From NCBI RefSeq assembly GCF_900115505.1, contig NZ_FOWQ01000003.1, positions 124,001 to 188,000 of the forward strand: 64,000 bases of DNA. Direction: 5' to 3'. The notes beneath the pieces are model-generated. The model searched no databases and had not been told where the DNA came from. It saw only the letters and a program-made list of their open reading frames with translations. This document shows, in pieces, positions 1 through 64,000 of the stretch (positions are counted from its first letter, which is position 1; every line of letters begins with the position of its first letter). This DNA comes from Geodermatophilus dictyosporus (GTDB taxonomy: Bacteria > Actinomycetota > Actinomycetes > Mycobacteriales > Geodermatophilaceae). The position numbers and the translations under genes were made by a program.

Positions 1-259
1 GGCGGAACGGGCTCGGGGTGCCGGTCAGCGTCGCCGCGGCCCGCCAGTCGACCGCTTCCAGCGCCTTGGCGAGGACCTCCGCCTGGTCGGTCCCGCCCGA
101 TCGCGGCTGGCCGGCGTCGACCTCCTGGACGGCGAGGACGTCGACGTCGAGGTCCGCGACCGCGGCGGCCAGCTCCGGCGCCGACAGCACCCGGCCGTCG
201 CGGCCGCGGCCGGAGGCCAGGTTGAGGGTGCCCACGCGCAGGGCGGCGCCGTCGGGCAC
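1..259 (-). CDS. endonuclease/exonuclease/phosphatase family protein, N-terminal part only
   Basis: Reading leftwards from a GTG at 259, the frame is open to the window edge, so only the first 86 residues are visible. The strand RVGTLNLASGRG near the start, followed about 25 residues later by DLDVDVLAVQEVD, matches the first two conserved blocks of the exonuclease III/DNase I/sphingomyelinase fold: the metal-binding Asn of TLN and the metal-binding Glu of QEV. The substrate could be a nucleic acid or a phospholipid head group and cannot be told from this part. It is divergent from menB, with 76 bases between the starts. Confidence is good for the fold and low for any specific function. Confidence 0.75.
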   Translation of the reverse strand, partial: MPDGAALRVGTLNLASGRGRDGRVLSAPELAAAVADLDVDVLAVQEVDAGQPRSGGTDQAEVLAKALEAVDWRAAATLTGTPSPFR

Positions 260-322
260 GGCGCGACGCTACCGGGGGCCGGCGCCGTCCGCCCGGGTCG
301 GGCCGGCATCCCGCCGCGCGGC

Positions 323-328
323 TAGGTT
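323..328 (+). promoter_or_regulatory. -10 box of a leaderless menB transcript
   Basis: TAGGTT lies 7 bases before the menB ATG and there is no Shine-Dalgarno sequence between them. This spacing fits an actinobacterial leaderless transcript starting at or next to the start codon. The same arrangement precedes eight other genes in this window. It is inferred from spacing and consensus only, and no clear -35 box was seen. Confidence 0.5.
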
Positions 329-335
329 GCTGGGC

Positions 336-1226
336 ATGAGCGCCCGCGACGACGTCTCGGAGATCTTCGACAGCGGGGCGTGGCGGCCGGTCGAGGGGTT
401 CGAGTTCGGCGACGTCACCTACCACCGCGCCGTGGACGCCGGCGTCGTCCGGATCGCCTTCGACCGGCCGGAGGTGCGCAACGCCTTCCGGCCGCAGACC
501 GTCGACGAGCTGATCACCGCGCTGGAGCACGCCCGGCTCAGCACCGACGTCGGCTGCGTGCTGCTCACCGGCAACGGCCCGAGCCCGCGGGACGGCGGCT
601 GGGCGTTCTGCTCCGGCGGCGACCAGCGGGTGCGCGGGCGCCACGGCTACGAGCACCAGGTGGGCCGCACCGGCGGGCGGCTGCACGTGCTCGAGGCGCA
701 GCGGCTGATCCGGTTCATGCCGAAGGTCGTCGTCTGCGTCGTCCCCGGCTGGGCGGCCGGCGGCGGGCACAGCCTGCACGTGGTCTCCGACCTCACCCTG
801 GCCAGCGCCGAGCACGCGCGCTTCAAGCAGACCGACGCCGACGTCGGCAGCTTCGACGGCGGGTTCGGGTCGGCCTACCTCGCCCGGCAGGTCGGGCAGA
901 AGTTCGCCCGCGAGGTCTTCTTCCTCGGCGAGGAGTACTCCGCCGAGGACGCGCACCGGATGGGCATGGTCAACCGCGTCGTCCCGCACGCCGAGCTCGA
1001 GGCCACGGCGCTGGACTGGGGACGCCGGATCGTGGCCAAGAGCCCGACCGCCCAGCGGATGCTGAAGTACTCGTTCAACCTGGTCGACGACGGCCTCGTC
1101 GGCCAGCAGCTGTTCGCCGGTGAGACCACCCGGCTGGCCTACGCGGCCGAGGAGGCCGTCGAGGGCCGGGACGCCTTCCTGGAGAAGCGGGACCCCGACT
1201 TCTCCCGTTTCCCCTGGCACGTGTGA
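336..1226 (+). CDS. menB: 1,4-dihydroxy-2-naphthoyl-CoA synthase
   Basis: This crotonase-fold enzyme closes the second ring of menaquinone by converting o-succinylbenzoyl-CoA to 1,4-dihydroxy-2-naphthoyl-CoA in the cytoplasm. The 296-residue product carries the MenB-specific FCSGGDQRVRG block near residue 90, the oxyanion-hole segment GWAAGGGHSLH, and SFDGGFGSAYLAR, all nearly identical to E. coli MenB. The C-terminus ends in the typical KRDPDFSRFPW. The ATG at 336 was chosen over an upstream in-frame start at 18 because homology begins here and a -10 box sits just before it. A small unknown gene follows 9 bases downstream. Aerobic actinobacteria use menaquinone as their respiratory quinone, so the gene is expected. 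Confidence 0.96.
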   Translation: MSARDDVSEIFDSGAWRPVEGFEFGDVTYHRAVDAGVVRIAFDRPEVRNAFRPQTVDELITALEHARLSTDVGCVLLTGNGPSPRDGGWAFCSGGDQRVRGRHGYEHQVGRTGGRLHVLEAQRLIRFMPKVVVCVVPGWAAGGGHSLHVVSDLTLASAEHARFKQTDADVGSFDGGFGSAYLARQVGQKFAREVFFLGEEYSAEDAHRMGMVNRVVPHAELEATALDWGRRIVAKSPTAQRMLKYSFNLVDDGLVGQQLFAGETTRLAYAAEEAVEGRDAFLEKRDPDFSRFPWHV

Positions 1227-1235
1227 AGGAGCGAC

Positions 1236-1565
1236 ATGATCGTCGAGGTGGTGGGGGGCGCCGACGAGCGTCCCGAGGTCCGGGTCGTCGAGACCGACGA
1301 CCTCACGAGCCTGCACCTGGCGCTCGGCCAGGTGACCGACGAGGAGGCGGACGAGGCGCTGCGCGCGGCGGGACTGGGACGGGTCGAGGGCGACACCGGC
1401 CACCTCGACACCGCGGCGCTGCGCGCGGCCGCCGAGCCGGCCGAGTCCCCCGCGGACTGGGGCGAGCGGTGGGACGCGATGGTCGAGCACGCCCGCGGCA
1501 AGGGCTGGGTGACCGACGACGGGGCCAGCCTGCAGGTGCACCTGGAGAGCGCCGCCGGCGCGTGA
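1236..1565 (+). CDS. small conserved-type protein downstream of menB
   Basis: This 109-residue acidic protein starts at an ATG preceded by a good ribosome site (GAAGGAG, 5 bases away) and begins 9 bases after the menB stop, so it is very probably co-transcribed. It has no signal peptide, membrane segment or cysteine motif. The middle part (DEEADEALRAAGLGR) and the C-terminal half are helix-like, with a conserved-looking WGERWDAMVEHARGKGW stretch. I do not recognise a named family. The position suggests a link to menaquinone synthesis, but that is only inference. Confidence 0.75.
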   Translation: MIVEVVGGADERPEVRVVETDDLTSLHLALGQVTDEEADEALRAAGLGRVEGDTGHLDTAALRAAAEPAESPADWGERWDAMVEHARGKGWVTDDGASLQVHLESAAGA

Positions 1566-1582
1566 ACCCCGGGTTGCGGGGG

Positions 1583-1631
1583 GTCGGTGGGGTGACTCGT
1601 CGGCCCCGGTCGTTGTGGTCACTCCACCGAC
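1583..1631. promoter_or_regulatory. 14-base inverted repeat between two genes, operator or terminator
   Basis: The arm at 1583-1596 is repeated in reverse complement at 1618-1631 with 13 of 14 positions matching. The single mismatch would be a G-U pair in RNA. The arms are 21 bases apart. The element begins 18 bases after the stop at 1565 and ends 34 bases before the start of a TetR gene. It could be the operator of that regulator, with half-sites about 35 bases centre to centre, or a weak hairpin terminator without a T-run. Confidence 0.5.
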
Positions 1632-1664
1632 ACGTCAGGATGTGGACGTGCACAACTCAGTGAC

Positions 1665-2279
1665 GTGCGAACGGACTCCCTCGTGAGCGGCACCCCGGGT
1701 CGCCCGCTGAGCGCCGAGCTGTCCGAGCAACTGGTCGCGGTCGCCGTCGACATCCTGGCCGACGAGGGCTGGAGCAGGCTCAACAGCGACCGTGTCGCTG
1801 CCCGGGCCCGCGCCGGCAAGGCCGGCATCTACCGGCGCTGGCCGTCGATGTCGGCGCTCGCCCGCTCGGCCGTCGGTCGCTTCACGCTGGTCGAGGTCCC
1901 CGAGGACGGCGGCTCGGCACGCGGTGACCTGGTCGAGCTGGTGTCGTCCTGGCGGCGGCCGCTGTCCCGTGAGGAGCGGGCCGTGGCCAGCCTCGTGGGC
2001 GCCGCCCGGCACGACGAGGACCTCCGCGCCGGGCTCGACTCCGCGCTGGTCCGCCCGCTGACCGAGGTCGTCGACGGCCTGGGCGCGCGCTGGTCCGAGC
2101 GCGGCGAGGAGGTGCCCGCCGAGCGGCTGGCCCTGCTGCGCTCGGTCCTCGAGGCGTTCTGGTGGCAGCGGCTCACCGCCGCCGGCGACGGCGCGATGGT
2201 CGCCGAGCACGTCGAGCAGGTGGTCGACGACGTCCTGCTGCCGATCGTGGTGCCCGCCGCGGAGCCCGCGCGCCGCTGA
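1665..2279 (+). CDS. TetR/AcrR family transcriptional regulator
   Basis: The 204-residue protein has a TetR-type helix-turn-helix at about residues 20-65: a first helix around AVDILADEGW, then LNSDRVAARARAGKAGIYRRWPSM, where the Y-R-R-W-x-S pattern closes the recognition helix. The rest is a helical ligand-binding domain of unknown specificity, with an FWWQRL segment typical of the TetR_C group. The GTG at 1665 gives the longest form and a GTG at 1683 is an alternative. A 14-base inverted repeat lies 34 bases upstream and may be an autoregulatory operator. No adjacent efflux gene reveals the target. Confidence 0.88.
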   Translation: MRTDSLVSGTPGRPLSAELSEQLVAVAVDILADEGWSRLNSDRVAARARAGKAGIYRRWPSMSALARSAVGRFTLVEVPEDGGSARGDLVELVSSWRRPLSREERAVASLVGAARHDEDLRAGLDSALVRPLTEVVDGLGARWSERGEEVPAERLALLRSVLEAFWWQRLTAAGDGAMVAEHVEQVVDDVLLPIVVPAAEPARR

Positions 2280-2332
2280 CCGGCCGGCGGCCGGCCGCAC
2301 GCCTGCGAGCGGACCTGCGTGCCGCCGCCGTG

Positions 2333-3019
2333 TCAGCTCGCGCGCAGGGCCTCCGTGCGGGCTGCCTGGGCCACGTGCGCGGTCAGGTCGGTCTCGTAGC
2401 GGCGCAGCAGCCGCTCGGCCAGCGCGTGGGTGGCGGCGGCCCGCGCCGGCACCTCCTCGGGCGCCGGCAGGGGGTCGCGGGGCTCGGTCACCAGCACGCG
2501 GGTGGTCGCCAGCCAGGTGGCCGCGACCAGCCCGGCGGTCGCCCGTGGGTCGGCCGGCGTGGGCTGCTCGGCGTCGGGGCCGGTCCAGGCCGCCAGCAGG
2601 GCGGCGCGCAACCGCTCCTCGGCCTCGAAGTGCAGCTCCCGCTCGGCGGCCTGCAGCGCCGGTGAGCCGGCCAGGGTGGTGACCATCCGCCGGCCCTCGA
2701 CGGTGGCCAGCGACGTGACGTAGGCCGTGACGTCGGCGACCAGGTGCTCGCGCAGCGCGGTGAGCGCGGGCACGCCGGCCGCCCGCTCCCGGACGGCGGC
2801 CGCGGGCGCCTCCACCCACGGTGTCCGGTCGGACCAGTAGAGCTCGTCCTTGGTGGCGAAGTGGTTGAACACCGTCTGCACTGCGACGTCCGCCGCGGCG
2901 GCGACGTCGGCGATGGTCACGGTGTCGAACCCCCGCTCGGCGAAGAGCCGCTGGGCCGTCTCGCGGACGTGCGCGCGGGTGAGTGCCTTCTTCTGGGCGC
3001 GACGGGACTGCTCACTCAC
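2333..3019 (-). CDS. TetR/AcrR family transcriptional regulator
   Basis: The protein has 228 residues. Its N-terminal DNA-binding domain (about residues 10-60) reads LFAERGFDTVTIADVAAAADVAVQ followed by TVFNHFATKDEL, a canonical TetR helix-turn-helix in which the FNHF block contacts DNA. The C-terminal helical domain ends in a run of Arg and Ala and should bind an unidentified ligand. The GTG at 3019 was chosen because a -10 box lies 7 bases upstream, which fits leaderless expression. The gene converges with the preceding TetR gene and diverges from a Gfo/Idh oxidoreductase 225 bases away, whose expression it may control. That link is inference. Confidence 0.88.
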   Translation of the reverse strand: MSEQSRRAQKKALTRAHVRETAQRLFAERGFDTVTIADVAAAADVAVQTVFNHFATKDELYWSDRTPWVEAPAAAVRERAAGVPALTALREHLVADVTAYVTSLATVEGRRMVTTLAGSPALQAAERELHFEAEERLRAALLAAWTGPDAEQPTPADPRATAGLVAATWLATTRVLVTEPRDPLPAPEEVPARAAATHALAERLLRRYETDLTAHVAQAARTEALRAS

Positions 3020-3026
3020 GGTAGGA

Positions 3027-3032
3027 ACGCTA
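3027..3032 (-). promoter_or_regulatory. -10 box of a leaderless TetR gene
   Basis: On the minus strand TAGCGT lies 7 bases before the GTG start at 3019 and no ribosome site is present. Spacing and sequence match the other leaderless-type boxes of this window. Confidence 0.45.
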
Positions 3033-3244
3033 ACAACTCTCTGTGCTCGATCTCGACGGGTGCGGGGCGAGGTCGACCGTTCGGGTGCCCTCCGGCCCCG
3101 GTGCCGTGCGCACCGGGCCGCCGACGGCGTCGTCGCGGTGCACCCCTCGATGGTGCCGCACGCCGTCCGGGCCCGCGGCCCCGGGCCCGGGCGGAGGGTG
3201 CCGGACGCCGGTTCCCCCCGGCCCGGCCTGGGCAGCTCCCCGCC

Positions 3245-4201
3245 ATGAGCCTGCGGGTGGGTCTGGTCGGGGCCGGCGGGGTGGGGACCCGCCACGGGCG
3301 CACGCTGCGCGGCCTGGACGGCGTCGAGCTCGTGGGCGTCGCCGACGCCGTCCCGGCCGCGGCCGTGGAGCTGGCCGCCGCGCTCGGCGTCCCGGCCGTC
3401 GACGACGTCGGCCGGCTGCTCGGGTCGGGGCTGGACGCCGTCTGGCTGTGCGTGCCGCCGTTCGCGCACGGGGAGCTGGAGCTGGCGGCGGTGCGCGCCG
3501 GCCTGCCGCTGTTCGTGGAGAAGCCGCTGGGCGCGGCGCCCGCCGTGGCCGAGGAGGTCGCCGCCGCCGTCGCCGCGGCCGGGGTGCCGACGGCGACCGG
3601 CTACCACTGGCGTCACCTCGACACCGTCGCCCGCGCCCGCGAGGTGTGCGCGGCCGCCCCGCCGCGGCTGGTCGCGGCGACCTGGCTGGACACGGTGCCC
3701 CCGCCGGCCTGGTGGGCCGACGCGCGGCGCTCGGGCGGGCAGGTGGTGGAGCAGGCCACGCACGTGCTCGACCTGGCCCGCCTGCTGGCCGGCGAGGTGG
3801 CCGAGGTGCAGGCGGTCGCGGCGCCGTCGTCGGCGCCCGGGCGGTCCGTCGACGACGCGACCGCCGCGCTGCTGCGCTTCGAGTCCGGCGCGGTCGGCAC
3901 GCTCACCGCGGCGTGCGCGCAGCCGGCGAGGACCCGGGCCGGCGTCGAGCTGTCCTGCGCCGGTGCCGCGGTGGAACTGACCGAGACCTCGCTGGTGGTG
4001 ACCACCTCCGGCGGCACCGAGCGCGCCGAGCCGGCGGTGGACGCGCGCACCGCCGTCGACCGGGCGTTCGTCGACCTGCTGGTCACCGGCACCCGGGCCG
4101 AGGGGCTGGTGGACTACCGCGAGGCGCTGCGCACCCACCACGTGGCCGTCGCCGTCGCCGAGTCCGCCCGCACCGGCGCCCCCGTGCGCCTCCCGCGCTG
4201 A
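3245..4201 (+). CDS. Gfo/Idh/MocA family NAD(P)-dependent oxidoreductase
   Basis: The 318-residue protein starts with a Rossmann fold (RVGLVGAGGVGTRHGR) and contains the family signature VEKPLG near residue 95, where the Lys takes part in catalysis and cofactor binding. The C-terminal alpha/beta domain has the SGGQVVEQATHVLDLAR segment, whose His is the usual catalytic partner. Members oxidise or reduce sugars, inositols and similar polyols with a bound nicotinamide cofactor, and the substrate here cannot be predicted. The ATG at 3245 is where homology starts, although the frame stays open upstream. The gene ends 9 bases before the convergent glycosyltransferase gene. Confidence 0.9.
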   Translation: MSLRVGLVGAGGVGTRHGRTLRGLDGVELVGVADAVPAAAVELAAALGVPAVDDVGRLLGSGLDAVWLCVPPFAHGELELAAVRAGLPLFVEKPLGAAPAVAEEVAAAVAAAGVPTATGYHWRHLDTVARAREVCAAAPPRLVAATWLDTVPPPAWWADARRSGGQVVEQATHVLDLARLLAGEVAEVQAVAAPSSAPGRSVDDATAALLRFESGAVGTLTAACAQPARTRAGVELSCAGAAVELTETSLVVTTSGGTERAEPAVDARTAVDRAFVDLLVTGTRAEGLVDYREALRTHHVAVAVAESARTGAPVRLPR

Positions 4202-4210
4202 GCCGCCCCG

Positions 4211-5398
4211 TCAGCGGGCGGGGACGCGCGACCGCGGCGCGCCCGGCCCGCGCAGGGTGCGCACCCGGGCGCGGCGCAGCACCTCGGCGTAGACCCGCTC
4301 GTAGGCGCCGGCCATCACCGCCGGGGCGAACCGGCGCCGCGCGTCCTCGGCGCAGGCCCGCGGGTCGATCTCGCCGAGCCGGGTGAGCGCCGCGGCCAGG
4401 CCCGCCTCGTCGTCGCGGAGGAAGCCGGTGCGGCCGTCGTCGACCAGCGCGGGCAGGCAGCCGCGGGGGGTGCCGACCACCGGCGTCCCGGCGACGAGTG
4501 CCTCGCACACCGCCGTGCCGCCCGGCTCCTCCCACCGGATCGGGGTCAGCAGCGCCCGGGCGCGGCGCAGCAGGTCCGCCTTGGCCGCGCCGCTCACGCC
4601 GCCCACCCAGCGGGCGTGCACGCCGTCGAGGAGCGGGTCGACGGCGTCGAGGAACCAGGCGACGTCGGGGTGGGACAGCGCCGGGTGGCCCGGGGTGGCG
4701 AGCGCGGCGTCGAGGGCGGCGCGGTCGGGCAGCGGCCCCACCGGCCCGGCCAGCACCACCGGGACCCCGGCCGCGCGGGCCGCCCGCACCGCGGTGTCGG
4801 AGCCCTTGAGGGCGCAGACGCGGGCGAGCACGAGGACGGCGTCGTCCCGCTGCCCGAGCGGCAGCGGCGGCGGGCCGTCGACGGGGACCGCCAGCGGGAT
4901 CGCCGCCAGGGTCTGCCGCCGCAGCCGCTCGGGACCGCGGGCGACCTGGCTGTCGGACACCCCGGCGAAGAACACCCGCCCGCGGCCGTCGAAGCGCTCG
5001 TAGAAGTCGGCGTTGCGGCGCAGGTCCCAGTGCAGGGTCTGCAGCACCGGCGGCGCGGCCGGGCCCAGCGCGCCGAGCACGGCGGGGCCGACCACCTCGA
5101 GGTGGGTGTGCACCAGGTCGAAGCCGCCCCCGGTGGCCGCCTCGGCGACCGCCAGCGCGTGCGCGTGCGCGATCCCCACCACCTCGGCGTAGGGCGCGCC
5201 GAGGACGTCGAAGCGGCCGGTCCGGAAGGCGCTCACCAGCCCGTCGGCGGCCAGCGGGGAGTCCCCCGACGCGGCCAGGACGACGGTGTGCCCGCGGGCC
5301 CGCAGCTCGGCGGTCAGCGTGGCGACGACGTTCTCCAGGCCGCCGTAGCCGTCGGGCGGGACCGGCAGCCACGGGCCGGCGTCCATCAGCACCCTCAC
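4211..5398 (-). CDS. glycosyltransferase family 4 protein
   Basis: This 395-residue GT-B enzyme is probably a retaining sugar transferase acting on a nucleotide-sugar donor in the cytoplasm. The N-terminal domain has the acceptor-side GYGGLENVVATL motif and DLVHTHLE. The C-terminal donor domain has LARVCALKGSD and the GT4 signature EPGGTAVCEALVAGTPVVG, with the conserved Glu pair needed for donor binding. The start is a GTG at 5398 with a GGGGA ribosome site. It lies 130 bases downstream of gpgS on the same strand, so it may act on the same glucosylglycerate or glycolipid products, but no acceptor can be assigned. Confidence 0.88.
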   Translation of the reverse strand: MRVLMDAGPWLPVPPDGYGGLENVVATLTAELRARGHTVVLAASGDSPLAADGLVSAFRTGRFDVLGAPYAEVVGIAHAHALAVAEAATGGGFDLVHTHLEVVGPAVLGALGPAAPPVLQTLHWDLRRNADFYERFDGRGRVFFAGVSDSQVARGPERLRRQTLAAIPLAVPVDGPPPLPLGQRDDAVLVLARVCALKGSDTAVRAARAAGVPVVLAGPVGPLPDRAALDAALATPGHPALSHPDVAWFLDAVDPLLDGVHARWVGGVSGAAKADLLRRARALLTPIRWEEPGGTAVCEALVAGTPVVGTPRGCLPALVDDGRTGFLRDDEAGLAAALTRLGEIDPRACAEDARRRFAPAVMAGAYERVYAEVLRRARVRTLRGPGAPRSRVPAR

Positions 5399-5528
5399 GA
5401 CGGGCTCCCCGGGCGGACGTCAGGGCGCACGCGCTGCTCCCCTGGTCGGGCGCCGGTCCTGCCACCGGCACGGGACCCCCCGGCGCGTCAGTGTGCCGGA
5501 AGTCCCCGTCGGGCTCCCGCCTCCGTGC

Positions 5529-6509
5529 TCAGGAGGGGATCCGCCGCGCCTCGCCGGAGCGGTACCCCGGCACGGTGACCATCGGCGGGCGCTCGTCGAC
5601 CGCCACCGGGGTGCTCACCGGGACGAACCCGGCGCCGTCGCTGCGGAACTGGGTGAGCAGCCCGCCGGTGTCCACCCGGGCGGCCGGGCCGCGGGAGAGC
5701 ACCGCCGACACCACCTGCCCGGCCATCCGGCCGAGGGCCTCCTGGTCCTGCGAGGTGTGCCGGCGGACCCCGAGGTCGACCTGCGCCAGCCCGCCGAGCC
5801 CGAGCAGGCCGAGCAGGTCGACCAGCAGGCCCACCTCGACGCCGTAGCCGGACAGGAACGGCACCCGCTCCAGCGCCGACCGGCGGCCGGCGTACTCACC
5901 GCCCAGCGGCTGCACGAACCCGGCGAGCTCCGGCCACAGCGCGTTGAGCAGCGGGCGGGCGGTCAGCTCGGTGACCCGCCCCCCGCCGGCGGCGGAGCTG
6001 TGCCCGGCCAGCTCCAGCGGCCGGGTGTAGCAGCCCTTGACGTAGCCGACCTGCGGGTCGGTGAGCAGCGGCGCCAGCAGCCCGGGCACGTAGTGGGTGA
6101 CGTCGCCGAGCAGGTCGGCGTCGAGGAAGACCAGCAGGTCGCCGGTGGTCGCGGCCAGCGACTTCCACAGCGCCTCGCCCTTGCCCGGCCGGCTGCCGCA
6201 CGCCGGCAGCACGTCGGCGGCGGCCACCACGTCGGCACCGGCGGCGCGGGCCACCTCGGCGGTGCGGTCGGTGGAGTCGGAGTCGACGACGAGCACCTCG
6301 TCGACCAGCGGCACCCGCCGCACCCAGCACTCCACCAGCCCGCCGGCCAGCCGGCCCACCGTGGCCTCCTCGTCCCGCGCCGGCAGCACGACCGACACCC
6401 GGTGCCCGCCGCGCCGCTTGGCGCGCAGCAGGCCGTCGACGTCGACGTCGGCCGTCGACCGGACGGTGGACGTGCGGCCGGAGAACCAGGCGCGGGCGTC
6501 GGGTCGCAT
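5529..6509 (-). CDS. gpgS: glucosyl-3-phosphoglycerate synthase
   Basis: This GT-A fold enzyme (family GT81) transfers glucose to 3-phosphoglycerate, the first step to glucosylglycerate, an osmolyte and a precursor of methylglucose lipopolysaccharide in actinobacteria. The sequence follows mycobacterial GpgS closely: SVVLPARDEEATV, RPGKGEALWKSL, the metal site FLDADLLG, GGGRVTELTARPLL, QPLGGEYAGRR and the PFLSGYGVEVGLL block. The ATG at 6509 gives 326 residues and fits the family N-terminus (MRPDARAWF). A GTG at 6566 would overlap the preceding stop by 4 bases, as at other junctions of this chain, and would add 19 residues, so it remains possible. The phosphatase needed to finish glucosylglycerate is not obvious here. 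Confidence 0.93.
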   Translation of the reverse strand: MRPDARAWFSGRTSTVRSTADVDVDGLLRAKRRGGHRVSVVLPARDEEATVGRLAGGLVECWVRRVPLVDEVLVVDSDSTDRTAEVARAAGADVVAAADVLPACGSRPGKGEALWKSLAATTGDLLVFLDADLLGDVTHYVPGLLAPLLTDPQVGYVKGCYTRPLELAGHSSAAGGGRVTELTARPLLNALWPELAGFVQPLGGEYAGRRSALERVPFLSGYGVEVGLLVDLLGLLGLGGLAQVDLGVRRHTSQDQEALGRMAGQVVSAVLSRGPAARVDTGGLLTQFRSDGAGFVPVSTPVAVDERPPMVTVPGYRSGEARRIPS

Positions 6510-6562
6510 CCCCCCACGATCCGGGACGTCGCGGGGGTGGCGCCACGGCCACGGGCCGCTGT

Positions 6563-8752
6563 TCACGTGTGCGGAACCGGACGTTCGCGCACGCCCGCCG
6601 TCACCCGGGCGCGCTCCCGCAGGGCGGTCGGGCTGTCGGGGCCGACGGCGGCACCGGCGCCGTCGGGCTCGGGGTGGCCGAGCTCGGTGAGCCAGCCGCG
6701 CAGCACCCGGTGCAGGTGCTCGGCGCCCACGATCTCACCGGGTGCGCCGAGCACCCGCGGGTGGGCGAGGAACCCGTGCTGCTGCGGGCCGCCGAGCCCG
6801 CCGTGCGAGCCGACGTGCGGCTCGAACGGGCTCGCCTCGTCGGTGTCCGGGTCGTAGCGGCTGTTGACCATGACGTCGGGGCAGTGCGGGAAGGCCGACA
6901 CCCGGGCCACCAGCGCCGGGGCGTGCCGGCCGTAGGGCCGCAGCGGGTCGTCGCCGAGCACCTCGCCGCTGGCCAGCCGGTGCAGCCCGTCACGGCCGAG
7001 CACGACCGGGCCGTGCCGCTCGGAGTGCACGAGCAGGAAGCCGACGCCCGGGTGGTCGACCAGCGCCGGCAGCAGCTCGGGCCAGTGGTGCTCGATCTCC
7101 TCCAGCGGCACCCGGCCGGGCAGGTCGGGGAAGGAGACGCCCGCCGTGTGCCCGGAGACGACGGCCACCACGCCCGGCGCCACCCGGGCGACGTGCCCGG
7201 GCGCGCCCGACGGCGTGCGGTGCCGGTGCTCCGCGGCCCCGGCCGTCTCGACCCGCTCGCGCAGCCGGCGCGCGATCACGCCCGGCCCGGACGCCGCCTC
7301 GGCGAGGGCGGAGGCGACCTGCCAGCCCTCGGCGGGGCGGCGGCTGTCCCGGGGCTCGGGCCCGCGCAGGCCCGCGGCCGGCGCACCGCCGCAGCACCGT
7401 CCGACGAGGGCCTCGATCGTCTCCCCGAAGCGCTGCGCGAACGCCTCGCCCTGCGTCTGGCCGTGGTCGGAGAGCAGCACCAGGTGGTAGGGCCGCGGCG
7501 CCAGGGCGCCGGCCCGCGCCAGCCGGCCGATCTGCTGGTCGATGCTGCGCAGCACCTCGAGGGTGTCGAAGCGCTCGACGCCGGAGTGGTGGGCGACCTC
7601 GTCGTAGCCGAGGAAGTCGGCGTAGACGACCGGCCGCCCGGCGAGCATGTCCTCGAGGATCGCGGCCACCACCACGTCCCGGGCGATGACCGTCGTCCCC
7701 GGCCGGGCCAGCGGGTACAGCCCACCCCGGCTCACCCGCGGGCGGACGTCGGCGCGCCGCTGCCGGGCGGCGGCGACCAGCTCGCGGTAGACGTCGGCCA
7801 GCGAGGTGCCCAGCGTGCGGACGGCGTTGACCGGGTTGGCGAAGTAGGCGTAGTACCCGGCGCCCACGCGCTCACGCCGCCGGTCGGCCCGCCGCGTGGT
7901 GACCAGCGGCAGCGAGCTCATCGTCAGGCTCACGTGCGGGGCGTCGCCGCTGAAGAGGTTGCCGCGGCTGGCCCCGCCGCCGGCCAGCAGCCCGCGGCCG
8001 TCGGAGTGCCGGCGCTCGACCTCGGCGGCGTCGGCCGGGTGCGACACCTGCACGACGTGGTCGCGGTCCTTCTCGTAGTACCGGAACCCCGGGACGTCGT
8101 GGTTGGAGCCGTGCAGGATGCCGCACACCGCCGCACCGGTCTGCGAGCTCCAGTCGGTGTGCCAGGAGGTCAGCGCGTGGCTGCCCGAGCGCAGCCAGGC
8201 GGCCAGCGTCGGCATCGACCCGTCGCGGACGGCGCGGCGGGCGACGTCGGCACCCAGGCCGTCGATCTGCAGGAAGAGCACCCCGGGCGGGCAGGGCTGC
8301 AGGGCCCCGGCGCTCGGGGCGCGGCGGCGGGCGCGGCGGAAGAACAACTCGTCCTCGTCGACGGCCAGCGCGCTGCTCACCGCCGCGGTGACCACGGCCA
8401 TGGCGACCACGACCAGCACGCCGGTGCGCAGGTCGGCCACCACGACGCCCGGGACGGCGAAGGAGACGCCGAGCACCGCCGCACCCAGCAGCAGGAAGCT
8501 GCCCAGCCCCATGGTGAACAGCGCGATCGGCAGGGCCACCCGCATCACCAGCGGCCAGACCACGCCGGAGAGCAGGCCGAGCAGCAGCGCGGCCAGCGGC
8601 GGCTGCCACCACCCGCCCATCGCGAAGCCGTCGAGCCAGCGGTCGAGGACGACGAGGGCCAGGGTGGTCAGCAGCCAGGTCACCAGCACGCGGGCCGTCG
8701 TCCGCCCGCGGCCGAGCACCCGGCCGCGGGCGGTCGCCGCGGGCCGGCTCAC
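6563..8752 (-). CDS. holin-like membrane domain fused to alkaline-phosphatase-superfamily domain
   Basis: The 729-residue protein has two parts. Residues about 15-125 form four hydrophobic segments resembling the 4-TM phage-holin superfamily IV domain common in actinobacteria. Residues about 150-720 resemble nucleotide pyrophosphatase/phosphodiesterase enzymes of the alkaline phosphatase superfamily: FLQIDGLGAD with the first metal Asp, the nucleophile region around SSQTGAAVCGILHG, YADFLGYDEVAHHSG, LLSDHGQTQG and a late GSHGGLG. The GTG at 8752 overlaps the DedA stop by 4 bases. It should be a membrane-held hydrolase of phosphate mono- or diesters. A role in lipid or glucosylglycerate phosphate removal is conceivable from its place next to gpgS, but unproven. 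Confidence 0.85.
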   Translation of the reverse strand: MSRPAATARGRVLGRGRTTARVLVTWLLTTLALVVLDRWLDGFAMGGWWQPPLAALLLGLLSGVVWPLVMRVALPIALFTMGLGSFLLLGAAVLGVSFAVPGVVVADLRTGVLVVVAMAVVTAAVSSALAVDEDELFFRRARRRAPSAGALQPCPPGVLFLQIDGLGADVARRAVRDGSMPTLAAWLRSGSHALTSWHTDWSSQTGAAVCGILHGSNHDVPGFRYYEKDRDHVVQVSHPADAAEVERRHSDGRGLLAGGGASRGNLFSGDAPHVSLTMSSLPLVTTRRADRRRERVGAGYYAYFANPVNAVRTLGTSLADVYRELVAAARQRRADVRPRVSRGGLYPLARPGTTVIARDVVVAAILEDMLAGRPVVYADFLGYDEVAHHSGVERFDTLEVLRSIDQQIGRLARAGALAPRPYHLVLLSDHGQTQGEAFAQRFGETIEALVGRCCGGAPAAGLRGPEPRDSRRPAEGWQVASALAEAASGPGVIARRLRERVETAGAAEHRHRTPSGAPGHVARVAPGVVAVVSGHTAGVSFPDLPGRVPLEEIEHHWPELLPALVDHPGVGFLLVHSERHGPVVLGRDGLHRLASGEVLGDDPLRPYGRHAPALVARVSAFPHCPDVMVNSRYDPDTDEASPFEPHVGSHGGLGGPQQHGFLAHPRVLGAPGEIVGAEHLHRVLRGWLTELGHPEPDGAGAAVGPDSPTALRERARVTAGVRERPVPHT

Positions 8753-9390
8753 GCGGGGCCGCAGGGGGTCGGGGCGGACTCGTCCTTCGGCTCGGGGGCC
8801 GGGTGCCGCCGGCGGTGCCCGCCGACCAGGTTGAGCACCCCGCCGGCCAGCAGCACCAGCACGGTGGCCACGAGCATGGCCACCAGCGGGTTGTCGAACA
8901 CCCCGCCGCTGACGACGCCGAGCGTGGCGTAGGCCACCGCCCACAGCGCGGCGGCCAGCAGCGACGCCGGCAGCAGCCGCCGCCACGGGTAGGCCAGCGC
9001 CCCGGCGGCGAGCAGCACCGGGATGCGCCCGGCGGGCAGCAGCCGGCCGACGACGACGATCTGCCAGCCGTGCGCCCGGAACTGCTCGCGCACCTCCTCG
9101 ACGCGGTCGGCGTGCTGGCCGCGGGACACCCAGCGCACGGCGGCGGGACCGCCGGAGCGGCAGACGGCGAAGGTGACGACGTCGCCGACCCACGCGCCCA
9201 GCGTGGACAGCAGCAGGACCAGGGTGAGGTCGAGCCGGCCGGAGCTGGTGGCCAGGGCCGCGGCCGCGCCGACCACCGCCCCGGTGGGCACGACCGGCAC
9301 GATCGAGCCGAGCAGCACGCCGCCGAGGACCACCGGGTAGCCCAGCGACGAGCCGTCGGTCCAGCCGGAGGCCAGCGTCGCGGCGCTCAC
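8749..9390 (-). CDS. DedA family integral membrane protein
   Basis: The 213-residue protein has about five hydrophobic segments and the DedA-type core: a GxxxP-rich re-entrant region around GSIVPVVPTGAVVG, the central VVVGRLLPAGRIPVLLAAGAL with the conserved Arg-Pro-Gly-like motif, and a C-terminal hairpin ending in a basic, Pro-rich tail. DedA proteins move lipids such as undecaprenyl phosphate or phosphatidylethanolamine across the inner membrane, and the substrate here is unknown. Start and stop both sit in 4-base GTGA overlaps with the neighbouring genes, so it is translationally coupled to the MBL-fold hydrolase before it and the phosphatase after it. Confidence 0.87.
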   Translation of the reverse strand: MSAATLASGWTDGSSLGYPVVLGGVLLGSIVPVVPTGAVVGAAAALATSSGRLDLTLVLLLSTLGAWVGDVVTFAVCRSGGPAAVRWVSRGQHADRVEEVREQFRAHGWQIVVVGRLLPAGRIPVLLAAGALAYPWRRLLPASLLAAALWAVAYATLGVVSGGVFDNPLVAMLVATVLVLLAGGVLNLVGGHRRRHPAPEPKDESAPTPCGPA

Positions 9391-10199
9391 GCCGCACCCG
9401 CCGAGGGAGCGGGCAGCACCACCGGATCGCCGGGCTCGGTGTGGGCGACGGCGGTGCGCAGGCCCCGGGCGGCGACCGCGGCGGCGAACGCGCGCGGCGG
9501 CTCGACCAGCAGCCGCCGGTAGCGCCGGGCCAGCCCGGGCAGCGTCGTCCCGCCGGGGACGGCGAGGGTGCCCCAGTGCACGGGGACGGCCACCCGCGGG
9601 CGCACCCGCGCCACCGCCTCGGCCGCGCGCCGCGGGTCGAGGTGCCCGGGACCCAGCGTCGGGCCCCAGCCCCACACCGGGACGAGCGCGACGTCGACCT
9701 CGCGCCGGCCGATCCGGGCCATGCCGTCGAAGAGGTCGGTGTCGCCGCACGCGTAGACGGTGCTGCCCTCGCCCTCCAGCAGGTGCCCCACCGCGGCGGT
9801 GTCGGGACCGTGGGTCAGCCGCGGGCCCCAGCGGTGGCCGCTGTGCCGGGCGGGGACGGCGGTGACCCGCAGCCCGCGGTGGGTGAGCGTCTCGCCGGCC
9901 GCCAGCTCGTCGACCCACGGGAAGCCGCGCGAGCGCAGCCACCGCCCCGCGCCGCGGGGCACCACGACCCGCACGGAGCGGCCGAGCAGCCGCAGCGAGG
10001 GCAGGTGCAGGTGGTCGGCGTGCAGGTGGCTGACCAGCACCAGGTCGACACCGGCCCAGGTGGCGGCGGGCAGCGGCGGGACCACCCGGCGCAGCGGACC
10101 GACGCGCGCGGTGAGCACCGGGTCGGTGAGCACGGTGCTGCCGGCCAGCTCGACGCGGACGGTCGAGTGGCCGAGCCAGTGCAGCTCCGGGTTCGCCAC
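9387..10199 (-). CDS. MBL-fold metallo-hydrolase (UlaG/NAPE-PLD-like)
   Basis: The 270-residue enzyme carries the zinc motif SHLHADHL (HxHxDH) near residue 55, a second His in PARHSGHRWG, the bridging Asp in YACGDTDL, and a final His in PVHWGTL. The early WLGHSTVRVEL segment is typical of the UlaG/NAPE-PLD branch, which hydrolyses phosphodiester or lactone bonds. The GTG at 10199 was chosen because GATACT lies 6 bases upstream, consistent with a leaderless start. It is the first gene of a chain coupled to a DedA protein and a phosphatase fusion. Phospholipid or glycerophosphodiester turnover would fit the company but is inference. Confidence 0.88.
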   Translation of the reverse strand: MANPELHWLGHSTVRVELAGSTVLTDPVLTARVGPLRRVVPPLPAATWAGVDLVLVSHLHADHLHLPSLRLLGRSVRVVVPRGAGRWLRSRGFPWVDELAAGETLTHRGLRVTAVPARHSGHRWGPRLTHGPDTAAVGHLLEGEGSTVYACGDTDLFDGMARIGRREVDVALVPVWGWGPTLGPGHLDPRRAAEAVARVRPRVAVPVHWGTLAVPGGTTLPGLARRYRRLLVEPPRAFAAAVAARGLRTAVAHTEPGDPVVLPAPSAGAA

Positions 10200-10205
10200 C
10201 GGGCC

Positions 10206-10211
10206 AGTATC
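10206..10211 (-). promoter_or_regulatory. -10 box for the MBL-DedA-phosphatase-gpgS chain
   Basis: On the minus strand GATACT, close to the TATAAT consensus, lies 6 bases before the GTG start at 10199. No ribosome site is visible, so the first gene is probably leaderless. It would drive the coupled genes down to about 5529. Confidence 0.5.
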
Positions 10212-10315
10212 GACCCGGGGACCGACGTCCCCGGCCCTCTCCCGCGCGGTCCGGTGGCCGTCCGCCCTCCCGTCCCGGGGTGCGGGGCGCACCGACTGGT
10301 CCCACCATCGCTGCC

Positions 10316-10570
10316 ATGGCCTCAGCGGGAGCAGACCCGGGGTTGTCGGGGACCGAGCTGTCGGGGGAGCTGCGGCGCATGGCGCTGCACCTGGAGACCG
10401 CCGCCGTGCTGGAGCTCAGGGCCGCGCGGGCCGAGCCCCGGCAGGGCGCGGTGCTGCGGCGCCGCGCCGAGCAGCGCCGCCAGGAGGCCGCCCGGCTGCG
10501 CGAGCGGCTGGCCGCGTGCGGCGTCGCGCTGCCGCCGCGCGCCCGCCGTCCCACGGCCCCGTCGTCCTGA
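10316..10570 (+). CDS. small helical protein of unknown function
   Basis: The 84-residue protein is rich in Ala, Arg and Glu. Residues about 15-70 would form long helices, with heptad-like Leu/Ala positions and many arginines, ending in a Pro/Arg tail. It has no signal peptide or cysteine. The ATG at 10316 was chosen; a GTG 36 bases upstream is possible. It is divergent from the MBL hydrolase and 55 bases before an MmcQ/YjbR gene. I do not recognise a family. Codon third positions are strongly GC-rich, which supports real coding. Confidence 0.6.
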   Translation: MASAGADPGLSGTELSGELRRMALHLETAAVLELRAARAEPRQGAVLRRRAEQRRQEAARLRERLAACGVALPPRARRPTAPSS

Positions 10571-10613
10571 GGCCCCCGCGGGGCCGAGCCCCCCGCCGGG
10601 CGGCGTCCGGCGC

Positions 10614-10619
10614 TAGCGT
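10614..10619 (+). promoter_or_regulatory. -10 box of a leaderless MmcQ/YjbR gene
   Basis: TAGCGT is placed 6 bases before the GTG at 10626 with no ribosome site in between, matching the leaderless pattern seen elsewhere in the window. Confidence 0.45.
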
Positions 10620-10625
10620 GCCGCC

Positions 10626-11009
10626 GTGGCCACCTGGGCGGACGTGCGGCGCCTGGCCCTCGCCCTGCCCGGCGCCACCGAGGGCACCTCCTACGGCTCC
10701 CCGGCGTGGAAGGTGCGCGACCGCGCCTTCGTGTGGGAGCGCCCGCTGCGCCGCGCCGACCTCGAGCTGCTGGGGGAGGCCGCGCCGCACGGGCCCGTGC
10801 TCGGCGCCGCCGTGGCCGACGAGGGGGTCAAGCACGCCCTGGTCGCCGACGACCCGGCCGTCTACCTGACGACGCCGCACTTCGACGGGTACGCCGCCGT
10901 CCTCGTCCGGCTCGACGCGATCGGCGTCGACGAGCTCGCCGAGCTGGTCACCGAGGCCTGGCTGGCCCGGGCGCCGGAGCGGCTCGCCCGGGAGCACCTC
11001 GCCGGCTGA
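10626..11009 (+). CDS. MmcQ/YjbR family protein
   Basis: The 127-residue protein has the compact CyaY-like fold typical of the family: LALALPGATEGTSYGSPAWKV at the N-terminus, a central DEGVKHALVADDP region, and PHFDGYAAVLVRLDAI before a C-terminal helix with EAWLARAPERL. The family is often labelled DNA-binding because of its fold, but the function of most members is unproven. The start is a GTG just downstream of a -10 box. A hairpin terminator candidate follows, so the gene is probably transcribed alone, apart from the formate dehydrogenase operon. Confidence 0.88.
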   Translation: MATWADVRRLALALPGATEGTSYGSPAWKVRDRAFVWERPLRRADLELLGEAAPHGPVLGAAVADEGVKHALVADDPAVYLTTPHFDGYAAVLVRLDAIGVDELAELVTEAWLARAPERLAREHLAG

Positions 11010-11017
11010 GGGGACCC

Positions 11018-11051
11018 CGGTGCGGGCTCCGGACGACGCCGTCCGGCACCG
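11018..11051 (+). terminator. hairpin before the formate dehydrogenase operon
   Basis: A perfect 7-base stem (11029-11035 with 11040-11046) closes a 4-base loop. It is extended by a further 5-base stem (11018-11022 with 11047-11051) across a 6-base bulge. There is no T-run, as is usual for high-GC actinobacteria. It begins 9 bases after the stop at 11009. Confidence 0.5.
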
Positions 11052-11102
11052 CCCGGTCCCGTCCGCGCGCCGGATCGTGCCCGGAGTGGCAGAGTCCACG
11101 GG

Positions 11103-14100
11103 GTGAAGACCTGGCTCGACGCCTGGCCGGTGTTCCGGCAGCTGACCGGCCCCGACCCCCTCGGTCGCGGCCGTGCCGCGCGCAGCAAGGACACGGAGTC
11201 GGTGGTGGCCCGGACCGCCACCGCCGACCGCGTCGTGCAGAGCGTCTGCCCGTACTGCTCGGTGGGCTGCGCGCAACGGGTGTACGTGAAGGACGAGCGG
11301 GTCGTCCAGATCGAGGGTGACCCCGACTCGCCGGTCAACCGCGGGCGGCTGTGCCCGAAGGGCAGCGCGAGCAAGTCGCTGGTGACCAGCCCGACCCGGG
11401 TCACGAAGGTCCGCTACCGCCGGCCGTACGGCACGGAGTGGGAGGACCTCGACCTCGACACGGCGATGGAGATGATCGCCGACCGCGTCCTGGACGCGCG
11501 CCGCCGCTACTGGCAGGACGAGTGCGACGGCAAGCGGGTCAACCGCACCATGGGGATAGCGAGCCTCGGAGGGGCAGCCCTCGACAACGAGGAGAACTAC
11601 CTCATGAAGAAGCTCTACAGCGCCATGGGCGCGATCCAGATCGAGAACCAGGCCCGCATATAGCACTCCGCCACGGTGCCCGGTCTGGGTGCCTCGTTCG
11701 GTCGTGGCGGTGCCACGAACCCCCAGCAGGACCTGATGAACTCCGACTGCATCGTCATCGAGGGTTCGAACATGGCCGAGTGCCACCCGGTCGCCTTCCA
11801 GTGGGTGACCGAGGCCAAGGCCCGCGGCGCGAAGGTCGTCCACGTCGACCCGCGCTTCACCCGGACCAGCGCGATCGCCGACCTGCACGTGCCGCTGCGC
11901 GCCGGCAGCGACATCGTCTTCCTCGGCGCGCTGGTCAACCACGTGCTGAGCAACGACCTGTTCTTCCGCGACTACGTCGTCGCCTACACCAACGCGTCCT
12001 CGATCATCCGCGAGGAGTTCCAGGACGCCGAGGACCTCGACGGCCTGTTCTCCGGCTGGGACCCCGACAGCAAGCAGTACGACCAGGCCAGCTGGCAGTA
12101 CGAGGTCGAGGACACCCCGGGCGGCGGCGTCGCCGAGGACGACCCGGCCGGCGCGGCCGAGCAGGAGCGGCTGTCCCAGCACGAGTCGGTCAAGGACTCC
12201 GACCAGGCGCACGCCTCCGGCTCCGGCGGCCCGCCGCTGCACGGCCGGGCCAAGCGCGACGAGACGCTGCAGCACCCGCGCTGCGTCTTCCAGGTCCTCA
12301 AGCGGCACTTCGCCCGCTACACCCCGGAGATGGTCGCCGAGGTCTGCGGCGTCGAGCCCGAGGCGTTCCTCAAGGTCGCCGAGTGGATCACCGCCAACAG
12401 CGGCCGGGAGCGGACGACGGCGTTCGTCTACTCCGTGGGGTGGACGCAGCACACGGTCGGCGCGCAGTACATCCGCACCGCCTCGATCCTGCAGGCGCTA
12501 CTGGGCAACATGGGCCGTCCCGGCGGCGGGATCCTGGCGCTGCGCGGTCACGCCAGCATCCAGGGCTCCACCGACATCCCGACGCTGTACAACCTGCTGC
12601 CCGGCTACCTGCCGATGCCGCACGCGGTGCAGCACCAGTCGCTCGACGACTACACCGCCGACGCGGCCGGCACCGGCGGCTTCTGGGGCAACAAGCGCGC
12701 CTACGCGGTCAGTCTGCTCAAGGCCTGGTGGGGCGACGCGGCGACGCCGGAGAACGACTTCTGCTTCGACTACGTCCCGAAGATCACCGGCGACCACAGC
12801 TCCTACCGCACCGTCGCCGACATGATCGAGGGGAAGGTCGCCGGCTACTTCCTCGCCGGGGAGAACCCCACCGTCGGGCACGCCAACGGCCGGATGCAGC
12901 GGTTCGGACTGGCCAACCTCGAGTGGCTGGTGGTCCGCGACCTGCAGATGATCGAGTCGGCGAGCTTCTGGCAGACCGCGCCGGAGATCGAGACCGGGGA
13001 GCTGGTCACCGACCAGATCGCCACCGAGGTCTTCTTCATGCCGGCGGCGTCGCACGTGGAGAAGGACGGCACCTTCACCCAGACCCAGCGGATGCTGCAG
13101 TGGCGGTTCAAGGCCATCGAGCCGCCGGGTGACTGCCGCAGCGACCTGTGGTTCTACTTCCACCTCGGCCGCATCCTGCGGGAGCGGCTGAAGGACTCCA
13201 CCGACCCGCGCGACCGCCCGCTGCTGGACCTGACCTGGGACTACCCGCTGCACGGGGAGACCCAGGACCCCAGCGCCGACGCCGTGCTGCGCGAGATCAA
13301 CGGCGTGGGCCCCGACGGCCGGGCGCTGTCGGGCTACCTGGACCTCAAGGACGACGGGTCGACGACCTCGGGCTGCTGGATCTACTCCGGCGTCTACGCC
13401 GACGAGGTCAACCAGGCGGCGCGCAAGCGGCCGGGCCGCGAGCAGGGCCAGGTGGCGTCGGAGTGGGGCTGGTCGTGGCCCTACAACCGTCGCGTCCTCT
13501 ACAACCGCGCCTCGGCCGACCCCGACGGGAAGCCGTGGAGCGAGCGCAAGAAGTACGTGTGGTGGGACGCCGAGGCAGGCCGCTGGGCGAGCACCGGCGA
13601 CGCCGTCGACTTCGAGGCGACCAAGCCGCCGGACTACGTGCCACCGCCGGGGGCGAAGGCGCAGGCGGCGCTGTCGGGCCGGGACCCGTTCGTCATGCAG
13701 AGCGACGGCAAGGCCTGGCTGTTCGCGCCGAAGGGCGTCGTCGACGGACCGCTGCCGACGCACTACGAACCGGCGGAGTCCCCGGTGGGGAACGCGCTGT
13801 ACGCGGTGCAGGCCAACCCGACGACGGAGCACATCCAGGCGCCGTACAACAGGGAGGCCCCGTCCAGCGGCGACGTCTTCCCGTACTCGGTGACCACCTA
13901 CCGGCTGACCGAGCACCACACCGCCGGTGCGATGAGCCGGACGCTGCCCTACCTGTCGGAGCTGCAGCCGGAGTTCTTCGTCGAGGTCTCTCCCGAGCTC
14001 GCGGCCGAGCGGGGTCTGGAGAACGGCGGCTGGGCCACCGTGGTCAGCCCGCGGGCGGCCATCGAGGCCCGCGTGCTGGTCACCGAGCGGATCCGGCCGC

Positions 14101-14381
14101 TGCGCACGCGCGGCGGGAAGGTGGTCCACCAGATCGGCGCCCCGTACCACTGGGGCGAGGTCGGCATCTCGACCGGCGACTCGGCCAACGACCTGCTGCC
14201 GGTGGTGATGGACCCCAACACCCACATCCAGGAGAGCAAGGCCTCGACGGTCGACATCCGGCCGGGCCGGCGGCCGCGGGGACCGGAGCTCACCGAGCTC
14301 CTGGAGGAGTACCGGAGCCGGGCGGGGATCGCCTCGGGCCGGATGCCGGTCGGCGGCCGCGTGGCCGTGGAGGGGACCTGA
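11103..14381 (+). CDS. fdhA: formate dehydrogenase catalytic subunit with UAG-encoded selenocysteine
   Basis: This is a molybdopterin bis-MGD formate dehydrogenase alpha subunit, which oxidises formate to CO2 and passes electrons to the Fe-S subunit encoded next. Read through the TAG at 11661, it has 1092 residues. Cys49, Cys52, Cys56 and Cys84 (VCPYCSVGC and RLCPKG) bind a [4Fe-4S] cluster. Residue 187, coded by TAG, is in the context NQARI-U-HSATVPGLGASF, exactly where family members have Sec or Cys as the Mo ligand. Both halves share one frame and the second half continues without a gap, so splitting it into 11103-11663 and 11676-14381 would be wrong. No Tat signal is seen. The stop overlaps the next start by one base. 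An inactive amber pseudogene is the main alternative. Confidence 0.93.
11661..11663 (+). other. in-frame TAG at the selenocysteine position (codon 187)
   Basis: The codon is TAG between ATA (Ile) and CAC (His). A normal Cys codon (TGC or TGT) or the standard Sec codon TGA differs from TAG at two positions, so one sequencing error or point mutation does not explain it. UAG-programmed selenocysteine with a CUA-anticodon tRNA-Sec has been reported in Blastococcus and Geodermatophilus. Genes ending at 21279, 36598, 49273, 61328 and 62606 use TAG as a stop, so recoding must depend on local context. Confidence 0.9.
11668..11710 (+). promoter_or_regulatory. SECIS-like hairpin for the UAG codon
   Basis: The upper stem pairs 11675-11681 with 11687-11693 (7 pairs, two of them G-U) around the 5-base loop GGTCT at 11682-11686. 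A lower perfect 7-base stem pairs 11668-11674 with 11704-11710, and a 10-base bulge lies on the 3' side. In E. coli fdhF the SelB-binding apical loop also contains GGUCU, and as I recall that sequence it begins 18 bases after the recoded codon, the same distance as here. Some of this is imposed by the conserved Gly-Leu residues, but the pairing is not. Confidence 0.75.
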
Positions 14382-15454
14382 TGACGACGGTGAGCTCGGC
14401 GAGCCCGGCCTTCACGGGCAAGGACCCGCAGAACCGGCTGTTCGGGCCGTTGCCCGACGTGGCGGCCGAGGCGGGGTACCAGGAGGACCACCCGGCGCGG
14501 GTCGGCTTCTTCACCGACACCTCGGTGTGCATCGGCTGCAAGGCCTGCGAGGTGGCGTGCAAGGAGTGGAACACGCTGCCGATGGACGACTCCTACGGCA
14601 CCCGGGACACCCTCGGCCTGTCGGGCATGTCCTACGACAACACCGGCCAGCTCGGCGCCAACACCTGGCGGCACGTGGCGTTCATCGAGCAGGTGCGCAC
14701 CGTGGACCTGCCGATGCCGAGCGTCGGACCGCCGCCGGACGCCGCCGCGAGCCGCCGCGACGGGATCGTCGACGCCCCGGACGAGGCCGAGCCCGGCGAC
14801 AGCGTCGTCACCGCGCAGACCAGCGTGCTCAACGCCGAGGCGCTCAGCGAGTACGACCCGCAGACGTCGCAGTCCGGTGACCGGGAGATCCGCTGGCTGA
14901 TGGCCTCGGACGTCTGCAAGCACTGCACGCACGCCGGCTGCCTCGACGTCTGCCCGACCGGCGCCCTGTTCCGCACGGAGTTCGGCACGGTCGTCGTCCA
15001 GGGCGACATCTGCAACGGCTGCGGCTACTGCGTGCCGTCCTGCCCGTACGGGGTCATCAACCAGCGCAAGGACGACGGCCGGGTCTTCAAGTGCACGATG
15101 TGCTACGACCGGCTCACCGACGGCCTGCAGCCGGCCTGCGCGACCGCGTGCCCGACGCAGTCGATCCAGTTCGGCAACCTCGACGAGCTGCAGGCCCGCG
15201 CCGACGCGCGCCTGGAGACGCTCAAGCGGCAGGGCGTGGAGACCGCACGCCTCTACGGCCGCGACGAGGACGACGGTGTCGGCGGCAACGGGGCGTTCTT
15301 CCTGCTGCTCGACGAGCCGGAGGTCTACGGCCTGCCGCCGGACCCGATCGTGACCACCCGGGACCTGCCGGCCATGTGGCGCTCGGCGGCCGCGGCCGCC
15401 GCGATGATGGTCGGGGTGGCGCTGTCGGCCGTCCTCGGCTCGCGGAGGCGGTGA
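14381..15454 (+). CDS. fdhB: formate dehydrogenase iron-sulfur (beta) subunit
   Basis: The 357-residue electron-transfer subunit carries four ferredoxin-type cysteine groups: C50-I-G-C-K-A-C with C60, then CKHCTHAGC with CPTGAL, then CNGCGYC with CPYG, and CTMCYDRL with CATACP. It should hold four [4Fe-4S] clusters and pass electrons from FdhA to the membrane partner. A single hydrophobic segment near the C-terminus (MWRSAAAAAAMMVGVALSAVLG) followed by Arg residues probably anchors it. An insert of about 60 residues rich in acidic residues separates the first and second clusters. The ATG overlaps the fdhA stop by one base, and its own stop overlaps the next start by four. Confidence 0.94.
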   Translation: MTTVSSASPAFTGKDPQNRLFGPLPDVAAEAGYQEDHPARVGFFTDTSVCIGCKACEVACKEWNTLPMDDSYGTRDTLGLSGMSYDNTGQLGANTWRHVAFIEQVRTVDLPMPSVGPPPDAAASRRDGIVDAPDEAEPGDSVVTAQTSVLNAEALSEYDPQTSQSGDREIRWLMASDVCKHCTHAGCLDVCPTGALFRTEFGTVVVQGDICNGCGYCVPSCPYGVINQRKDDGRVFKCTMCYDRLTDGLQPACATACPTQSIQFGNLDELQARADARLETLKRQGVETARLYGRDEDDGVGGNGAFFLLLDEPEVYGLPPDPIVTTRDLPAMWRSAAAAAAMMVGVALSAVLGSRRR

Positions 15455-16536
15455 CCGGCGTGACCGAGGGCATCACGACACCGGGTGCGGGCTGGCGGCG
15501 GGCCGGGGGTTCCGACGTCGCCGGCGACGGCGTACGGGCGTACTCCAACGGCGCGGGCCGCCGCCGGAAGGGCGGGCGGCGGGGCGGCCGCAAGGGGCGC
15601 GGCGGCGAGGTCCCGATGGTGGAGGACGTCGAGTTCACGTCCTACTACGGCCGGCCGATCATCAAGCCGCCGGTCTGGAAGAGCCCCGACGTGCCGCTGT
15701 ACCTCTTCCTCGGGGGCGCGGCGGGCTCGTCGGCCATCCTCGGCGCGCTGGCGGACGTGAGCGGCCGGCCGGCGCTGACGCGGGTGTCGCGGCTGACCGC
15801 CGGGGGCGGGTCGATCCTGTCGGTCGTGTTCCTCATCCACGACCTCGGCCGGCCCGAGCGGTTCCTGCACATGCTGCGGGTGATCAAGCCGACCTCACCG
15901 CTGTCGATCGGCTCCTACATCCTGGCGCCGTTCAGCGCCGCGGCCGGGGCGACGGCCGCGGTGGAGCTCCTCGGCTGGTTCCCGCGGCTCAAGCGGTTCG
16001 GCGGCGCGGTGGCCGCGCTCTTCGGCGGGCCGCTCGCCACCTACACCGGGGTGCTGCTGGCCAACACCGCGGTGCCGTCGTGGCACGCACCGCACCGCGA
16101 GCTGCCGTTCGTCTTCGGCGGGTCGGCGATGGCCGCGGGTGGCGGGATCACCATGGCGTTCACCCCCGTGGCCGAGGCCGGCCCGTCCCGCAAGATGGCG
16201 GTCACCGGTGCGGCGATCGAGCTCGCGGTGGTGCACCGGGTGGAGAACGGGCACGGCATCGTCAGCGAGCCCTTCCACGAGGGCCGGCCGGGGACGCTGC
16301 TGCGCGCGGCGAAGGCGTGCACGGCCGCCGGGGCGGCGGTGACCGTCGTCGCCGGGCGGCGGCGGGCCGGCGCGGTGGTGGCCGGGGCGCTGCTGGCGGC
16401 GGGCTCGCTGCTCACCCGCTTCGGCGTCTTCGAGGCCGGCATGGCCAGCGCCCGGGACCCGAAGTACACCGTCGTCCCGCAGCGCGAGCGGCTGGCCGCC
16501 CGGCAGAACGGGCACGCGTCGACCACCACTCGCTGA
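15451..16536 (+). CDS. nrfD: NrfD/PsrC-type membrane subunit of formate dehydrogenase
   Basis: The 361-residue protein has an N-terminal cytoplasmic stretch with an Arg/Gly/Lys-rich patch (about residues 30-50), then FTSYYGRPIIKPPVWKSPDVPLYLF, which introduces the NrfD bundle of about eight membrane helices. VFLIHDLGRPERFLHML is the family's quinone-site-like motif. It probably links the Fe-S subunit to menaquinone in place of a cytochrome b gamma subunit. The GTG at 15451 forms a GTGA overlap with fdhB; another GTG lies 9 bases later. A perfect 10-base hairpin follows the stop. No fdhE, fdhD or sel genes are adjacent. Confidence 0.9.
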   Translation: MTGVTEGITTPGAGWRRAGGSDVAGDGVRAYSNGAGRRRKGGRRGGRKGRGGEVPMVEDVEFTSYYGRPIIKPPVWKSPDVPLYLFLGGAAGSSAILGALADVSGRPALTRVSRLTAGGGSILSVVFLIHDLGRPERFLHMLRVIKPTSPLSIGSYILAPFSAAAGATAAVELLGWFPRLKRFGGAVAALFGGPLATYTGVLLANTAVPSWHAPHRELPFVFGGSAMAAGGGITMAFTPVAEAGPSRKMAVTGAAIELAVVHRVENGHGIVSEPFHEGRPGTLLRAAKACTAAGAAVTVVAGRRRAGAVVAGALLAAGSLLTRFGVFEAGMASARDPKYTVVPQRERLAARQNGHASTTTR

Positions 16537-16539
16537 GCG

Positions 16540-16579
16540 CCACGGTGCAGGGTGGGGGACCAGGATCCGTGCACCGTGG
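16540..16579. terminator. bidirectional terminator hairpin
   Basis: A perfect 10-base inverted repeat (16540-16549 and 16570-16579) encloses 20 bases. It starts 4 bases after the formate dehydrogenase operon stop and lies 47 bases beyond the end of the convergent glycosyltransferase gene, so it can serve both directions. No T-run is present. Confidence 0.6.
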
Positions 16580-16626
16580 GGTGGGAGCTCCACGATGCCG
16601 GAGGGGCGCCGCGACGTCGTGGGCCG

Positions 16627-17574
16627 TCAGGACCTCCCGCGCCCGGAGCCGGCCAGCCGGACCCTGGTGATCACGTAGCTGCCGGCCGTCAGCACGGTGC
16701 CTTCCACGATCGCCCATGATCGGGCCGCGCCGGCTCGGTCGCCACGACGGAGGTCCCGGAGGCCCCGCAGGACGCCGGCCGGCAGGGTCCGCCGGACGTA
16801 GGTCCGCTCCGCCGTCAGCGCCGGACCACCGCGGGCGAGGCGGCTCACCACTGCCTTCGACCGGCCTTCGCCCCGGCACCGGCGTCGGAAGTACCGACGG
16901 GTGACCCGGTCTGCCGTCACGGTGTGACGGCAGATCGCCGACGGCTCGATCAGGATGCAGCTGTGGGGATGGGTGCGGCGGACCCGGATGGAGAACTCGG
17001 TCTCCTCGCAACCGGCCGTGTCCTTGCCCAGTCGGCCGACGCTGCTGTCGAAGCCGCCCGCAACGGCGAACACCTCCCGTCGAAAGCTCATGTTGGCACC
17101 GATCGGGTTGCGCACCTCAGCGCGGGTGCGGGGCTGGCCCTCGTAGCTGCAGCCCACGACCCAGAGGAACTCCTCGGGGAACCACGCAGGCCGAGGCGCA
17201 CGCCAGGCAGGGACCACCGCGCCACCGACCCCGAGGACCGAGGGGTCGACGTAGGCCTCGAGGAGCCGCGCTGCCCAGTCGGAGTCAGCGGCGGCGTCGT
17301 CGTCCAGGAAGGCCACCACGTCTCCGGTGGCCGCGTCCACTCCCGTGGTCCGGGCTCCTGACAACCCCTGTGGCCCGGTGCTGGGCAGGCACGTGACGGA
17401 GGGGAAGGCGGCCCGTGCTCGGACGAGCAGGTCCTCGTTGTGGTCACTGACGAGGATGACCTCGTCCGGTGGCCGCGACTGCCGTTGCACGCTCTCGACC
17501 GCGGCACGGACATCGGGCCAGCGCTCGAGCGTGTAGGCGCAGATGATCACGGTCAGCCGTAGGGGCTCAGCCAT
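16627..17574 (-). CDS. glycosyltransferase family 2 protein
   Basis: This 315-residue GT-A enzyme probably acts in surface polysaccharide synthesis. It has the nucleotide-binding start LTVIICAYTLERWPDV, DEVILVSDHNED, and VVAFLDDDAAAD supplying the metal-binding Asp residues. GLSGARTTGVDAATG and the acceptor-side GCEETEFSIRVR follow. The C-terminal third is Arg-rich, with an amphipathic region that could touch the membrane. The ATG at 17574 was preferred over a GTG 12 bases upstream. It is divergent from a glycoside hydrolase gene and marks the left border of the glycan region. Donor and acceptor are unknown. Confidence 0.87.
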   Translation of the reverse strand: MAEPLRLTVIICAYTLERWPDVRAAVESVQRQSRPPDEVILVSDHNEDLLVRARAAFPSVTCLPSTGPQGLSGARTTGVDAATGDVVAFLDDDAAADSDWAARLLEAYVDPSVLGVGGAVVPAWRAPRPAWFPEEFLWVVGCSYEGQPRTRAEVRNPIGANMSFRREVFAVAGGFDSSVGRLGKDTAGCEETEFSIRVRRTHPHSCILIEPSAICRHTVTADRVTRRYFRRRCRGEGRSKAVVSRLARGGPALTAERTYVRRTLPAGVLRGLRDLRRGDRAGAARSWAIVEGTVLTAGSYVITRVRLAGSGRGRS

Positions 17575-17961
17575 CTCGCTCCGCACGGGAAGTGGTCGGA
17601 CGCCGGGGAGCAGACCACGGGAGACGTGGCGTCGGCAAGGAGCGGGCGTCCGGGGTGTGCCCTCGGGTCGCCGATCCCAGCCGCTTCACCCCGCCGGGAG
17701 CTGCGGTGCCGGATCCGGTCGCGGTACCGCTGGGCGGAGCGGTCGTCCGGGGAGGCGTTCGACCGACGACGCCGACGGGATCGGCGGGTTGGCTCGACCG
17801 GAGAGCCACCGCCACGGGGCAGCGAGCCCTGCTGCCAGGTGCGTGCAGCGAGCTTCCTCGACCGGAGGCGAGCGGACCTATCGTCAGTCCCGAGCGACGG
17901 AGGGCGCGCACGGGCATCCGCGGTCGCGCTGGGTCGACGTGCACTTGATCGAGGAGCGTGG
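17575..17961. other. divergent intergenic region between GT2 and glycoside hydrolase genes
   Basis: These 387 bases separate two divergent genes and should hold both promoters. On the plus strand TATCGT at about 17890, with TTCCTC about 17 bases upstream, is a possible promoter for the hydrolase. No convincing coding frame, RNA gene or repeat was seen. Confidence 0.4.
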
Positions 17962-19380
17962 ATGCACCAGCAGGAGGATCCCGAGGCGGTGTCGCCACCG
18001 CCGTCCGGCGACCGCCCCGTCGTCGCCCCAGGTCCCCGTGCGGCGGATCGCGAGCTCGAGTCGGCTCCAGCTCGGGCCGAGGCCCTCGGAAGACGACACG
18101 GACGCCCGATGAGGTACGTGGGCCCACGGCCGCTGAACCAGGGACTGTCCTTCTGGATGGCGTCGGTGTGCCTGTTGCTCACGGCCATCGGGGGCTGGCC
18201 GGCGGGTGTGTTGAGCTCTCCGCGACCCCCCGTGCCGGGGCTCACGGTAGGCGTGACCCACACCCAGTACTCGGTGGACTCGTCCACTCCGGCACGGGCT
18301 GCGGGCAGGGCACTCGACGTGCTCCGGGACGTCGCCCCGGTGCAGAACCAGCACCTCATGGGCTGGGGCGCACTGAACCCGGAACCATCCCCGGGTCACT
18401 ACGACTTCGCGAGTCTTGATCGGCGGATGGAGTTGATCACGCGGACTGGCGCGGAACCGGTCCTGACCCTGTGTTGCGCACCCGACTGGATGAAGGGCGG
18501 GCCGGCCGGGAGCACGGACTGGAGCCGTATCGAGGAGGCTCCGAGGCCTGAACACTTCGACGACTTCGCGAGGCTGGCACAGGTGGCCGCCCAGCGCTAT
18601 CCGCACGTCCACCGGTTCGTGGTCTGGAACGAGTTGAAGGGGTTCTACGACAGAGCGGCGAACGACTGGGACGTCGCTGCGTACACCGACCTCTACAACC
18701 GTGTGTACACAGCCGTCAAAGAGGTGCGGCCGGACGCGCTCGTCGGGGGGCCGTACGTCATCGTCGACTCATGGGCCTCCGAGTGGGCCGGAGGTCACCG
18801 GTCGGCGCTCGAGGGGCCGTGGGGAACAGTCGACCAGCGATCCCTCGACGTCATCCAGTACTGGCTCCGGCATGCGGCGGGAGCCGACTTCGTCGCGCTG
18901 GACGGTGGGACACACACCCACGACCAGGGACTCATCACCGACGACTTCCTGGCCACGGGAAAGCTCTCGATCGTGACCGAATGGGTCAGGGCCCGCACCG
19001 ACCTGCCTATCTGGTGGGTCGAGTTGGGGGCAGAGTGCAGTGACGGGTCGGCGCCGGCGGCCGACCCGCGCAGGGCCGCTGTCATGGTGCACGCGTTGGT
19101 GGCGGTGGCTCACGCCGGAGGCTCCGCGGCGATCCTCTGGCGACCACGCGAGGACCCCGACCGGACGACGGTGGCTCTCTTCTCCGACACGTCGTCACCG
19201 GACGGGGGGAGTCCGTTACCCCTCTCCTCCCTGCTCGCCGTGGTGGGCGAGCAACTGCGTCGCGATCCACAGCAGGTCGTGGCGACGTGGCACTCCTCCT
19301 CGTCGCTGTGGACCCTCGTCACACCGGGGTGGTCCATCACCTGGTCCGCCGACACCGGGCTCCGCATCCTCGAGGCCTGA
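17962..19380 (+). CDS. membrane-anchored clan GH-A glycoside hydrolase (GH39-like)
   Basis: The protein has 472 residues. An N-terminal Pro/Ala/Arg-rich tail of about 60 residues precedes one hydrophobic segment (FWMASVCLLLTAIGGWPAGVL), so the enzyme is probably exported and anchored. The rest is a TIM barrel: VVWNELKGF supplies the acid/base Glu after Asn on strand 4, and PIWWVELGAE the nucleophile Glu on strand 7, as in clan GH-A families such as GH39 (beta-xylosidase, iduronidase). The ATG at 17962 has a GAGGAG ribosome site; Met50 at 18109 is an alternative. It probably trims or recycles the polysaccharide made by its neighbours. The exact substrate is unknown. Confidence 0.8.
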   Translation: MHQQEDPEAVSPPPSGDRPVVAPGPRAADRELESAPARAEALGRRHGRPMRYVGPRPLNQGLSFWMASVCLLLTAIGGWPAGVLSSPRPPVPGLTVGVTHTQYSVDSSTPARAAGRALDVLRDVAPVQNQHLMGWGALNPEPSPGHYDFASLDRRMELITRTGAEPVLTLCCAPDWMKGGPAGSTDWSRIEEAPRPEHFDDFARLAQVAAQRYPHVHRFVVWNELKGFYDRAANDWDVAAYTDLYNRVYTAVKEVRPDALVGGPYVIVDSWASEWAGGHRSALEGPWGTVDQRSLDVIQYWLRHAAGADFVALDGGTHTHDQGLITDDFLATGKLSIVTEWVRARTDLPIWWVELGAECSDGSAPAADPRRAAVMVHALVAVAHAGGSAAILWRPREDPDRTTVALFSDTSSPDGGSPLPLSSLLAVVGEQLRRDPQQVVATWHSSSSLWTLVTPGWSITWSADTGLRILEA

Positions 19381-19731
19381 CCACGGGGGTGCTCGCCGCC
19401 AGGCCGGGTCGACGTCATCGTGGACGCACGTCGACCGTGCGCAACGGTGGACCGGTGTCCGGCGCGCACCACGGCGTTCCTGGAGCGCAGGGGCTCGGAG
19501 CCCACCTCCGGGAGGCCGCGCGAGTGGGTCGTGCGGCGGAGGAGGAGGTGACCGCGGTGTCGAGCCGCGGGCTGCACCGGTCGACTTCCAGGGGCGGGGT
19601 CCTGCGAGCTCCCTCGGGCCCACGCGAGCTGCCAGACTGCGTCCACGCCGGCCGCGGGAGGGGAACCGGCCCCTGCCGGTGCGAGGCGATGGTCTTTCCT
19701 CGGGGGACGGTCCACCGGAGGGGGATGCCTG
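19381..19731. other. intergenic region with terminator and promoter space
   Basis: These 351 bases lie between two plus-strand genes. The first part holds the hairpin at 19407-19436. The end holds a strong GGAGGGGG ribosome site for the gene at 19732. Open frames across it are not codon-biased like the neighbours, and no RNA gene or repeat was recognised. Confidence 0.4.
19407..19436 (+). terminator. hairpin terminator after the glycoside hydrolase
   Basis: A perfect 9-base stem (19407-19415 with 19428-19436) encloses 12 bases, starting 27 bases after the stop. There is no T-run. Confidence 0.5.
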
Positions 19732-21279
19732 GTGCGTGGGCGGAGGATCCTCGTCGTGGGGGTGGTGGCGCTGCTCGCCACCGTGGCCTCCGGGGACCGG
19801 TGGTCGCCGGAGACGAGCACCAGCACCCTGCTCCCGACCGCGGACACCTACGTCCAGGCCGACGCGCCCACCAGCAACTTCGGGTCGTCGCCCCGGTGGT
19901 CGGTCGAGGGCAGGGAGACCGTCTGGCGGGAGGCACTCCTCCGTTTCGAGGTGCCGGTCCCACCGGGACGTGAGGTCGTCTCCGCCACGCTGCGTGCGCA
20001 CAGCGAGGCGGCGGCTCCGGACACGGAGTTCGTCGAGGTCCGCACGACCCGGGGTGACTGGGTCGAGTCGGAGGTCACCTGGGAGACCGCCCCGGAGCCA
20101 GGCGCGCTCGTGGGCGAGGTCGGTGGCTTCTCGTCCGGTTCCTGGGTGGAGTGGGACGTCACCGCCGGCGTCCCGGCGGCCGGTGGACAGGTGGATCTCC
20201 TGCTGATGACGAGCGCTCGGCGGTGGCTGGGCTTCCCGAGCAGGGACCACCCCTCGGTGGCGCTGCGGCCCGGCCTCGTCGTCGCGACCGCTCCGGTGGG
20301 ATCGCGGACGGTCCCGCCACTGCCTCCGCCCGTCGACGTCCCGGCCTCGGTGCGGCTCCCCGAGGTCTCGACCGGACCCGCCGGAACGGAGGACGTGACC
20401 ATCGCAGCGGTCGGTGACATGAACCCGCCCCGGAACACGTCGCCCGACTCGGCGAGCGGGAGGAACGCCGCCAGGATCACGGCCGGCCTCGAGGACGGCA
20501 GTCTGGACCACTTCGTCGGACTCGGGGACTTCCAGTACACCGAGGGCACGTGCACGGCGCTCACCTCCTACTGGGCGGAACTCTGGGGGGCTGCCATCGC
20601 GCAGACGTACTGGACGGCCGGCCCGAACCACGACGTCGAACCGGGCAGGAACGACGACCTGGACCGGTTCATGAACGGCGAGTGCCCCGGGTCGTCGACC
20701 GTGTCGGCCACCAACAGGAGCCTGGGTGGCTTCGTCGACGCCCTCGACTTCTACAGCTTCGACGTCGGCGCCTGGCACATCGCGGTCCTGCCGGCCGCGG
20801 CGTGGCGCTACGACCGGGCCGCGGCCGAGGCCATGACGGAGCGGATCGACGCCGACCTGGCCGCAGCCGCGGAGGCGGGGAGACACCTGGCGGCCGTCTA
20901 CCACGAGCCCTACTTCACCTCGGAGACGTCGGCGCACGACCGCTACGACGCCATCAAGCCGTGGATCGACGTGCTGTGGGAGCACCGGGTGCGGTTCACC
21001 CTGTCCGGGTCCCAGCACAACTACGAGCGGTCCTGTCCGGTCGACAACGCCGACCGGTGTGTCCCCGACGGGATGGTCGCCTTCCAGGTCTCGACGGGGG
21101 GGATCGACCTGCGCGAGTTCACGTCGCGACCGGACTACGTCGCCGAACGCTTCGACGACACGTGGGGATACCTGGAGCTGACGCTCCAGGCGGACGGGAG
21201 CTTCACCTGGCAGTTCCGGCCGACCAGCGGCGGGATGCGGACCGACAGCGGGACACGGGCTGCCGAGCCGGCCGAGTAG
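19732..21279 (+). CDS. exported DNRLRE-domain and metallophosphoesterase protein
   Basis: The 515-residue protein starts with a short signal peptide (RRILVVGVVALLATVASG). Residues about 35-190 match the DNRLRE/CBM96-like beta domain: TADTYVQADAPTSNFG, LLRFEVPVPPG, and WVESEVTWETAPEPG. Residues about 220-510 are a calcineurin-like phosphoesterase: IAAVGDMN, VGLGDFQY, AGPNHDVE, VYHEPYF and SGSQHNYER supply the metal-binding Asp, Asn and His residues. It is probably secreted and may bind the cell wall or glycan through its first domain while hydrolysing phosphate esters with the second. A GTG start follows a strong ribosome site. The stop is TAG. Confidence 0.87.
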   Translation: MRGRRILVVGVVALLATVASGDRWSPETSTSTLLPTADTYVQADAPTSNFGSSPRWSVEGRETVWREALLRFEVPVPPGREVVSATLRAHSEAAAPDTEFVEVRTTRGDWVESEVTWETAPEPGALVGEVGGFSSGSWVEWDVTAGVPAAGGQVDLLLMTSARRWLGFPSRDHPSVALRPGLVVATAPVGSRTVPPLPPPVDVPASVRLPEVSTGPAGTEDVTIAAVGDMNPPRNTSPDSASGRNAARITAGLEDGSLDHFVGLGDFQYTEGTCTALTSYWAELWGAAIAQTYWTAGPNHDVEPGRNDDLDRFMNGECPGSSTVSATNRSLGGFVDALDFYSFDVGAWHIAVLPAAAWRYDRAAAEAMTERIDADLAAAAEAGRHLAAVYHEPYFTSETSAHDRYDAIKPWIDVLWEHRVRFTLSGSQHNYERSCPVDNADRCVPDGMVAFQVSTGGIDLREFTSRPDYVAERFDDTWGYLELTLQADGSFTWQFRPTSGGMRTDSGTRAAEPAE

Positions 21280-21335
21280 GGAGGGCATCGGCCGGGACCG
21301 AGGCGCGACGGGTCCCCACACCGGGCTGGTCTCTG

Positions 21336-21341
21336 TAGGTT
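21336..21341 (+). promoter_or_regulatory. -10 box of a leaderless HPr-kinase-like operon
   Basis: TAGGTT, identical to the menB box, lies 7 bases before the GTG at 21349, and no ribosome site is present. It would drive the coupled pair of P-loop proteins. Confidence 0.5.
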
Positions 21342-21348
21342 CCTCCCG

Positions 21349-22473
21349 GTGAAGGTGTACGACCTGTCCGGTCGCGTGTCGCTGGGTGTCCTCGGCGGCG
21401 ATCCGCGCACCCTCGAGGCCGTCGCGCGGCAGATGGACCCCTTCGTGACCGGCGGGACAGCGGTCGCCGGTCGGCCGGACGTCGTCCTGGAGCTCTCCGA
21501 CGACCGACCCAGCCGGTTCCTGGAGGTGCACAACCCGGCGCGTGACGGCATGACGACCGCCTACGACGGCCGGGACCTCCACCTGGTCGCGGGGGGCCGC
21601 AGCTGCGCGATCGTCCCGTCCCCGGACGGAGGGTTGACACTGCGCTGCCCACCGTCCTTCCCGCTGGGGCCGCTCTTCCGGACGGTCGTCCGCCCCACGC
21701 TCCAGGTGGCGGCGACGGGCCACGACACGGCTGCCGTGCACAGCGCGGCGGTGGAGATCGACGGGCGGGCCGTGCTGGTCGCCGGCTGGTCCGAGAGCGG
21801 CAAGACGGAGACGGCTCTGGCGCTCGTCGAGGAGGGGGCCGGCTGGCTCTCGGACAAGTGGACGCTCCTCGGAGGGGACGGCGAGGCATCCGCGTTCCCC
21901 GTCAACGTGGGCGTCCGCCGCTGGGTCCTGCCCTTCCTCCCCCGGCTCGCCGGGGCGCTGCCGCGCCCGGCCAGGGCCCAGGTCGCCCTGGCCGGAGTAG
22001 TGGCCCGCACAACACGGCCCCTGCGGCGGGGAAGCGCCGCCGGAGGCCGGACCGCTGCTGCCGCAGTCGCGGAACGGGCGGTGGGCCTGGTCGACCGCGC
22101 AGCCCTGAGCACCAGCGAGATCCGCGCGGCCTACGGCCAGACCGACGACCCGACCCGACGCCTCGAACTGGGGACACTGGTGCTGCTCACCACCGTCCCC
22201 GGCTCGTCGGTCTCGGTCGAGACCGGAGCCCCCGGGTGGGCGGCGCGCCGGCTCGCGCTCACGGCCGCCTACGAGCGGCACGACTGGCACATGCTGCAGG
22301 ACCGTCTCCGGTACGCCGACCCCTGGCTCGTGGGGGACGGCCGTGGTCGCACGGTGGACGCTGAGTGCCGGATCCTCGAACGGGCACTGGCGGGAGCGCG
22401 TGTCCTCCACGTCCGGGCGCCGTTCCCCGTCGACCCGCGGCGTGTGGTCTCCGCCCTCCGTGAGGCGCTGTGA
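21349..22473 (+). CDS. HPr-kinase-like P-loop protein, first of a pair
   Basis: The 374-residue protein has a Walker A motif GWSESGKTE at residues 146-154, preceded by VHSAAVEIDGRAVLVA, the arrangement of HprK-related serine kinases often found beside surface-glycan or peptide-modification genes. The usual SDD acidic block after the P-loop reads LSDKW (Asp169-Lys170), so one acidic residue is missing. The first 130 residues lack the HprK N-terminal domain. No PqqD-like or HPr partner is encoded nearby. The next gene, a second HprK-like protein, overlaps by 4 bases, and the two may form a pair in which only one is fully catalytic. The target is unknown. Confidence 0.72.
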   Translation: MKVYDLSGRVSLGVLGGDPRTLEAVARQMDPFVTGGTAVAGRPDVVLELSDDRPSRFLEVHNPARDGMTTAYDGRDLHLVAGGRSCAIVPSPDGGLTLRCPPSFPLGPLFRTVVRPTLQVAATGHDTAAVHSAAVEIDGRAVLVAGWSESGKTETALALVEEGAGWLSDKWTLLGGDGEASAFPVNVGVRRWVLPFLPRLAGALPRPARAQVALAGVVARTTRPLRRGSAAGGRTAAAAVAERAVGLVDRAALSTSEIRAAYGQTDDPTRRLELGTLVLLTTVPGSSVSVETGAPGWAARRLALTAAYERHDWHMLQDRLRYADPWLVGDGRGRTVDAECRILERALAGARVLHVRAPFPVDPRRVVSALREAL

Positions 22474-23498
22474 CGGAGCACGCATCCGACTACACCTTCG
22501 CCGACTCGGTCCGGCTCCGTGTCCGGGGGCCGCGCCGCGTGCTGCGGCACTTCGACGGCGAGTACGGGGAGGTCCGGACCGCTGCCGTCGCCGAGCCGGA
22601 CGTCGACGTCCGCATCGGGTTCGGCAGCCGTGTCGACCGGATCCCGGGCGGAGCGGTGCTGGCCGGAGGGCACAAGACCGCACGCTGGCGTGTGGCCCTG
22701 GGACCACCGGAGGCAGGGCCGCTGCACGCGGTCATCGGGCTCACCGGTGGGCCGCCCTCCTTCACCCTGTCACTGGTGCAGGGGTACTTCGTGGAGGCCC
22801 TCGTGGCCGTGGCACTGGCCAGGGTCGGGCGGACCGCGCTGCCGGCCGCGGCGTTCGGCGACGGCGGCGGCGGCGCCACGGTCGTCCTCGGCCGGTCCGG
22901 CGCTGGGAAGACCACGCTGACCGCGCGGGCGCTCGCCGCCGGGAGGACGGTCCTGAGCGACGACCAGGTCGTCGTCGACGCCTCTGGCCGGATCTGGCGG
23001 TACCCCCGCCGTCTGCGGCTGTACCCCGACATCGAGCAGACCGCTCCAGAGGCCTGGTCCCGGCTCCCGGCCGGGACCCGCGCGACCCTCCGCAACCGGG
23101 CGCTGGTGCGCCGGCTGACGCGGGGCCAGGTCGCGCCGTCACTGGCGGTCCCGGCCTCGGACGTCGGCACCACGGTGGTGTCCGGCCCGGTACCGCTCCG
23201 TCGCCTGGTCGTCGTCGGACGGTGCGAGGACGACGGGTTCTCCGAGGAGGTCCGACCGGCCGCGTGGGTGGTCGGTGAGGCGGAGACGCTACTGGGTCAG
23301 CAACGGGAGCGGCTCACCCGTGCAGTGGGCGGCGCATGGGCGGACGCGCTCGACGCCGTGCTGCGGGCGGAGAGCCGGACGGTCACCGCGGCGCTGGCCG
23401 GCGTGCCCGCGACGGAGATCTCCGTCCCACGCGCCTGGGGTGCGCGGCGAGCGGTGGACGCCCTCGACGCCCACCTCGGTGTCACGCCGGCCCGGTGA
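22470..23498 (+). CDS. HPr-kinase-like P-loop protein, second of a pair
   Basis: The 342-residue protein is coupled to its upstream paralogue by a GTGA overlap. Walker A is GRSGAGKTT at residues 141-149, followed by VLSDDQVVVD with the full Asp164-Asp165 pair expected of HprK-type serine kinases. The region before it (SLVQGYFVEALVAVALARVGR) aligns in layout with its neighbour, which suggests an old duplication. The protein is soluble and has no extra domains. Its 3' end overlaps the convergent metallophosphoesterase gene by 17 bases. It may phosphorylate a sugar carrier, a peptide or a glycan enzyme. I cannot name the substrate. Confidence 0.75.
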   Translation: MTEHASDYTFADSVRLRVRGPRRVLRHFDGEYGEVRTAAVAEPDVDVRIGFGSRVDRIPGGAVLAGGHKTARWRVALGPPEAGPLHAVIGLTGGPPSFTLSLVQGYFVEALVAVALARVGRTALPAAAFGDGGGGATVVLGRSGAGKTTLTARALAAGRTVLSDDQVVVDASGRIWRYPRRLRLYPDIEQTAPEAWSRLPAGTRATLRNRALVRRLTRGQVAPSLAVPASDVGTTVVSGPVPLRRLVVVGRCEDDGFSEEVRPAAWVVGEAETLLGQQRERLTRAVGGAWADALDAVLRAESRTVTAALAGVPATEISVPRAWGARRAVDALDAHLGVTPAR

Positions 23499-24588
23499 GT
23501 CGTGCCCGTGGACCCGCTCCCGGCGGCTGATCCACGATGACGACACAGCAGCGCCGGTCACCGCCTGGTACGCGGCGGACGGCGGACGACCACGTCCCGG
23601 GGTTGAGGTACCGGGCGGCTGCGCCGTCGGCGAGCGGCACGTCCGCGGCCACGTGCGTGTGTCCGAACAGGTAGAACGGCACCGCGGCGCCCTCGGCCGC
23701 CAGCACGTGGTGCACCGCCTGTGCCGCTGCCTGCATGAAGGGCACCGCCGCACCGGAGCGTCGGCGGAGCCGGCGGGCGGCCAGGACCGCGGCGCGACGT
23801 GCGATCGAGGCCGGCGTGGCCGCGCCCAGCCGGTCGATGTCGACCACGGATCCGGCCGGCAGGCCGGCGAGCGTCGTGGAGCGCAGCAGGCGCTCGCGCT
23901 CCGGACGGTGACGCTCGGCACGACTGAGCCGGACGAGGCCGAGGAACAGGCCGGTGCCCATGCGTGCGGCGAGGAGCGCCCGCGCCGGGGGCGACGCCCA
24001 GGGTGCGCGCCGCCGGAGGTGGACGAGGGCGTCCAGGTAGGAACCCGGAGGCACGCGGAGCGGGCGGTCCCCGTCGTCCGGGTGGTCCACGAGCAGTCCC
24101 GGGAAGCGGTTGAGGTCGTGGTGCTGCTGGCCGTGCTCGGCGTAGAGGACGCCCGGGAGGTGGAGCATCCAGGGGTGGACGTCGAGGGTGCCCGGGAGCG
24201 CCTGCCGCAGGCTGCGCTGCACCGCCGGCATCGAGAGCTCCATGTCGTGGTTGCCGGCGACGAAGTCGATGCGATGGCCGGCCGCGAGCAGGTCCCGCAG
24301 GGCCGCGAACACGGGCGCGTGGGCGGCCATGATCCGGTCGAGCTTGCGGACCGCCTCGGACGGACGCGTCGCGGGACTCGCCCCCCGCCCCGGCAGGCTC
24401 ACCGCGGGGAAGTCGAACGTGTCCCCGAGCAGGACCAACCGCAGAGGCACACCCCCGGCGCCGGAGACGAGGTGCCTGATCGTCCTCGCGAGCCGGTCGT
24501 CCTCGGTGAACGGGTCGTGCTCGCCGCACGCCAGGTGCAGGTCGGCGAGGACGGCGATCCGACTCCCGGTCGCTGAGCCGTCCGTCAT
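23482..24588 (-). CDS. metallophosphoesterase
   Basis: The 368-residue calcineurin-like enzyme shows IAVLADLHLA (DxH), VLLGDTFDF (GD), FVAGNHDMEL (GNHD), AEHGQQHHD and the final YLFGHTHVA (GHTH), a complete set of dinuclear metal ligands. An Arg-rich helical insert of about 90 residues sits between the last two motifs. No signal peptide is present, so it should act in the cytoplasm on a phosphomonoester or pyrophosphate, possibly a lipid-linked or nucleotide-sugar intermediate. It is the last gene of a six-gene operon and overlaps the CPBP gene by 4 bases. It converges on the HprK-like pair. Confidence 0.88.
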   Translation of the reverse strand: MTDGSATGSRIAVLADLHLACGEHDPFTEDDRLARTIRHLVSGAGGVPLRLVLLGDTFDFPAVSLPGRGASPATRPSEAVRKLDRIMAAHAPVFAALRDLLAAGHRIDFVAGNHDMELSMPAVQRSLRQALPGTLDVHPWMLHLPGVLYAEHGQQHHDLNRFPGLLVDHPDDGDRPLRVPPGSYLDALVHLRRRAPWASPPARALLAARMGTGLFLGLVRLSRAERHRPERERLLRSTTLAGLPAGSVVDIDRLGAATPASIARRAAVLAARRLRRRSGAAVPFMQAAAQAVHHVLAAEGAAVPFYLFGHTHVAADVPLADGAAARYLNPGTWSSAVRRVPGGDRRCCVVIVDQPPGAGPRARLTGPA

Positions 24589-25457
24589 GCGATCACGGGG
24601 AAGACGACCAGCGCGCCGGCGGCCATCAGTCCGTGGGCGATCGCCACGGGAGCCAGCCGGCGGGTGCGGCGCACGTACTCACCGAAGGCGAGGCCGACGA
24701 CCGCCATGAAAGCCAGGACACCGGGGTCGCGCACCGGCAGGTAGGCGGCGACGAAGAGCACGTCGGAGAGGACGACCGCCCAGCCGCCGAAGGCCCGTTC
24801 GAGGGTGCGCAGGACGAGCCCGCGGAAGAGGAGCTCCTCGAGGACCCCGGCGAACAGGAACGTCACGAGGACCCCCGCGGTGATCGTCACCGCCGCACGC
24901 GGATCGTCGAGCACGGGCAGCGGGAGGAGCGCGTGCGCGGCCCACCCCAGCGGGATCCCGGAGAGCGCGACGGCGGCCCCCGTCCGGCCGGCCGTCGGCT
25001 GCGTGTGCTCGTCGGATCCGGGGAAGCCGCGGGACATCCACAGGACCCCGAGGAGCAGGGGCAGCCCCGTGAGCGCATAGGTGGCCGGTCCGTGGTACTG
25101 CGGCGTCAGCGCCAGCGAGGTCAGTCGTCCGAGCGGCAGCAGGGTGAGGACCAGGGTCGTCGCGTCCTCCACGCTGACCCAGCGGAACAGGAGGACCACC
25201 AGGAGCAGCCCGTGCGCCACGGCACCCGCCACCGGGTCGACCAGTGCGACCAGCAACTCCGCCGCGACCACCGCCAGCACGGCGGCCAGCACGCGCACCC
25301 GTCCGCTCGCGTCAACGGGCCCGGTGGGACGGCGGAGGGCCGCGGCGAGCGGCCCGGAGACGTGACGTCCCTGCGAGCCCGTGAGCCACCCGCGCAGCTG
25401 GCCCGCGTGGCCGGGAGCAGGACCGCGCACCTCGGAGTCGAGGTGTCTCTGGTTCAC
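24585..25457 (-). CDS. CPBP family intramembrane metalloprotease-like protein
   Basis: The 290-residue protein has about seven hydrophobic segments and the CPBP/Abi motif 1 EELLFRG (EExxxR) near residue 208. Motif 2 (FxxxH) reads FVAAY, so its His is missing. Motif 3 is represented by VAIAHGLM, which keeps the His but lacks the usual Asn. Activity is therefore uncertain. CPBP proteins are Rce1-like proteases or scaffold proteins in the membrane. The GTG at 25457 overlaps the preceding stop and the gene is coupled at both ends within a six-gene operon for glycan export. Residues 1-45 are a polar N-terminal extension. Confidence 0.82.
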   Translation of the reverse strand: MNQRHLDSEVRGPAPGHAGQLRGWLTGSQGRHVSGPLAAALRRPTGPVDASGRVRVLAAVLAVVAAELLVALVDPVAGAVAHGLLLVVLLFRWVSVEDATTLVLTLLPLGRLTSLALTPQYHGPATYALTGLPLLLGVLWMSRGFPGSDEHTQPTAGRTGAAVALSGIPLGWAAHALLPLPVLDDPRAAVTITAGVLVTFLFAGVLEELLFRGLVLRTLERAFGGWAVVLSDVLFVAAYLPVRDPGVLAFMAVVGLAFGEYVRRTRRLAPVAIAHGLMAAGALVVFPVIA

Positions 25458-25702
25458 GTCCCCAGGTCCAGGAGCCTGGCGGTGACGACCACCGCGGCGC
25501 AGACCGCCAGGGGCACGACGACCGCGGTCGTCAGCGCCGCCCGGTGGTCACGGTCGGGGGTCAGTGCGCCCCGGGTCGTCTCGCGTGCCACGAGGAGCAC
25601 GAGCAGTGTGCCGAGGACGACCAGGGTCATCGATCCGGGCAACCAGTCCGTTCCGGACGCCCGTGTGACGTCGCCGGCCAGGTCCGACACGAGCGCACTC
25701 AT
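25454..25702 (-). CDS. small membrane protein, two TM segments
   Basis: The 82-residue protein has two hydrophobic stretches, MTLVVLGTLLVLLVA and AALTTAVVVPLAVCAAVVVTARLL, separated by a polar loop with ETTRGALTPDRDH. I do not recognise a family. Its ATG and stop both lie in 4-base overlaps with neighbours, which strongly supports real coding. It could be a subunit or assembly factor of the flippase/GT-C fusion upstream, but this is inferred from position only. Confidence 0.72.
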   Translation of the reverse strand: MSALVSDLAGDVTRASGTDWLPGSMTLVVLGTLLVLLVARETTRGALTPDRDHRAALTTAVVVPLAVCAAVVVTARLLDLGT

Positions 25703-26085
25703 GCGACGGCCGTCCCGTCCCGCTCCCCGCGGCGGCGGAGTGCGACCACCTGCAGCGCCGCTCCGACGAAGGTCACGCCCGCCAGCAGGAGGAGACCGTG
25801 GCCGACGGTGCGGTCGCCGACGTAGGCCAGCACAGCGACGACCACGAGGTCGAGCGCCAGGCTGACGCCGATCGCGAGGGCCAGTTCACGCCAGCCGTCC
25901 GGGATGTCCAACAGGCCGACCAGGGCCAGCCCGGGCCCCAGGACGAGGAAGGCCAGCAGCACGACCACGCGGACGCCGGGCGCGGCGGTCGTCCCGGGGA
26001 CGACGAGCGCGGCGAGGCCGAGCCCGACGACGAGCACCGGTCGCCACCAGCGGCGAGCGCCGGACGGCGCGGTGTGCGGCCTCAT
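25699..26085 (-). CDS. small membrane protein, four TM segments
   Basis: The 128-residue protein starts at an ATG with a GGGAGGAC ribosome site and overlaps the stop of the large fusion gene by 4 bases. Four hydrophobic segments are visible: PVLVVGLGLAALVVPG, VVVLLAFLVLGPGLALVGLL, LALAIGVSLALDLVVVAVLAYV and GLLLLAGVTFVGAALQVVAL. The segment GPGLALVGLL with a following Asp is reminiscent of short proteins that accompany actinobacterial membrane glycosyltransferases. No family is assigned. Confidence 0.72.
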   Translation of the reverse strand: MRPHTAPSGARRWWRPVLVVGLGLAALVVPGTTAAPGVRVVVLLAFLVLGPGLALVGLLDIPDGWRELALAIGVSLALDLVVVAVLAYVGDRTVGHGLLLLAGVTFVGAALQVVALRRRGERDGTAVA

Positions 26086-29000
26086 GAGTCCTCCCTGAGC
26101 TCGAACACGGCTGCATCGGCGTTCCTGTAGACGAGGACGTAGCGCTGGGAGGTCAGCGCCCCCTGCTGGAGGTCCTGCACCGAGCCCCAACCGGGCGGTC
26201 CCATCATCTGCTCGATGCTCAACTGGGAGCGGGTGATGACCAGGTAGGCGGTGCCCTCGCCGCGCTTGCTCTCGAGGTGGTCAGCGACCTTGTCCGCCAG
26301 TTGGCGCGGGGACTCCGGCGTCGCCACGGGCTCCAGCGACCGGCTGAGTATCTCGACGTCGACGTCGTCGTAGCGGCGGTCCTGCCACGGCATGTTGGGC
26401 AGACCCGCTGCCACGACGTCTTCCGGTCCGGCGGTCGCGTACAGGTACATGACGGCATCGCGCTCCTGGGAGGTGAACAACGATGCACGCTCGTTGCCGT
26501 ACCGGGTCAGCAGGAAGGCGCCCAGGAGCGCGCAGCTGACGAGCACGACGCCACCACCGCGCCGCCACGACCAGCGGGCGCCGACCCCGGGGAAGAGCGC
26601 CCACGCGACCAGGACGGCCACGAACGGCAGGGCGAACAGGTAGGACCGCAGCAGGATCTCCCCGCCGTAGGGCTGGAGGGGGACGAGGAGCAGCGGCGTG
26701 AACGCCAGGACCGCATGGCCGGGCGCCGGGCGTCCGTGGCGGAGCATGCGCACGACTCCGATGGCGGCGAGGAGCCACAGGACGCCGGCGAGCCCCAGGC
26801 GCGCGTAGACGACCAGCAGGTGCTCGGCGCTGCCGGTGACCCGTTCGCCGACGTTGGAGCCCACCGACGAGCCGAGGCTCAGCGCATCGGCCCAGATCTC
26901 CGCCAGGTGGCCGTCCAGGTACCCGGCCGCCATGAACGTCAGCCAGGCGACGACGAGCACCGACGCGATGAGGGGGAGCAGACGACCGGTCATCCGGCGG
27001 GCCAGGACGAGGGTCAGCAGGAGCAGCAGCGATGCGAACGGGGTGAGCTGGTGGCTCGCGACCATGGCCGCCACCATCAGGGTGCAGGCGAGCACGACGC
27101 CTCCCCGCTCCCTCTGGGTCACCCTCGGCCACTGCACCTCCACCTGGGCTCGCGCCGCCCCCAGACGGCGACCGGCAGCCCTCAGGAGCGCGGTCGCCGA
27201 GGTGCGCCACCAGCGCGGCGGGCCGTCGAGGCGGCCCGCCAGCGTGGTCAGCGCCGCGGCGGCGAGCGTGGCGTACAGGACGAACGCGAAGGCCTGCGGC
27301 GCCAGGTAGTCCTGCCCGACCCAGTTCGTCAGGTAGTAGATCCACACACTGAGCCACACGGTGCGCCAGTCCCCCGTCGCGGCCCGGGCGATGACCACGA
27401 GCGCGGGGAGCACGAGCAGGTTGAACACGGCGGGGGCGTACGAGGCGATGGGCAGGACGCCGTCCAGGCCCGCGACCTCGGCGATGAACTCAGCGAGGAC
27501 GAAGAAGCCGGGCCAGTTGAAGTAGGCGTCGATGTCCGGGTCGATCGCGCCCCCTGTCAGGAAGTGGTCGACCACCCCCGCGTGCCGGTAGACGACGCTG
27601 AAGCGGGGGACCTGCTCGAAGGGCAGCGTCACGGCGTACAGGAGCACGACGGTCACGACCATCTGGAACGCGAGCAGGGCGGGACGCTCACGACCACGCA
27701 GCCCCAGCGCGAAGCCCCCTGCCAGGACGACGAAGGCCACGTAGTAGCCCGAGGGCAGGACGGAGACCAGGCCCAGGTCGGTGATGCCCGACACCTCCGC
27801 CCGGCGCAGCGCCACCCAGGCGATGACGACGGCGACGACGGGGAGGACCCACGCGGCCGGCAGCAGCAGTCCGTCCACGACGCGACCACGGACCGGACCG
27901 GAGTCGGGCGCCATCCCCGACGGGGACGCCTCGGACGCCGGGCGCGCCCGCCGCGGGACAGCCGCCGCAGGAGACGTCGCGCGCAGGCGCAGGAGGGCCC
28001 ACGCACCGGTCGCCGTCTGTACCGCCAGCCAGGCGAGGGCCATGGCCGTCAGGCCTCCGGTCACGCCGCCCGCCGCCGCTGCGGTGACCGAGACGACGGC
28101 GCTGACCACGGCGACGGCGACCGCCTCCCGCAACCGACGGTGGGCTCGCGCAGCGGCGTAGTAGCAGTGCACGAACGTCAGCGGGAGCCAGCCGAGCACC
28201 AGGATCCGCAGAGGCGTGGCACCGCCCTCGGCGTAGTGCGGACCGAGGAGCCCGAGCAGCGGATCCGCTGCCACGGCAACCGTCCCGGCGACGAGCAGAC
28301 CGATCCCGAGTGACGATCGGACGCCGCGACGCACGGCCGCCGAGTGCGAGCCGGGATCCGCGGCGACCTCGGAGAAGACCGTCAGGCCGACCTGGACCGG
28401 GACGATGTAGACGATCCAGGCCATCATCCACACCGCGTACCAGGTGGCGTTGGTGTCGGGTGCCAGGAGCTCGGTGACGATGACGGGGAGCAGCAGGCCG
28501 GGCGTGCGCTCCGCGAGGGTCAGCGCGTAGTTGGGCAGTGCCGATCGGACCAGCGCGCCGCTGAGCGGCCCGTCGACCGACGTCCGTATGCGGTACCGGG
28601 GGATCGCCCGCCGCAACTGCCACAGGCCGACGGTCGTGGCCAGGGCGCCCGCTACCGCCCACGGGGCGAACACCGCCCCTGCGGAGGGGGCGTCGAGGCC
28701 CGTGGCCACGGCCACGAGGCCGAGCAGTGTCCCCACGCCGAAGACGACGTTCCGGACGAGCGCCTGGTCACCTCTGCGCAGCGCGGTCGCCGTCTGGTCG
28801 AGCAGGATGCCCAGGGTCCCGAAGACCGCAGCCGCCACGAACAGGGCGGCGAACGCGGGCGAGTGCGCCACCACGTCGAGCTGGGCCAGCACCAGCCCCG
28901 AGAAGCCCACGAACACGAGGGAGAGGACACCGCTCGCGGAGACGACCAGGGTCAAGGCCGAGTTGAGCAGGGTCGGCAGTCGTCCCTCGTTGGCCTTCAG

Positions 29001-29297
29001 GTGCGTGATGACGGCCGAACCGAACCCCAGGATCGCGAACTGGGTGCACAACATCATCGCCGAGACGGCGCCGGCCGCCAGCCCCACCTCGGTGGGGGAC
29101 GCGATCCGTGCGGCGACGAGCCAGAACAGGAACCCCAGCCCCATCGCCGCGACCTTCGCCGCGATGAGGGCCAGCGAGTTGACCGCAGAGGGGAGTGCCT
29201 GGACCGTGCCGCCACCCGTGCCGGGCATCGTCCGTCGCCGGGCTCCGACGAGCGCGGGCGCGACGAGCGCGATCCGGGAGGCGGCACGGCCGATCAT
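26082..29297 (-). CDS. flippase fused to a GT-C-like membrane domain
   Basis: The 1071-residue protein joins two membrane units. Residues 1 to about 440 look like a Wzx-type polysaccharide flippase with around twelve helices (for example AKVAAMGLGFLFWLVAARI and ALVRSALPNYALTLAERTPG). A Pro/Ala/Arg linker follows. Residues about 470-1071 form another polytopic domain with about ten helices and loops typical of lipid-linked-sugar GT-C enzymes or Wzy-like polymerases (VYRHAGVVDHFLTGGAIDPD, NWPGFF, then YYLTNWVGQDYLAPQAF), ending in a soluble tail. Fusion would tie flipping to polymerisation or sugar addition. The start overlaps the preceding GT2 by 4 bases. The catalytic Asp of the second half is not certain. 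Confidence 0.83.
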   Translation of the reverse strand: MIGRAASRIALVAPALVGARRRTMPGTGGGTVQALPSAVNSLALIAAKVAAMGLGFLFWLVAARIASPTEVGLAAGAVSAMMLCTQFAILGFGSAVITHLKANEGRLPTLLNSALTLVVSASGVLSLVFVGFSGLVLAQLDVVAHSPAFAALFVAAAVFGTLGILLDQTATALRRGDQALVRNVVFGVGTLLGLVAVATGLDAPSAGAVFAPWAVAGALATTVGLWQLRRAIPRYRIRTSVDGPLSGALVRSALPNYALTLAERTPGLLLPVIVTELLAPDTNATWYAVWMMAWIVYIVPVQVGLTVFSEVAADPGSHSAAVRRGVRSSLGIGLLVAGTVAVAADPLLGLLGPHYAEGGATPLRILVLGWLPLTFVHCYYAAARAHRRLREAVAVAVVSAVVSVTAAAAGGVTGGLTAMALAWLAVQTATGAWALLRLRATSPAAAVPRRARPASEASPSGMAPDSGPVRGRVVDGLLLPAAWVLPVVAVVIAWVALRRAEVSGITDLGLVSVLPSGYYVAFVVLAGGFALGLRGRERPALLAFQMVVTVVLLYAVTLPFEQVPRFSVVYRHAGVVDHFLTGGAIDPDIDAYFNWPGFFVLAEFIAEVAGLDGVLPIASYAPAVFNLLVLPALVVIARAATGDWRTVWLSVWIYYLTNWVGQDYLAPQAFAFVLYATLAAAALTTLAGRLDGPPRWWRTSATALLRAAGRRLGAARAQVEVQWPRVTQRERGGVVLACTLMVAAMVASHQLTPFASLLLLLTLVLARRMTGRLLPLIASVLVVAWLTFMAAGYLDGHLAEIWADALSLGSSVGSNVGERVTGSAEHLLVVYARLGLAGVLWLLAAIGVVRMLRHGRPAPGHAVLAFTPLLLVPLQPYGGEILLRSYLFALPFVAVLVAWALFPGVGARWSWRRGGGVVLVSCALLGAFLLTRYGNERASLFTSQERDAVMYLYATAGPEDVVAAGLPNMPWQDRRYDDVDVEILSRSLEPVATPESPRQLADKVADHLESKRGEGTAYLVITRSQLSIEQMMGPPGWGSVQDLQQGALTSQRYVLVYRNADAAVFELREDS

Positions 29298-30178
29298 GCG
29301 GAGGCGCCCGGGGACGGCCTCCGCCGTGCCCGGCCGAGGTGGCCGAGGAGCTCACGACCCATCGCCAGGTAGTTGTAGACCGCGAACACGAGGTAGTAGG
29401 GGATCCACTGGGGGCTGAGGCGGACCAGGCTGAGGACGATCCCGCGGACCGCGGCGGCCGCGGGCAGGCCGAGCAGGACTGCGGCTCGGACACCGTGGTT
29501 GACGACCATCCGGCCCAGCCCGTGTCCGTCCGCGACGAACTGGCCCTTCGCGAAGTCCCACGAGTCCTCGAAGCGGTGTTCGACCACCGTCCGCCGGGAG
29601 ACGCCGATCCTGGCGCCGGCCCTCTGCAGCCGCCAGCGCAGGTCGACGTCCTCGCCGGACAGGAACCGGTCGTCGAACCCGTGCGTCAGCAGGGTGTCAC
29701 GGTCGAAGACCGTCGCGACCACACCGAACCAGTTCTTGGAACGACCGGTCCGGTGGTGGTTGGCGAGGGCCCTGCCCCAGTACCCGGAACCGGAGACGCT
29801 GTGCAGGCCCGCCTGCAGGGCGGTGTAGCCCTCCTCGCGGAACTCGGTGAGGAGGCGTTCGAGGTCGCCCTCGCCGAGCCGCACGTCGACGTCGACGAGG
29901 GCCACGAGTCGCGAGGAGGCGGCCTCGGCGCCCATCCGTCGTGCGACGGGCAGTCCTCGCCCCTCGTCGGACAGCACGGTGGCGCCGTGACGACGTGCGA
30001 TCTCCACGGTGCGGTCGGAGGAGAGGCCGTCGACGACGATGATCTCCCGCGGGTTCGCCCGCCGGATCGAGGCGAGGCAGTCCTCGATCAGCGACTCGGC
30101 GTTGCGGACCGGGACGACCACGGACACGTCGAGGAACTGCTGGGAGGCGGGTCGCTGCTCGCGCAGGGCATCGCTCAT
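29294..30178 (-). CDS. glycosyltransferase family 2 protein, first gene of the six-gene operon
   Basis: The 294-residue enzyme begins with VSVVVPVRNAESLIEDCL and carries EIIVVDGLSSDRT, VALVDVDVRLGEGD (metal-binding Asp residues), and FLSGEDVDLRWRL, which fits the acceptor/base motif ED. A hydrophobic C-terminal part (LLGLPAAAAVRGIVLSLV and IPYYLVFAVYNYL) suggests membrane association. The ATG at 30178 was chosen because the family start lies there. It heads a chain of six genes on this strand whose every junction is a 4-base overlap. It probably adds a sugar to a lipid-linked intermediate that the next protein flips. Confidence 0.88.
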   Translation of the reverse strand: MSDALREQRPASQQFLDVSVVVPVRNAESLIEDCLASIRRANPREIIVVDGLSSDRTVEIARRHGATVLSDEGRGLPVARRMGAEAASSRLVALVDVDVRLGEGDLERLLTEFREEGYTALQAGLHSVSGSGYWGRALANHHRTGRSKNWFGVVATVFDRDTLLTHGFDDRFLSGEDVDLRWRLQRAGARIGVSRRTVVEHRFEDSWDFAKGQFVADGHGLGRMVVNHGVRAAVLLGLPAAAAVRGIVLSLVRLSPQWIPYYLVFAVYNYLAMGRELLGHLGRARRRPSPGASA

Positions 30179-30378
30179 GATCGATCCCTGGGCTGGGCGG
30201 GGGAGTTGCCGGGGTTCATGTACGTGGTCACCTCGCGTGGGTGTGGGTGTGGGCGGGCGGCTGTCCTGCAGGGGCATGGGCGGACGACGGAGGACCTGGA
30301 CGGTCCGCGGTGGCGGCCCCGGGCGAGCGTCTCCGCAGTTCGGGAGCGGGTTCGTCGTCGCAGGACCGGTGCACCGCG

Positions 30379-31773
30379 TCAGTTGTCGTAGTGGTGCCAG
30401 TACCGCGCTGTGGCGCTCACGGCGGCGATGACCAGGAGGCCGCTGTTCGTCGTGCTCGCACCGTCGGTCCTGCTGTTGTTGATGTTCTGCTTGGTGGACG
30501 AGACGTTGTGGACGTACTCGTCGGCGTCGACGATCCGCGCGGTCTTGTCCACGGTGAACGCGATGGTGTCCAGCGCTGAGGACTTCTCGTATATGGCTCC
30601 ACCGGAGGACGTGCAGACGCCGGCGTTCGTCGTTCCCGCGGGTTTGGGATAGGTGGCGAAGGTGCGGAGTCGTTGCGCCGCCTCGTCGATCACGACGATG
30701 ACGCGGTTCGGGCACTCCGACACGGTGGCGATCGTGTGCGCCGTCCAGGTGTTACCCGACATGGCGAGGAGTTGGATCAGCGGTTGGGAGGACGAGGTGA
30801 ACGACGTCTTGACGGCGGCGAACACCCGTCCTCCGGACGAGTCCAGCCACTTGAGGTTCATGTGGTCGTCCCCACTGCGCTGGCCTGAGACGATGGTGGT
30901 CGGCTCGCTCCAGGCGGACACGTCGTCGCCGTCGTTGCGGACGCTCCAGTAGAAGCCGTCCGTGCTGTCACCGAGCTGCCTGCTCCACATCAGCCCCATC
31001 CGGCCCGGTCCGAACGCGACGAGGGCGGACGAGTCGTCGACGGAGACGTTGCCCGGCGACGAGCTGTTCGTGGTGGCGGGGTGGGGGAAGGGCGTCCCCC
31101 AGGTGACGCCGTCCGTGCCGGTCGCGTTGAGGTAGATCTTGTTCCCCTGCTGCCAGGTGGCCCAGAGCCTGCCGGTGGTGTCCTTGTCGATGACCAGCGT
31201 CTCCGTCCGGTGGTTGTTGATCTGCGTGGCACCCGAGGGGGCGTACGTGTCCGTGGCCGGGTCGTAGCTGAAGCGGTAGAGCCGGCTGGGATAGCCGGGA
31301 GCCGCCGGGACCCCGTCGTTGGCGAACTTGTGGCTCGCGACGTAGAGGGTGGTGCCGTCCCACAGGACGTCGTGGTGGGTCCCGCTCCGCGTCTCGGTGG
31401 TGACCCCGGTGTCCTGCCACGTCTGCGTCGACGCGTCGAACCGGAAGATGTGGAAGTCCGACGTGGTGGTGTCCCACAAGTTGCCCCACCAGGAGCCGTC
31501 GTTGAACCAGAGCACGCTCTCCGCGCGCTTGGAGCCGGTGGGCGTACCCGTGCCTGCGTGGGAGGGACCCTCGACACCGACGTCCCCCACCGCAGCCGAG
31601 GCCGTGGTGGGCGCCGTGAGGAGCGCCAGCAGCAACAGCGCCGCGACGGCCAGGCACCTGGCTGCTCTGTGTCCCCCGGCGGCCGGCTGTCGTCGGGGGA
31701 CGGAGCCGGGGCGAGAGGCCTCTCGCGGGCCGGGATCCGGGACCAGGTGCGCTTCCATGCGGGCGATGGTCAC
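30379..31773 (-). CDS. secreted beta-propeller-like (sialidase/BNR-type) protein
   Basis: The 464-residue protein has an N-terminal signal: a basic stretch, then AARCLAVAALLLLALLTAPTTASAA with a likely cleavage after ASA. The mature part has repeating short beta motifs (SVLWFNDGSWWGNLWD, DVLWDGTTLYVASH, RLWATWQQGNKIYLNA, GRMGLMWSRQLGD), the pattern of a six-bladed propeller similar to BNR/sialidase folds. No clear catalytic set (Arg triad, Tyr/Glu pair) can be asserted, so it may be a binding protein. GTG 31773 has an upstream GGAG; ATG 31758 is an alternative. Its base composition is slightly lower in GC than its neighbours. Confidence 0.75.
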   Translation of the reverse strand: MTIARMEAHLVPDPGPREASRPGSVPRRQPAAGGHRAARCLAVAALLLLALLTAPTTASAAVGDVGVEGPSHAGTGTPTGSKRAESVLWFNDGSWWGNLWDTTTSDFHIFRFDASTQTWQDTGVTTETRSGTHHDVLWDGTTLYVASHKFANDGVPAAPGYPSRLYRFSYDPATDTYAPSGATQINNHRTETLVIDKDTTGRLWATWQQGNKIYLNATGTDGVTWGTPFPHPATTNSSSPGNVSVDDSSALVAFGPGRMGLMWSRQLGDSTDGFYWSVRNDGDDVSAWSEPTTIVSGQRSGDDHMNLKWLDSSGGRVFAAVKTSFTSSSQPLIQLLAMSGNTWTAHTIATVSECPNRVIVVIDEAAQRLRTFATYPKPAGTTNAGVCTSSGGAIYEKSSALDTIAFTVDKTARIVDADEYVHNVSSTKQNINNSRTDGASTTNSGLLVIAAVSATARYWHHYDN

Positions 31774-32243
31774 GAGGCACTCCAGGGGCGGGGGAGGGTC
31801 GGCCGGGCAGGACGTGACGTTCTGTCCCTGACAGCGAGAGGTGCACCTTGTCCGACTGGGCGTCCCTTAACAACCCTGGTCCCACCTGCTGTCTTCTGAG
31901 TGGAGCATTTCTGTCGTTCTCGTCGCTCTGGGCGGTCGCCGTGTCGACGGGGCGCTACCGGTCGTCCAGCACTCCCTGGTCGTCGCGCTGCCCACGGAGC
32001 CGCCGACCCCGGGTGTGGGACCCGCCCGGAGCGTCCCGGCCGTGTGGCGAGGCGGTGCGCAGGGGACGCCGGGAGCCCTGCCCGTCCGGTCCACGGCGGA
32101 GGGTCGTGCACGGCCGACGCTGGACCGGCACCGTCTCGCGCCACGCTCCCGAGCCCGTCGAGCGAGGCGGCCGGCTCGTCGCACGCGCCGACGACGCGGG
32201 GCATCGGAGGACGTCGTGCAGTCGAGCGGGGTGCGCCCTCAGG
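31774..32243. other. 470-base intergenic region with a lower-GC patch
   Basis: The region lies between two minus-strand genes. About 31850-31915 is clearly less GC-rich than the surroundings and includes, on the minus strand, the run GGTTGTTAAGG, a candidate promoter element for the secreted protein gene at 31773. The remainder (about 31920-32240) has open frames without convincing coding bias. No RNA gene or repeat was identified. Confidence 0.4.
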
Positions 32244-33173
32244 TCAGGCCGTACGGGCCTCGGTCACCCCGGGACGGACGACCGTTGCGTCATCCGCGGG
32301 CGTGCGTGGGGCGGGCAGGTCGACGACCGGGTCCCCGAGGCGGACCGCAGAGCCGCGGAACGCGTCGGTCCTCCGGCCCCTCACCCCGCGCCGGCCTGGT
32401 CCTCTGCCCCTGCCGTTGACGCTCTTGCCGTTGACGCGCTCGACCAGCAGGGCCCAGAGGACACGGCCCCCGTCCCGCCAGGTGTTGAGGTTGCTCTCAC
32501 CGTGGATCCGCGGGCGCTCGAAGCTCGGGACCTCGGTGATCCGCAGGCCGGCCTTGGCGATCCGGGTGTTGATCAGGGTCTCGATCTCGAAACCGTCACC
32601 CCACAGCTTCTCGTCCCCGACAGGGCCGTCGGCAACGAGTTCGAGGGCAGGGAGGCAGTCGGTCCAGAAGGCGTTGTAGCCGTAGCAGAGGTCGGTGTAG
32701 TGCGTGCCGAACAGCAGGTTCGCGATCCGGTTGAGGCAGCGGTTGCCCCAGGCGCGGGTGCGTGTGATGTCGTCGGTACCACCGCCCTCGGCGAACCGGG
32801 TTCCCTTGGCGAAGTCGGCCCCTGCGACCAGGGCGGCGACGTAGGACGGGATCTCGTGCGGATCGGCAGAACCGTCGGCATCGAGCATCACCACGACGTC
32901 CCCGGTCACGGCTGAGAACCCGCAGGCCATCGCGTTGCCCTTGCCCCGTCGGTTCTGCAGGACTATCCGGACGTCGGGTCGCAGGGTCCGGGCCGCCTCG
33001 ACCGTGCCGTCCAGGCTGTGACCGTCCACCACGATGACCTCGTGCAGGTCGGCAGGCAGCTCGGCGAAGACGTGCGGCAGGTTCCGTGCCTCGTTGTACG
33101 TCGGGACCACCACACTGATCTTCGGTCGGATGGTGCGGACACTCGGGCGCAGGTCGGCGAGGGAGCGCGTCAT
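32244..33173 (-). CDS. glycosyltransferase family 2 (dolichyl-phosphate-sugar synthase-like)
   Basis: The 309-residue enzyme resembles polyprenyl-phosphate mannose/glucose synthases: ISVVVPTYNEARNLPHV, EVIVVDGHSLDGTVE, NRRGKGNAMACGF, the metal-binding VVMLDADGSADPHEI, and LCYGYNAFW followed by GDGFEIETLI. The C-terminal 70 residues are Arg/Pro-rich and lack the membrane helices of some relatives. It probably loads a sugar on undecaprenyl phosphate for use by outer-face GT-C enzymes such as the large fusion protein nearby. The upstream region (160-190 bases away) has a perfect 12-base inverted repeat. Confidence 0.87.
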   Translation of the reverse strand: MTRSLADLRPSVRTIRPKISVVVPTYNEARNLPHVFAELPADLHEVIVVDGHSLDGTVEAARTLRPDVRIVLQNRRGKGNAMACGFSAVTGDVVVMLDADGSADPHEIPSYVAALVAGADFAKGTRFAEGGGTDDITRTRAWGNRCLNRIANLLFGTHYTDLCYGYNAFWTDCLPALELVADGPVGDEKLWGDGFEIETLINTRIAKAGLRITEVPSFERPRIHGESNLNTWRDGGRVLWALLVERVNGKSVNGRGRGPGRRGVRGRRTDAFRGSAVRLGDPVVDLPAPRTPADDATVVRPGVTEARTA

Positions 33174-33824
33174 GGCGGCGTCCTATCGGATGAGACGGGC
33201 TCGGTTTCGCCTCTGCTCACCGCCGGGCTATCGGCGACCAGTGCGCCCGGCGGGTCATCGCACACCCGTGTGTTGAGTATTGACGTGCGAGCGGGTGCCG
33301 GGTTGCCGACGACCCGCGCGACGTGGCCTGCGGTCCCGTTCACCCGGCGGGGTGAACGGGAGGTGAATACTTACCGCGACGTGTTTGAAGTGTCCACGGT
33401 CCGATGGCGGTGGTCTTCCGGTCGTGTCCCCGCCTTCCGGCGCGTCGGTCACGCTGCGTGCGACCACGTTGGGTCGTCTGCACGGACCGGCCGTGTACCG
33501 ACCGTGGTGGGAGGGCCTGCGAAGCCCTACTGACGGGGCTGCACGTTCCCTGACCTCACCGGGTGGGGGCCGGGCCACATGACACCGGGTGACCGTTGGC
33601 CGCCGGTCGACCAGATCCTCCCGGGCTCCCCTGACGGGATCGGCACGTCGGCGTCAGCGTGAGGCCGATGGGAGGTCGCGGGTCGGTACCGGGGGTGAGG
33701 CGGTCCTCCCCCGACCCTCCTGCGACGAGATCCCCGTCGGGTCGCGGGGCTGCGTTCGAGTACTGAGCGACTACGCTTCGGGCATCTCGCGTGACAGGAC
33801 GTAGAGCGGTCGAAGAGGTCCGAC
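33174..33824. other. 651-base non-coding region with a strong hairpin
   Basis: This is the longest gap in the window. It holds the 12-base inverted repeat at 33334-33361, flanked by AT-richer words (GAGTATTGACG at about 33275 and GAATACTTACC at about 33364) that are unusual here. Short frames on both strands lack coding bias. It should contain the promoter of the GT2 at 33173 and of the small gene at 33825. An unrecognised regulatory RNA is possible. Confidence 0.4.
33334..33361. repeat. perfect 12-base inverted repeat with 4-base loop
   Basis: The arms 33334-33345 and 33350-33361 are exact reverse complements around GGCG. No gene ends within 150 bases on either side, so a simple terminator role is not obvious. 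An operator, a small-RNA terminator or an mRNA leader structure are alternatives. Confidence 0.7.
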
Positions 33825-34124
33825 GTGCGCTCGACTGCGTCACCGGTGGAAGGACTACGTCATGAGCGTGCGACGCACTCGTGGGACGACCTCCGTGACC
33901 GTCCTCTGTCGGCTGTGAGCACCGGAGACGGGGCGGTACCTGTCCCGGCCTCTGACAGTTCCGCGTGCTCGGGGTGTGGCCACACCAGACGGGCCCACCA
34001 GCACTACCGCAGGGGCACGGACTGTTCCCTGTGCTCCTGTCCTCGCTTCCACCGATCTCCGAGGACGGTCGTCGAGGGGGTGGTGGGCGGTCTCGCCCGC
34101 CGCTTCCGGCGGAGCTCTCCGTGA
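33825..34124 (+). CDS. small zinc-ribbon-like protein
   Basis: The 99-residue protein has a clear metal-binding pattern at about residues 46-73: CSGCGHTRRAHQHY, then DCSLCSCPRF, that is CxxCxH plus CxxCxC with conserved His-Tyr between. Similar CGH/HYR/DC motifs occur in short actinobacterial proteins of unknown role. A basic C-terminus (RRFRRS) could bind nucleic acid. The GTG at 33825 has an AAGAGG ribosome site. The N-terminal 40 residues look disordered. Codon bias is weaker than in neighbours, so the exact start is uncertain. Confidence 0.62.
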   Translation: MRSTASPVEGLRHERATHSWDDLRDRPLSAVSTGDGAVPVPASDSSACSGCGHTRRAHQHYRRGTDCSLCSCPRFHRSPRTVVEGVVGGLARRFRRSSP

Positions 34125-34406
34125 CGCTCGTGGCGTCCCGGAGCGTCTCCGTCCTGCCGGCGGGACCGCCACCGCCCTTCGGAGCCCACGCCTCCGACTC
34201 GGTGCAGCCGGTGGCGACCGCGGGTCCGGCATCTGCCGTCACCGGCGCGGTGCTCGCCGCGGACTCGGCCGGCCTGCGTCGTCCCCGGTCGTCACGTGCG
34301 GTCCTGGTCCCCGGCGCACGCGGAGAACGCGCGACGACGACGATTGCGCGGCTCGGGCCACCTCCGTACCGTTCCGCGCCACACGTCGACGCGGATCGAG
34401 GCAGAC

Positions 34407-34970
34407 GTGAGCGTCCACTCCACTCCCCGCACCACCCACTGGGACCCTCCTCCGGGCGAAGGCGCCATCGAGGAGCTGCGGCTGCTCGCCGCAGGGACCG
34501 GTGGGACGGTGGTGCTCTTCGGTTGGTCCGGCGACGTCGTCCGGTGCCTCCTGCGGCACGACCCGCCACCCCGACCCCTGGCCATCCCCCTGCTCGACTG
34601 TGCAGCTCCCTCGTCCGGGATGGAGGCGCCGCTGCACGTCCTCCTGGCCTGGCTCCCGTCCGACGTGCTGGAGCGCCGCCTGGCCGGACTGGAGCACGTG
34701 CCGTCGATGCGGAACCGGCTGCTCCTGGCGCTGCAGCTCGCTCGGGTCCGTGCGGCCGGCTGCGACGTCGTCACCGGCGGCGTGCACGGTGAGGTCACGT
34801 CGATCGCCGTGCCCGTCCGCGACGGGGACGGCGAGGTCGACGCCGCGCTGGCGCTCCTGGCGCCCTCCGTCTACCTCGAGGACCTCGACCGGGGGGTCGT
34901 CGCGGCCGACCTGGGTCGCGTGGCGGCTCACCTGTACGACCTGCCCGTCAGGCTCCCCTCGCCCGTGTGA
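34407..34970 (+). CDS. IclR effector-domain-like protein without DNA-binding domain
   Basis: The 187-residue protein has no helix-turn-helix. Its C-terminal half reads GGVHGEVTSIAVPVRDGDGEVDAALAL, then a final helix DLGRVAAHLYDLPV, which resembles the end of the IclR ligand-binding (GAF-like) domain. The middle contains LLLALQLARVRAAGCDVV, similar to the helix before that strand. It may be a stand-alone sensor or a degraded regulator. The GTG at 34407 was chosen as the start by its position; a possible -10 (TACCGT, about 34366) lies 35 bases before it. Alternatively it is an unrelated GAF-fold protein. Confidence 0.58.
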   Translation: MSVHSTPRTTHWDPPPGEGAIEELRLLAAGTGGTVVLFGWSGDVVRCLLRHDPPPRPLAIPLLDCAAPSSGMEAPLHVLLAWLPSDVLERRLAGLEHVPSMRNRLLLALQLARVRAAGCDVVTGGVHGEVTSIAVPVRDGDGEVDAALALLAPSVYLEDLDRGVVAADLGRVAAHLYDLPVRLPSPV

Positions 34971-35063
34971 CCGGCACGTGCCCCACGGTGCGCCGACCCC
35001 GCACCACGGGCGCCGTGGGGGCCGGCCGGGTGCCGGGACCGGAGGTGTCGTGGCGGCCCGCGG

Positions 35064-35597
35064 TCACGGCCGTGTCGTCGGCGGGGGCAGCAGGCCGTCC
35101 TCGATCGCCCGCACGTAGAGGTCGCGACGGGTCGGTGCCGGCCGACCCACCTGCTCGTACTTGAGGCGGATCCGCCGCAGGTGCGTCTTCAGCGTCTCGG
35201 GCTCCATGCCGAGCGTCCGGGCGACGGCGGACTGGACCTCGTTGGTGGACACGTAGGCCACCAGCACCTCCCGCTGCCGGGGCGCGAGCTCCGGGCGGGC
35301 CGCTGCCGGGGGCCCGCCGGTGCGGTCCAGCGCGGCGGCGACGTCCTCGCCCGGCGCGAGGACGACGACCCGGCAGCCGCGCTCGCGGAGCCGGGCCGCG
35401 TGCCCCGCCGGTGGGGGCGCGTCGCAGAGGCAGACGTCGGCGCGGGTGTCGAGCACGGCCAGCCACTCCGCGGCATCCGCCCAGGCCACCGGGTGCACGC
35501 CCGGCCGGCCCTCGAGGGCCGCGAGCACCTCGGCGCGCCGGCCGGGGGAGGCGGCGACGACCGCGACCCGTCGCGGAGCGTCGTCCCCCGGTGACAC
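35064..35597 (-). CDS. LuxR-type response-regulator-like transcription factor
   Basis: The 177-residue protein has a short receiver-like N-terminus (RVAVVAASPGRRAEVLAALEG, then ADVCLCDAPPPAG, where Asp is kept but the receiver is shorter than the usual 120 residues). Its C-terminal helix-turn-helix reads LAPRQREVLVAYVSTNEVQ, then AVARTLGMEPETLKTHLRRI. Lacking a standard phosphorylation pocket, it is probably an atypical or phosphorylation-independent regulator. No partner kinase is adjacent. It is divergent from a gene of unknown function with 73 bases between them. The HTH call is firm and the signal is unknown. Confidence 0.82.
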   Translation of the reverse strand: MSPGDDAPRRVAVVAASPGRRAEVLAALEGRPGVHPVAWADAAEWLAVLDTRADVCLCDAPPPAGHAARLRERGCRVVVLAPGEDVAAALDRTGGPPAAARPELAPRQREVLVAYVSTNEVQSAVARTLGMEPETLKTHLRRIRLKYEQVGRPAPTRRDLYVRAIEDGLLPPPTTRP

Positions 35598-35670
35598 GGC
35601 ACACCCCCTCCCACCTGCGGGTACGGTCCCACCCACCGCGCAGCGCCGCAGGTCGGACGGGGAGGCAGGC

Positions 35671-36240
35671 GTGACGGAGGCCGGCCCTGCCCACCGCACG
35701 GTGGCGCTGCACGAGTTCCACGTGGTGGGTCCCACGGGCCTGCCGGTCCGGCACCGCACCGTCCAGGTGGTGCGCGCCCTGCGGCCGGGCGTCGCGTCGT
35801 ACACGTTCCGCTTCGACCGGCGGGAGGCGTCGGTGCGGGTGCTCCGCGGGGCGATGGCGGGCGAGCCACGGCCCGACGTCGCGGGGTTCACCGCGGTGGA
35901 GTTGCGCTTCCCCCGCCCGCTCGCCGTGGGGGAGACCGCGTCGCTGGAGTACGAGACGGAGTTCGCCTGGCGGTCGGTGCCCCCGCCGCAGGTGCGCCGG
36001 GCGGCCCGGCAGAAGGTGGAGCGGCTGGAGATGCGGGTCGCCTTCACCCCCGGGCGGCTGCCGGCCGAGGTGCTGTGGGCGGTGTGGGACGGCTACGAGC
36101 CCGGCGCCCGTCTGCGGGCCGCCGAGCGGGTGGACCTCGACGACGAGCACTCGGCGCACCGCTTCACCGACGAGATCGAGGGCGTCACGGTCGGCTTCGC
36201 CTGGCGGTGGCCGCCGGGGCAGGAGCCCCGAGTGGCCTGA
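35671..36240 (+). CDS. protein of unknown function, beta-rich
   Basis: The 189-residue protein begins at a GTG with a GGGGAGG ribosome site. It is soluble and beta-rich, with VALHEFHVVGPTGLPVRHRTVQVV, FRFDRREASVRVL, VELRFPRPLAVGETASLEYETEF and a C-terminal VTVGFAWRWPP. The last parts resemble the exposed face of an immunoglobulin-like or jelly-roll fold. No family is recognised. The divergent LuxR-type gene 73 bases away could regulate it, but this is inference. Confidence 0.72.
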   Translation: MTEAGPAHRTVALHEFHVVGPTGLPVRHRTVQVVRALRPGVASYTFRFDRREASVRVLRGAMAGEPRPDVAGFTAVELRFPRPLAVGETASLEYETEFAWRSVPPPQVRRAARQKVERLEMRVAFTPGRLPAEVLWAVWDGYEPGARLRAAERVDLDDEHSAHRFTDEIEGVTVGFAWRWPPGQEPRVA

Positions 36241-36424
36241 GCGACCGCGGGACGGCGACTGAACCGGATCCGCACCGGCCGCGTATCCAGACGTGAGGGC
36301 GGTGCGCGCGGACCACGGGGCTGCGCGTACCGCCCTCGGTGCGTCGGGTGCGGTTCCTGATCACGTTCCGCAGCCTCGTGGTGGCAAGATGCCGCCACGG
36401 GGGCCGGGAACGGCTGGGGGAGAC

Positions 36425-36598
36425 GTGCCGTGGTGGGGGTGGGTGCTCGTCACCTGGCCGGTGGTCGCGGTCGGGGTGGCGGTGGTCGTCGGCCGGGCGA
36501 TCCGGGTGGCCGAGCGCCGTGACCTGGGTGCCGACCGGCCGGACGAGGTCCCGCCGTCCGACGGGTCCACCACCGGGGGTCAGCGGACGCCGCGGTAG
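36425..36598 (+). CDS. 57-residue single-pass membrane protein
   Basis: A GTG start follows a GGGGGAG ribosome site 4 bases away. One hydrophobic helix (WGWVLVTWPVVAVGVAVVVG) is followed by RAIRVAERRD and a polar tail. The layout (Trp-rich helix, then Gly-Arg-Ala-x-Arg-x-Ala-Asp/Glu-Arg) is shared with the N-terminus of the larger membrane protein at 46004-46912. It ends in TAG and overlaps the convergent GGDEF-like gene by 19 bases. The function is unknown. Confidence 0.6.
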   Translation: MPWWGWVLVTWPVVAVGVAVVVGRAIRVAERRDLGADRPDEVPPSDGSTTGGQRTPR

Positions 36599-37074
36599 CG
36601 GATGACGCTCCCTGCACCGGCCGCGCGGGCCGTGGTCAGGCACAGCGTGGCGCGGCGCAGCACCTCGCGCGCCGTGAGCCCCTCCTCGAGGACGGCGATG
36701 CCCACGCCGGCGCCCAGCCCCGGCCGGCCGAGCGCGGCCACCCCGGCGGCGAGCCGGACGGCGACGGCGTCGGCGTCGGCCGGGTCGCCCGCGAGCAGGA
36801 CGGCGAACTCCGCGGGGCCGGAGCGGCCGATCCAGTCGTCCCCGCGCAGCGAGGCGGCCACCAGGCGGGTCGTGGCGTCCAGGGCGGGGGCCGGCGTGGG
36901 CCAGGTGTCGTCGCGGCGCAGCAGGCCCAGCTCCAGCAGGGCGGCCGGACGCCGGCCGGCGGTGGACAGGCGGGCGTCGAGCTCGGCCAGGACCCCGGTC
37001 GGGCCGGGCAGCAGCGTGGCACACCCGTCGAGGGCGGCTAGGTCGAGGACAACAGGGTCGTGCGCAATGGTCAT
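36580..37074 (-). CDS. degenerate GGDEF-domain protein
   Basis: The 164-residue protein matches the second half of a diguanylate cyclase fold: ATTRLVAASLRGDDWIGRSGPAEFAVLLAGD, with the GGDEF signature changed to SGPAEF, then ADAVAVRLAAGVAAL, GAGVGIAVLEEG and REVLRRATLCLTTARAAG. Losing the two Gly and the first Asp means it cannot be an ordinary cyclase. It may bind nucleotide or partner protein. It lies 98 bases downstream of the GH26/BcsA-PilZ pair on the same strand, so a regulatory link to c-di-GMP control of that synthase is possible. Confidence 0.75.
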   Translation of the reverse strand: MTIAHDPVVLDLAALDGCATLLPGPTGVLAELDARLSTAGRRPAALLELGLLRRDDTWPTPAPALDATTRLVAASLRGDDWIGRSGPAEFAVLLAGDPADADAVAVRLAAGVAALGRPGLGAGVGIAVLEEGLTAREVLRRATLCLTTARAAGAGSVIRYRGVR

Positions 37075-37172
37075 GGGGAGGGCATCGGCGGGACCGGACC
37101 GGCCGGAGAGCCGGGACGGGCCGGCCCCACCCCGAGGGGTGAGACCGGCCCGTCGTCGTGCGGAGGCGGTGC

Positions 37173-38330
37173 TCAGTCGCAGGAGGGGACCGCGTCGGCC
37201 CAGCGCCCCCACGCCGGCAGGTCGGCGCGGTAGGCCGCCCGCGTGTCGGCGCCGGAGGCCGCCGTCCAGTCCACGCGGCCGCCGATCTCGGGCTCGTCCT
37301 TGTCCCACTCGAACCAGTTGACCATCGCCAGCCGCGGCAGCCGCTGCGTCAGCCCGGGGTCGTGGACCTGCCGCCACCACGTCTGCTTGACCGCGAGCTC
37401 GTCGGCGCCGCCGCTGCCAGGCGCGTGGAGCGCGGCGGTCTCCGGCACGGCCACCGGCTTGCCGTGCTGCACGCCGTAGGTGCCGTGGAAGTCGGGCAGG
37501 CCACGGTCGTCGCCGGCCAGCCCGACGTACTCGCCGGTCAGCTGGGCGACGAACTTGCCGGGCTCGGGCACCTCGTTCTCGCCCCACGGGTGCGCCGAGC
37601 CCCAGTGGTAGAGCGACATCCCGACCCAGTCGACGGCGTCGTCGCCGGGCCAGTACGGGGCGTACGGGTCGTCGGCGGCGGTGACCGCGCCGTCCCCGTC
37701 GGTGTCCAGGACGGCGGCGTCCCCGCTGCCGGCCGCGGCCTCGTACCGGCCACCGGCGAAGGGGTACCCGCCGCCGTAGTTGGGCGCCCACATGGTCGCC
37801 GACCCCGGCGCGCCCGCGTGGACGGCGGCGGCGACGCGGCGGAAGGCGGCCACGTACCCGACCGGCTGCTGGCCCCACGCGTACCAGGAGCCGTTCATCT
37901 CGTGCGCGAACCGGACGACGACCGGGACGCCGCGGCGGTTGTAGCCGTCGAGCCGGGCGGCCAGGTCGGTGGCGGCGTCGTCGGTCACCGCGGCCAGGCC
38001 GTCGTGCGGCTCCAGGGTGAGCAGCAGCAGGCCGCCCTGGGCGACGAGCTGGTCGACCGCGCCGTCGAGGTTGCGGCCGTCGTCGGGTCCGAGCGGGAAG
38101 GCGGTGAAGCTGACCGCGACGGCGGGCGCGTGCCCCGCGGCCGCGGCGTACTCGGCCAGCGTCTCGTTGCCCCAGTCGAGGTTGGCGCCGAGGTAGACGC
38201 CGTCGTCGGGCACCACGGCCGCGGCCGGCGTCGGGTCGCAGGAAAGCGGCGGCGGCGCCTCCTGCGGGACGACGGCGCAGCCGGTCAGCACGGCCGCCGC
38301 GACGGCCAGCAGGGGCAGCCGGCGGGTCAC
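37173..38330 (-). CDS. GH26-type glycoside hydrolase lipoprotein
   Basis: The 385-residue protein has a lipoprotein signal (LPLLAVAAAVLTGCAVV; lipid on Cys at about residue 17). The mature enzyme shows the GH26 motifs RFAHEMNGSWYAWG (acid/base Glu) and VAVPETAAL (nucleophile Glu), plus the aromatic loop VNWFEWDKDE. GH26 enzymes cleave beta-mannan or mixed-linked beta-glucans. An insert with LDTDGDGAVTAADDPYAP, dockerin-like or EF-hand-like, sits at about residue 190. The GTG at 38330 overlaps the stop of the BcsA-like synthase by 4 bases, so it probably trims or releases the polymer that enzyme makes. Confidence 0.86.
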   Translation of the reverse strand: MTRRLPLLAVAAAVLTGCAVVPQEAPPPLSCDPTPAAAVVPDDGVYLGANLDWGNETLAEYAAAAGHAPAVAVSFTAFPLGPDDGRNLDGAVDQLVAQGGLLLLTLEPHDGLAAVTDDAATDLAARLDGYNRRGVPVVVRFAHEMNGSWYAWGQQPVGYVAAFRRVAAAVHAGAPGSATMWAPNYGGGYPFAGGRYEAAAGSGDAAVLDTDGDGAVTAADDPYAPYWPGDDAVDWVGMSLYHWGSAHPWGENEVPEPGKFVAQLTGEYVGLAGDDRGLPDFHGTYGVQHGKPVAVPETAALHAPGSGGADELAVKQTWWRQVHDPGLTQRLPRLAMVNWFEWDKDEPEIGGRVDWTAASGADTRAAYRADLPAWGRWADAVPSCD

Positions 38331-40321
38331 GCCGGCGCCAGGGTGGACGGGGCCCACTGCTGCTCCTCCCGGGCCGTGCCCCACCTCAGGGCGCCGACCC
38401 CCATGGCCGTCGTCGCGATGGCCGCGAGTGCCGGCCAGTCACGCCCGACGAACTCCAGCCGGTGGTGGGTGCCCTGCCGGGAGCGGACGACCACCGGGGT
38501 GATGACCGGGCGCCTGCGGTCGGGGACCCACATCGCCAGCCAGGTCTCGGTCCCGACCGGCAGGACGGCCGACCCCTCCGGCAGCCGCGCCCGCGCACCG
38601 CCCAGGGACACGTCGACGACGGTGCCCGGCAGGCCGTCGAGCAGCGCCAGGACGGCGACGTCGAAGCGGTGCCCCTCGCGGCGCTCGGTGCCGTAGCTGT
38701 CGTCGCGGATGCGCACGACCGCGGCGGCCACGAGACCGGCGGTGACACCCAGCCAGAGCACCGGCACCACCGCGGTGCCGGTGAGGACGTAGCGGGTGGG
38801 CGTCAGCCCGGCCAGCGACAGCCCGGCGTAGACCATGCCGCCGACCAGCACCGCCAGCAGCACGACGAGCACGGCGGGGACCCGCGCCCGGGCGCGGGCG
38901 TCGCCGGTGCGGCCCTTGGCGGTCACCGCGAACGTGCCGGTGCCGCGCCGGACCAGCGACAGCGTCGCGGCCAGGTTCGACGGCAGCCGGACGACGTCGA
39001 ACAGCAGCGACCAGTGCAGCCGCGCGAACCCGCGGCCGAGCAGGGTGGTGGCCACCTGCTGCAGCAGGAAGCTGCTGCCGGCCAGGCCGAGGAACAACCA
39101 CGGTGGGGCGTCGACCGGGAACAGGCCGGTGACCACCACGGCGACCGGCAGCACGGCGAGCCCCAGGGTGCGCCAGGAGTCGAACCAGGCCGACAGCGAG
39201 TACAGGTAGCTCAGCCGCTGGGCGAGGGTGAGCCCGCGGCCGAGGACCGGGTTGTCCGCCCGCAGCCTGACCACCTGCATCGCACCGCGGCCCCAGCGCC
39301 GGCGCTGGGCGTAGAAGGCGTCGGGGGTGCCCGCGGCCAGGCCGCTGGCCAGCACCTCGTTGTGGTACGCGGTGCGCCAGCCGGCGCGGTGCAGCCGCAC
39401 CGTGGTGTGGAAGTCCTCGGTGAGGGTCTCGGTGGCCACGCCGCCGACCGAGCGCAGCGCCTCGACCCGCAGCAGGGCGTTGGTGCCGCACCAGAAGGCC
39501 GCGCCGGCGTTGTGCTTGCCGGCCTGGATGACCCGGTAGAACAGCGACTCCTCGTGCAGCGCCGTGCCGTGCCGGAAGTGCTCGAAGGACTCGACGTTGT
39601 AGAAGTCCTGCGGCGTCTGCACCAGCGCCAGCCGCGGGTCGGTGAAGTACGGCTTGGTGCGGGTGAGGAAGTCCGGCTCGGGCACGTGGTCGGCGTCGAA
39701 CACCGCGACCAGGTCGGTGGTGACGTGGGCGAGGGCGGCGTTGAGGTTGCCGGCCTTGGCGTGGTCGTGCACCGGGCGGGTGACGTACCGCGCGCCGAGG
39801 GCCAGGCACATGTCGGCCACCTCGGGCCGGTCGCTGTCGTCGAGCACCCACGTCTCGTGCGGCCCGTCCATGGCCAGGACGGCGGCCACGGTGGGCAGCA
39901 GCACCTCGAGCGGCTCGTTGTACGTGGCGACGAGCACGGTCACGGTGGGGTCGGGGTCCTCCGCGCGGCCGGGGCGGGTGCGCGCGGGCGAGACGTCCCA
40001 GGTGGTGACGACGAAGAGCACGAGCGCGACGAAGCCGTGCAGCTCGAGCAGCAGGAACGGGACGCCGATCCACAGCGCGCGGCCCTCGGGCATCGTCCAG
40101 CCGACGCGCCAGAGGAGGTAGACGGCGGTCGAGAGGACCGCGGCGACGCCGAGGACGTGCAGCACCCGCCGGCGGGCCGGGCTCTCGGGCTCCGGCAGCC
40201 CACCACCGGGGCGGGGCCGTCGGCGCGCGGCGGGCGCGCCGACGTCGGCTGGGCGGAGGTCCACGCCCGGGGCATCGGCCCGCCGGGCGGGCTGCTGCAG
40301 ACGCCGGGGGAGGCCGCTCAC
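38327..40321 (-). CDS. BcsA-like processive glycosyltransferase with PilZ domain
   Basis: The 664-residue GT2 membrane synthase has the processive signature: VLVATYNEPLEVLLP, VLDDSDRPE, VFDADHVPEPDF (DxD), TLTEDFHTT (TED) and QRRRWGRGAMQ (QxxRW). Hydrophobic helices flank this core. The C-terminal domain at about residues 540-620 is PilZ-like: RREGHRFDVAVL contains the RxxxR c-di-GMP motif and DVSLGGARA the DxSxxG motif. It should polymerise a beta-glucan or mannan across the membrane when c-di-GMP binds. The start is GTG 40321, though the Pro/Arg-rich first 50 residues make it uncertain. It is coupled to the GH26 lipoprotein. Confidence 0.88.
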   Translation of the reverse strand: MSGLPRRLQQPARRADAPGVDLRPADVGAPAARRRPRPGGGLPEPESPARRRVLHVLGVAAVLSTAVYLLWRVGWTMPEGRALWIGVPFLLLELHGFVALVLFVVTTWDVSPARTRPGRAEDPDPTVTVLVATYNEPLEVLLPTVAAVLAMDGPHETWVLDDSDRPEVADMCLALGARYVTRPVHDHAKAGNLNAALAHVTTDLVAVFDADHVPEPDFLTRTKPYFTDPRLALVQTPQDFYNVESFEHFRHGTALHEESLFYRVIQAGKHNAGAAFWCGTNALLRVEALRSVGGVATETLTEDFHTTVRLHRAGWRTAYHNEVLASGLAAGTPDAFYAQRRRWGRGAMQVVRLRADNPVLGRGLTLAQRLSYLYSLSAWFDSWRTLGLAVLPVAVVVTGLFPVDAPPWLFLGLAGSSFLLQQVATTLLGRGFARLHWSLLFDVVRLPSNLAATLSLVRRGTGTFAVTAKGRTGDARARARVPAVLVVLLAVLVGGMVYAGLSLAGLTPTRYVLTGTAVVPVLWLGVTAGLVAAAVVRIRDDSYGTERREGHRFDVAVLALLDGLPGTVVDVSLGGARARLPEGSAVLPVGTETWLAMWVPDRRRPVITPVVVRSRQGTHHRLEFVGRDWPALAAIATTAMGVGALRWGTAREEQQWAPSTLAPA

Positions 40322-40363
40322 CCGATCGGGTCGCGCACCACCGGTCCCCGGCCGGCCGCGGCG

Positions 40364-40822
40364 TCAGACGGTCGTGGGTGAGGGCGGCGAGGGCGGCCCG
40401 ACCCAGCGCAGGTACACCGGCGTGACGCTGTAGCGCACGGTGCCCACCGAGACGGTGGCGACGTCGGTGCAGGTCAGCGTGGTGCCGGTGCGGGTGGGCT
40501 GGGTGACGCCCGGGACGCCGTCGGTCGTGGTGCCGGCGCAGCTGCCGTTGGAGACCAGTCCGGCCCCGAGCAGGCTGCTCTCGCGCACGACCTGCCAGCC
40601 GGTGATCGGCGTGGGGAACGGGTCGGGCACCGGCCAGCTGACGGTGAAGGTCCGTGAGGTGAGCGGCCCGCTGCCGGTGACGGTGGGGGCCACCGACGCG
40701 ACCAGCGCGGTGGCCCCGGCCGCGCCCGTGCCGCGGGCGGTCGCCGTCCACGCCGCGTCGGCCCGCACCGGGGCGCCGAGCAGCGCGACGGCGAGCAGCA
40801 GGCAGCACAGGGCGCGGGCCAC
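40364..40822 (-). CDS. small exported protein
   Basis: The 152-residue protein has a signal peptide (ALCCLLLAVALLGAPVRADAAW) and a beta-rich body with SRTFTVSWPVPDPFPTPITGWQVVR, an Fn3-like look, and two cysteines (SCAG and LTCTD) that could form a disulfide. It starts at GTG 40822 and lies 42 bases upstream of the BcsA-like gene and 22 bases downstream of another exported protein, all on one strand. It may be a matrix or appendage component. No family is recognised. Confidence 0.68.
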   Translation of the reverse strand: MARALCCLLLAVALLGAPVRADAAWTATARGTGAAGATALVASVAPTVTGSGPLTSRTFTVSWPVPDPFPTPITGWQVVRESSLLGAGLVSNGSCAGTTTDGVPGVTQPTRTGTTLTCTDVATVSVGTVRYSVTPVYLRWVGPPSPPSPTTV

Positions 40823-40844
40823 GGCGTGCGGGTCCGGCCCGTGC

Positions 40845-41351
40845 TCAGGCGAGCGTGCCGGAGAGCGTCAGGACGACGCTGAAGGAGGCGCCCTGGCAGC
40901 CGTCCTCGGCGGTGGGCAGCATCTCCAGCGCGCCCGGGACGGTCACCTGCACGCCGCTGGCGCCCGCGGGCACCCGGACGGCGGGGGAGAGGGGCACGGA
41001 GGGCTGCGCCGGGACGACGGTGCCCGACGCGCAGGTCCGCCCCGACAGCGGCGTCGCGGTGACCGTGCCCAGCGTGGCGGTCGTGAGGTCGACGGCGAAG
41101 GCGTTCGGGTTGCTCACCGTGGCCACGACCGTGCCGGTGGTCGCGGCGCCGTACCCGCCCGACGGCTTCGGGTAGAGGGTGCCCGCCGGGACGCCGGGCG
41201 AGACGACCAGGTCCGAGACCGTGGCGGCCCGGGCGGCGCCGCTGCCGGTCCCGCTGGCGAGCCAGGTGGCGGTGGCCACGCCGGAGCCCAGGAGGACGGC
41301 GGTGCCCAGCAGGACGACGCCGACCCGCCGACGACGCGTGCTGCCCACCAT
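40845..41351 (-). CDS. exported protein with SipW/TasA-like N-terminus
   Basis: The 168-residue protein starts at an ATG with a GGAGG ribosome site. The N-terminus (basic RRRRVG, then VVLLGTAVLLGSGVATATWLASG) resembles the signal region of SipW-dependent TasA/camelysin-type fibre proteins, though the match is modest. The mature part is beta-rich with VVATVSNPNAFAVDLTTATLG and two cysteines (TCAS and GCQG). It is probably a surface or fibre protein of the biofilm matrix, in one transcription unit with the next exported protein and the BcsA-like synthase. No signal peptidase gene is adjacent. Confidence 0.65.
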   Translation of the reverse strand: MVGSTRRRRVGVVLLGTAVLLGSGVATATWLASGTGSGAARAATVSDLVVSPGVPAGTLYPKPSGGYGAATTGTVVATVSNPNAFAVDLTTATLGTVTATPLSGRTCASGTVVPAQPSVPLSPAVRVPAGASGVQVTVPGALEMLPTAEDGCQGASFSVVLTLSGTLA

Positions 41352-41522
41352 GGCCCGCCTCCGGTGTCCTGCGTCGCGCGCCGGGCGGTGCCCGGTCCTG
41401 TCGTGCACGATCTACGGCCGCACGACCCCGGAACTCAAGTCCGGCCGGACGCCGTCCGGGCCGGTCCGACCCGATCGGGTCGTCCTCGGCCCCGGCACCC
41501 GGCCCCGTCGCCCTCGTCCGGC

Positions 41523-41528
41523 TACCGT
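41523..41528 (+). promoter_or_regulatory. -10 box of a leaderless small membrane protein gene
   Basis: TACCGT is 7 bases before a GTG at 41536. This supports 41536 as the start rather than the GTG at 41530. Confidence 0.4.
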
Positions 41529-41535
41529 CGTGCTG

Positions 41536-41781
41536 GTGTTCCGCGTGCTCTGCGCTGCCGTGGCGAGCGCGGTCCTGTCCGGGTTCGCCTTCCTGCTGGT
41601 GACCGGCCAGTACACCAACGACGGCCCCGTCGTCCTGCACCTGTCGGCCACGCACGGCCTGCACCTGGGCGACCTGTTCGTCGTCACTGGCTGGGCCGTG
41701 GCCATGGCGATGCTGGCGGTCCTGGCGTGGCCGCACCGGCGTCCGGTCAGCCGAGCAGGCCGGCCCGGGCCTTGGCGGTGA
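41536..41781 (+). CDS. small membrane protein, two TM segments
   Basis: The 81-residue protein has LCAAVASAVLSGFAFLLVTG and LGDLFVVTGWAVAMAMLAVLAW as membrane helices, with GQYTNDGPVVLHLSATHGLHL between them, a loop resembling that of other short actinobacterial membrane proteins. The GTG at 41536 follows a -10 box; GTG 41530 is possible. It overlaps the convergent GH3 gene by 35 bases. The function is unknown. Confidence 0.6.
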   Translation: MFRVLCAAVASAVLSGFAFLLVTGQYTNDGPVVLHLSATHGLHLGDLFVVTGWAVAMAMLAVLAWPHRRPVSRAGRPGPWR

Positions 41782-42946
41782 GCGCCGTGCGCACGGCGGC
41801 GTCGACGGTGGCGGCGAACGCCGGGTCGGCCTCGGCGCGGGCCAGGACGGCGCCGAGCATCTCCGGGTAGACGTCGGGGTCCACGGTGAGCACCAGCGTG
41901 CCGCCGGCCTCGAGGAAGCGGGTGGCGCGCTCGCCGGGCGGGATGTCCTGGACGGCGACCGCGGCGCCGACGTCGTCGGTGATCACCGGGCCGTCGAAAC
42001 CGAGCCGCCCGCGGAGCACGTCGGTGATCACGACCCGGCTGAAGGTCGCCGGCGCCGACGGGTCGATGGCCGGGTAGGTGGCCGACGACAGCATCACGAA
42101 CGGCTCGGCGGGGGAGGCGGCCAGCTCGCCGAAGACGGCCACCTGCTCGCTGTCGGCGGTGGTGACCGGGTCGGTGACCCCGGCGGCCTCGTCGGTGTTC
42201 TCGTCGACCAGCCCGAGCCCGGGGAAGTGCTTGAGCGTCGAGGTGACGCCGTGGGCGGCCAGCCCGTCGACCACGGTCCCGACGTCGGCCGCGACGTCGG
42301 CGGCGGTGCTGCCGTACTGGCGGCCGAAGGCGCCGATCGGGTCGTTGTCGGCCTCCGTGCCGGCCGGGACGACGTCGGCCACGGGTGCGAGGTCCAGGGT
42401 GACGCCGGCCGCGGCGAGCGAGGCGCCGAGGCCGTCGGCCAGCGCGGCGAGCTCGTCCGGCGGCAGCTGCCCCTGTTCGGCGGCCGCCGGCAGGAGCTCG
42501 AAGCCGGGGCCGCGCAGGGCCTGCACCTGGCCGCCCTCCTGGTCGGCGGCCACCCACGGCCGGGGGCCGGGCGCGGTGTCGACCCAGCGGCCGGTCACCG
42601 CGGCGAGGTCCTCGGCCGTGGCCTGCGACCGGCCGGCGAGGAAGACGCCCCCGACGCCGTCCTCGACGAGCGCGTCGCCGGCGTCGAGGCCGGCCAGCGG
42701 AACGCCGACGACGAACAGCTGCGCCACCCGCGCGCGGCGGTCGAGGGCGGCGAGCGCCGCGTCGACCTGCGCGTCGAGCGCGTCGGCGGGGGCCGGGCCG
42801 GACGTGGGAGCGGTCGTCGTGGCGGCGGTGCCGGTGGCCGAGGTGCTCGCCGCGGTCGACGAGGAGGTGTCGCCGGAGCAGGCGGTGAGGAGGCAGATCA
42901 GCGCGCAGAGGGCCGGCAGGGACCGGGCGGGCGCGGGCGGGCGCAT
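41747..42946 (-). CDS. GH3 family beta-N-acetylhexosaminidase-like lipoprotein
   Basis: The 399-residue protein has a lipobox (LCALICLLTACSG) and then a Ser/Thr/Ala linker. The GH3 barrel shows VAADQEGGQVQAL, STLKHFPGLGLV (the KHFPG motif, with the usual following His replaced by Leu), and VVITDDVGAAVA, in which the Asp is the nucleophile. NagZ-type enzymes use an Asp-His pair near KHFPG, and that loop here is VDENTDEA, without it, as in many actinobacterial lipoproteins. It probably acts on cell-wall or exopolysaccharide amino sugars outside the membrane. The start has a GAGGAG ribosome site. Confidence 0.86.
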   Translation of the reverse strand: MRPPAPARSLPALCALICLLTACSGDTSSSTAASTSATGTAATTTAPTSGPAPADALDAQVDAALAALDRRARVAQLFVVGVPLAGLDAGDALVEDGVGGVFLAGRSQATAEDLAAVTGRWVDTAPGPRPWVAADQEGGQVQALRGPGFELLPAAAEQGQLPPDELAALADGLGASLAAAGVTLDLAPVADVVPAGTEADNDPIGAFGRQYGSTAADVAADVGTVVDGLAAHGVTSTLKHFPGLGLVDENTDEAAGVTDPVTTADSEQVAVFGELAASPAEPFVMLSSATYPAIDPSAPATFSRVVITDVLRGRLGFDGPVITDDVGAAVAVQDIPPGERATRFLEAGGTLVLTVDPDVYPEMLGAVLARAEADPAFAATVDAAVRTALTAKARAGLLG

Positions 42947-43023
42947 GGAGCTCCTCGGACGGCGGACGGGACCGGTCCAGTCTGACCGGTCGGCCCGCCG
43001 GGGTCGGGGACCCCTGGGGCACC

Positions 43024-43692
43024 ATGGGCCGGGTGGCGAGGGCGGGGGTGCGGGCAGCGGTCCTGGCCGCCCTCGTCGTGACCGCGGTCGTGGTGGTCCT
43101 CGTCGTCGACCTGCCGAGCGCGGACGCCGTGCGCGACCGGGTCGAGGGGACCGGCGCCGTCGGGCTGGCCCTGGTCACGCTCGGGGTGGCGCTGGCGCTG
43201 CTCGGCCCGGTGCCACGGACGGCGCTGTCGCTGCTGCTGGGCGCCGTCCTCGGGTTCTGGGCGGGTGTCGTGGCCTCCGTGGTCGGCGCCGTGCTCGGCG
43301 GGCTGGCCGCCTTCGGACTGAGCCGGGTGTTGGGGCGGGAGGCGGTGACCCGGCTGGCCGGCCCGCGGGTGGTGGCGGTCGACCGGGCGCTCACCGGCCG
43401 CGGCTTCGTCCCGCTGCTGGTGGCGCGGGTCATGCCGGTCCCGTTCAGCCTCACCAGCTACGCGGCGGGGCTCACCGGCGTGCCGCTGGGGACCTACACG
43501 GCCGCCACGGCCCTCGGTGTCGTGCCGGGGTCGGTGCTGCAGGTGGCGGTGGGTGCCTCCGCCGGCCCGCTGCTCGGCTGGGCCACCTCGCCCGGTGGGC
43601 TGCTGGTCGAGGGCGTGGTCGTGCTGCTCCTCGTCGCCGGCGGCGTGGTGTGGTGGCGCCGGCGCCGGTCGCGGTCCGCGCCGACCTCCTGA
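43024..43692 (+). CDS. TVP38/TMEM64 family membrane protein
   Basis: The 222-residue protein, related to the DedA group, has about six hydrophobic segments. Family marks are LGPVPRTALSLLLGAVLGFWAG, GGLAAFGLSRVLGREA and the conserved FVPLLVARVMPVPFSLTSYAAGLTGVPL, where Arg and the Pro-rich bend form the re-entrant loop. The C-terminus is Arg-rich. Members are thought to move lipids between membrane leaflets. It is divergent from the GH3 lipoprotein and 100 bases before another membrane-anchored protein. The substrate is unknown. Confidence 0.87.
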   Translation: MGRVARAGVRAAVLAALVVTAVVVVLVVDLPSADAVRDRVEGTGAVGLALVTLGVALALLGPVPRTALSLLLGAVLGFWAGVVASVVGAVLGGLAAFGLSRVLGREAVTRLAGPRVVAVDRALTGRGFVPLLVARVMPVPFSLTSYAAGLTGVPLGTYTAATALGVVPGSVLQVAVGASAGPLLGWATSPGGLLVEGVVVLLLVAGGVVWWRRRRSRSAPTS

Positions 43693-43792
43693 GCTGCTCC
43701 CGATCACGGCGACGGGCGGTTACCCTTCTCCGGCCGAGGCGCGCCGGCCCGACGGGTGCGGTCCCCGGTCACCGTGGACGGGGGAGGTCAGG

Positions 43793-44653
43793 GTGTCGCA
43801 GGAGGACCTCGGGCGCCGGTACGCCGGGGACGTGGACGAGACCAGGCGGGTGTGGTCGCCGTCCGGTGCCCCGGTGCTGCCGCCGCCTCCCGGTGGCTGG
43901 CCGGTGCCGCCGCCGCGCGCGGCCGCCACCACGATCCGGCCGACGACGCCCCCGCCCCGGGACGCGCCGCCGGCCGCGCCGGGACCCGTCTCCGGCCCGC
44001 TGCCGGTGCCCGGACCGCCCGCGCGCAGGGGGGCGGGGCGCGGTGTGCTCGTCACCGCCCTGGTCGCCGCGCTGGCAGTGGGCGGCGGCGTGGCCACCTG
44101 GTACGCCCTCGGGGACGGCTCCGGCGGGACGGCGGAGGCCGGCCGGACGACCGCCGCCGCAGCCACCGACGCGGGCAAGGACCTGGGCGACGCCGGCTCC
44201 CCGGCGCCGGCCGCCCCGACCGCGCCCACGGTGCCCCCTGAGGAGCAGGCGCTGGCCGACCTGCAGGCCCTGCGCGACGAGTCGCTGGCGCGGGTGGTCC
44301 TCGACGGCCGCTGGGTGGCGCAGGTGGCGAGCAAGGACGTCGGGATCACCGACCCGCTGCAGACGGCCGCCAACGGCACCAACCAGTTCTTCGCCGTCGA
44401 CATCCTGGCGGAGAGCCGGGCGGCGCTGTCGACGGTGGACGACCCCTCGGACCTCTACGTGCTGTGGAGCACCGACTTCGGCCGGGCCTCGACCGCCCCC
44501 GACGGGGACCCGTACTGGGTGACGCTCGTCGACGGCGGCTTCCCCAGCGAGGGCGCCGTCGACGCGTGGTGCGCCGGCGCGTACCCGCAGCTGAGCCCCG
44601 AGCAGCTGGCCAACACCTGCGTCGGGCGGACCCTCACCCCGCCGCACGACTGA
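43793..44653 (+). CDS. membrane-anchored protein with SPOR-like extracellular domain
   Basis: The 286-residue protein has a Pro-rich cytoplasmic N-terminus (about residues 20-80), one membrane helix (GVLVTALVAALAVGGGVATWYAL), an Ala/Pro linker, and a C-terminal domain with LDGRWVAQVASKDVG, LYVLWSTDFGR and YWVTLVDGGFPSEGAVDAWC, a pattern like the SPOR or related cell-wall-binding folds. Two late cysteines could form a disulfide. A GTG start follows GGGGAGG. It converges with the LCP gene. It may bind septal or stripped peptidoglycan, but this is a guess. Confidence 0.7.
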   Translation: MSQEDLGRRYAGDVDETRRVWSPSGAPVLPPPPGGWPVPPPRAAATTIRPTTPPPRDAPPAAPGPVSGPLPVPGPPARRGAGRGVLVTALVAALAVGGGVATWYALGDGSGGTAEAGRTTAAAATDAGKDLGDAGSPAPAAPTAPTVPPEEQALADLQALRDESLARVVLDGRWVAQVASKDVGITDPLQTAANGTNQFFAVDILAESRAALSTVDDPSDLYVLWSTDFGRASTAPDGDPYWVTLVDGGFPSEGAVDAWCAGAYPQLSPEQLANTCVGRTLTPPHD

Positions 44654-44672
44654 CGTCTCCGGCGCGGGCCGG

Positions 44673-45776
44673 TCAGCGGGGGACGTCGGGCAGGGCCTCG
44701 GCGTCGAACTCCGCCGCGTTCTGTGACAGGGTGTCGTTCTGCAGGTAGGCCCACATGCGCTCGCCGGCCACGTCGTCGAGGTAGACGACGCTCGCCTCGC
44801 CCTCCGTCCCGGTGCCCAGCACCGGTGCGGTGAAGGAGTCGACGGCCCCCGGCGGCAGGTCGCGCAGCGAGTACGCCAGCTGCAGCAGGTCGCCGTCCCC
44901 CAGCGAGTCGTCGACGGCGATGGCGCCGGTCACCGCGAGCAGCGCGCCGTCGAGCCGGCCGGGGTCGGTGAAGGTGTCGGTGTCCAGCAGCTGGCGGAAC
45001 ACGGCCTCGAGGAACTGCTGCTGGCGGCGCACCCGGTCGAAGTCACCGCCGGGCAGCCCGTACCGCTGCCCGAGGTACCAGCGCGCCTGGTCGCCGTCGA
45101 GGTGGTTGACCCCGGCCGGGAAGGTGTGGGGCCCGTTGCTGGTGGTCTCGGCCACGACGACGTCGACACCGCCCAGGTCGTCGGTGACCTGGGTGATCCC
45201 CTCGAAGTCGATGGCGACGTAGTGGTCCACGCGCACCTGCGTCAGCTGCTCCACCGTCTGGACCAGCAGCGTCGGCCCACCGAACGCGTACGCCGAGTTG
45301 ATCTTGTTCATCCCGTGGCCGGGGACGTCGACCCACGAGTCGCGGGGGATGGAGACGAGCTGCGCGTGCTGCCGGTCGGCGGAGAAGCGGGCCAGCATGA
45401 CCGCGTCGGACCGGCCGCCCTCGGCGATGCCCCCGTCCGCGCCCTCGTCGGCGGTGGCCCGGGTGTCGGTGCCGACCAGGAGGAAGGTCACCGGTGCCGC
45501 GCCGGCCGGGGTGGCCGGGGTGGCCGGCGCCGGCCGGGACCCCTCGTCGAGGCCGCTGAACACGTCGGCGATGCGGTCGATGTTGCCGGCGTAGCGGTCG
45601 GTCAGGTACCAGGCCCCGCCGCCGACCAGCAGGACGAAGACCCCGATCAGGACGCCCAGGGCGAGGAGGAACTGGCGCAGGCCGCGGGGCGGCCGGCGGG
45701 GGCGTCGTGATGGTTGGGCAGCCGTCGGCCCGTCGTCGACGCGGGTCGGTCCTCCGCGCACATCCGTGCTGTCCAC
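44673..45776 (-). CDS. LytR-CpsA-Psr (LCP) family glycopolymer ligase
   Basis: The 367-residue protein has a short cytoplasmic part, one membrane helix (FLLALGVLIGVFVLLVGGGAWYL), then the LCP domain: LLVGTDTRA, GRSDAVMLARF, VSIPRDSWVDV, MNKINSAYAFGG and RVDHYVAIDFEG, with the Arg and Asp residues that bind the polyprenyl-pyrophosphate donor. LCP enzymes attach teichoic acids, arabinogalactan or capsular polymers to peptidoglycan outside the membrane, and this one is well placed to attach the polymer of the adjacent loci. The GTG at 45776 has a strong GGGGAGG ribosome site, preferred over a start at 45848. Confidence 0.92.
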   Translation of the reverse strand: MDSTDVRGGPTRVDDGPTAAQPSRRPRRPPRGLRQFLLALGVLIGVFVLLVGGGAWYLTDRYAGNIDRIADVFSGLDEGSRPAPATPATPAGAAPVTFLLVGTDTRATADEGADGGIAEGGRSDAVMLARFSADRQHAQLVSIPRDSWVDVPGHGMNKINSAYAFGGPTLLVQTVEQLTQVRVDHYVAIDFEGITQVTDDLGGVDVVVAETTSNGPHTFPAGVNHLDGDQARWYLGQRYGLPGGDFDRVRRQQQFLEAVFRQLLDTDTFTDPGRLDGALLAVTGAIAVDDSLGDGDLLQLAYSLRDLPPGAVDSFTAPVLGTGTEGEASVVYLDDVAGERMWAYLQNDTLSQNAAEFDAEALPDVPR

Positions 45777-45990
45777 GTCGGCCTCCCCGTGCCCGGTGAC
45801 GGACTGCAGGTTATGGGCGCGCGCGGTCAAGTGTGACCATGTGCTCACTCAGTGGAGTGAGAGGTCGCACTCGCCGCTCTGCTCCCGGTCCGTGCAGGAA
45901 CCGGTGGGACGGGCGGGCACCGTGCGCTTGATGGGAACTCTTCGTCACCCTTCGAGGTGGCTCGCGCACGACGAGAAAGGACACTGCCTC

Positions 45991-45996
45991 CATAAT
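45991..45996 (+). promoter_or_regulatory. -10 box of a leaderless membrane protein gene
   Basis: CATAAT, differing from the TATAAT consensus at one base, lies 7 bases before the GTG at 46004. It is the closest match among the leaderless-type boxes in the window. Confidence 0.55.
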
Positions 45997-46003
45997 CACC
46001 GTC

Positions 46004-46912
46004 GTGTGGTTCCTGTGGGTCCTGTGCGGACTGGTCCTGTGGCTGGTGGCCGGTCTCGTACTCGGAACGGTCATGGGACGGGCCGTCCGGCTCGCCGACA
46101 GCCGCACACCGGGTGCCCGTGACGGTGCCGTCCTGACGACCGCCGACCTCCCGGGGGGCGCCGCCCGCGCCGGCGTCGCGGCGGCTGCACCCCGGCGCCG
46201 GGTCCCCTTCCCGCCGGTCGCCGTCGCGCTGGCCGCGGTCGGGGTGGCCCTCGAGGGCGTGGGCTACGCCGTCGCCCTCACCGGGGCGCGGGGACGGCTC
46301 GCCGGCCTCCTGTCGATGGACGCACCCTTCTCCGTGCCGCGGCTCTACGTCGCCGCGCTCTTCGCGGCCGCGGCCGTCGCGGCCCTGGTGGGCGGCGCCC
46401 GGCTGTCCGGACGCCGCACCTGGTGGACCGCCGTCGCGCTGGTCGCCGGCGGCGTCGCCACGGTCAAGATCGGCAGCACCGTCCACGCTCGGCTCTTCGG
46501 CACGGCGCAGGACGTCCTCACCACCGCCGGCGCCGTCCTGGCCAGCGTGGGGATCGCGGGCGCCGTCCTGGCGTGGCTGTGGTCGATGAGCCGGGGCGAC
46601 CGGCGTGACCGCAGGCGGGTGCTGCGCAGCCTGGGCCTCTACGCCGGTGCCTCCGTGGGCCTGTCCGGGGTCTCCGTCGTCGTCGGCGGTGTCTACGGCG
46701 GCGCGAGCCGCTGGGCGGCGATGGCCACCTTCGTCGAGGAGACCGGTGAGGCCCTCACCGCGGCCGCCTTCCTCGTCGCCGTCCTCGTCGGTGTCGCACC
46801 GCGCCTGGTGCTGCCCGCCGACTGGGCGCTGCGGCGTGCCGACGACGCCCGCACCCTGGACGTCGCGCACGCCGGTGCGGGCCTCGGGGTGCACCGCGAG
46901 CCCACCGGCTGA
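46004..46912 (+). CDS. polytopic membrane protein of unknown function
   Basis: The 302-residue protein has about seven hydrophobic segments, starting with WFLWVLCGLVLWLVAGLVLG, then VAVALAAVGVALEGVGYAVAL, LYVAALFAAAAVAALVGGA, AVALVAGGVATVKIGS and others. The N-terminal block WVL...GRAVRLADSR resembles the 57-residue protein at 36425. Acidic residues occur within membrane parts (VALEGVGYAV and ATFVEETGEALTAA), which may matter for ion or proton binding. No family is recognised. It lies between the LCP gene and the exopolysaccharide locus. The start follows a -10 box directly. Confidence 0.7.
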   Translation: MWFLWVLCGLVLWLVAGLVLGTVMGRAVRLADSRTPGARDGAVLTTADLPGGAARAGVAAAAPRRRVPFPPVAVALAAVGVALEGVGYAVALTGARGRLAGLLSMDAPFSVPRLYVAALFAAAAVAALVGGARLSGRRTWWTAVALVAGGVATVKIGSTVHARLFGTAQDVLTTAGAVLASVGIAGAVLAWLWSMSRGDRRDRRRVLRSLGLYAGASVGLSGVSVVVGGVYGGASRWAAMATFVEETGEALTAAAFLVAVLVGVAPRLVLPADWALRRADDARTLDVAHAGAGLGVHREPTG

Positions 46913-47060
46913 CGGGCACCGCGAGCCCCATCCGGCGTCGGGCAGGGCCGCTCGCCGTGCCGCCGCTCCCCGCCGGTCGGCAGCCCCGGGGCTGCCGCCG
47001 GTCCCGGCCGACGGCAGACTGCTCCGCGGACGAGGGTGCGAGGAACGGGGGAGACGTCCG

Positions 47061-48116
47061 GTGAAGGTGCTGCTCGACGCCTACTGGTGGGTCGAGGGGC
47101 AGCCCTCGGGGCGCCGGGTCGTCGACTCCCTGCTCCGGACCTGGCTCACCGACTGGCCGGAGGACGAGCTCGTCGCGGCCGTCCCGGCCCGTCACGTGCC
47201 CCACGTGCGCGACCTGGCCGGTGACCCGGCGCTGACCGTCGTGCCCGTGCGGCTCACGCCGCACGGGGTGAGCGTCATGGTGGAGATGGGCCGGCTGGGT
47301 GGGGGCGCGGACGTCGTCCTGTCCCAGAACTTCACCCCCCTGCGGTCGTCCGCTCTGCGGGCGACGTTCATCCACGACCTGATGTTCGTCGAGCGCCCGG
47401 AGTTCTTCGGACGGCTTGAGCGGCTGTACTTCGCCGGGATGCCGTGGTCGGCACGCCTCGCCGACGTGGTGCTCACCTCCACGGCGGCCGAGGCCGGTCG
47501 CATCGCGCGCGTGCGCCCTCGGCTGGCCGGCCGTGTCCGGCCGGTGGGGCTCACCGTGCCGGAGTCCTTCCGCGAGGCCCGGGCGGTCGATCCGCAGGTC
47601 GGGGTCGTGCCCCGGCAGTTCGTGCTCTGCGTCGGTCGGCTCAACGTCCGCAAGAACCTCGACCGGCTCGTCGACGCACTCGTGACCGACGGTGTGGTGC
47701 GGCCGGACTTCCCGCTCGTCGTCGTCGGTGAACCCGACGGGGTGACCGTGCGCGGCCTCGAACGCGGTGATCCTCGGGTCCGGTTCGTCGGTGCGGTCGA
47801 CGACGCCGGTCTCAGGTGGCTGTACGAGCAGTGCCGCGTCTTCGTGTTCCCCTCCCTGGACGAGGGGTTCGGACTGCCGGTCCTGGAGGCGGCGCTCTGC
47901 GGCGCCCCCATGGCGCTCAGCGACATCCCGGCCTTCCGTGAGCTGGCCCCCGGCGCGGCGTTCTTCGAGCCGACGGACGAGGCGTCGATCGCGCGGGTCG
48001 TCGGCGAGGTCGTCCGGGGCCCCCGTGGTGACCGTCCCGTCGCCATCCCGGCGTGGTCGGACGTGGTGGGGCTGATCCGGAGCGCGATCCTGGACGCGCT
48101 CGCCGCGCGCGCCTGA
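47061..48116 (+). CDS. glycosyltransferase family 4 protein (mannosyltransferase-like)
   Basis: The 351-residue GT-B enzyme starts with VKVLLDAYWWVEGQPSGRRVVDSLL. FIHDLMFVERPEFF is typical of capsule mannosyl- and rhamnosyl-transferases. The donor domain has LCVGRLNVRKNLDRLVDAL, VFVFPSLDEGFGLPVLEAALCGAPMAL (the GT4 EGFGLPxLE signature) and a terminal helix. The GTG follows a GGGGGA ribosome site. It opens the exopolysaccharide locus, and a hairpin follows its stop, so it may be transcribed apart from the next genes. It probably adds one sugar to the growing repeat unit. Confidence 0.9.
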   Translation: MKVLLDAYWWVEGQPSGRRVVDSLLRTWLTDWPEDELVAAVPARHVPHVRDLAGDPALTVVPVRLTPHGVSVMVEMGRLGGGADVVLSQNFTPLRSSALRATFIHDLMFVERPEFFGRLERLYFAGMPWSARLADVVLTSTAAEAGRIARVRPRLAGRVRPVGLTVPESFREARAVDPQVGVVPRQFVLCVGRLNVRKNLDRLVDALVTDGVVRPDFPLVVVGEPDGVTVRGLERGDPRVRFVGAVDDAGLRWLYEQCRVFVFPSLDEGFGLPVLEAALCGAPMALSDIPAFRELAPGAAFFEPTDEASIARVVGEVVRGPRGDRPVAIPAWSDVVGLIRSAILDALAARA

Positions 48117-48121
48117 GTGGA

Positions 48122-48146
48122 CCGCCGACCGCGGGAGCGTCGGCGG
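48122..48146 (+). terminator. hairpin after the GT4 gene
   Basis: A perfect 8-base stem (48122-48129 with 48139-48146) has a 9-base loop, starting 5 bases after the stop at 48116. There is no T-run. A new promoter for the next gene follows at 48206, which supports termination here. Confidence 0.5.
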
Positions 48147-48205
48147 GAGTCCCTCCACGGCAGGGCCGACGGGCCGGGAGCGCGGACCGTCGTCGACGCG
48201 TCGGA

Positions 48206-48211
48206 TAGCCT
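48206..48211 (+). promoter_or_regulatory. -10 box of a leaderless GT2 gene
   Basis: TAGCCT lies 6 bases before the GTG at 48218 without a ribosome site between them. Confidence 0.45.
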
Positions 48212-48217
48212 GCTGCG

Positions 48218-49273
48218 GTGTCGCAGCCGACCCGTGGCAGCGGGAGCCCGGGCCGCGCACCTCTGACGCTCACCGTGGCGGTGACCACCTACCGGCGCCC
48301 CCGTGACCTCGAGGAACTGCTCCCCTCGCTCGTCGACCACCTGCGAGAGGTCGGCGACCACTTCCGGGTCCCGGTGTGCGGCGGGATCGTCGTGGTCGAC
48401 AACGACCCGGAGCGCAGCGCGCAGGACGTGGTCACCGCCGTCGCGGCCCGGCACCTCGGGACGACCGGCGTCGGGCTGAGGTACGAGGCCGAGCCCGAGC
48501 CGGGCATCGCGGCGGCCCGGAACCGGGCCCTGGTCAGCGCGGAGGACTCGCGCGTCCTGGTCTTCATCGACGACGACGAGCGCCCGGAGCCGGGATGGCT
48601 GGTGCGCCTCCTGGAGACCTGGGAGTCGAGTCGGGCCGCGGCCGTGGCCGGCCCCGTCCTGCCGCACTACCTGAGGCAGCCGCACCCCTGGGTGCTGGCG
48701 GGTGACTTCTACGTCACGCGCCGACTGCGGACGGGGGCGGACATCAGCGTGGCCGGGGCGGGCAACCTGTTGCTGGACCTCGCAGCCGTGCGGCGACGAG
48801 GTGTCCGTTTCGACGACGCCGTCGGGTTGGCCGGTGGCGAGGACAGCCTCTTCACCACCCGGCTCACCCGGGCCGGTGCGCCTATGGTCTGGTGCGCCGA
48901 GGCCCGGGTGGTGGAGCGCGTCCCTCCCGAACGGACGACTCTGCCGTGGGTGCTGCGACGTACCTGGAGTGACGGGAACGTCGAGTCGCGCACCGCGTTG
49001 CGCCTGGCGCCGGGAGCCGGCGGACGTCTCGTGCAGCGGCTCCACGGTGTGACGCGCGGGTCGGTGCGCGTCACGGCCGGTCTCCTGCGAGCGGTCCTCG
49101 GCGCTGCGCTCCTGTCCCGACGCCATCAGGCCCGGGGGACGAGGACCCTGCTCAGAGGGGCGGGGATGGTCGCCGGAGCTCTCGGCCTGACGCACCAGCA
49201 CTACGCGCGTCCGGCATCGAGCCCCGGACCACGAGTGCGGATCGGCCGGGTCCGCGAGAAGGGAACTCCGTAG
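48218..49273 (+). CDS. glycosyltransferase family 2 protein
   Basis: The 351-residue GT-A enzyme shows LTLTVAVTTYRRPRDLEELLP, GGIVVVDNDPERSAQ, EPGIAAARNRAL, and VLVFIDDDERPEPGW with the metal-binding Asp run. Later GGEDSLFTTRLTRAG contains the ED acceptor/base motif. The C-terminal quarter is Arg/Leu-rich and could touch the membrane. The stop is TAG, immediately followed by the ATG of the next GT2, whose domain layout is similar, so the two may be an ancient tandem pair that add successive sugars. Confidence 0.9.
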   Translation: MSQPTRGSGSPGRAPLTLTVAVTTYRRPRDLEELLPSLVDHLREVGDHFRVPVCGGIVVVDNDPERSAQDVVTAVAARHLGTTGVGLRYEAEPEPGIAAARNRALVSAEDSRVLVFIDDDERPEPGWLVRLLETWESSRAAAVAGPVLPHYLRQPHPWVLAGDFYVTRRLRTGADISVAGAGNLLLDLAAVRRRGVRFDDAVGLAGGEDSLFTTRLTRAGAPMVWCAEARVVERVPPERTTLPWVLRRTWSDGNVESRTALRLAPGAGGRLVQRLHGVTRGSVRVTAGLLRAVLGAALLSRRHQARGTRTLLRGAGMVAGALGLTHQHYARPASSPGPRVRIGRVREKGTP

Positions 49274-50683
49274 ATGGCGACGTCCGCAGTGGACACCCCG
49301 AGGCGGAGCATGGTCGACCGCCTCCGCGGGAGGGCCTGGTTGACGCGAGCCGACCAGAAGTCCTTCTTCGACTCGGTCCTGGTCGTCGACGTCGATCTCC
49401 CGTCGGGGCGGGTGTCCGTCGCCGAGCCGTTGACCGGACCCGAGCGAGCGCCCGAAGCGGTGTACGCCGTCGTCTGGCGGGACGGGGTGCCGATCGGAGA
49501 CCTCGAGGTCCCCGGCGACCCCGCGACCGTCCTCCCGGACCTGCCCGGGATCGTCGCGGCCCAGGAGTGGCCGGTCGAGCCGGCCCGACCTCCGGCACCC
49601 GAGTCGCCGCCGGGCGCGGCGGGCACCCCGGCCAGGGCCGCGCCGGAGCCCCGTGCGCCGCAGGAGCAGGACGTCACGATCGCCGTGTGCACCCGGGACC
49701 GGCCCGAGATGCTGCGTGAGTGCCTCGTCGCGATGAGCGGCCTGGAGCGACCCGTCGCCGAGGTGCTGGTGATCGACAACGCGTCGGCGGACGACCGGAC
49801 CCGCCAGGTCGCCGGGGAGTTCCCCTTCGTCCGCTACGTCCACGAGCCACGTCGGGGGCTCGACTGGGCGCGGAACCGGGCCCTCGTCGAGGCCCGGACC
49901 CCCGTCATCGCCTTCACCGACGACGACGTCCTCGTGCACCCGGGGTGGGTGAGCGGGCTGCTGCGGGCCTTCCGGGAAGAGCCCGGAGCGGCCGTCGTGA
50001 CCGGCCTGGTCCTCCCGGCGGAGCTGGCCACGCCGGCGCAGGTGCAGTTCGAGGGACGTGGCGGTTTCCGACGGGGCTTCCGGCGTCGCAGGTTCGCGGG
50101 GACGACGTCGACCCCGGACACCGGATCGGCGAAGGACGTGGTGCTGGGAGCCGCCGGCGCGGGGGCCAACGTCGCCCTCCGCCGCGACGTCGCCCTCGAG
50201 CTGGGGGGCTTCGACGTCGCACTGGACGTCGGCACACCGTCAGGCGGGGGCGGTGACTTCGAGATGTTCTTCCGGGTGACGTCCGCGGGACACGTGCTGG
50301 TGTACGAACCGTCGGCGGTGGTGCGGCACCGCCACCGGCCCACCATGGCCGAGCTCGCCCGTCAGCGCCGCGGGGACGGCACCGGCAACTACAGCATCCT
50401 GCTGGGTGCAGGGCCCCGCTACGGTCGCCGGGTCAGGAGGGAGTTCCTCCGGCTGGCGGTCTGGTGGCTCGCCCAGCGGTACGCGCGGCGTGTGGTGTGC
50501 AGCCTCCTCTGGCCACGGGTCTGGCCGCCGGCGCTGGTCTATCCCGAGCTGCGCGGCGTGTTCACGGCGCGGTCCGGGCGTCTCTACCACCGTGGTGTCG
50601 CGCAGGCGCGCGAGCAGGCGCGCGCTCATCCGGACGAACCCTCACCCGCCGTCGTCCGCGGCCTCTGGGAGCCGGACCCCTGA
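49274..50683 (+). CDS. glycosyltransferase family 2 protein with N-terminal extension
   Basis: The 469-residue protein has about 125 extra residues (FFDSVLVVDVDLPSGRVSVAEPL and a Pro/Ala-rich linker) before the GT-A core VTIAVCTRDRPEMLRECL, VLVIDNASADDRTRQ, GLDWARNRAL, VIAFTDDDVLVHPGW and GGGGDFEMFFRV. The N-terminal part is beta-rich and of unknown role, perhaps for acceptor recognition or partner binding. The ATG directly follows the TAG of the previous GT2. The last 42 bases overlap the convergent polymerase gene. The sugar specificity is unknown. Confidence 0.9.
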   Translation: MATSAVDTPRRSMVDRLRGRAWLTRADQKSFFDSVLVVDVDLPSGRVSVAEPLTGPERAPEAVYAVVWRDGVPIGDLEVPGDPATVLPDLPGIVAAQEWPVEPARPPAPESPPGAAGTPARAAPEPRAPQEQDVTIAVCTRDRPEMLRECLVAMSGLERPVAEVLVIDNASADDRTRQVAGEFPFVRYVHEPRRGLDWARNRALVEARTPVIAFTDDDVLVHPGWVSGLLRAFREEPGAAVVTGLVLPAELATPAQVQFEGRGGFRRGFRRRRFAGTTSTPDTGSAKDVVLGAAGAGANVALRRDVALELGGFDVALDVGTPSGGGGDFEMFFRVTSAGHVLVYEPSAVVRHRHRPTMAELARQRRGDGTGNYSILLGAGPRYGRRVRREFLRLAVWWLAQRYARRVVCSLLWPRVWPPALVYPELRGVFTARSGRLYHRGVAQAREQARAHPDEPSPAVVRGLWEPDP

Positions 50684-51988
50684 GCGGTTCGGCGCCGCCC
50701 GTGAGCCGTCAGCCGGATCGGACACCCCACCGCTGCGGACGGGGGCCTCGGTCGGCCTCTGTCGTCCCCCGTGCACGGCGCAGCTCAACAGGATGAAGGC
50801 GAGGGCGCCCACACCCGTCCACGCGTGGATGGCGAGGAACAGGCTGACGAAGACGAGGAGCGCGAACGCGTCGTTCGGGACGTCACCGGCCCGGACGGCG
50901 CGGTCGACGCCGAGGCTCGCGACGAGGACGAAGAGCCCGAGCCCCACCAGTCCGTACTCGAAGACGAGCAGGACCAGTTCCGAGTCCACGGTGTCGGCGA
51001 CGTCCAGGACCCCGATCGGCGACGGGACGAGGTAGACGCCGTGCGGCAGCCCGGCGAAGCCCCACCCGAAGGGGTGGGTGCTGAGGCTCTCGCCGATTAG
51101 CGAGTAGAGGACCCCGCGGTACTCCACGCTCGACTGTGCCCCGTCGGCGCTCGTGACCGTGGCCTCGATCCCCGGCGGGCTGAGCAGGAGTCCTACGGCG
51201 ACGGCCGCGACCATCGCGACCGCGCCCGGGACCAGGAGGCGCCCGGATCGGGTCGACCCCCGCCGTGACCGGTCGGCCAGCAACCGGACGGCGAGGTAGA
51301 CCACGCCTGCCACCAGTGCTCCGCGACTCTGCGTGCAGTAGATGCCTGCCAGCAGGAGGGCAGCCGTCGGCAGGCGCCGACCCGCCCTCCCGAGTCGCAC
51401 GGCCGCCGGTAGCGCGACGAGCAACAAGGCGGAGAGCACGATTGGGTGCTCGGACAGGAGAGCGGCTCTGAGATGGCCGTCCCGTTCGAGCCTCGAGACG
51501 AAGTCCGAGCGGTCCACCAGGTTCCTGTTCAGCGCGTACTCGACGATCGCCAGCGCGCTCGTCACCGTCGACCACAGGAGGTAGACCCGGAAGAACAGCG
51601 TCGCGTACCCGGTCCGGCGCAGCACCGTCCCCGCCCAGAACGCGCAGGTGAACAAGAGTGCGTACCGGACGACGCGCTCGCCCGTCGTGGCACTCCACCA
51701 CGTGACCCACCCGAGTCCGTAGGCGACGACCAGGGCGCTCGTGACGTAGGCCGCGACGGCGACGGCCACGTGGCCCCTCGTTCCGCCCGCTGCGCGCGTG
51801 CTCACGAGGATGAGGCCGAGGAGCAGGTAGACCATGGCGAAGCGCAGCGGCACGTGGAGGGCGAGGTAGCCGGCGCCGTAGACGGTCGCGACCAGCGCGT
51901 GGCTCAACACGGCCACCTGCGTGCGTGGTCGCAGGCACAGTGCCACCGCGGTGAGCAGCGCCACCCCGCAGACGGCCAGGAGGACCAA
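50642..51988 (-). CDS. O-antigen ligase/polymerase-like (Wzy-type) membrane protein
   Basis: The 448-residue protein has about eleven to twelve hydrophobic segments and, between the later ones, a large outer loop with SSVEYRGVLYSLIGESLSTHPFGWGFAGLP, the pattern of the O-antigen ligase/Wzy_C family. It should polymerise lipid-linked repeat units outside the membrane with the flippase encoded by the divergent gene. The start is uncertain: there is no ATG or GTG in frame, only TTG at 51988 and CTG at 51997. An AAGGGGAGG ribosome site ends 6 bases before an in-frame ATC at 52003. The frame is open back to a stop at about 52066. Confidence 0.82.
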   Translation of the reverse strand: MVLLAVCGVALLTAVALCLRPRTQVAVLSHALVATVYGAGYLALHVPLRFAMVYLLLGLILVSTRAAGGTRGHVAVAVAAYVTSALVVAYGLGWVTWWSATTGERVVRYALLFTCAFWAGTVLRRTGYATLFFRVYLLWSTVTSALAIVEYALNRNLVDRSDFVSRLERDGHLRAALLSEHPIVLSALLLVALPAAVRLGRAGRRLPTAALLLAGIYCTQSRGALVAGVVYLAVRLLADRSRRGSTRSGRLLVPGAVAMVAAVAVGLLLSPPGIEATVTSADGAQSSVEYRGVLYSLIGESLSTHPFGWGFAGLPHGVYLVPSPIGVLDVADTVDSELVLLVFEYGLVGLGLFVLVASLGVDRAVRAGDVPNDAFALLVFVSLFLAIHAWTGVGALAFILLSCAVHGGRQRPTEAPVRSGGVSDPADGSRAAPNRSGVRLPEAADDGG

Positions 51989-52306
51989 CGTCGACAGGGT
52001 GATGGCCGCCTCCCCTTCGTCTCGCGCGGCCGTGCCGGGACGGCCGCGCCGGGCCTGGGGATGCTAGCCGTCGCCGTCCGTCCGTCGACCCCACGGACGA
52101 GGCGTGGCGCTCGTCCTGGCCCGTGGACGCCGACGGGCTACCATCTCGCGGGCGAGACCACCGCGTTCAGGTCGTGGGCTCGCCGCGGCCGTCGGGGGAG
52201 AGGCGCCAGCCGCTCGACCGATGAGGCGGGATCGATCAGTGGACCAGGCGTCGGCGTGGGTGGGCGTTCGCTGCGCGAGTGACTCCGTGACCCCTCCCGC
52301 CTCCCC
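51989..52306. other. divergent intergenic region between polymerase and flippase genes
   Basis: These 318 bases separate the Wzy-like and Wzx-like genes. The left end holds the ribosome site discussed for the polymerase. No strong -10/-35 pair, RNA gene or repeat was recognised, but both promoters must lie here. The frame of the Wzy-like gene may extend a few codons into it. Confidence 0.4.
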
Positions 52307-53578
52307 GTGACGCGGCGGCGCGAGGTGCGGGCCGGCCTCCTGCACGGCCTGGGCAACGTCCTGCCCGCCGTCACCGGTCTCGTCACGGCTCCCCTCACCG
52401 CCCGGGCCCTGGGAGTGCTGGACCGAGGGACCGTCACCGTCGTGATGACCGCGGCCACGCTCTTCTCCATCCCGGCCATCGCGGGGATGGGGTGGGGCAC
52501 GCTCATCGCCGTCGGGAAGGACCCGGCGGCCCTTCCCGTCTGGAAGCGCCGTGCGAGGCGCGTCGCGCTGGTCGCGTCCCTCCCCGGCGCCGTGCTCGTG
52601 GTCTGGCTCGCCACGGTCCTGCCCCTCACGGCTGCGCAGACGGCAGCGGCGGCGCTCCTGTTCGCCTACGCCTCCTCGATCGCCGTGCACGCGGTGAACA
52701 GCAACTTCCTGGTGTCCGTGGGCTCCATCGCGCCGGTCGGGGTGAGCAGCATCGCCCTGTCCGTCGTCACCACGGGCCTGCTGGTGATCCTGTTCGTCAG
52801 CGGGCAGTTGACGCTCGCCACGGTGGTCCTCGCCAACGTCGCGGGTCTCCTCACGCAGTCGGCCGTGCTCTTCTGGGCCGCGCGCCGTGCCGCGCGTCGG
52901 ATCGCAGGACGACCGACGGCGCCGGCCGAGCAGACCCCGGAGGCCGACGCCCCGACGCGCCGGAGACTGTTCATGACGGCGATCGCCCAGACGCTCGACG
53001 CGTTCTCCGCCCGGTTGGACCTGATCGTCATCGCACTCGTCGCCGAGGCCCGGGTCATCGGGCTCTACTCCATCGCGGCCGTCATCCCGCAGATCTCGTA
53101 CTTCGCCTACCTCACGCTCGTCCAGCGCAGCTTCGCCCGATCACCGGCCCTGACCATCGAGCAGCGCAGCCGACACCTCTTCCTCGTGTGCTCCGGAGCC
53201 TCCATCGCCCTGGCCGCTGCCGGCGGAGCCGCGAGCTGGGTGCTCATCGATCCGATCTTCGGGACCGAGTTCGGTCAGGCTCGCGACTACCTGTGGCCGG
53301 CGATGCTGGTGACCCTGGGGTTGGGGGCGTTCATCCCGACCCTGCTCCTGTGGCAGCGAGCCGGTCGGCGAGCGCTGGTGGCCCTCGGCGTCGTCGTGGT
53401 CATCGCGGGCGCGGCGATACTGGTCGGTCGGGTCGCGAGCCCGTGGTGGGGGATCGTCGCCCTGGGCGCGGGTCTGGGGACCACGGGGTTGACCCAGTAC
53501 GTCGGGCGGTGGGGCTGGCAGAGCCTGTTCCGGGGCCACGTCGTGGCCTGGCGGTCGGTGGCCCGTGGCGTGGCCTGA
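52307..53578 (+). CDS. Wzx-type polysaccharide flippase
   Basis: The 423-residue protein has about twelve hydrophobic helices and the MOP-superfamily start GLLHGLGNVLPAVTGLVTAPLTARAL, then MTAIAQTLDAFSARLDLIVIALV, the typical segment between halves, and YFAYLTLVQRSFARSPAL. It should move undecaprenyl-pyrophosphate-linked repeat units to the outer face of the membrane. It is separate from the flippase domain of the large fusion at 26082-29297, so this window encodes two flippases and probably two different polymers. The start is GTG 52307. A hairpin lies between it and the convergent kinase gene. Confidence 0.88.
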   Translation: MTRRREVRAGLLHGLGNVLPAVTGLVTAPLTARALGVLDRGTVTVVMTAATLFSIPAIAGMGWGTLIAVGKDPAALPVWKRRARRVALVASLPGAVLVVWLATVLPLTAAQTAAAALLFAYASSIAVHAVNSNFLVSVGSIAPVGVSSIALSVVTTGLLVILFVSGQLTLATVVLANVAGLLTQSAVLFWAARRAARRIAGRPTAPAEQTPEADAPTRRRLFMTAIAQTLDAFSARLDLIVIALVAEARVIGLYSIAAVIPQISYFAYLTLVQRSFARSPALTIEQRSRHLFLVCSGASIALAAAGGAASWVLIDPIFGTEFGQARDYLWPAMLVTLGLGAFIPTLLLWQRAGRRALVALGVVVVIAGAAILVGRVASPWWGIVALGAGLGTTGLTQYVGRWGWQSLFRGHVVAWRSVARGVA

Positions 53579-53675
53579 GAGGAGAGGGGACCGTGGAGCG
53601 CCGACGTGCGGCGCGTGCCGTCCGCTCCCGCGGGCAGCGCACCGGGAGGACGACGCGGACACGGCCCTCGCCCGG

Positions 53676-53694
53676 CGCCGGCACCGTGCCGGCG
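53676..53694. terminator. bidirectional hairpin terminator
   Basis: A perfect 8-base stem (53676-53683 with 53687-53694) closes a 3-base loop in the 126-base gap between convergent genes, about 10 bases beyond the kinase stop. Confidence 0.55.
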
Positions 53695-53704
53695 GTCCGA
53701 GGAC

Positions 53705-55078
53705 CTACTGCGGCAACGCCCTCCTGGCCGGTGGCGCGGAGTCGAAGCCGTACCCGAAGGCCTTCGCCAGCTCCGTCCTCGCCGGGACGACGGTCACGAC
53801 GCAGCCGAGCACCGCGCTGTCCACCCTCCGCAGGGTGGCCGAAGCCCGGTCCAGCTGGACCTTTCGCGTCTTCCCGTACCGGGTGCACAGGACCACGCCG
53901 TCCACCATCGCGGTCAGGCCGGCGACCTCTCCGACGGGCAGCACGGGCGGGGCGTCCACGAGCACGAAGTCGTTCGCGCCACGCAGCTTCTCGACGACGG
54001 CCCTCATCCCGCTCGACGCGAGGAGGTCCCCGTGGTCGTGCCGGGACGCGCCGACGCCGAGCACGGACAGGTTCCCGTCCCCGTAGGGCCGGACGACCGC
54101 GTCGAGATCCACCGCACCCGTCAGCACGTCGGTCAGCCCCGGCCCGCTCCCCGTTCCCAGGTACTGGTCGAAGCGTGGCCGGCGGGGATCCGCCTCGACG
54201 ATCGCGACCTTGTGGCCACTGCGCGCCAGGGCCAGTCCGAGGTTGACCACGACGGTGGTCCTCCCCTCCGCCGCGACTGCGCTCGAGACCAGGACGACCC
54301 GCGGGGGATCGTCCCCGCCGAGGTGCTGCAGGGTGTTCCGGAGTTGGAGGAAGCCGTCGACGGCTCGGCTCGCCGGGACCCGGTCGATCGTGTGCTGCTT
54401 GTCGAGGGCGGAGTCCTTCAGCACGACGCCGATGACCGGGGCGCGGGCAGCCGCGGACGCCTCGTCGCTGTCGTGCACCGTCCGGTCGAGCATGGCGCGC
54501 ACCAGAGCCAGCAGCACGCCGAGGAGGAGTCCGGCCGCCGCACCCAGGGCGGTGTTGCGGACCACCTGCGGGGACACCGGTCCCGTCGGCACCTCGGCAG
54601 CGTCGACGACGGTCAGCTGCACCGGCGGCTGGCCCTCGACGCTCGGTTCCAACTCGGTGGCCAGGTCGGGGAACTCCCGGCCGATCGCCCGCGCGATGTC
54701 CCGGGCGCGCTCGGGTGAGGAGTCGGTGACCGTCACGTCGAGCAGGACGGTGCCGGGCACCACGCTGGCCGTGATCTTGTTCGAGAGCTCCGTGGTGGTC
54801 AGGTCGAGGCCGAGGGCGTCGATCACGCGGTCCGCGGTTCTGCTGCCGGTCACCAGCTCCGCGTAGGAGGCTGCCTGACCCTGGGCGAAGAGGCTGCTGG
54901 AGTAGGCGTCCACGGTGGGCGCCACCTCCGTGGTGCTGACGAAGAACTGCGTCTGGCTCACGTACTCCCGGGGCTGGGTCAGGGAGAAACCGAAGAGGCA
55001 CGCCGCGCCGAGCAGCAGGCCGAGCAGCGGAGCCCACCAGGTGGCCCGGACGGCGCTCCATGCCTCTCGCAGACCCAC
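53705..55078 (-). CDS. Wzz chain-length determinant/tyrosine-kinase fusion with altered Walker A
   Basis: The 457-residue protein has an N-terminal Wzz domain bounded by two membrane helices (APLLGLLLGAACLFGF near residue 20 and ALGAAAGLLLGVLLALV near 185) and a cytoplasmic BY-kinase domain. The expected SxxxGEGK[ST]T Walker A reads SAVAAEGRTT at about 266-275, with Arg273 in place of Lys and no Gly two residues before the Glu. The A-prime motif VAIVEADPRRP (291-301) has Glu before Ala-Asp. The tail has a single Tyr instead of a Tyr cluster. It may control chain length with weak or no kinase activity. GTG 55078 has a GGGAGGG ribosome site; an earlier start at 55291 is unlikely. Confidence 0.87.
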   Translation of the reverse strand: MGLREAWSAVRATWWAPLLGLLLGAACLFGFSLTQPREYVSQTQFFVSTTEVAPTVDAYSSSLFAQGQAASYAELVTGSRTADRVIDALGLDLTTTELSNKITASVVPGTVLLDVTVTDSSPERARDIARAIGREFPDLATELEPSVEGQPPVQLTVVDAAEVPTGPVSPQVVRNTALGAAAGLLLGVLLALVRAMLDRTVHDSDEASAAARAPVIGVVLKDSALDKQHTIDRVPASRAVDGFLQLRNTLQHLGGDDPPRVVLVSSAVAAEGRTTVVVNLGLALARSGHKVAIVEADPRRPRFDQYLGTGSGPGLTDVLTGAVDLDAVVRPYGDGNLSVLGVGASRHDHGDLLASSGMRAVVEKLRGANDFVLVDAPPVLPVGEVAGLTAMVDGVVLCTRYGKTRKVQLDRASATLRRVDSAVLGCVVTVVPARTELAKAFGYGFDSAPPARRALPQ

Positions 55079-55278
55079 GGTTGCCCTCGCCCTCCCACGA
55101 CCTGCCGTCCCGACGTCCGCGCCGAGTCTGTGCCACCATAGGTCAGGGAGCCCGCAGGACAGGCCGAGCCGGCGGCGCACCGAGCACCGGGAGGTCCGCC
55201 GCTCGTCCGCGGGTCGGGACGTCACCCGTGCGGTCGACGGCGCCCCGCCCCGCAGTCCGATGTTGCAGACTGCCCTCC

Positions 55279-56406
55279 ATGACTCAGCCACTCCTGGGCG
55301 CTCGCCTCAGCATCATCGGCAGCAGGGGCTATCCGAGCACCTATGGAGGGTTCGAGACCCTGGTCCGGCACCTGGCGCCCTCCCTGGTGGCAGCGGGAGC
55401 GCACGTGTCGGTCTACGGCCGGTCCCACGACGCCAGTCGGCGCGAGCGCCACCCCAACGGCGTGTGGTCCGTGCACACGCGAGGCGTCGAGGGGTCGAGC
55501 TCCTCGACGTTGACCCACGGGCTCACCGCATCGGTGCACTCCGCCTGGGACCGGACCGACGCAGCCCTCATCCTGAACGTGGCCAACGGGTTCTACCTGC
55601 CCCTGTTGCGCGCGGCTCGTGTCCCGACCGCGGTCAACGTCGACGGGCTGGAGTGGCTGCGCCCCAAGTGGGGGCCCGTCGCGAAGCGGGCGTTCAAGGC
55701 GGGGGCCGCCCTCACCGCCCGATACGCGGACACCGTCATCAGCGACGCCGAGGCCATCCGCACCTACTGGGCGACGACCTACGGGCGGGAGTCGGTCTTC
55801 ATCCCCTACGGCGCCGACGTCCTCCCCCCGCTGGGTGCCGATCGCCTCCGCGAGGTGGGTGTCCAGCCCGGCGAGTACGTGCTGGCGGTCGCTCGACTCG
55901 TGCCGGAGAACAACGTCGACCTGCTCCTCGACGCCGCCGAACAGCTGAACTGGAAGTACCCCGTCGTCGTCGTGGGGGACCTGTCGGGGACCAGTCCGCT
56001 CGAGTCGCGGCTCAGGACGCTGCAGGCGTCCACGGACCAGCTGCACTGGCTCGGCCACGTGTCCGACCAGGACCTGCTCAACCAGCTCTGGCAGAACTGT
56101 GCCCTCTACGTCCACGGCCACTCCGTGGGAGGGACGAACCCCGCACTGGTCCAGGCGCTGGGAGCCGGAGCGCCCACGATCGCCCTGGACACGACGTACA
56201 ACCGGGAGGTCATCGGACCCGAGGGCGTGACCTTCGAACGGTCACCCGAGGCGCTGGCGGCACTCATTGAGGAGCTCTACGACGACACGGAGCGCCAGGC
56301 CCAGCTGGTCACCTCCGGCCGGGCCGTCGTCGAGGAGAACTACGGTTGGAGCGACGTCCTCACCGCCTACGAGCACACCCTGGCCGACCTGCTGCACCGC
56401 GCCTGA
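55279..56406 (+). CDS. glycosyltransferase family 4 protein (DUF1972/rhamnosyltransferase-like)
   Basis: The 375-residue GT-B enzyme begins with the DUF1972 motif LSIIGSRGYPSTYGGFETLVRHL, typical of cytoplasmic rhamnosyl- and related transferases of capsule loci. VNVDGLEWLRPKWG and FIPYGADV occur mid-protein. The donor domain has LAVARLVPENNVDLLLDAA and YVHGHSVGGTNPALVQALGAGAPTIALD, a GT4 variant. The ATG at 55279 matches the family start, although the frame is open upstream. It lies divergent from the Wzz/kinase gene and convergent with the GalE-like gene, 20 bases apart. Confidence 0.9.
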   Translation: MTQPLLGARLSIIGSRGYPSTYGGFETLVRHLAPSLVAAGAHVSVYGRSHDASRRERHPNGVWSVHTRGVEGSSSSTLTHGLTASVHSAWDRTDAALILNVANGFYLPLLRAARVPTAVNVDGLEWLRPKWGPVAKRAFKAGAALTARYADTVISDAEAIRTYWATTYGRESVFIPYGADVLPPLGADRLREVGVQPGEYVLAVARLVPENNVDLLLDAAEQLNWKYPVVVVGDLSGTSPLESRLRTLQASTDQLHWLGHVSDQDLLNQLWQNCALYVHGHSVGGTNPALVQALGAGAPTIALDTTYNREVIGPEGVTFERSPEALAALIEELYDDTERQAQLVTSGRAVVEENYGWSDVLTAYEHTLADLLHRA

Positions 56407-56426
56407 CCTGCCGACCGGACCCGCTC

Positions 56427-57383
56427 TCAGCGAGAGCCGAGCACCGACTGGACCCAGGCGGTCGTCCTCCGCAGGCCCTCCGGGAGCGACACGCTCGCCT
56501 GCCAGCCGGTGTCCCGTGCGAGCAGCCGGCTGTCGAGGCTGATGGCCTGCAGCTCGCCGAGACGAGGTGGGGCCGTCGCCGCCTCGGCGGCGACCCCGAC
56601 GATCCCCGCCAGCAGGTCGTGCAGCTCTCCCACGGACGTCGCCGTCCCCGTGCCGACGTTGTAGCGCTCGGCGCGGGCGCTCCCATCGAGACAGCGCACG
56701 AACGCCTCCACGACGTCGGACACGTAGACGTAGTCCCGGGACGACGTGCCGTCGCCGAAGATCGTCGTCGGCGCGCCGGTGCTCAGGGCGCGGGCGAAGA
56801 TGCTCACCACTCCTGCCTCGCCGTGGGGGTCCTGGCGGGGCCCGTAGACGTTGCCGAGCGCCAGCGACGTCCCCTGCAGGCCGTAGAGGCGCGCGTACAT
56901 CTGCACGTAGCACTCGCCGGCCACCTTCGCCGCGCCGTACGGAGCCGTCGGCCGCAGCGGAGCGTCCTCGCGCACGGGGAGGGTGTCGGGTGCGCCGTAG
57001 ACGGTGCCGCCGCTGCTGGCGAAGACGACGCGCTCCGCCCCGGCACGGACGGCGGCCTCGAGGACGTTGACCGTCCCGAGCACGTTGACCCGTGAGTCGT
57101 GCAGCGGGTCGGCCACGCTCTTGCGGACGTCCATCTGGGCCGCGAGGTGCAGGACCGCACGGGGGCGGGTCCCGGCCACCAGGTCGCGGAACCCCGGCGT
57201 GGTGACGTCGAGCTCCACCAGCCGGAAGGCGGGGTGCGCCGAGGCGGCAGCGAGGTTGTCGAGTCTGCCGGTGGAGAGGTCGTCCACGCCGACCACGTCC
57301 ACGCCGTCCTCCAGCAGGCGGTCGACCAGGTGGGAGCCGATGAAGCCGGCGGCTCCGGTCACCAGGACGGAGCCCGTCGTCAT
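56427..57383 (-). CDS. NAD-dependent sugar epimerase (GalE-like)
   Basis: The 318-residue extended SDR enzyme has the cofactor loop [30 protein letters not shown], the Asp-rich [14 protein letters not shown] strand, [22 protein letters not shown] and the catalytic [10 protein letters not shown] (YxxxK). It most likely interconverts UDP-glucose and UDP-galactose or UDP-xylose and UDP-arabinose, in keeping with the UDP-xylose synthase coupled just upstream by a 4-base ATGA overlap. The exact UDP-sugar is not decided by sequence. Confidence 0.9.
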
Positions 57384-58324
57384 GCCGGGCGAGCCGCGAG
57401 GTCGCGGAACCAGTCCACGGTCCGGGACAGGCCGTCCTCGAAGCCGATCGTGGGCTCCCAGCCGAGCTCACGCCGAGCGAGGCTGATGTCGGGCTGCCGG
57501 ACGCTGGGGTCGTCGGTCGGTCGCGGGACGAAGACGATCTCGCTGGAGGTGCCGGTCAGCCGTCTGATCGTCTCCGCGATGTGCAGGACCGACGTCTCGT
57601 AGGGGTTGCCGATGTTCACCGGACCGGCGAGGTCGCTGCGCAGCAGGCGGACGAGCCCCTCGACGAGGTCGTCCACGTAGATGATCGACCGGGTCTGCGA
57701 GCCGTCGCCTGCCACGGTCATGGGCCGACCGGCGAGGGCCTGGGTCGTGAAGGACGGGATGGCGCGGCCGTCGTCGGGCCGCATGCGGGGCCCGTGCGTG
57801 TTGAAGATCCGCACGATGGCGGTGTCGACGTCGTGGGTGCGCCGGTAGGCCATCGTGAGGGCCTCGGCGTACCGCTTGGCCTCGTCGTAGACGCCGCGGG
57901 GACCGACCGGGTTGACGTGACCCCAGTACGTCTCGGGCTGGGGGTGGATCTGCGGGTCACCGTAGGTCTCCGACGTGGAGGCGAGGAGGAAGCGTGCGCC
58001 CTTCTCCTTGGCCAGCCCCAGGGCGTGCAGCGTCCCGATGGACCCGACCTTCAGCGTCTCGATCGGCAGCATCAGGTAGTCGATCGGCGACGCGGGGCTG
58101 GCGAAGTGCAGCACCTGGTCGACCCGGCCCGCGATGTGCACGTAGTCCGTGACGTCCGCCTTGACCAGTCGGAAGCCCTTGCGGGAGACGAGGTGCTCGA
58201 CGTTGGCCGGCGTTCCGGTGAGGAAGTTGTCGAGCGCGACGACCTCGCAGTCATCGTCGAGCAACCGCTCGCACAGGTGCGAGCCGAGGAACCCTGCTCC
58301 TCCCGTGATGACGACGCGCTGCAC
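57380..58324 (-). CDS. UDP-glucuronate decarboxylase (UDP-xylose synthase)
   Basis: The 314-residue enzyme decarboxylates UDP-glucuronate to UDP-xylose with bound NAD. It carries [58 protein letters not shown] and the catalytic [12 protein letters not shown], a string almost diagnostic for UXS, plus [13 protein letters not shown] 58324 has a GGAGGGG ribosome site; the open frame to 58486 is not family-like. The product feeds the GalE-like epimerase or a xylosyltransferase. Its substrate comes from the divergent Ugd gene. Confidence 0.92.
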
Positions 58325-58522
58325 GTTCCCCTCCAGTTCCTCGCCCCTCGGCGGGCGCGCGAGCCACGCCTGTCTCACGGGTCGCGGTGGTCCAGGGCTC
58401 CGACGGTGCCGCAACGGTCGTCCGTGCCGTTCGGGAGCAGTGGCAGCGGCCTTCGAGTCCGGGACGATGATGCACGAGGCCGCCACCAGGGCCTAGTGCC
58501 GCGGTCGAGCGCAGCGACCATC

Positions 58523-58541
58523 GGGTGACGCCCGGTCACCC
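58523..58541. repeat. 7-base inverted repeat in the ugd/UXS divergent region
   Basis: GGGTGAC and GTCACCC are exact reverse complements with 5 bases between them. It could be an operator for a regulator controlling both divergent genes. The element at 62703-62722 has related but differently arranged words. Confidence 0.45.
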
Positions 58542-58747
58542 CGCCCCGGTCGCGGGGTCGGCTGCGCCGGGGGGACCGGCTCGGGCGCGGGCGACCTCCC
58601 TCGGCGACCGGACGACCGGCAGCGGCCCGTAGCCTCGACCCAGCCGCCGGCGCGCCGCAGGCATCCGAGGGGACTGCTGCCGGATCCGCGGTCAAGGGTC
58701 GTCCGGTGGCCCGCCCCTCTCACGGACGTGGCCCGATCCGGACGGGC

Positions 58748-58775
58748 TTGCCCGCGGCCGGACGGGAAGTATCCT
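58748..58775 (+). promoter_or_regulatory. promoter of ugd
   Basis: TTGCCC at 58748-58753 and TATCCT at 58770-58775 are separated by 16 bases, a reasonable sigma-70-type pair. Transcription would start near 58782, giving a short leader with a GGAGGA ribosome site before the TTG at 58806. Confidence 0.5.
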
Positions 58776-58805
58776 GCGCCCCCGCGACCCGGAGGAGGAA
58801 GCGCG

Positions 58806-60125
58806 TTGGAGATCTCGGTGATCGGCTGTGGGTACCTCGGTGCCGTGCACGCAGCCTCGATGGTCGAGCTGGGCCACGAGGTGGTCGGCATCGACGTCGA
58901 CGAGCGCCGGGTCGCCGCTCTCCGTGCGGGTCGCGCGCCGTTCTACGAGCCGGCGTTCGAGGAGCTGCTGGCCCGCACGCTGGCCACCGGGCGGCTGCGG
59001 TTCGCCACGGACGTGGCCGAGGCGGCCGGGGCGCGGGTGCACTTCGTGTGCGTGGGCACGCCGCAGAAGCGCGGCGAGTACGCCGCCGACCTGCGCTTCG
59101 TGGACGCGGCGACGGAGTCACTGCTGCAGGTCCTCCAGCCGGGGCAGCTGGTGGTGGGCAAGTCCACGGTGCCGGTGGGCACCGCGGCGGGGCTGGCCGA
59201 GCTGGTCGCGGAGAAGGTGCCCGGTGCGCTGCTGGCCTGGAACCCGGAGTTCCTGCGCGAGGGGTTCGCCGTGGCCGACACCCTGCACCCCGACCGGTTG
59301 GTCTACGGCCTGCCCGCCGGTGCCGACGGCGAGGTCGCCGAGGCGCTGCTCGACGAGGTGTACGCACCGATCGTCGACCCCGGGACGCCGAAGGTGACCA
59401 CCGACTACGCCACCGCCGAGATGGTCAAGACCGCCGCGAACTCCTTCCTGGCCACCAAGATCTCCTTCATCAACGCGATGGCCGAGCTGTGCGAGGCCAC
59501 CGGCGCCGACGTCAAGCAGCTGGCCGACGCGATCGGCTACGACGACCGGATCGGGCGGAAGTTCCTCAACGCCGGCCTGGGCTTCGGCGGCGGCTGCCTG
59601 CCCAAGGACATCCGGGCGTTCATGGCCCGCGCCGGGGAGCTGGGCGCCGACCAGGCGCTGACGTTCCTGCGCGAGGTGGACAACATCAACATGCGCCGCC
59701 GGATCCGGATGGTGGAGCTGGCCCGCGAGGTCTGCGACGGGTCGCTGCTGGGCAAGCGGGTGGCGGTGCTGGGAGCGGCGTTCAAGCCCGACAGCGACGA
59801 CATCCGCGACTCCCCGGCGCTCAACGTCGCCGCGCAGCTGCAGCTGCAGGGCGCCGTCGTGCGGGTGACCGACCCGGCCGCGGTCGACAACGCCCGCCGG
59901 CTGTGGCCGCAGCTGGACTACGCGGCCACCCCCGAGGAGGCCGCCGCCGGTGCCGACGCCGTGCTGGTGCTCACCGAGTGGCGGGCCTACCGCGAGCTGG
60001 ACCCGGTCGCCTTCGGCCAGGTGGTGCGCCAGAGGCGGGTCCTCGACGGGCGCAACGCCCTCGACCGCGAGGCCTGGACCGCGGCGGGCTGGACCTACCG
60101 CGCCCTCGGCCGCCGGACCGACTGA
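58806..60125 (+). CDS. ugd: UDP-glucose 6-dehydrogenase
   Basis: The 439-residue NAD-dependent enzyme oxidises UDP-glucose to UDP-glucuronate in two steps. It has the Rossmann loop ISVIGCGYLGAVHA, VCVGTPQKRGEY, GKSTVPVGTA, LAWNPEFLREGFAVADTLHPDR and the catalytic cysteine in LGFGGGCLPKDIRAF. The TTG at 58806 follows GGAGGA and matches the family start; an upstream in-frame ATG at 58728 is not supported. Its product can be used directly or decarboxylated by the divergent UXS gene. A GT2 gene follows 87 bases later with its own promoter. Confidence 0.95.
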   Translation: MEISVIGCGYLGAVHAASMVELGHEVVGIDVDERRVAALRAGRAPFYEPAFEELLARTLATGRLRFATDVAEAAGARVHFVCVGTPQKRGEYAADLRFVDAATESLLQVLQPGQLVVGKSTVPVGTAAGLAELVAEKVPGALLAWNPEFLREGFAVADTLHPDRLVYGLPAGADGEVAEALLDEVYAPIVDPGTPKVTTDYATAEMVKTAANSFLATKISFINAMAELCEATGADVKQLADAIGYDDRIGRKFLNAGLGFGGGCLPKDIRAFMARAGELGADQALTFLREVDNINMRRRIRMVELAREVCDGSLLGKRVAVLGAAFKPDSDDIRDSPALNVAAQLQLQGAVVRVTDPAAVDNARRLWPQLDYAATPEEAAAGADAVLVLTEWRAYRELDPVAFGQVVRQRRVLDGRNALDREAWTAAGWTYRALGRRTD

Positions 60126-60198
60126 CCCGTTCGCGCACGGGTCCATCCGTTCGGCGGAACCACGGTCGTCCTGGCCGTGCCCGAGCGTGACCGTTCTA

Positions 60199-60204
60199 TA
60201 TGGT
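60199..60204 (+). promoter_or_regulatory. -10 box near the GT2 start
   Basis: TATGGT is 8 bases before the ATG at 60213 with no ribosome site, consistent with a leaderless or nearly leaderless transcript. Confidence 0.45.
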
Positions 60205-60212
60205 CTGCGCCC

Positions 60213-61328
60213 ATGAGCGACCCCCGTCGGCGTAGGGCGCTCGTCGCGTCCGGTGCCCTCTTCCTGGTCGGCCCCGTCCTGCCGCTGGCGCTGGCCGCGA
60301 CGGAGCGGTTGCTCGGCCGGACGGGGTCCTACCCCACGCCGGAGCCCCTCCCCGAGGACCCCTTCGTCGAGGTGGTCGTCCCCGCCTACCTCGAGGAGAG
60401 CACGGTGGGGGCCACGGTCGAGGTCCTGACCAACGCCCTCGAGAAGTCCGCGGTCCGCCACCTCGTGCACGTGGTGGCCAGTGACGAGGGCACGGCCGCC
60501 TCGGCCGCCGCGGCGGGCAAGGTGACGCGGACCGGACGCGGGGGGAAGCCGGCGGCGGTCAACGCGGCCGTCGAGCAGTCGACCGCCGACGTCGTCGTCC
60601 TCACCGACGCCAACTGCCGCATCGAGCCTCCCGACTGGCCCGTCCAGATGCTCCGCGAGCTGCAGGACACGAGCCTCCTCAGCGCCAACAAGACGGAGGT
60701 CGGCTCGGACGACGTCCTCTTCTGGCGACTCGAGTCGTGGCTGAAGCTGAACGCCAGCAGTGATGGCGGGACCCTGGGCGTGGTGGGCGAGTTCCTCGCG
60801 ATGCGGCGGCGGGACTACCGCCCGGTCCCGCCGGCGACGACGTCGGACGACCTGTGGCTGGCGATGGACTTCGACGCCCGCGGGCTCCGGGTCAGCGTCT
60901 CGCCGACCATCGTGACCTGCGAGGACCCCGCACCGCGTCCCGAGCAGTGGGAACGGCGGGTGCGCATCGCCTACGGCCAGCTGGTGATGGCGCTGCCCCG
61001 GCTCCGGGCGCTGTCGCGGACCCCGGCCGGCCGCAACTACCTGGCGCACAAGATGTACCGGCTCACGGTCGGGGCCGCCGCGTTCTGGACCGCGCTCGCG
61101 GCGCTGGTGAGCGTGCGGCCACGCGTCCTGGTTCCCGTCGTCGGCGTGCCCGTCGGTGCCGCGGTCGCGCAGTACCGCGGCCTCCTCCCCGTCACGACCC
61201 CGGTCGACCCGGTGGCCGCGGTCGTCGCCCTCCAGGCCATCCCCGTCGCGGCGGCGTCCCGGATCGTGCGGCGGAGCCTGCGCCGCGACGGGAAGGCCGT
61301 CGCCGGCTGGCGCAAGGTCCCCCGCTAG
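60213..61328 (+). CDS. membrane-associated glycosyltransferase family 2 protein
   Basis: The 371-residue protein has a short N-terminal hydrophobic segment (ALVASGALFLVGPVLPLALA), then a GT-A core: VEVVVPAYLEESTVGATVEVL, RGGKPAAVNAAVEQS, VVVLTDANCRIEPP (metal-site Asp-x-Asn) and TTSDDLWLAMDF. The C-terminal part has two further hydrophobic segments and a basic end. The architecture is that of glycosyltransferases acting on lipid-linked or membrane-near acceptors. The donor is unknown; UDP-xylose or UDP-glucuronate made nearby are candidates. The stop is TAG. Confidence 0.87.
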   Translation: MSDPRRRRALVASGALFLVGPVLPLALAATERLLGRTGSYPTPEPLPEDPFVEVVVPAYLEESTVGATVEVLTNALEKSAVRHLVHVVASDEGTAASAAAAGKVTRTGRGGKPAAVNAAVEQSTADVVVLTDANCRIEPPDWPVQMLRELQDTSLLSANKTEVGSDDVLFWRLESWLKLNASSDGGTLGVVGEFLAMRRRDYRPVPPATTSDDLWLAMDFDARGLRVSVSPTIVTCEDPAPRPEQWERRVRIAYGQLVMALPRLRALSRTPAGRNYLAHKMYRLTVGAAAFWTALAALVSVRPRVLVPVVGVPVGAAVAQYRGLLPVTTPVDPVAAVVALQAIPVAAASRIVRRSLRRDGKAVAGWRKVPR

Positions 61329-61430
61329 CCCGCTGCCCGGCCGGTCGCGGTCCGGCCACCTCTCGCGGCGAGCGGACCTCCCCTCCGGGCCGGACGTGAC
61401 CGCCGTCGTCACCCGCTGAACAGGACACCC

Positions 61431-62606
61431 ATGCCAGACACCGCCCGGCCGGCCCCGAGCCGACGCATCCTGCTGCTCACCAAGACCGACTTCCGGGACC
61501 CCCGCGACGGGGGGAGCCTGCGGGTGGCGGCACTGGTGCACGAGCTCACCGAGGCCGGCTTCGTCGTCGACGCGCACGCGGTGCGCGGCGGACCGCGCAC
61601 ACCGGGTCGGTGGAGCCCGGGCGCCGTGCGCTCCCTCCTGAGCGTCCTCGTCCGCTTCCTCCGGGGCCGGAGCGTCTCGGCCCTGACCTGGTTCAGCCCG
61701 CGGCTCGTGCGCGAGGTGCACCGGGACCTCTCCGAGCACCGGTACGACCTGACGATCGTGGCGTTCACCCAGCTGCTGGGATACCTGGCGATCACGCCGC
61801 GCCCGGTCCTGGTGGACATGCACAACGTCGAGTCCGAGCTGATGGCCAACTACGCGGGGTCGGCGGCCTCGTGGCCGAAGCGGCTGGCCGCCCGCTACGA
61901 GGCCTCCGCGCTGCGGGCGCTGGAGCGCCGGCTGCCCCGGCAGGTCGAGGCCGTGGCCACGGTCAGCGGGCGCGACGCCGACCTGTTGCGGGATCTGGCC
62001 GGCAGCCCCCGCGTCACGGCCGACCTCGTCGTCGCGCCCAACGGGGTGGGCGACGCGGCCTTCGGCACCTCGGGGACCCGGAGCAGGACCGTCGTCTTCG
62101 TCGCCCACCTCGGCTGGCGGCCCAACGTCGACGCCGCGGAGTGGTTGGGCCGGCAGGTGTGGCCCCGCGTGCAGGCGCTGGACCCCGGTCTGGTGCTCCA
62201 GCTCGTGGGCCGTTCACCGGCCGCCTCGGTGCGGGCCCTGCAGGGGCCGACGGTCGAGGTGCACGCCGACGTCCCCAGCGTGCTGCCCTACGTCACGGCC
62301 GCGCGGGTGGCCACCGCGCCGCTCCTGGCCGCGGGCGGGACGCGGCTGAAGATCCTGGAGGCCCTGGCGTGCGGCACGCCGGTGGTGGCCACGCCGCTCG
62401 GAGCCCTCGGCCTGGAGGCGCTGGAGGGTGCCCACCTCCGGCTCGCCGGGTCCGCGGAGGACTTCGCCCGCGCCGTCGTCGAGGTCGCGCGGGAGGACCC
62501 GGACCGGGCGGCCGTGCGCGCGGTGGTCGAGCCCTACCGGTGGCACAACGCCCTGGCGCCCCTCGTCGACCGCGCGACCGCGCTCGGCACGCGGGCTGGG
62601 CAGTAG
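61431..62606 (+). CDS. glycosyltransferase family 4 protein
   Basis: The 391-residue GT-B enzyme has LLLTKTDFRDPRDGGSLRVAALV at its start, with the Gly-rich acceptor loop, VDMHNVESELMANYAG, NGVGDAAF, VFVAHLGWRPNVDAAEWL and a donor-side GGTRLKILEALACGTPVVAT, which contains the conserved Lys and Glu of this GT4 branch. The signature is that of capsule glycosyltransferases with the GWxPNxxA motif. It is one of at least five transferases in this locus. The stop is TAG. The start ATG has only a weak upstream ribosome site. Confidence 0.9.
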   Translation: MPDTARPAPSRRILLLTKTDFRDPRDGGSLRVAALVHELTEAGFVVDAHAVRGGPRTPGRWSPGAVRSLLSVLVRFLRGRSVSALTWFSPRLVREVHRDLSEHRYDLTIVAFTQLLGYLAITPRPVLVDMHNVESELMANYAGSAASWPKRLAARYEASALRALERRLPRQVEAVATVSGRDADLLRDLAGSPRVTADLVVAPNGVGDAAFGTSGTRSRTVVFVAHLGWRPNVDAAEWLGRQVWPRVQALDPGLVLQLVGRSPAASVRALQGPTVEVHADVPSVLPYVTAARVATAPLLAAGGTRLKILEALACGTPVVATPLGALGLEALEGAHLRLAGSAEDFARAVVEVAREDPDRAAVRAVVEPYRWHNALAPLVDRATALGTRAGQ

Positions 62607-62927
62607 CAGCCGGGAACCGCTCGCGGGCCTCGCTGCCACCCGGTCCGGGCGATGTGGCGATCGTCACGGAACGTGGATGAACGAGGCGATTTCGCTCACT
62701 CATGGTCACCAGCAGGTGACCAGACCCGGGGTCCCCTGCGCGTGTCCGGCGACGGAGGGAAAAGAAGTCCCCACAGTCGCCCGAGGGTGTGCATGATCTT
62801 GGCTGCACGGCGGATGGGTCACCGAGCGTCATCGGAGGCGCCGCCCGCGCGGCCTCGCGGCAGCCGTCGCGAGCCGGAACGGCGCTCCGGACGAGCTGTC
62901 CGGGGTCTGGTTTCCCACGGGGGTCGG
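62607..62927. other. 321-base leader/promoter region of the sugar transferase
   Basis: The region holds a perfect palindromic hairpin at 62703-62722 and a second structure at 62748-62781 (a 6-base stem enclosing a nested GGGA/TCCC stem). The less GC-rich stretch around 62670-62705 may contain the promoter. No coding frame fits. A structured mRNA leader or operator is likely because the downstream gene starts polymer synthesis. Confidence 0.4.
62703..62722. repeat. perfect 8-base inverted repeat upstream of the sugar transferase
   Basis: TGGTCACC and GGTGACCA flank a 4-base spacer, giving a 20-base palindrome. It lies about 205 bases before the start at 62928 and about 97 bases after the preceding stop. 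It could be an operator or a terminator for the GT4 gene. Confidence 0.55.
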
Positions 62928-64000
62928 ATGTCCATGCTTACACACCGTGACGGCCTGAGACCTCCGGGACACGCGCCGGCCGCCGGGCACCCGGGCCTCC
63001 GCGAGGGCGGCCCGCGCCGCGAGGGCTCGGTCGACCCCACCTGGGAGCAGGCCTACGTCCGCCGCATCATGCTGACCGACGGCGCCGTGGCCCTGACGGT
63101 CTCCGCGGCCGGCTACCTCGTGCGCTTCGGCCCTGACCGGACGCCGCCCGGCAACGCGGCGTCGGTCTGGATGGCGGTGCTGCTGCCGGCCGTGTGGGTC
63201 CTGGCGATGCTGGTCTCCCGGAGCTACGAGCGACGGTTCCTCTGGGTCGGCGCCGAGGAGTTCCGGCGCGTCTTCTCCGCGGCCGTGCTGCTGCTCGCCG
63301 GCGTCGCCACCGTCAGCTACGCCTTCAAGCTCGAGGTGGCCCGCGGTTTCGTCGTCGTGGCCCTGCCGCTGGCGACGGTCCTGACGCTGCTCGCCCGGTA
63401 CGGGCACCGGTCCTGGGTGCACCGGCAGCGGCAGCACGGGCGCTTCCAGCGGACGATGCTCATGGTCGGCCATCGCAGCGGGGTCGAGGCCCTGCACGCG
63501 CAGATCCAGCGCGACGGCTACCACGGCTACCGGGTGATCGGCTGCTGCCTCCCCGCCGACCAGCGCGAGCCCCGGAGCCCGTACTTCGACGGCATCCCCG
63601 TCATCGGGAGCCTGGACGAGGTCGCCGAGGTCGTCCGCCGGCACGACGTCGACACCGTCGCGGTCCTCCCCTCCCGGGAGCTGGACGGTGCGGCACTCCG
63701 GCAGCTCGGGTGGGACCTGGAGCAGACGCAGGCCGAACTGCTCCTCGCTCCCGCGGTCACCGAGATCGTCGGCACGCGGGTGAACATCCGCCCGGTGTGC
63801 GGGCTGCCGCTGCTGCACATGGAGCGTCCGGAGCTGCAGGGGGTCCGTCGCCTGACCAAGGAGACCCTCGACCGCGTGGTCTCCGCGGCCGGCCTGCTGG
63901 TGCTCCTGCCCACCCTCGTGCTGATCGCGGTGGCCGTCCGGACGACCAGCAGTGGTCCGGTCCTGTTCCGCCAGGAGCGGGTGGGCCGGGACGGTCGGTC
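62928..64000 (+). CDS. polyprenyl-phosphate sugar transferase, N-terminal part (cut by window end)
   Basis: The frame is open to the window edge, with 357 codons visible. After a polar N-terminus come about four hydrophobic segments (for example WMAVLLPAVWVLAMLV and VSAAGLLVLLPTLVLIAVAV), a CoA-binding-like soluble domain (MLMVGHRSGVEALHAQI, then DGIPVIGSLDEVAEVV) and the start of the catalytic domain with TSSGPVLFRQERVGRDG, the bacterial sugar transferase signature. Such WbaP/WcaJ-type enzymes move a sugar-1-phosphate to undecaprenyl phosphate and start repeat-unit synthesis. ATG 62928 and 62934 are both possible starts. Confidence 0.92.
   Translation, partial: MSMLTHRDGLRPPGHAPAAGHPGLREGGPRREGSVDPTWEQAYVRRIMLTDGAVALTVSAAGYLVRFGPDRTPPGNAASVWMAVLLPAVWVLAMLVSRSYERRFLWVGAEEFRRVFSAAVLLLAGVATVSYAFKLEVARGFVVVALPLATVLTLLARYGHRSWVHRQRQHGRFQRTMLMVGHRSGVEALHAQIQRDGYHGYRVIGCCLPADQREPRSPYFDGIPVIGSLDEVAEVVRRHDVDTVAVLPSRELDGAALRQLGWDLEQTQAELLLAPAVTEIVGTRVNIRPVCGLPLLHMERPELQGVRRLTKETLDRVVSAAGLLVLLPTLVLIAVAVRTTSSGPVLFRQERVGRDGR

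Follow-up and report, generated by a model that had tools for sequence, protein, structure and literature searches.

In Geodermatophilus dictyosporus the gene for the catalytic subunit of formate dehydrogenase (fdhA) contains an in-frame UAG codon that is very probably read as selenocysteine (Sec). We assign a probability of roughly 95% to the explanation as a whole, namely that the UAG at residue 187 is decoded as Sec by means of a tRNA-Sec with a CUA anticodon, SelA, SelB, SelD and an mRNA hairpin, and that the product, containing Sec, is the alpha subunit of a formate dehydrogenase linked to the membrane. The basis for this reading is the codon, the hairpin, the tRNA, selA, selB and selD, together with their conservation, all as displayed by sequence. 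By the established bacterial Sec pathway, the CUA tRNA-Sec would be charged with serine by SerRS, and SelA would convert the seryl-tRNA to Sec-tRNA using selenophosphate supplied by SelD. SelB would then deliver the Sec-tRNA to the ribosome and bind the hairpin situated just 3' of the UAG; the insertion of Sec at residue 187 would have release factor 1 (RF1) as its competitor.

The locus is a further example of the published UAG-Sec formate dehydrogenases of the Geodermatophilaceae. In the part of it accessible to us, PMC5330540 describes a CUA tRNA-Sec in three Geodermatophilaceae, UAG selenoproteins of the formate dehydrogenase and UGSC types in the same family, and, in Blastococcus saxobsidens, a TAG-containing AhpC. 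It credits the TAG formate dehydrogenases and UGSC proteins to Mukai 2016, and the original prediction, which had cited that study, was right in substance on this point. Our case agrees with those accounts, as far as the accessible part of PMC5330540 describes them, in family, enzyme, codon and anticodon, and possibly concerns another species. The portions of the main texts of PMC10778597, PMC7609411 and PMC13188914 available to us contain no mention of Geodermatophil- or Blastococcus. The locus adds one more genome to a published exception and illustrates why automatic annotation could split the enzyme in two. What it brings beyond that is the family-wide pattern and a dual-code candidate; the survey of 112 genomes, the genera with a UCA anticodon, five codon changes and a fixed AUA context all go beyond PMC5330540 as described in that part.

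The fdhA frame, its UAG codon and the 3' hairpin

The features of the locus are collected in Table 1, with positions counted in the window, i.e. the whole stretch of 64,000 nucleotides that was analysed. Translation of fdhA gave 1092 codons and a final stop, with the TAG at residue 187 (context ARI-*-HSATVPGLG) as the sole internal stop, just as had been proposed in describing a single frame broken at one triplet. The GTG is the single in-frame start option downstream of a stop at position 11007. The read-through protein scored 1920.6 bits against the NCBIfam model NF041513 (cut-off 1400), and its relatives in the PDB were 1h0h and 1kqf (E about 1e-209), which bears out its identification as a formate dehydrogenase. 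Both alignments cross the TAG codon and place residue 187 opposite the X, or modified residue, of the two chains, with an ARI/V-X-H context in common; this X we take to be selenocysteine, and the TAG indeed falls at the Sec/Cys ligand position. The formate dehydrogenase-N alpha subunit of E. coli (1kqf) is an enzyme of the same type and has a modified residue at the corresponding place. In E. coli this residue is encoded by UGA and read by a UCA tRNA-Sec, and the competitor would be release factor 2, not RF1. Downstream, the FdhB protein reached 181.7 bits with TIGR01582, under the cut-off of 334.7, and the NrfD-like protein is likely to be the quinone-linked partner of FdhA. Elsewhere in the window, a c-di-GMP-II-GAG riboswitch aptamer was detected on the minus strand at 33190-33274 (43.5 bits; cut-off 40).

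Table 1. Features of the formate dehydrogenase locus of G. dictyosporus (positions in the window)
Feature	Positions	Strand	Remarks
fdhA	11103..14381	+	Formate dehydrogenase catalytic subunit, actinobacterial; GTG start; frame continues across one internal TAG
ATA (Ile) codon directly 5' of TAG	11658..11660	+	Invariant in the family fdhA copies examined
TAG codon, residue 187	11661..11663	+	Putative Sec; translation and alignment to 1h0h/1kqf
Bacterial SECIS hairpin	11676..11692	+	Fold and covariation; 6-bp core helix
fdhB, iron-sulphur (beta) subunit	14381..15454	+	Overlaps the fdhA stop by ATGA; PF13247
NrfD-like membrane subunit	15616..16536	+	PF03916, 39.7 bits (cut-off 25.8)

The hairpin with a GGUCU loop that had been predicted after the TAG was recovered in the fold, with a core helix in which 11676-11681 pairs with 11687-11692 around a loop at 11682-11686. 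To gauge its conservation we used 66 distinct 45-base orthologue sequences (23 with TAG and 43 with TGA). Standard pairing holds in 395 of the 396 core-pair cells of this set, four of the six core pairs are invariant, and the loop reads GGUCU in 59 sequences and AGUYU in the other 7. The pair 18-30 links the third positions of a Val and a Gly codon, which are synonymous sites, and it is kept in all 66 sequences through five different combinations (C-G 26, G-U 14, U-A 12, G-C 7 and U-G 7), whereas 10,000 shuffles, which ignore relatedness, left it paired in 32.6 sequences on average and in 45 at most. A further sequence from outside the set (L286) carries G-C at pair 21-27 in place of C-G, both sides having changed. 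These patterns point to a hairpin that is maintained as RNA through compensating synonymous changes.

The nearest named FdhA records came from Geodermatophilus and Blastococcus, the closest of those listed being Geodermatophilus saharensis DSM 45423 (96%), in a list that may leave out G. dictyosporus itself. In the family genomes each listed match that spans residue 187 carries one TAG, by our reading of a table that does not state the place of the stop. In a first set the codon was readable at 119 of 124 loci, with TAG at 43, TGA at 66, TGC at 7 and other codons at 3. These last three look like misplaced alignments (two are from the broken gene of genome G079), and six of the seven TGC loci are distant paralogues. 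All 43 TAG loci are from Geodermatophilaceae, and none of the TGA loci carries that family name, a few being metagenome-assembled genomes named to a higher rank (for example L164, Frankineae). Outside the family, 66 of 67 orthologues have TGA and one has TGC; this single TGC orthologue, from Plantactinospora (L205), shows GGCCTC in place of the GGTCTG loop or its close variants. A wider set of 137 loci yielded 136 usable rows (L163, which is cut off after the Sec site, was left out), made up of 69 TAG, 66 TGA and one TGC. The TAG rows comprise 57 from the survey genomes and 12 from named records, with some genomes shared between the two. Every one of the 69 readable copies from the family has TAG at the site, each with exactly one in-frame stop within the aligned stretch; among the TGA rows 61 have one such stop and 5 have two.

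The TAG might in principle stem from a sequencing or assembly error, or be an ordinary nonsense mutation in a gene that has decayed, and a broken fdhA does occur in the family. The 99% complete genome G079 has its fdhA scattered in pieces over contigs C4, C12 and C21, although it retains the CUA tRNA-Sec. The Sec-site pattern was not found in the loci L225 and L226 of this broken gene, and a TGA counted in one piece was rejected as a Sec codon since that piece begins at residue 200, past the Sec site. However, the 69 concordant copies with no further stop in the aligned stretch exclude a sequencing error, in keeping with the earlier argument against a single sequence error, and they speak against decay, as does a hairpin kept by compensating synonymous changes; we give this alternative almost no weight. 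UAG is the stop codon of RF1, and ribosomes could on that account mostly terminate here, leaving a 186-residue fragment and a second half that is separate or unexpressed, with Sec read-through being minor. In the same vein, the accessible part of PMC8124441 describes release factor 2 as a competitor of Sec insertion at UGA. Yet the frame, the active site and the hairpin are conserved across the family and the alignment to the solved enzymes spans codon 187, and we regard predominant termination as very improbable.

Decoding machinery and the tRNA-Sec anticodon in the family

A search of the 16 contigs of the G. dictyosporus genome with the Rfam tRNA-Sec model gave exactly one match above the cut-off of 47 bits, a tRNA with the anticodon CUA at C5:72136-72227 (65.3 bits). 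Seven weaker matches are other tRNAs, the best of them (46.8 bits) being a tRNA-Ser. The CUA tRNA is flanked by selD on the opposite strand and by selA-selB, whose products all exceed the cut-offs of their models (SelD, 383.6 bits, TIGR00476; SelA, 415.9 bits, TIGR00474; SelB, 264.4 bits, TIGR00475), and SelB combines a GTPase with the C-terminal winged helix PF09107. The genome with the UAG-bearing fdhA thus also holds the CUA tRNA-Sec and selA, selB and selD, the very components for which the original prediction had suggested searching. In searches for FdhA, UGSC, AhpC-TSA and AhpD-like proteins, fdhA was the sole UAG-Sec gene found in this genome.

ARAGORN labels the CUA tRNA as tRNA-Pyl (anticodon cta), which would favor reading the UAG of fdhA as pyrrolysine, and a CUA tRNA reads UAG in both systems. 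This label appears to follow the anticodon: Rfam assigned the molecule to tRNA-Sec over positions 1-91 and to no other family at E 0.01, and the structure of a tRNA-Pyl is not present. Unlike in the pyrrolysine system, the tRNA of G. dictyosporus is a tRNA-Sec encoded within a sel locus, and the UAG has a conserved hairpin on its 3' side. Moreover, this tRNA closely resembles the UCA tRNA-Sec of three genera of the same family (g5, g6 and g7), and residue 187 is the Sec/Cys ligand position. A pyrrolysine reading hence seems to us scarcely credible, and Sec remains by far the preferred identity of the residue.

We found tRNA-Sec in 108 of 112 Geodermatophilaceae genomes, and an exact pattern for the CUA form matched 101 of the 112, as against none for a reversed control pattern. 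The 11 genomes without the CUA pattern are those of g5, g6 and g7 (G066-G074) and two incomplete ones (G097 and G098). Among the 96 good genomes the CUA tRNA is present in 92, and the same 92 have FdhA. The mismatches between the two fall in genomes that are less than 90% complete, with G097 and G098 having an FdhA with TAG but not the CUA tRNA, and G035, G094 and G096 having this tRNA but lacking an FdhA match at 1e-100; G096 retains an FdhA fragment covering residues 1-125. In the sample of the order the pattern occurs in 76 of 397 genomes, 75 of them in the family, and in the phylum sample it occurs in one of 396, which is G. dictyosporus itself. The description of the phenomenon as rare accordingly holds across the phylum but fails within the family, where the CUA tRNA-Sec is the rule. 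The single match outside the family in the order sample (G230, 82% complete) is a CUA tRNA-Sec at L220 768-863 (minus strand) on contig C194, a contig of 4,845 bases which also has a selD and a partial selA 90% and 79% identical to those of G. dictyosporus. We did not accept it as a genuine CUA genome outside the family, as contamination in binning is likely, with transfer being the alternative.

In g5-g7 the anticodon is UCA wherever a tRNA-Sec was found (7 of 9 genomes). Four of the seven UCA contigs (L213, L216, L217 and L219) hold selA and selB, and these have the order tRNA, selA, selB seen in G. dictyosporus. Their SelA proteins are 63-66% identical to that of G. dictyosporus, whereas those of five CUA genomes (L072, L073, L079, L083 and L086) are 75-84% identical to it, and the lower identity in the UCA genera fits an early split. 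The CUA and UCA tRNAs of the family differ in the anticodon, in one pair of the anticodon stem at about positions 31-39 (C-G in the former and U-A in the latter) and in scattered changes. Save for a 63-residue fragment in G070, fdhA was not found in the UCA genera, and for this reason the tRNA and the codon are not comparable in one gene across the switch. The change from UGA to UAG probably took place within the Geodermatophilaceae, after the line leading to the three UCA genera had split off. Between them, the genera of the family represent either side of a change of the Sec codon, and how a codon changes its meaning without breaking the proteins that use it becomes directly testable there.

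Codon changes and the AUA context on the FdhA tree

The UGA-bearing FdhA proteins of Streptomyces, Nocardioides, Micromonospora and others are orthologous to that of G. dictyosporus, with 63-70% identity over the best segment and the same hairpin, but differ in the codon and in what precedes it. We built a tree of 96 FdhA proteins, combining a hand-chosen 36 of the 69 TAG rows with a thinned 60 of the 67 TGA/TGC rows, by a quick method with SH-aLRT support only and a midpoint root. On this tree the distribution of TAG against the rest requires at least five changes, and the starred branches alone force five. The main TAG clade contains 30 proteins. Of the remaining TAG proteins, L231 and L232 are placed next to a Mycobacterium FdhA, L229 groups with FdhA of Nocardioides and Cellulomonas, L228 and L230 lie inside a mostly Streptomyces clade, and L227 forms a separate TAG lineage. 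These six proteins (L227-L232) are extra FdhA copies of family genomes, all with AUA-UAG, and make up four lineages among TGA genes. Because the small TAG groups are surrounded by TGA genes, the most economical account is that TGA changed to TAG five separate times. The family may have acquired TGA genes that were then changed, or old paralogues may have changed along with the tRNA. That the codon tracks the tRNA of the host and not the ancestry of the gene is strong evidence for the reading of UAG as Sec.

ATA precedes the TAG in 69 of 69 fdhA copies and in all five lineages, although among the other 2699 Ile codons in these genes it appears just 50 times. In the TGA orthologues the preceding codon is mostly ATT (44) or GTT (14), with ATA in 7 and ATC in 1. 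Several FdhA lineages thus ended on one AUA-UAG context. This regularity might reflect an influence of the P site on RF1 or some constraint acting on the mRNA, both of which are guesses. An obligatory AUA before any UAG-Sec codon was rejected, since GAC precedes the TAG in the four UGSC genes that were read. Neither the five TAG/TGA changes nor the AUA context was met in the literature accessible to us, which takes in few of the subscription journals.

Other putative UAG selenoproteins and a candidate dual code

UGSC proteins (NF041046) were matched in 22 of 26 genomes of the genus, G. dictyosporus giving no match to this model. One TAG is present in 34 of the 43 listed matches, and in the four genes read it takes the first position of the UGSC motif and is followed by a foldable hairpin. 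The UGSC proteins include forms with Cys (TGC; L263-L266) and forms with an in-frame TAG (L267-L270), and some genomes have both. Among the listed matches of AhpC-TSA in the genus, at least 8 carry one TAG somewhere in their length; G. dictyosporus has five matches to it, and the four that are among those listed are all free of stops.

One genome of the genus, G058, which is very probably Geodermatophilus sp. LHW52908, combines features of both codes. It has a CUA tRNA-Sec of the family type on contig C11 and one TAG each in its FdhA and UGSC genes. A second tRNA-Sec, with the anticodon UCA (81.8 bits), lies on contig C17 (L071 1169-1263, minus strand). Two tRNA-Sec matches were seen in only one other family genome (G037), where both are CUA. 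About 300 bases from the UCA tRNA is an AhpD-like frame (L071 1579-2157, plus strand), the sole break of which is a TGA in the motif CFY-TGA-MESH. Its read-through protein scored 112.6 bits with TIGR01926 (cut-off 81.8) and gave a weak match of 51.7 bits to NF041238, an AhpD-related (seleno)protein family (cut-off 175). A fold of the first 50 bases contains a 7-bp hairpin with a GUU loop that starts 13 bases past the first base of the TGA. In G058 the CUA tRNA-Sec may serve the UAG codons of FdhA and UGSC and the UCA tRNA-Sec the UGA of the AhpD-like gene, with both sharing the one selB found; the two tRNAs are identical in their last 30 bases. This selB was the only one detected at 1e-15, a second match (37%) being judged to be another elongation-factor GTPase, and selA, selB and selD were not found on C17.

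The segment with the UCA tRNA and the AhpD-like gene (L071 1001-6000) has a GC content of 59-65%, as compared to 69-77% for the rest of L071 and 72-82% for L222, and is flanked on both sides by frames that, judged from reading, are transposase-like. A region of 3,001 bases on the same contig (C17:47000-50000) matches 25 of the 25 other genomes of the genus at 80-88% identity (best match each). A misassembly that joined the low-GC segment to this region is possible. We rate the decoding of both UAG and UGA as Sec in G058 at slightly under an even chance. If true, it would represent a portable second Sec code on a mobile segment, by which G058 would have brought the old code back in alongside the new. 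Among the titles and openings of abstracts covered, none points to a Geodermatophilus genome with two tRNA-Sec anticodons, with most subscription journals lying outside this coverage. A plasmid search with the AhpD-like gene returned 327 records, none of which reached 60% identity, and a close copy was found only in G058 among the 397 genomes of the order. More distant AhpD-like genes, 32-36% identical and with one internal TGA each, are present on G164:C40, G261:C42 and G419:C2, and these are possible selenoproteins.
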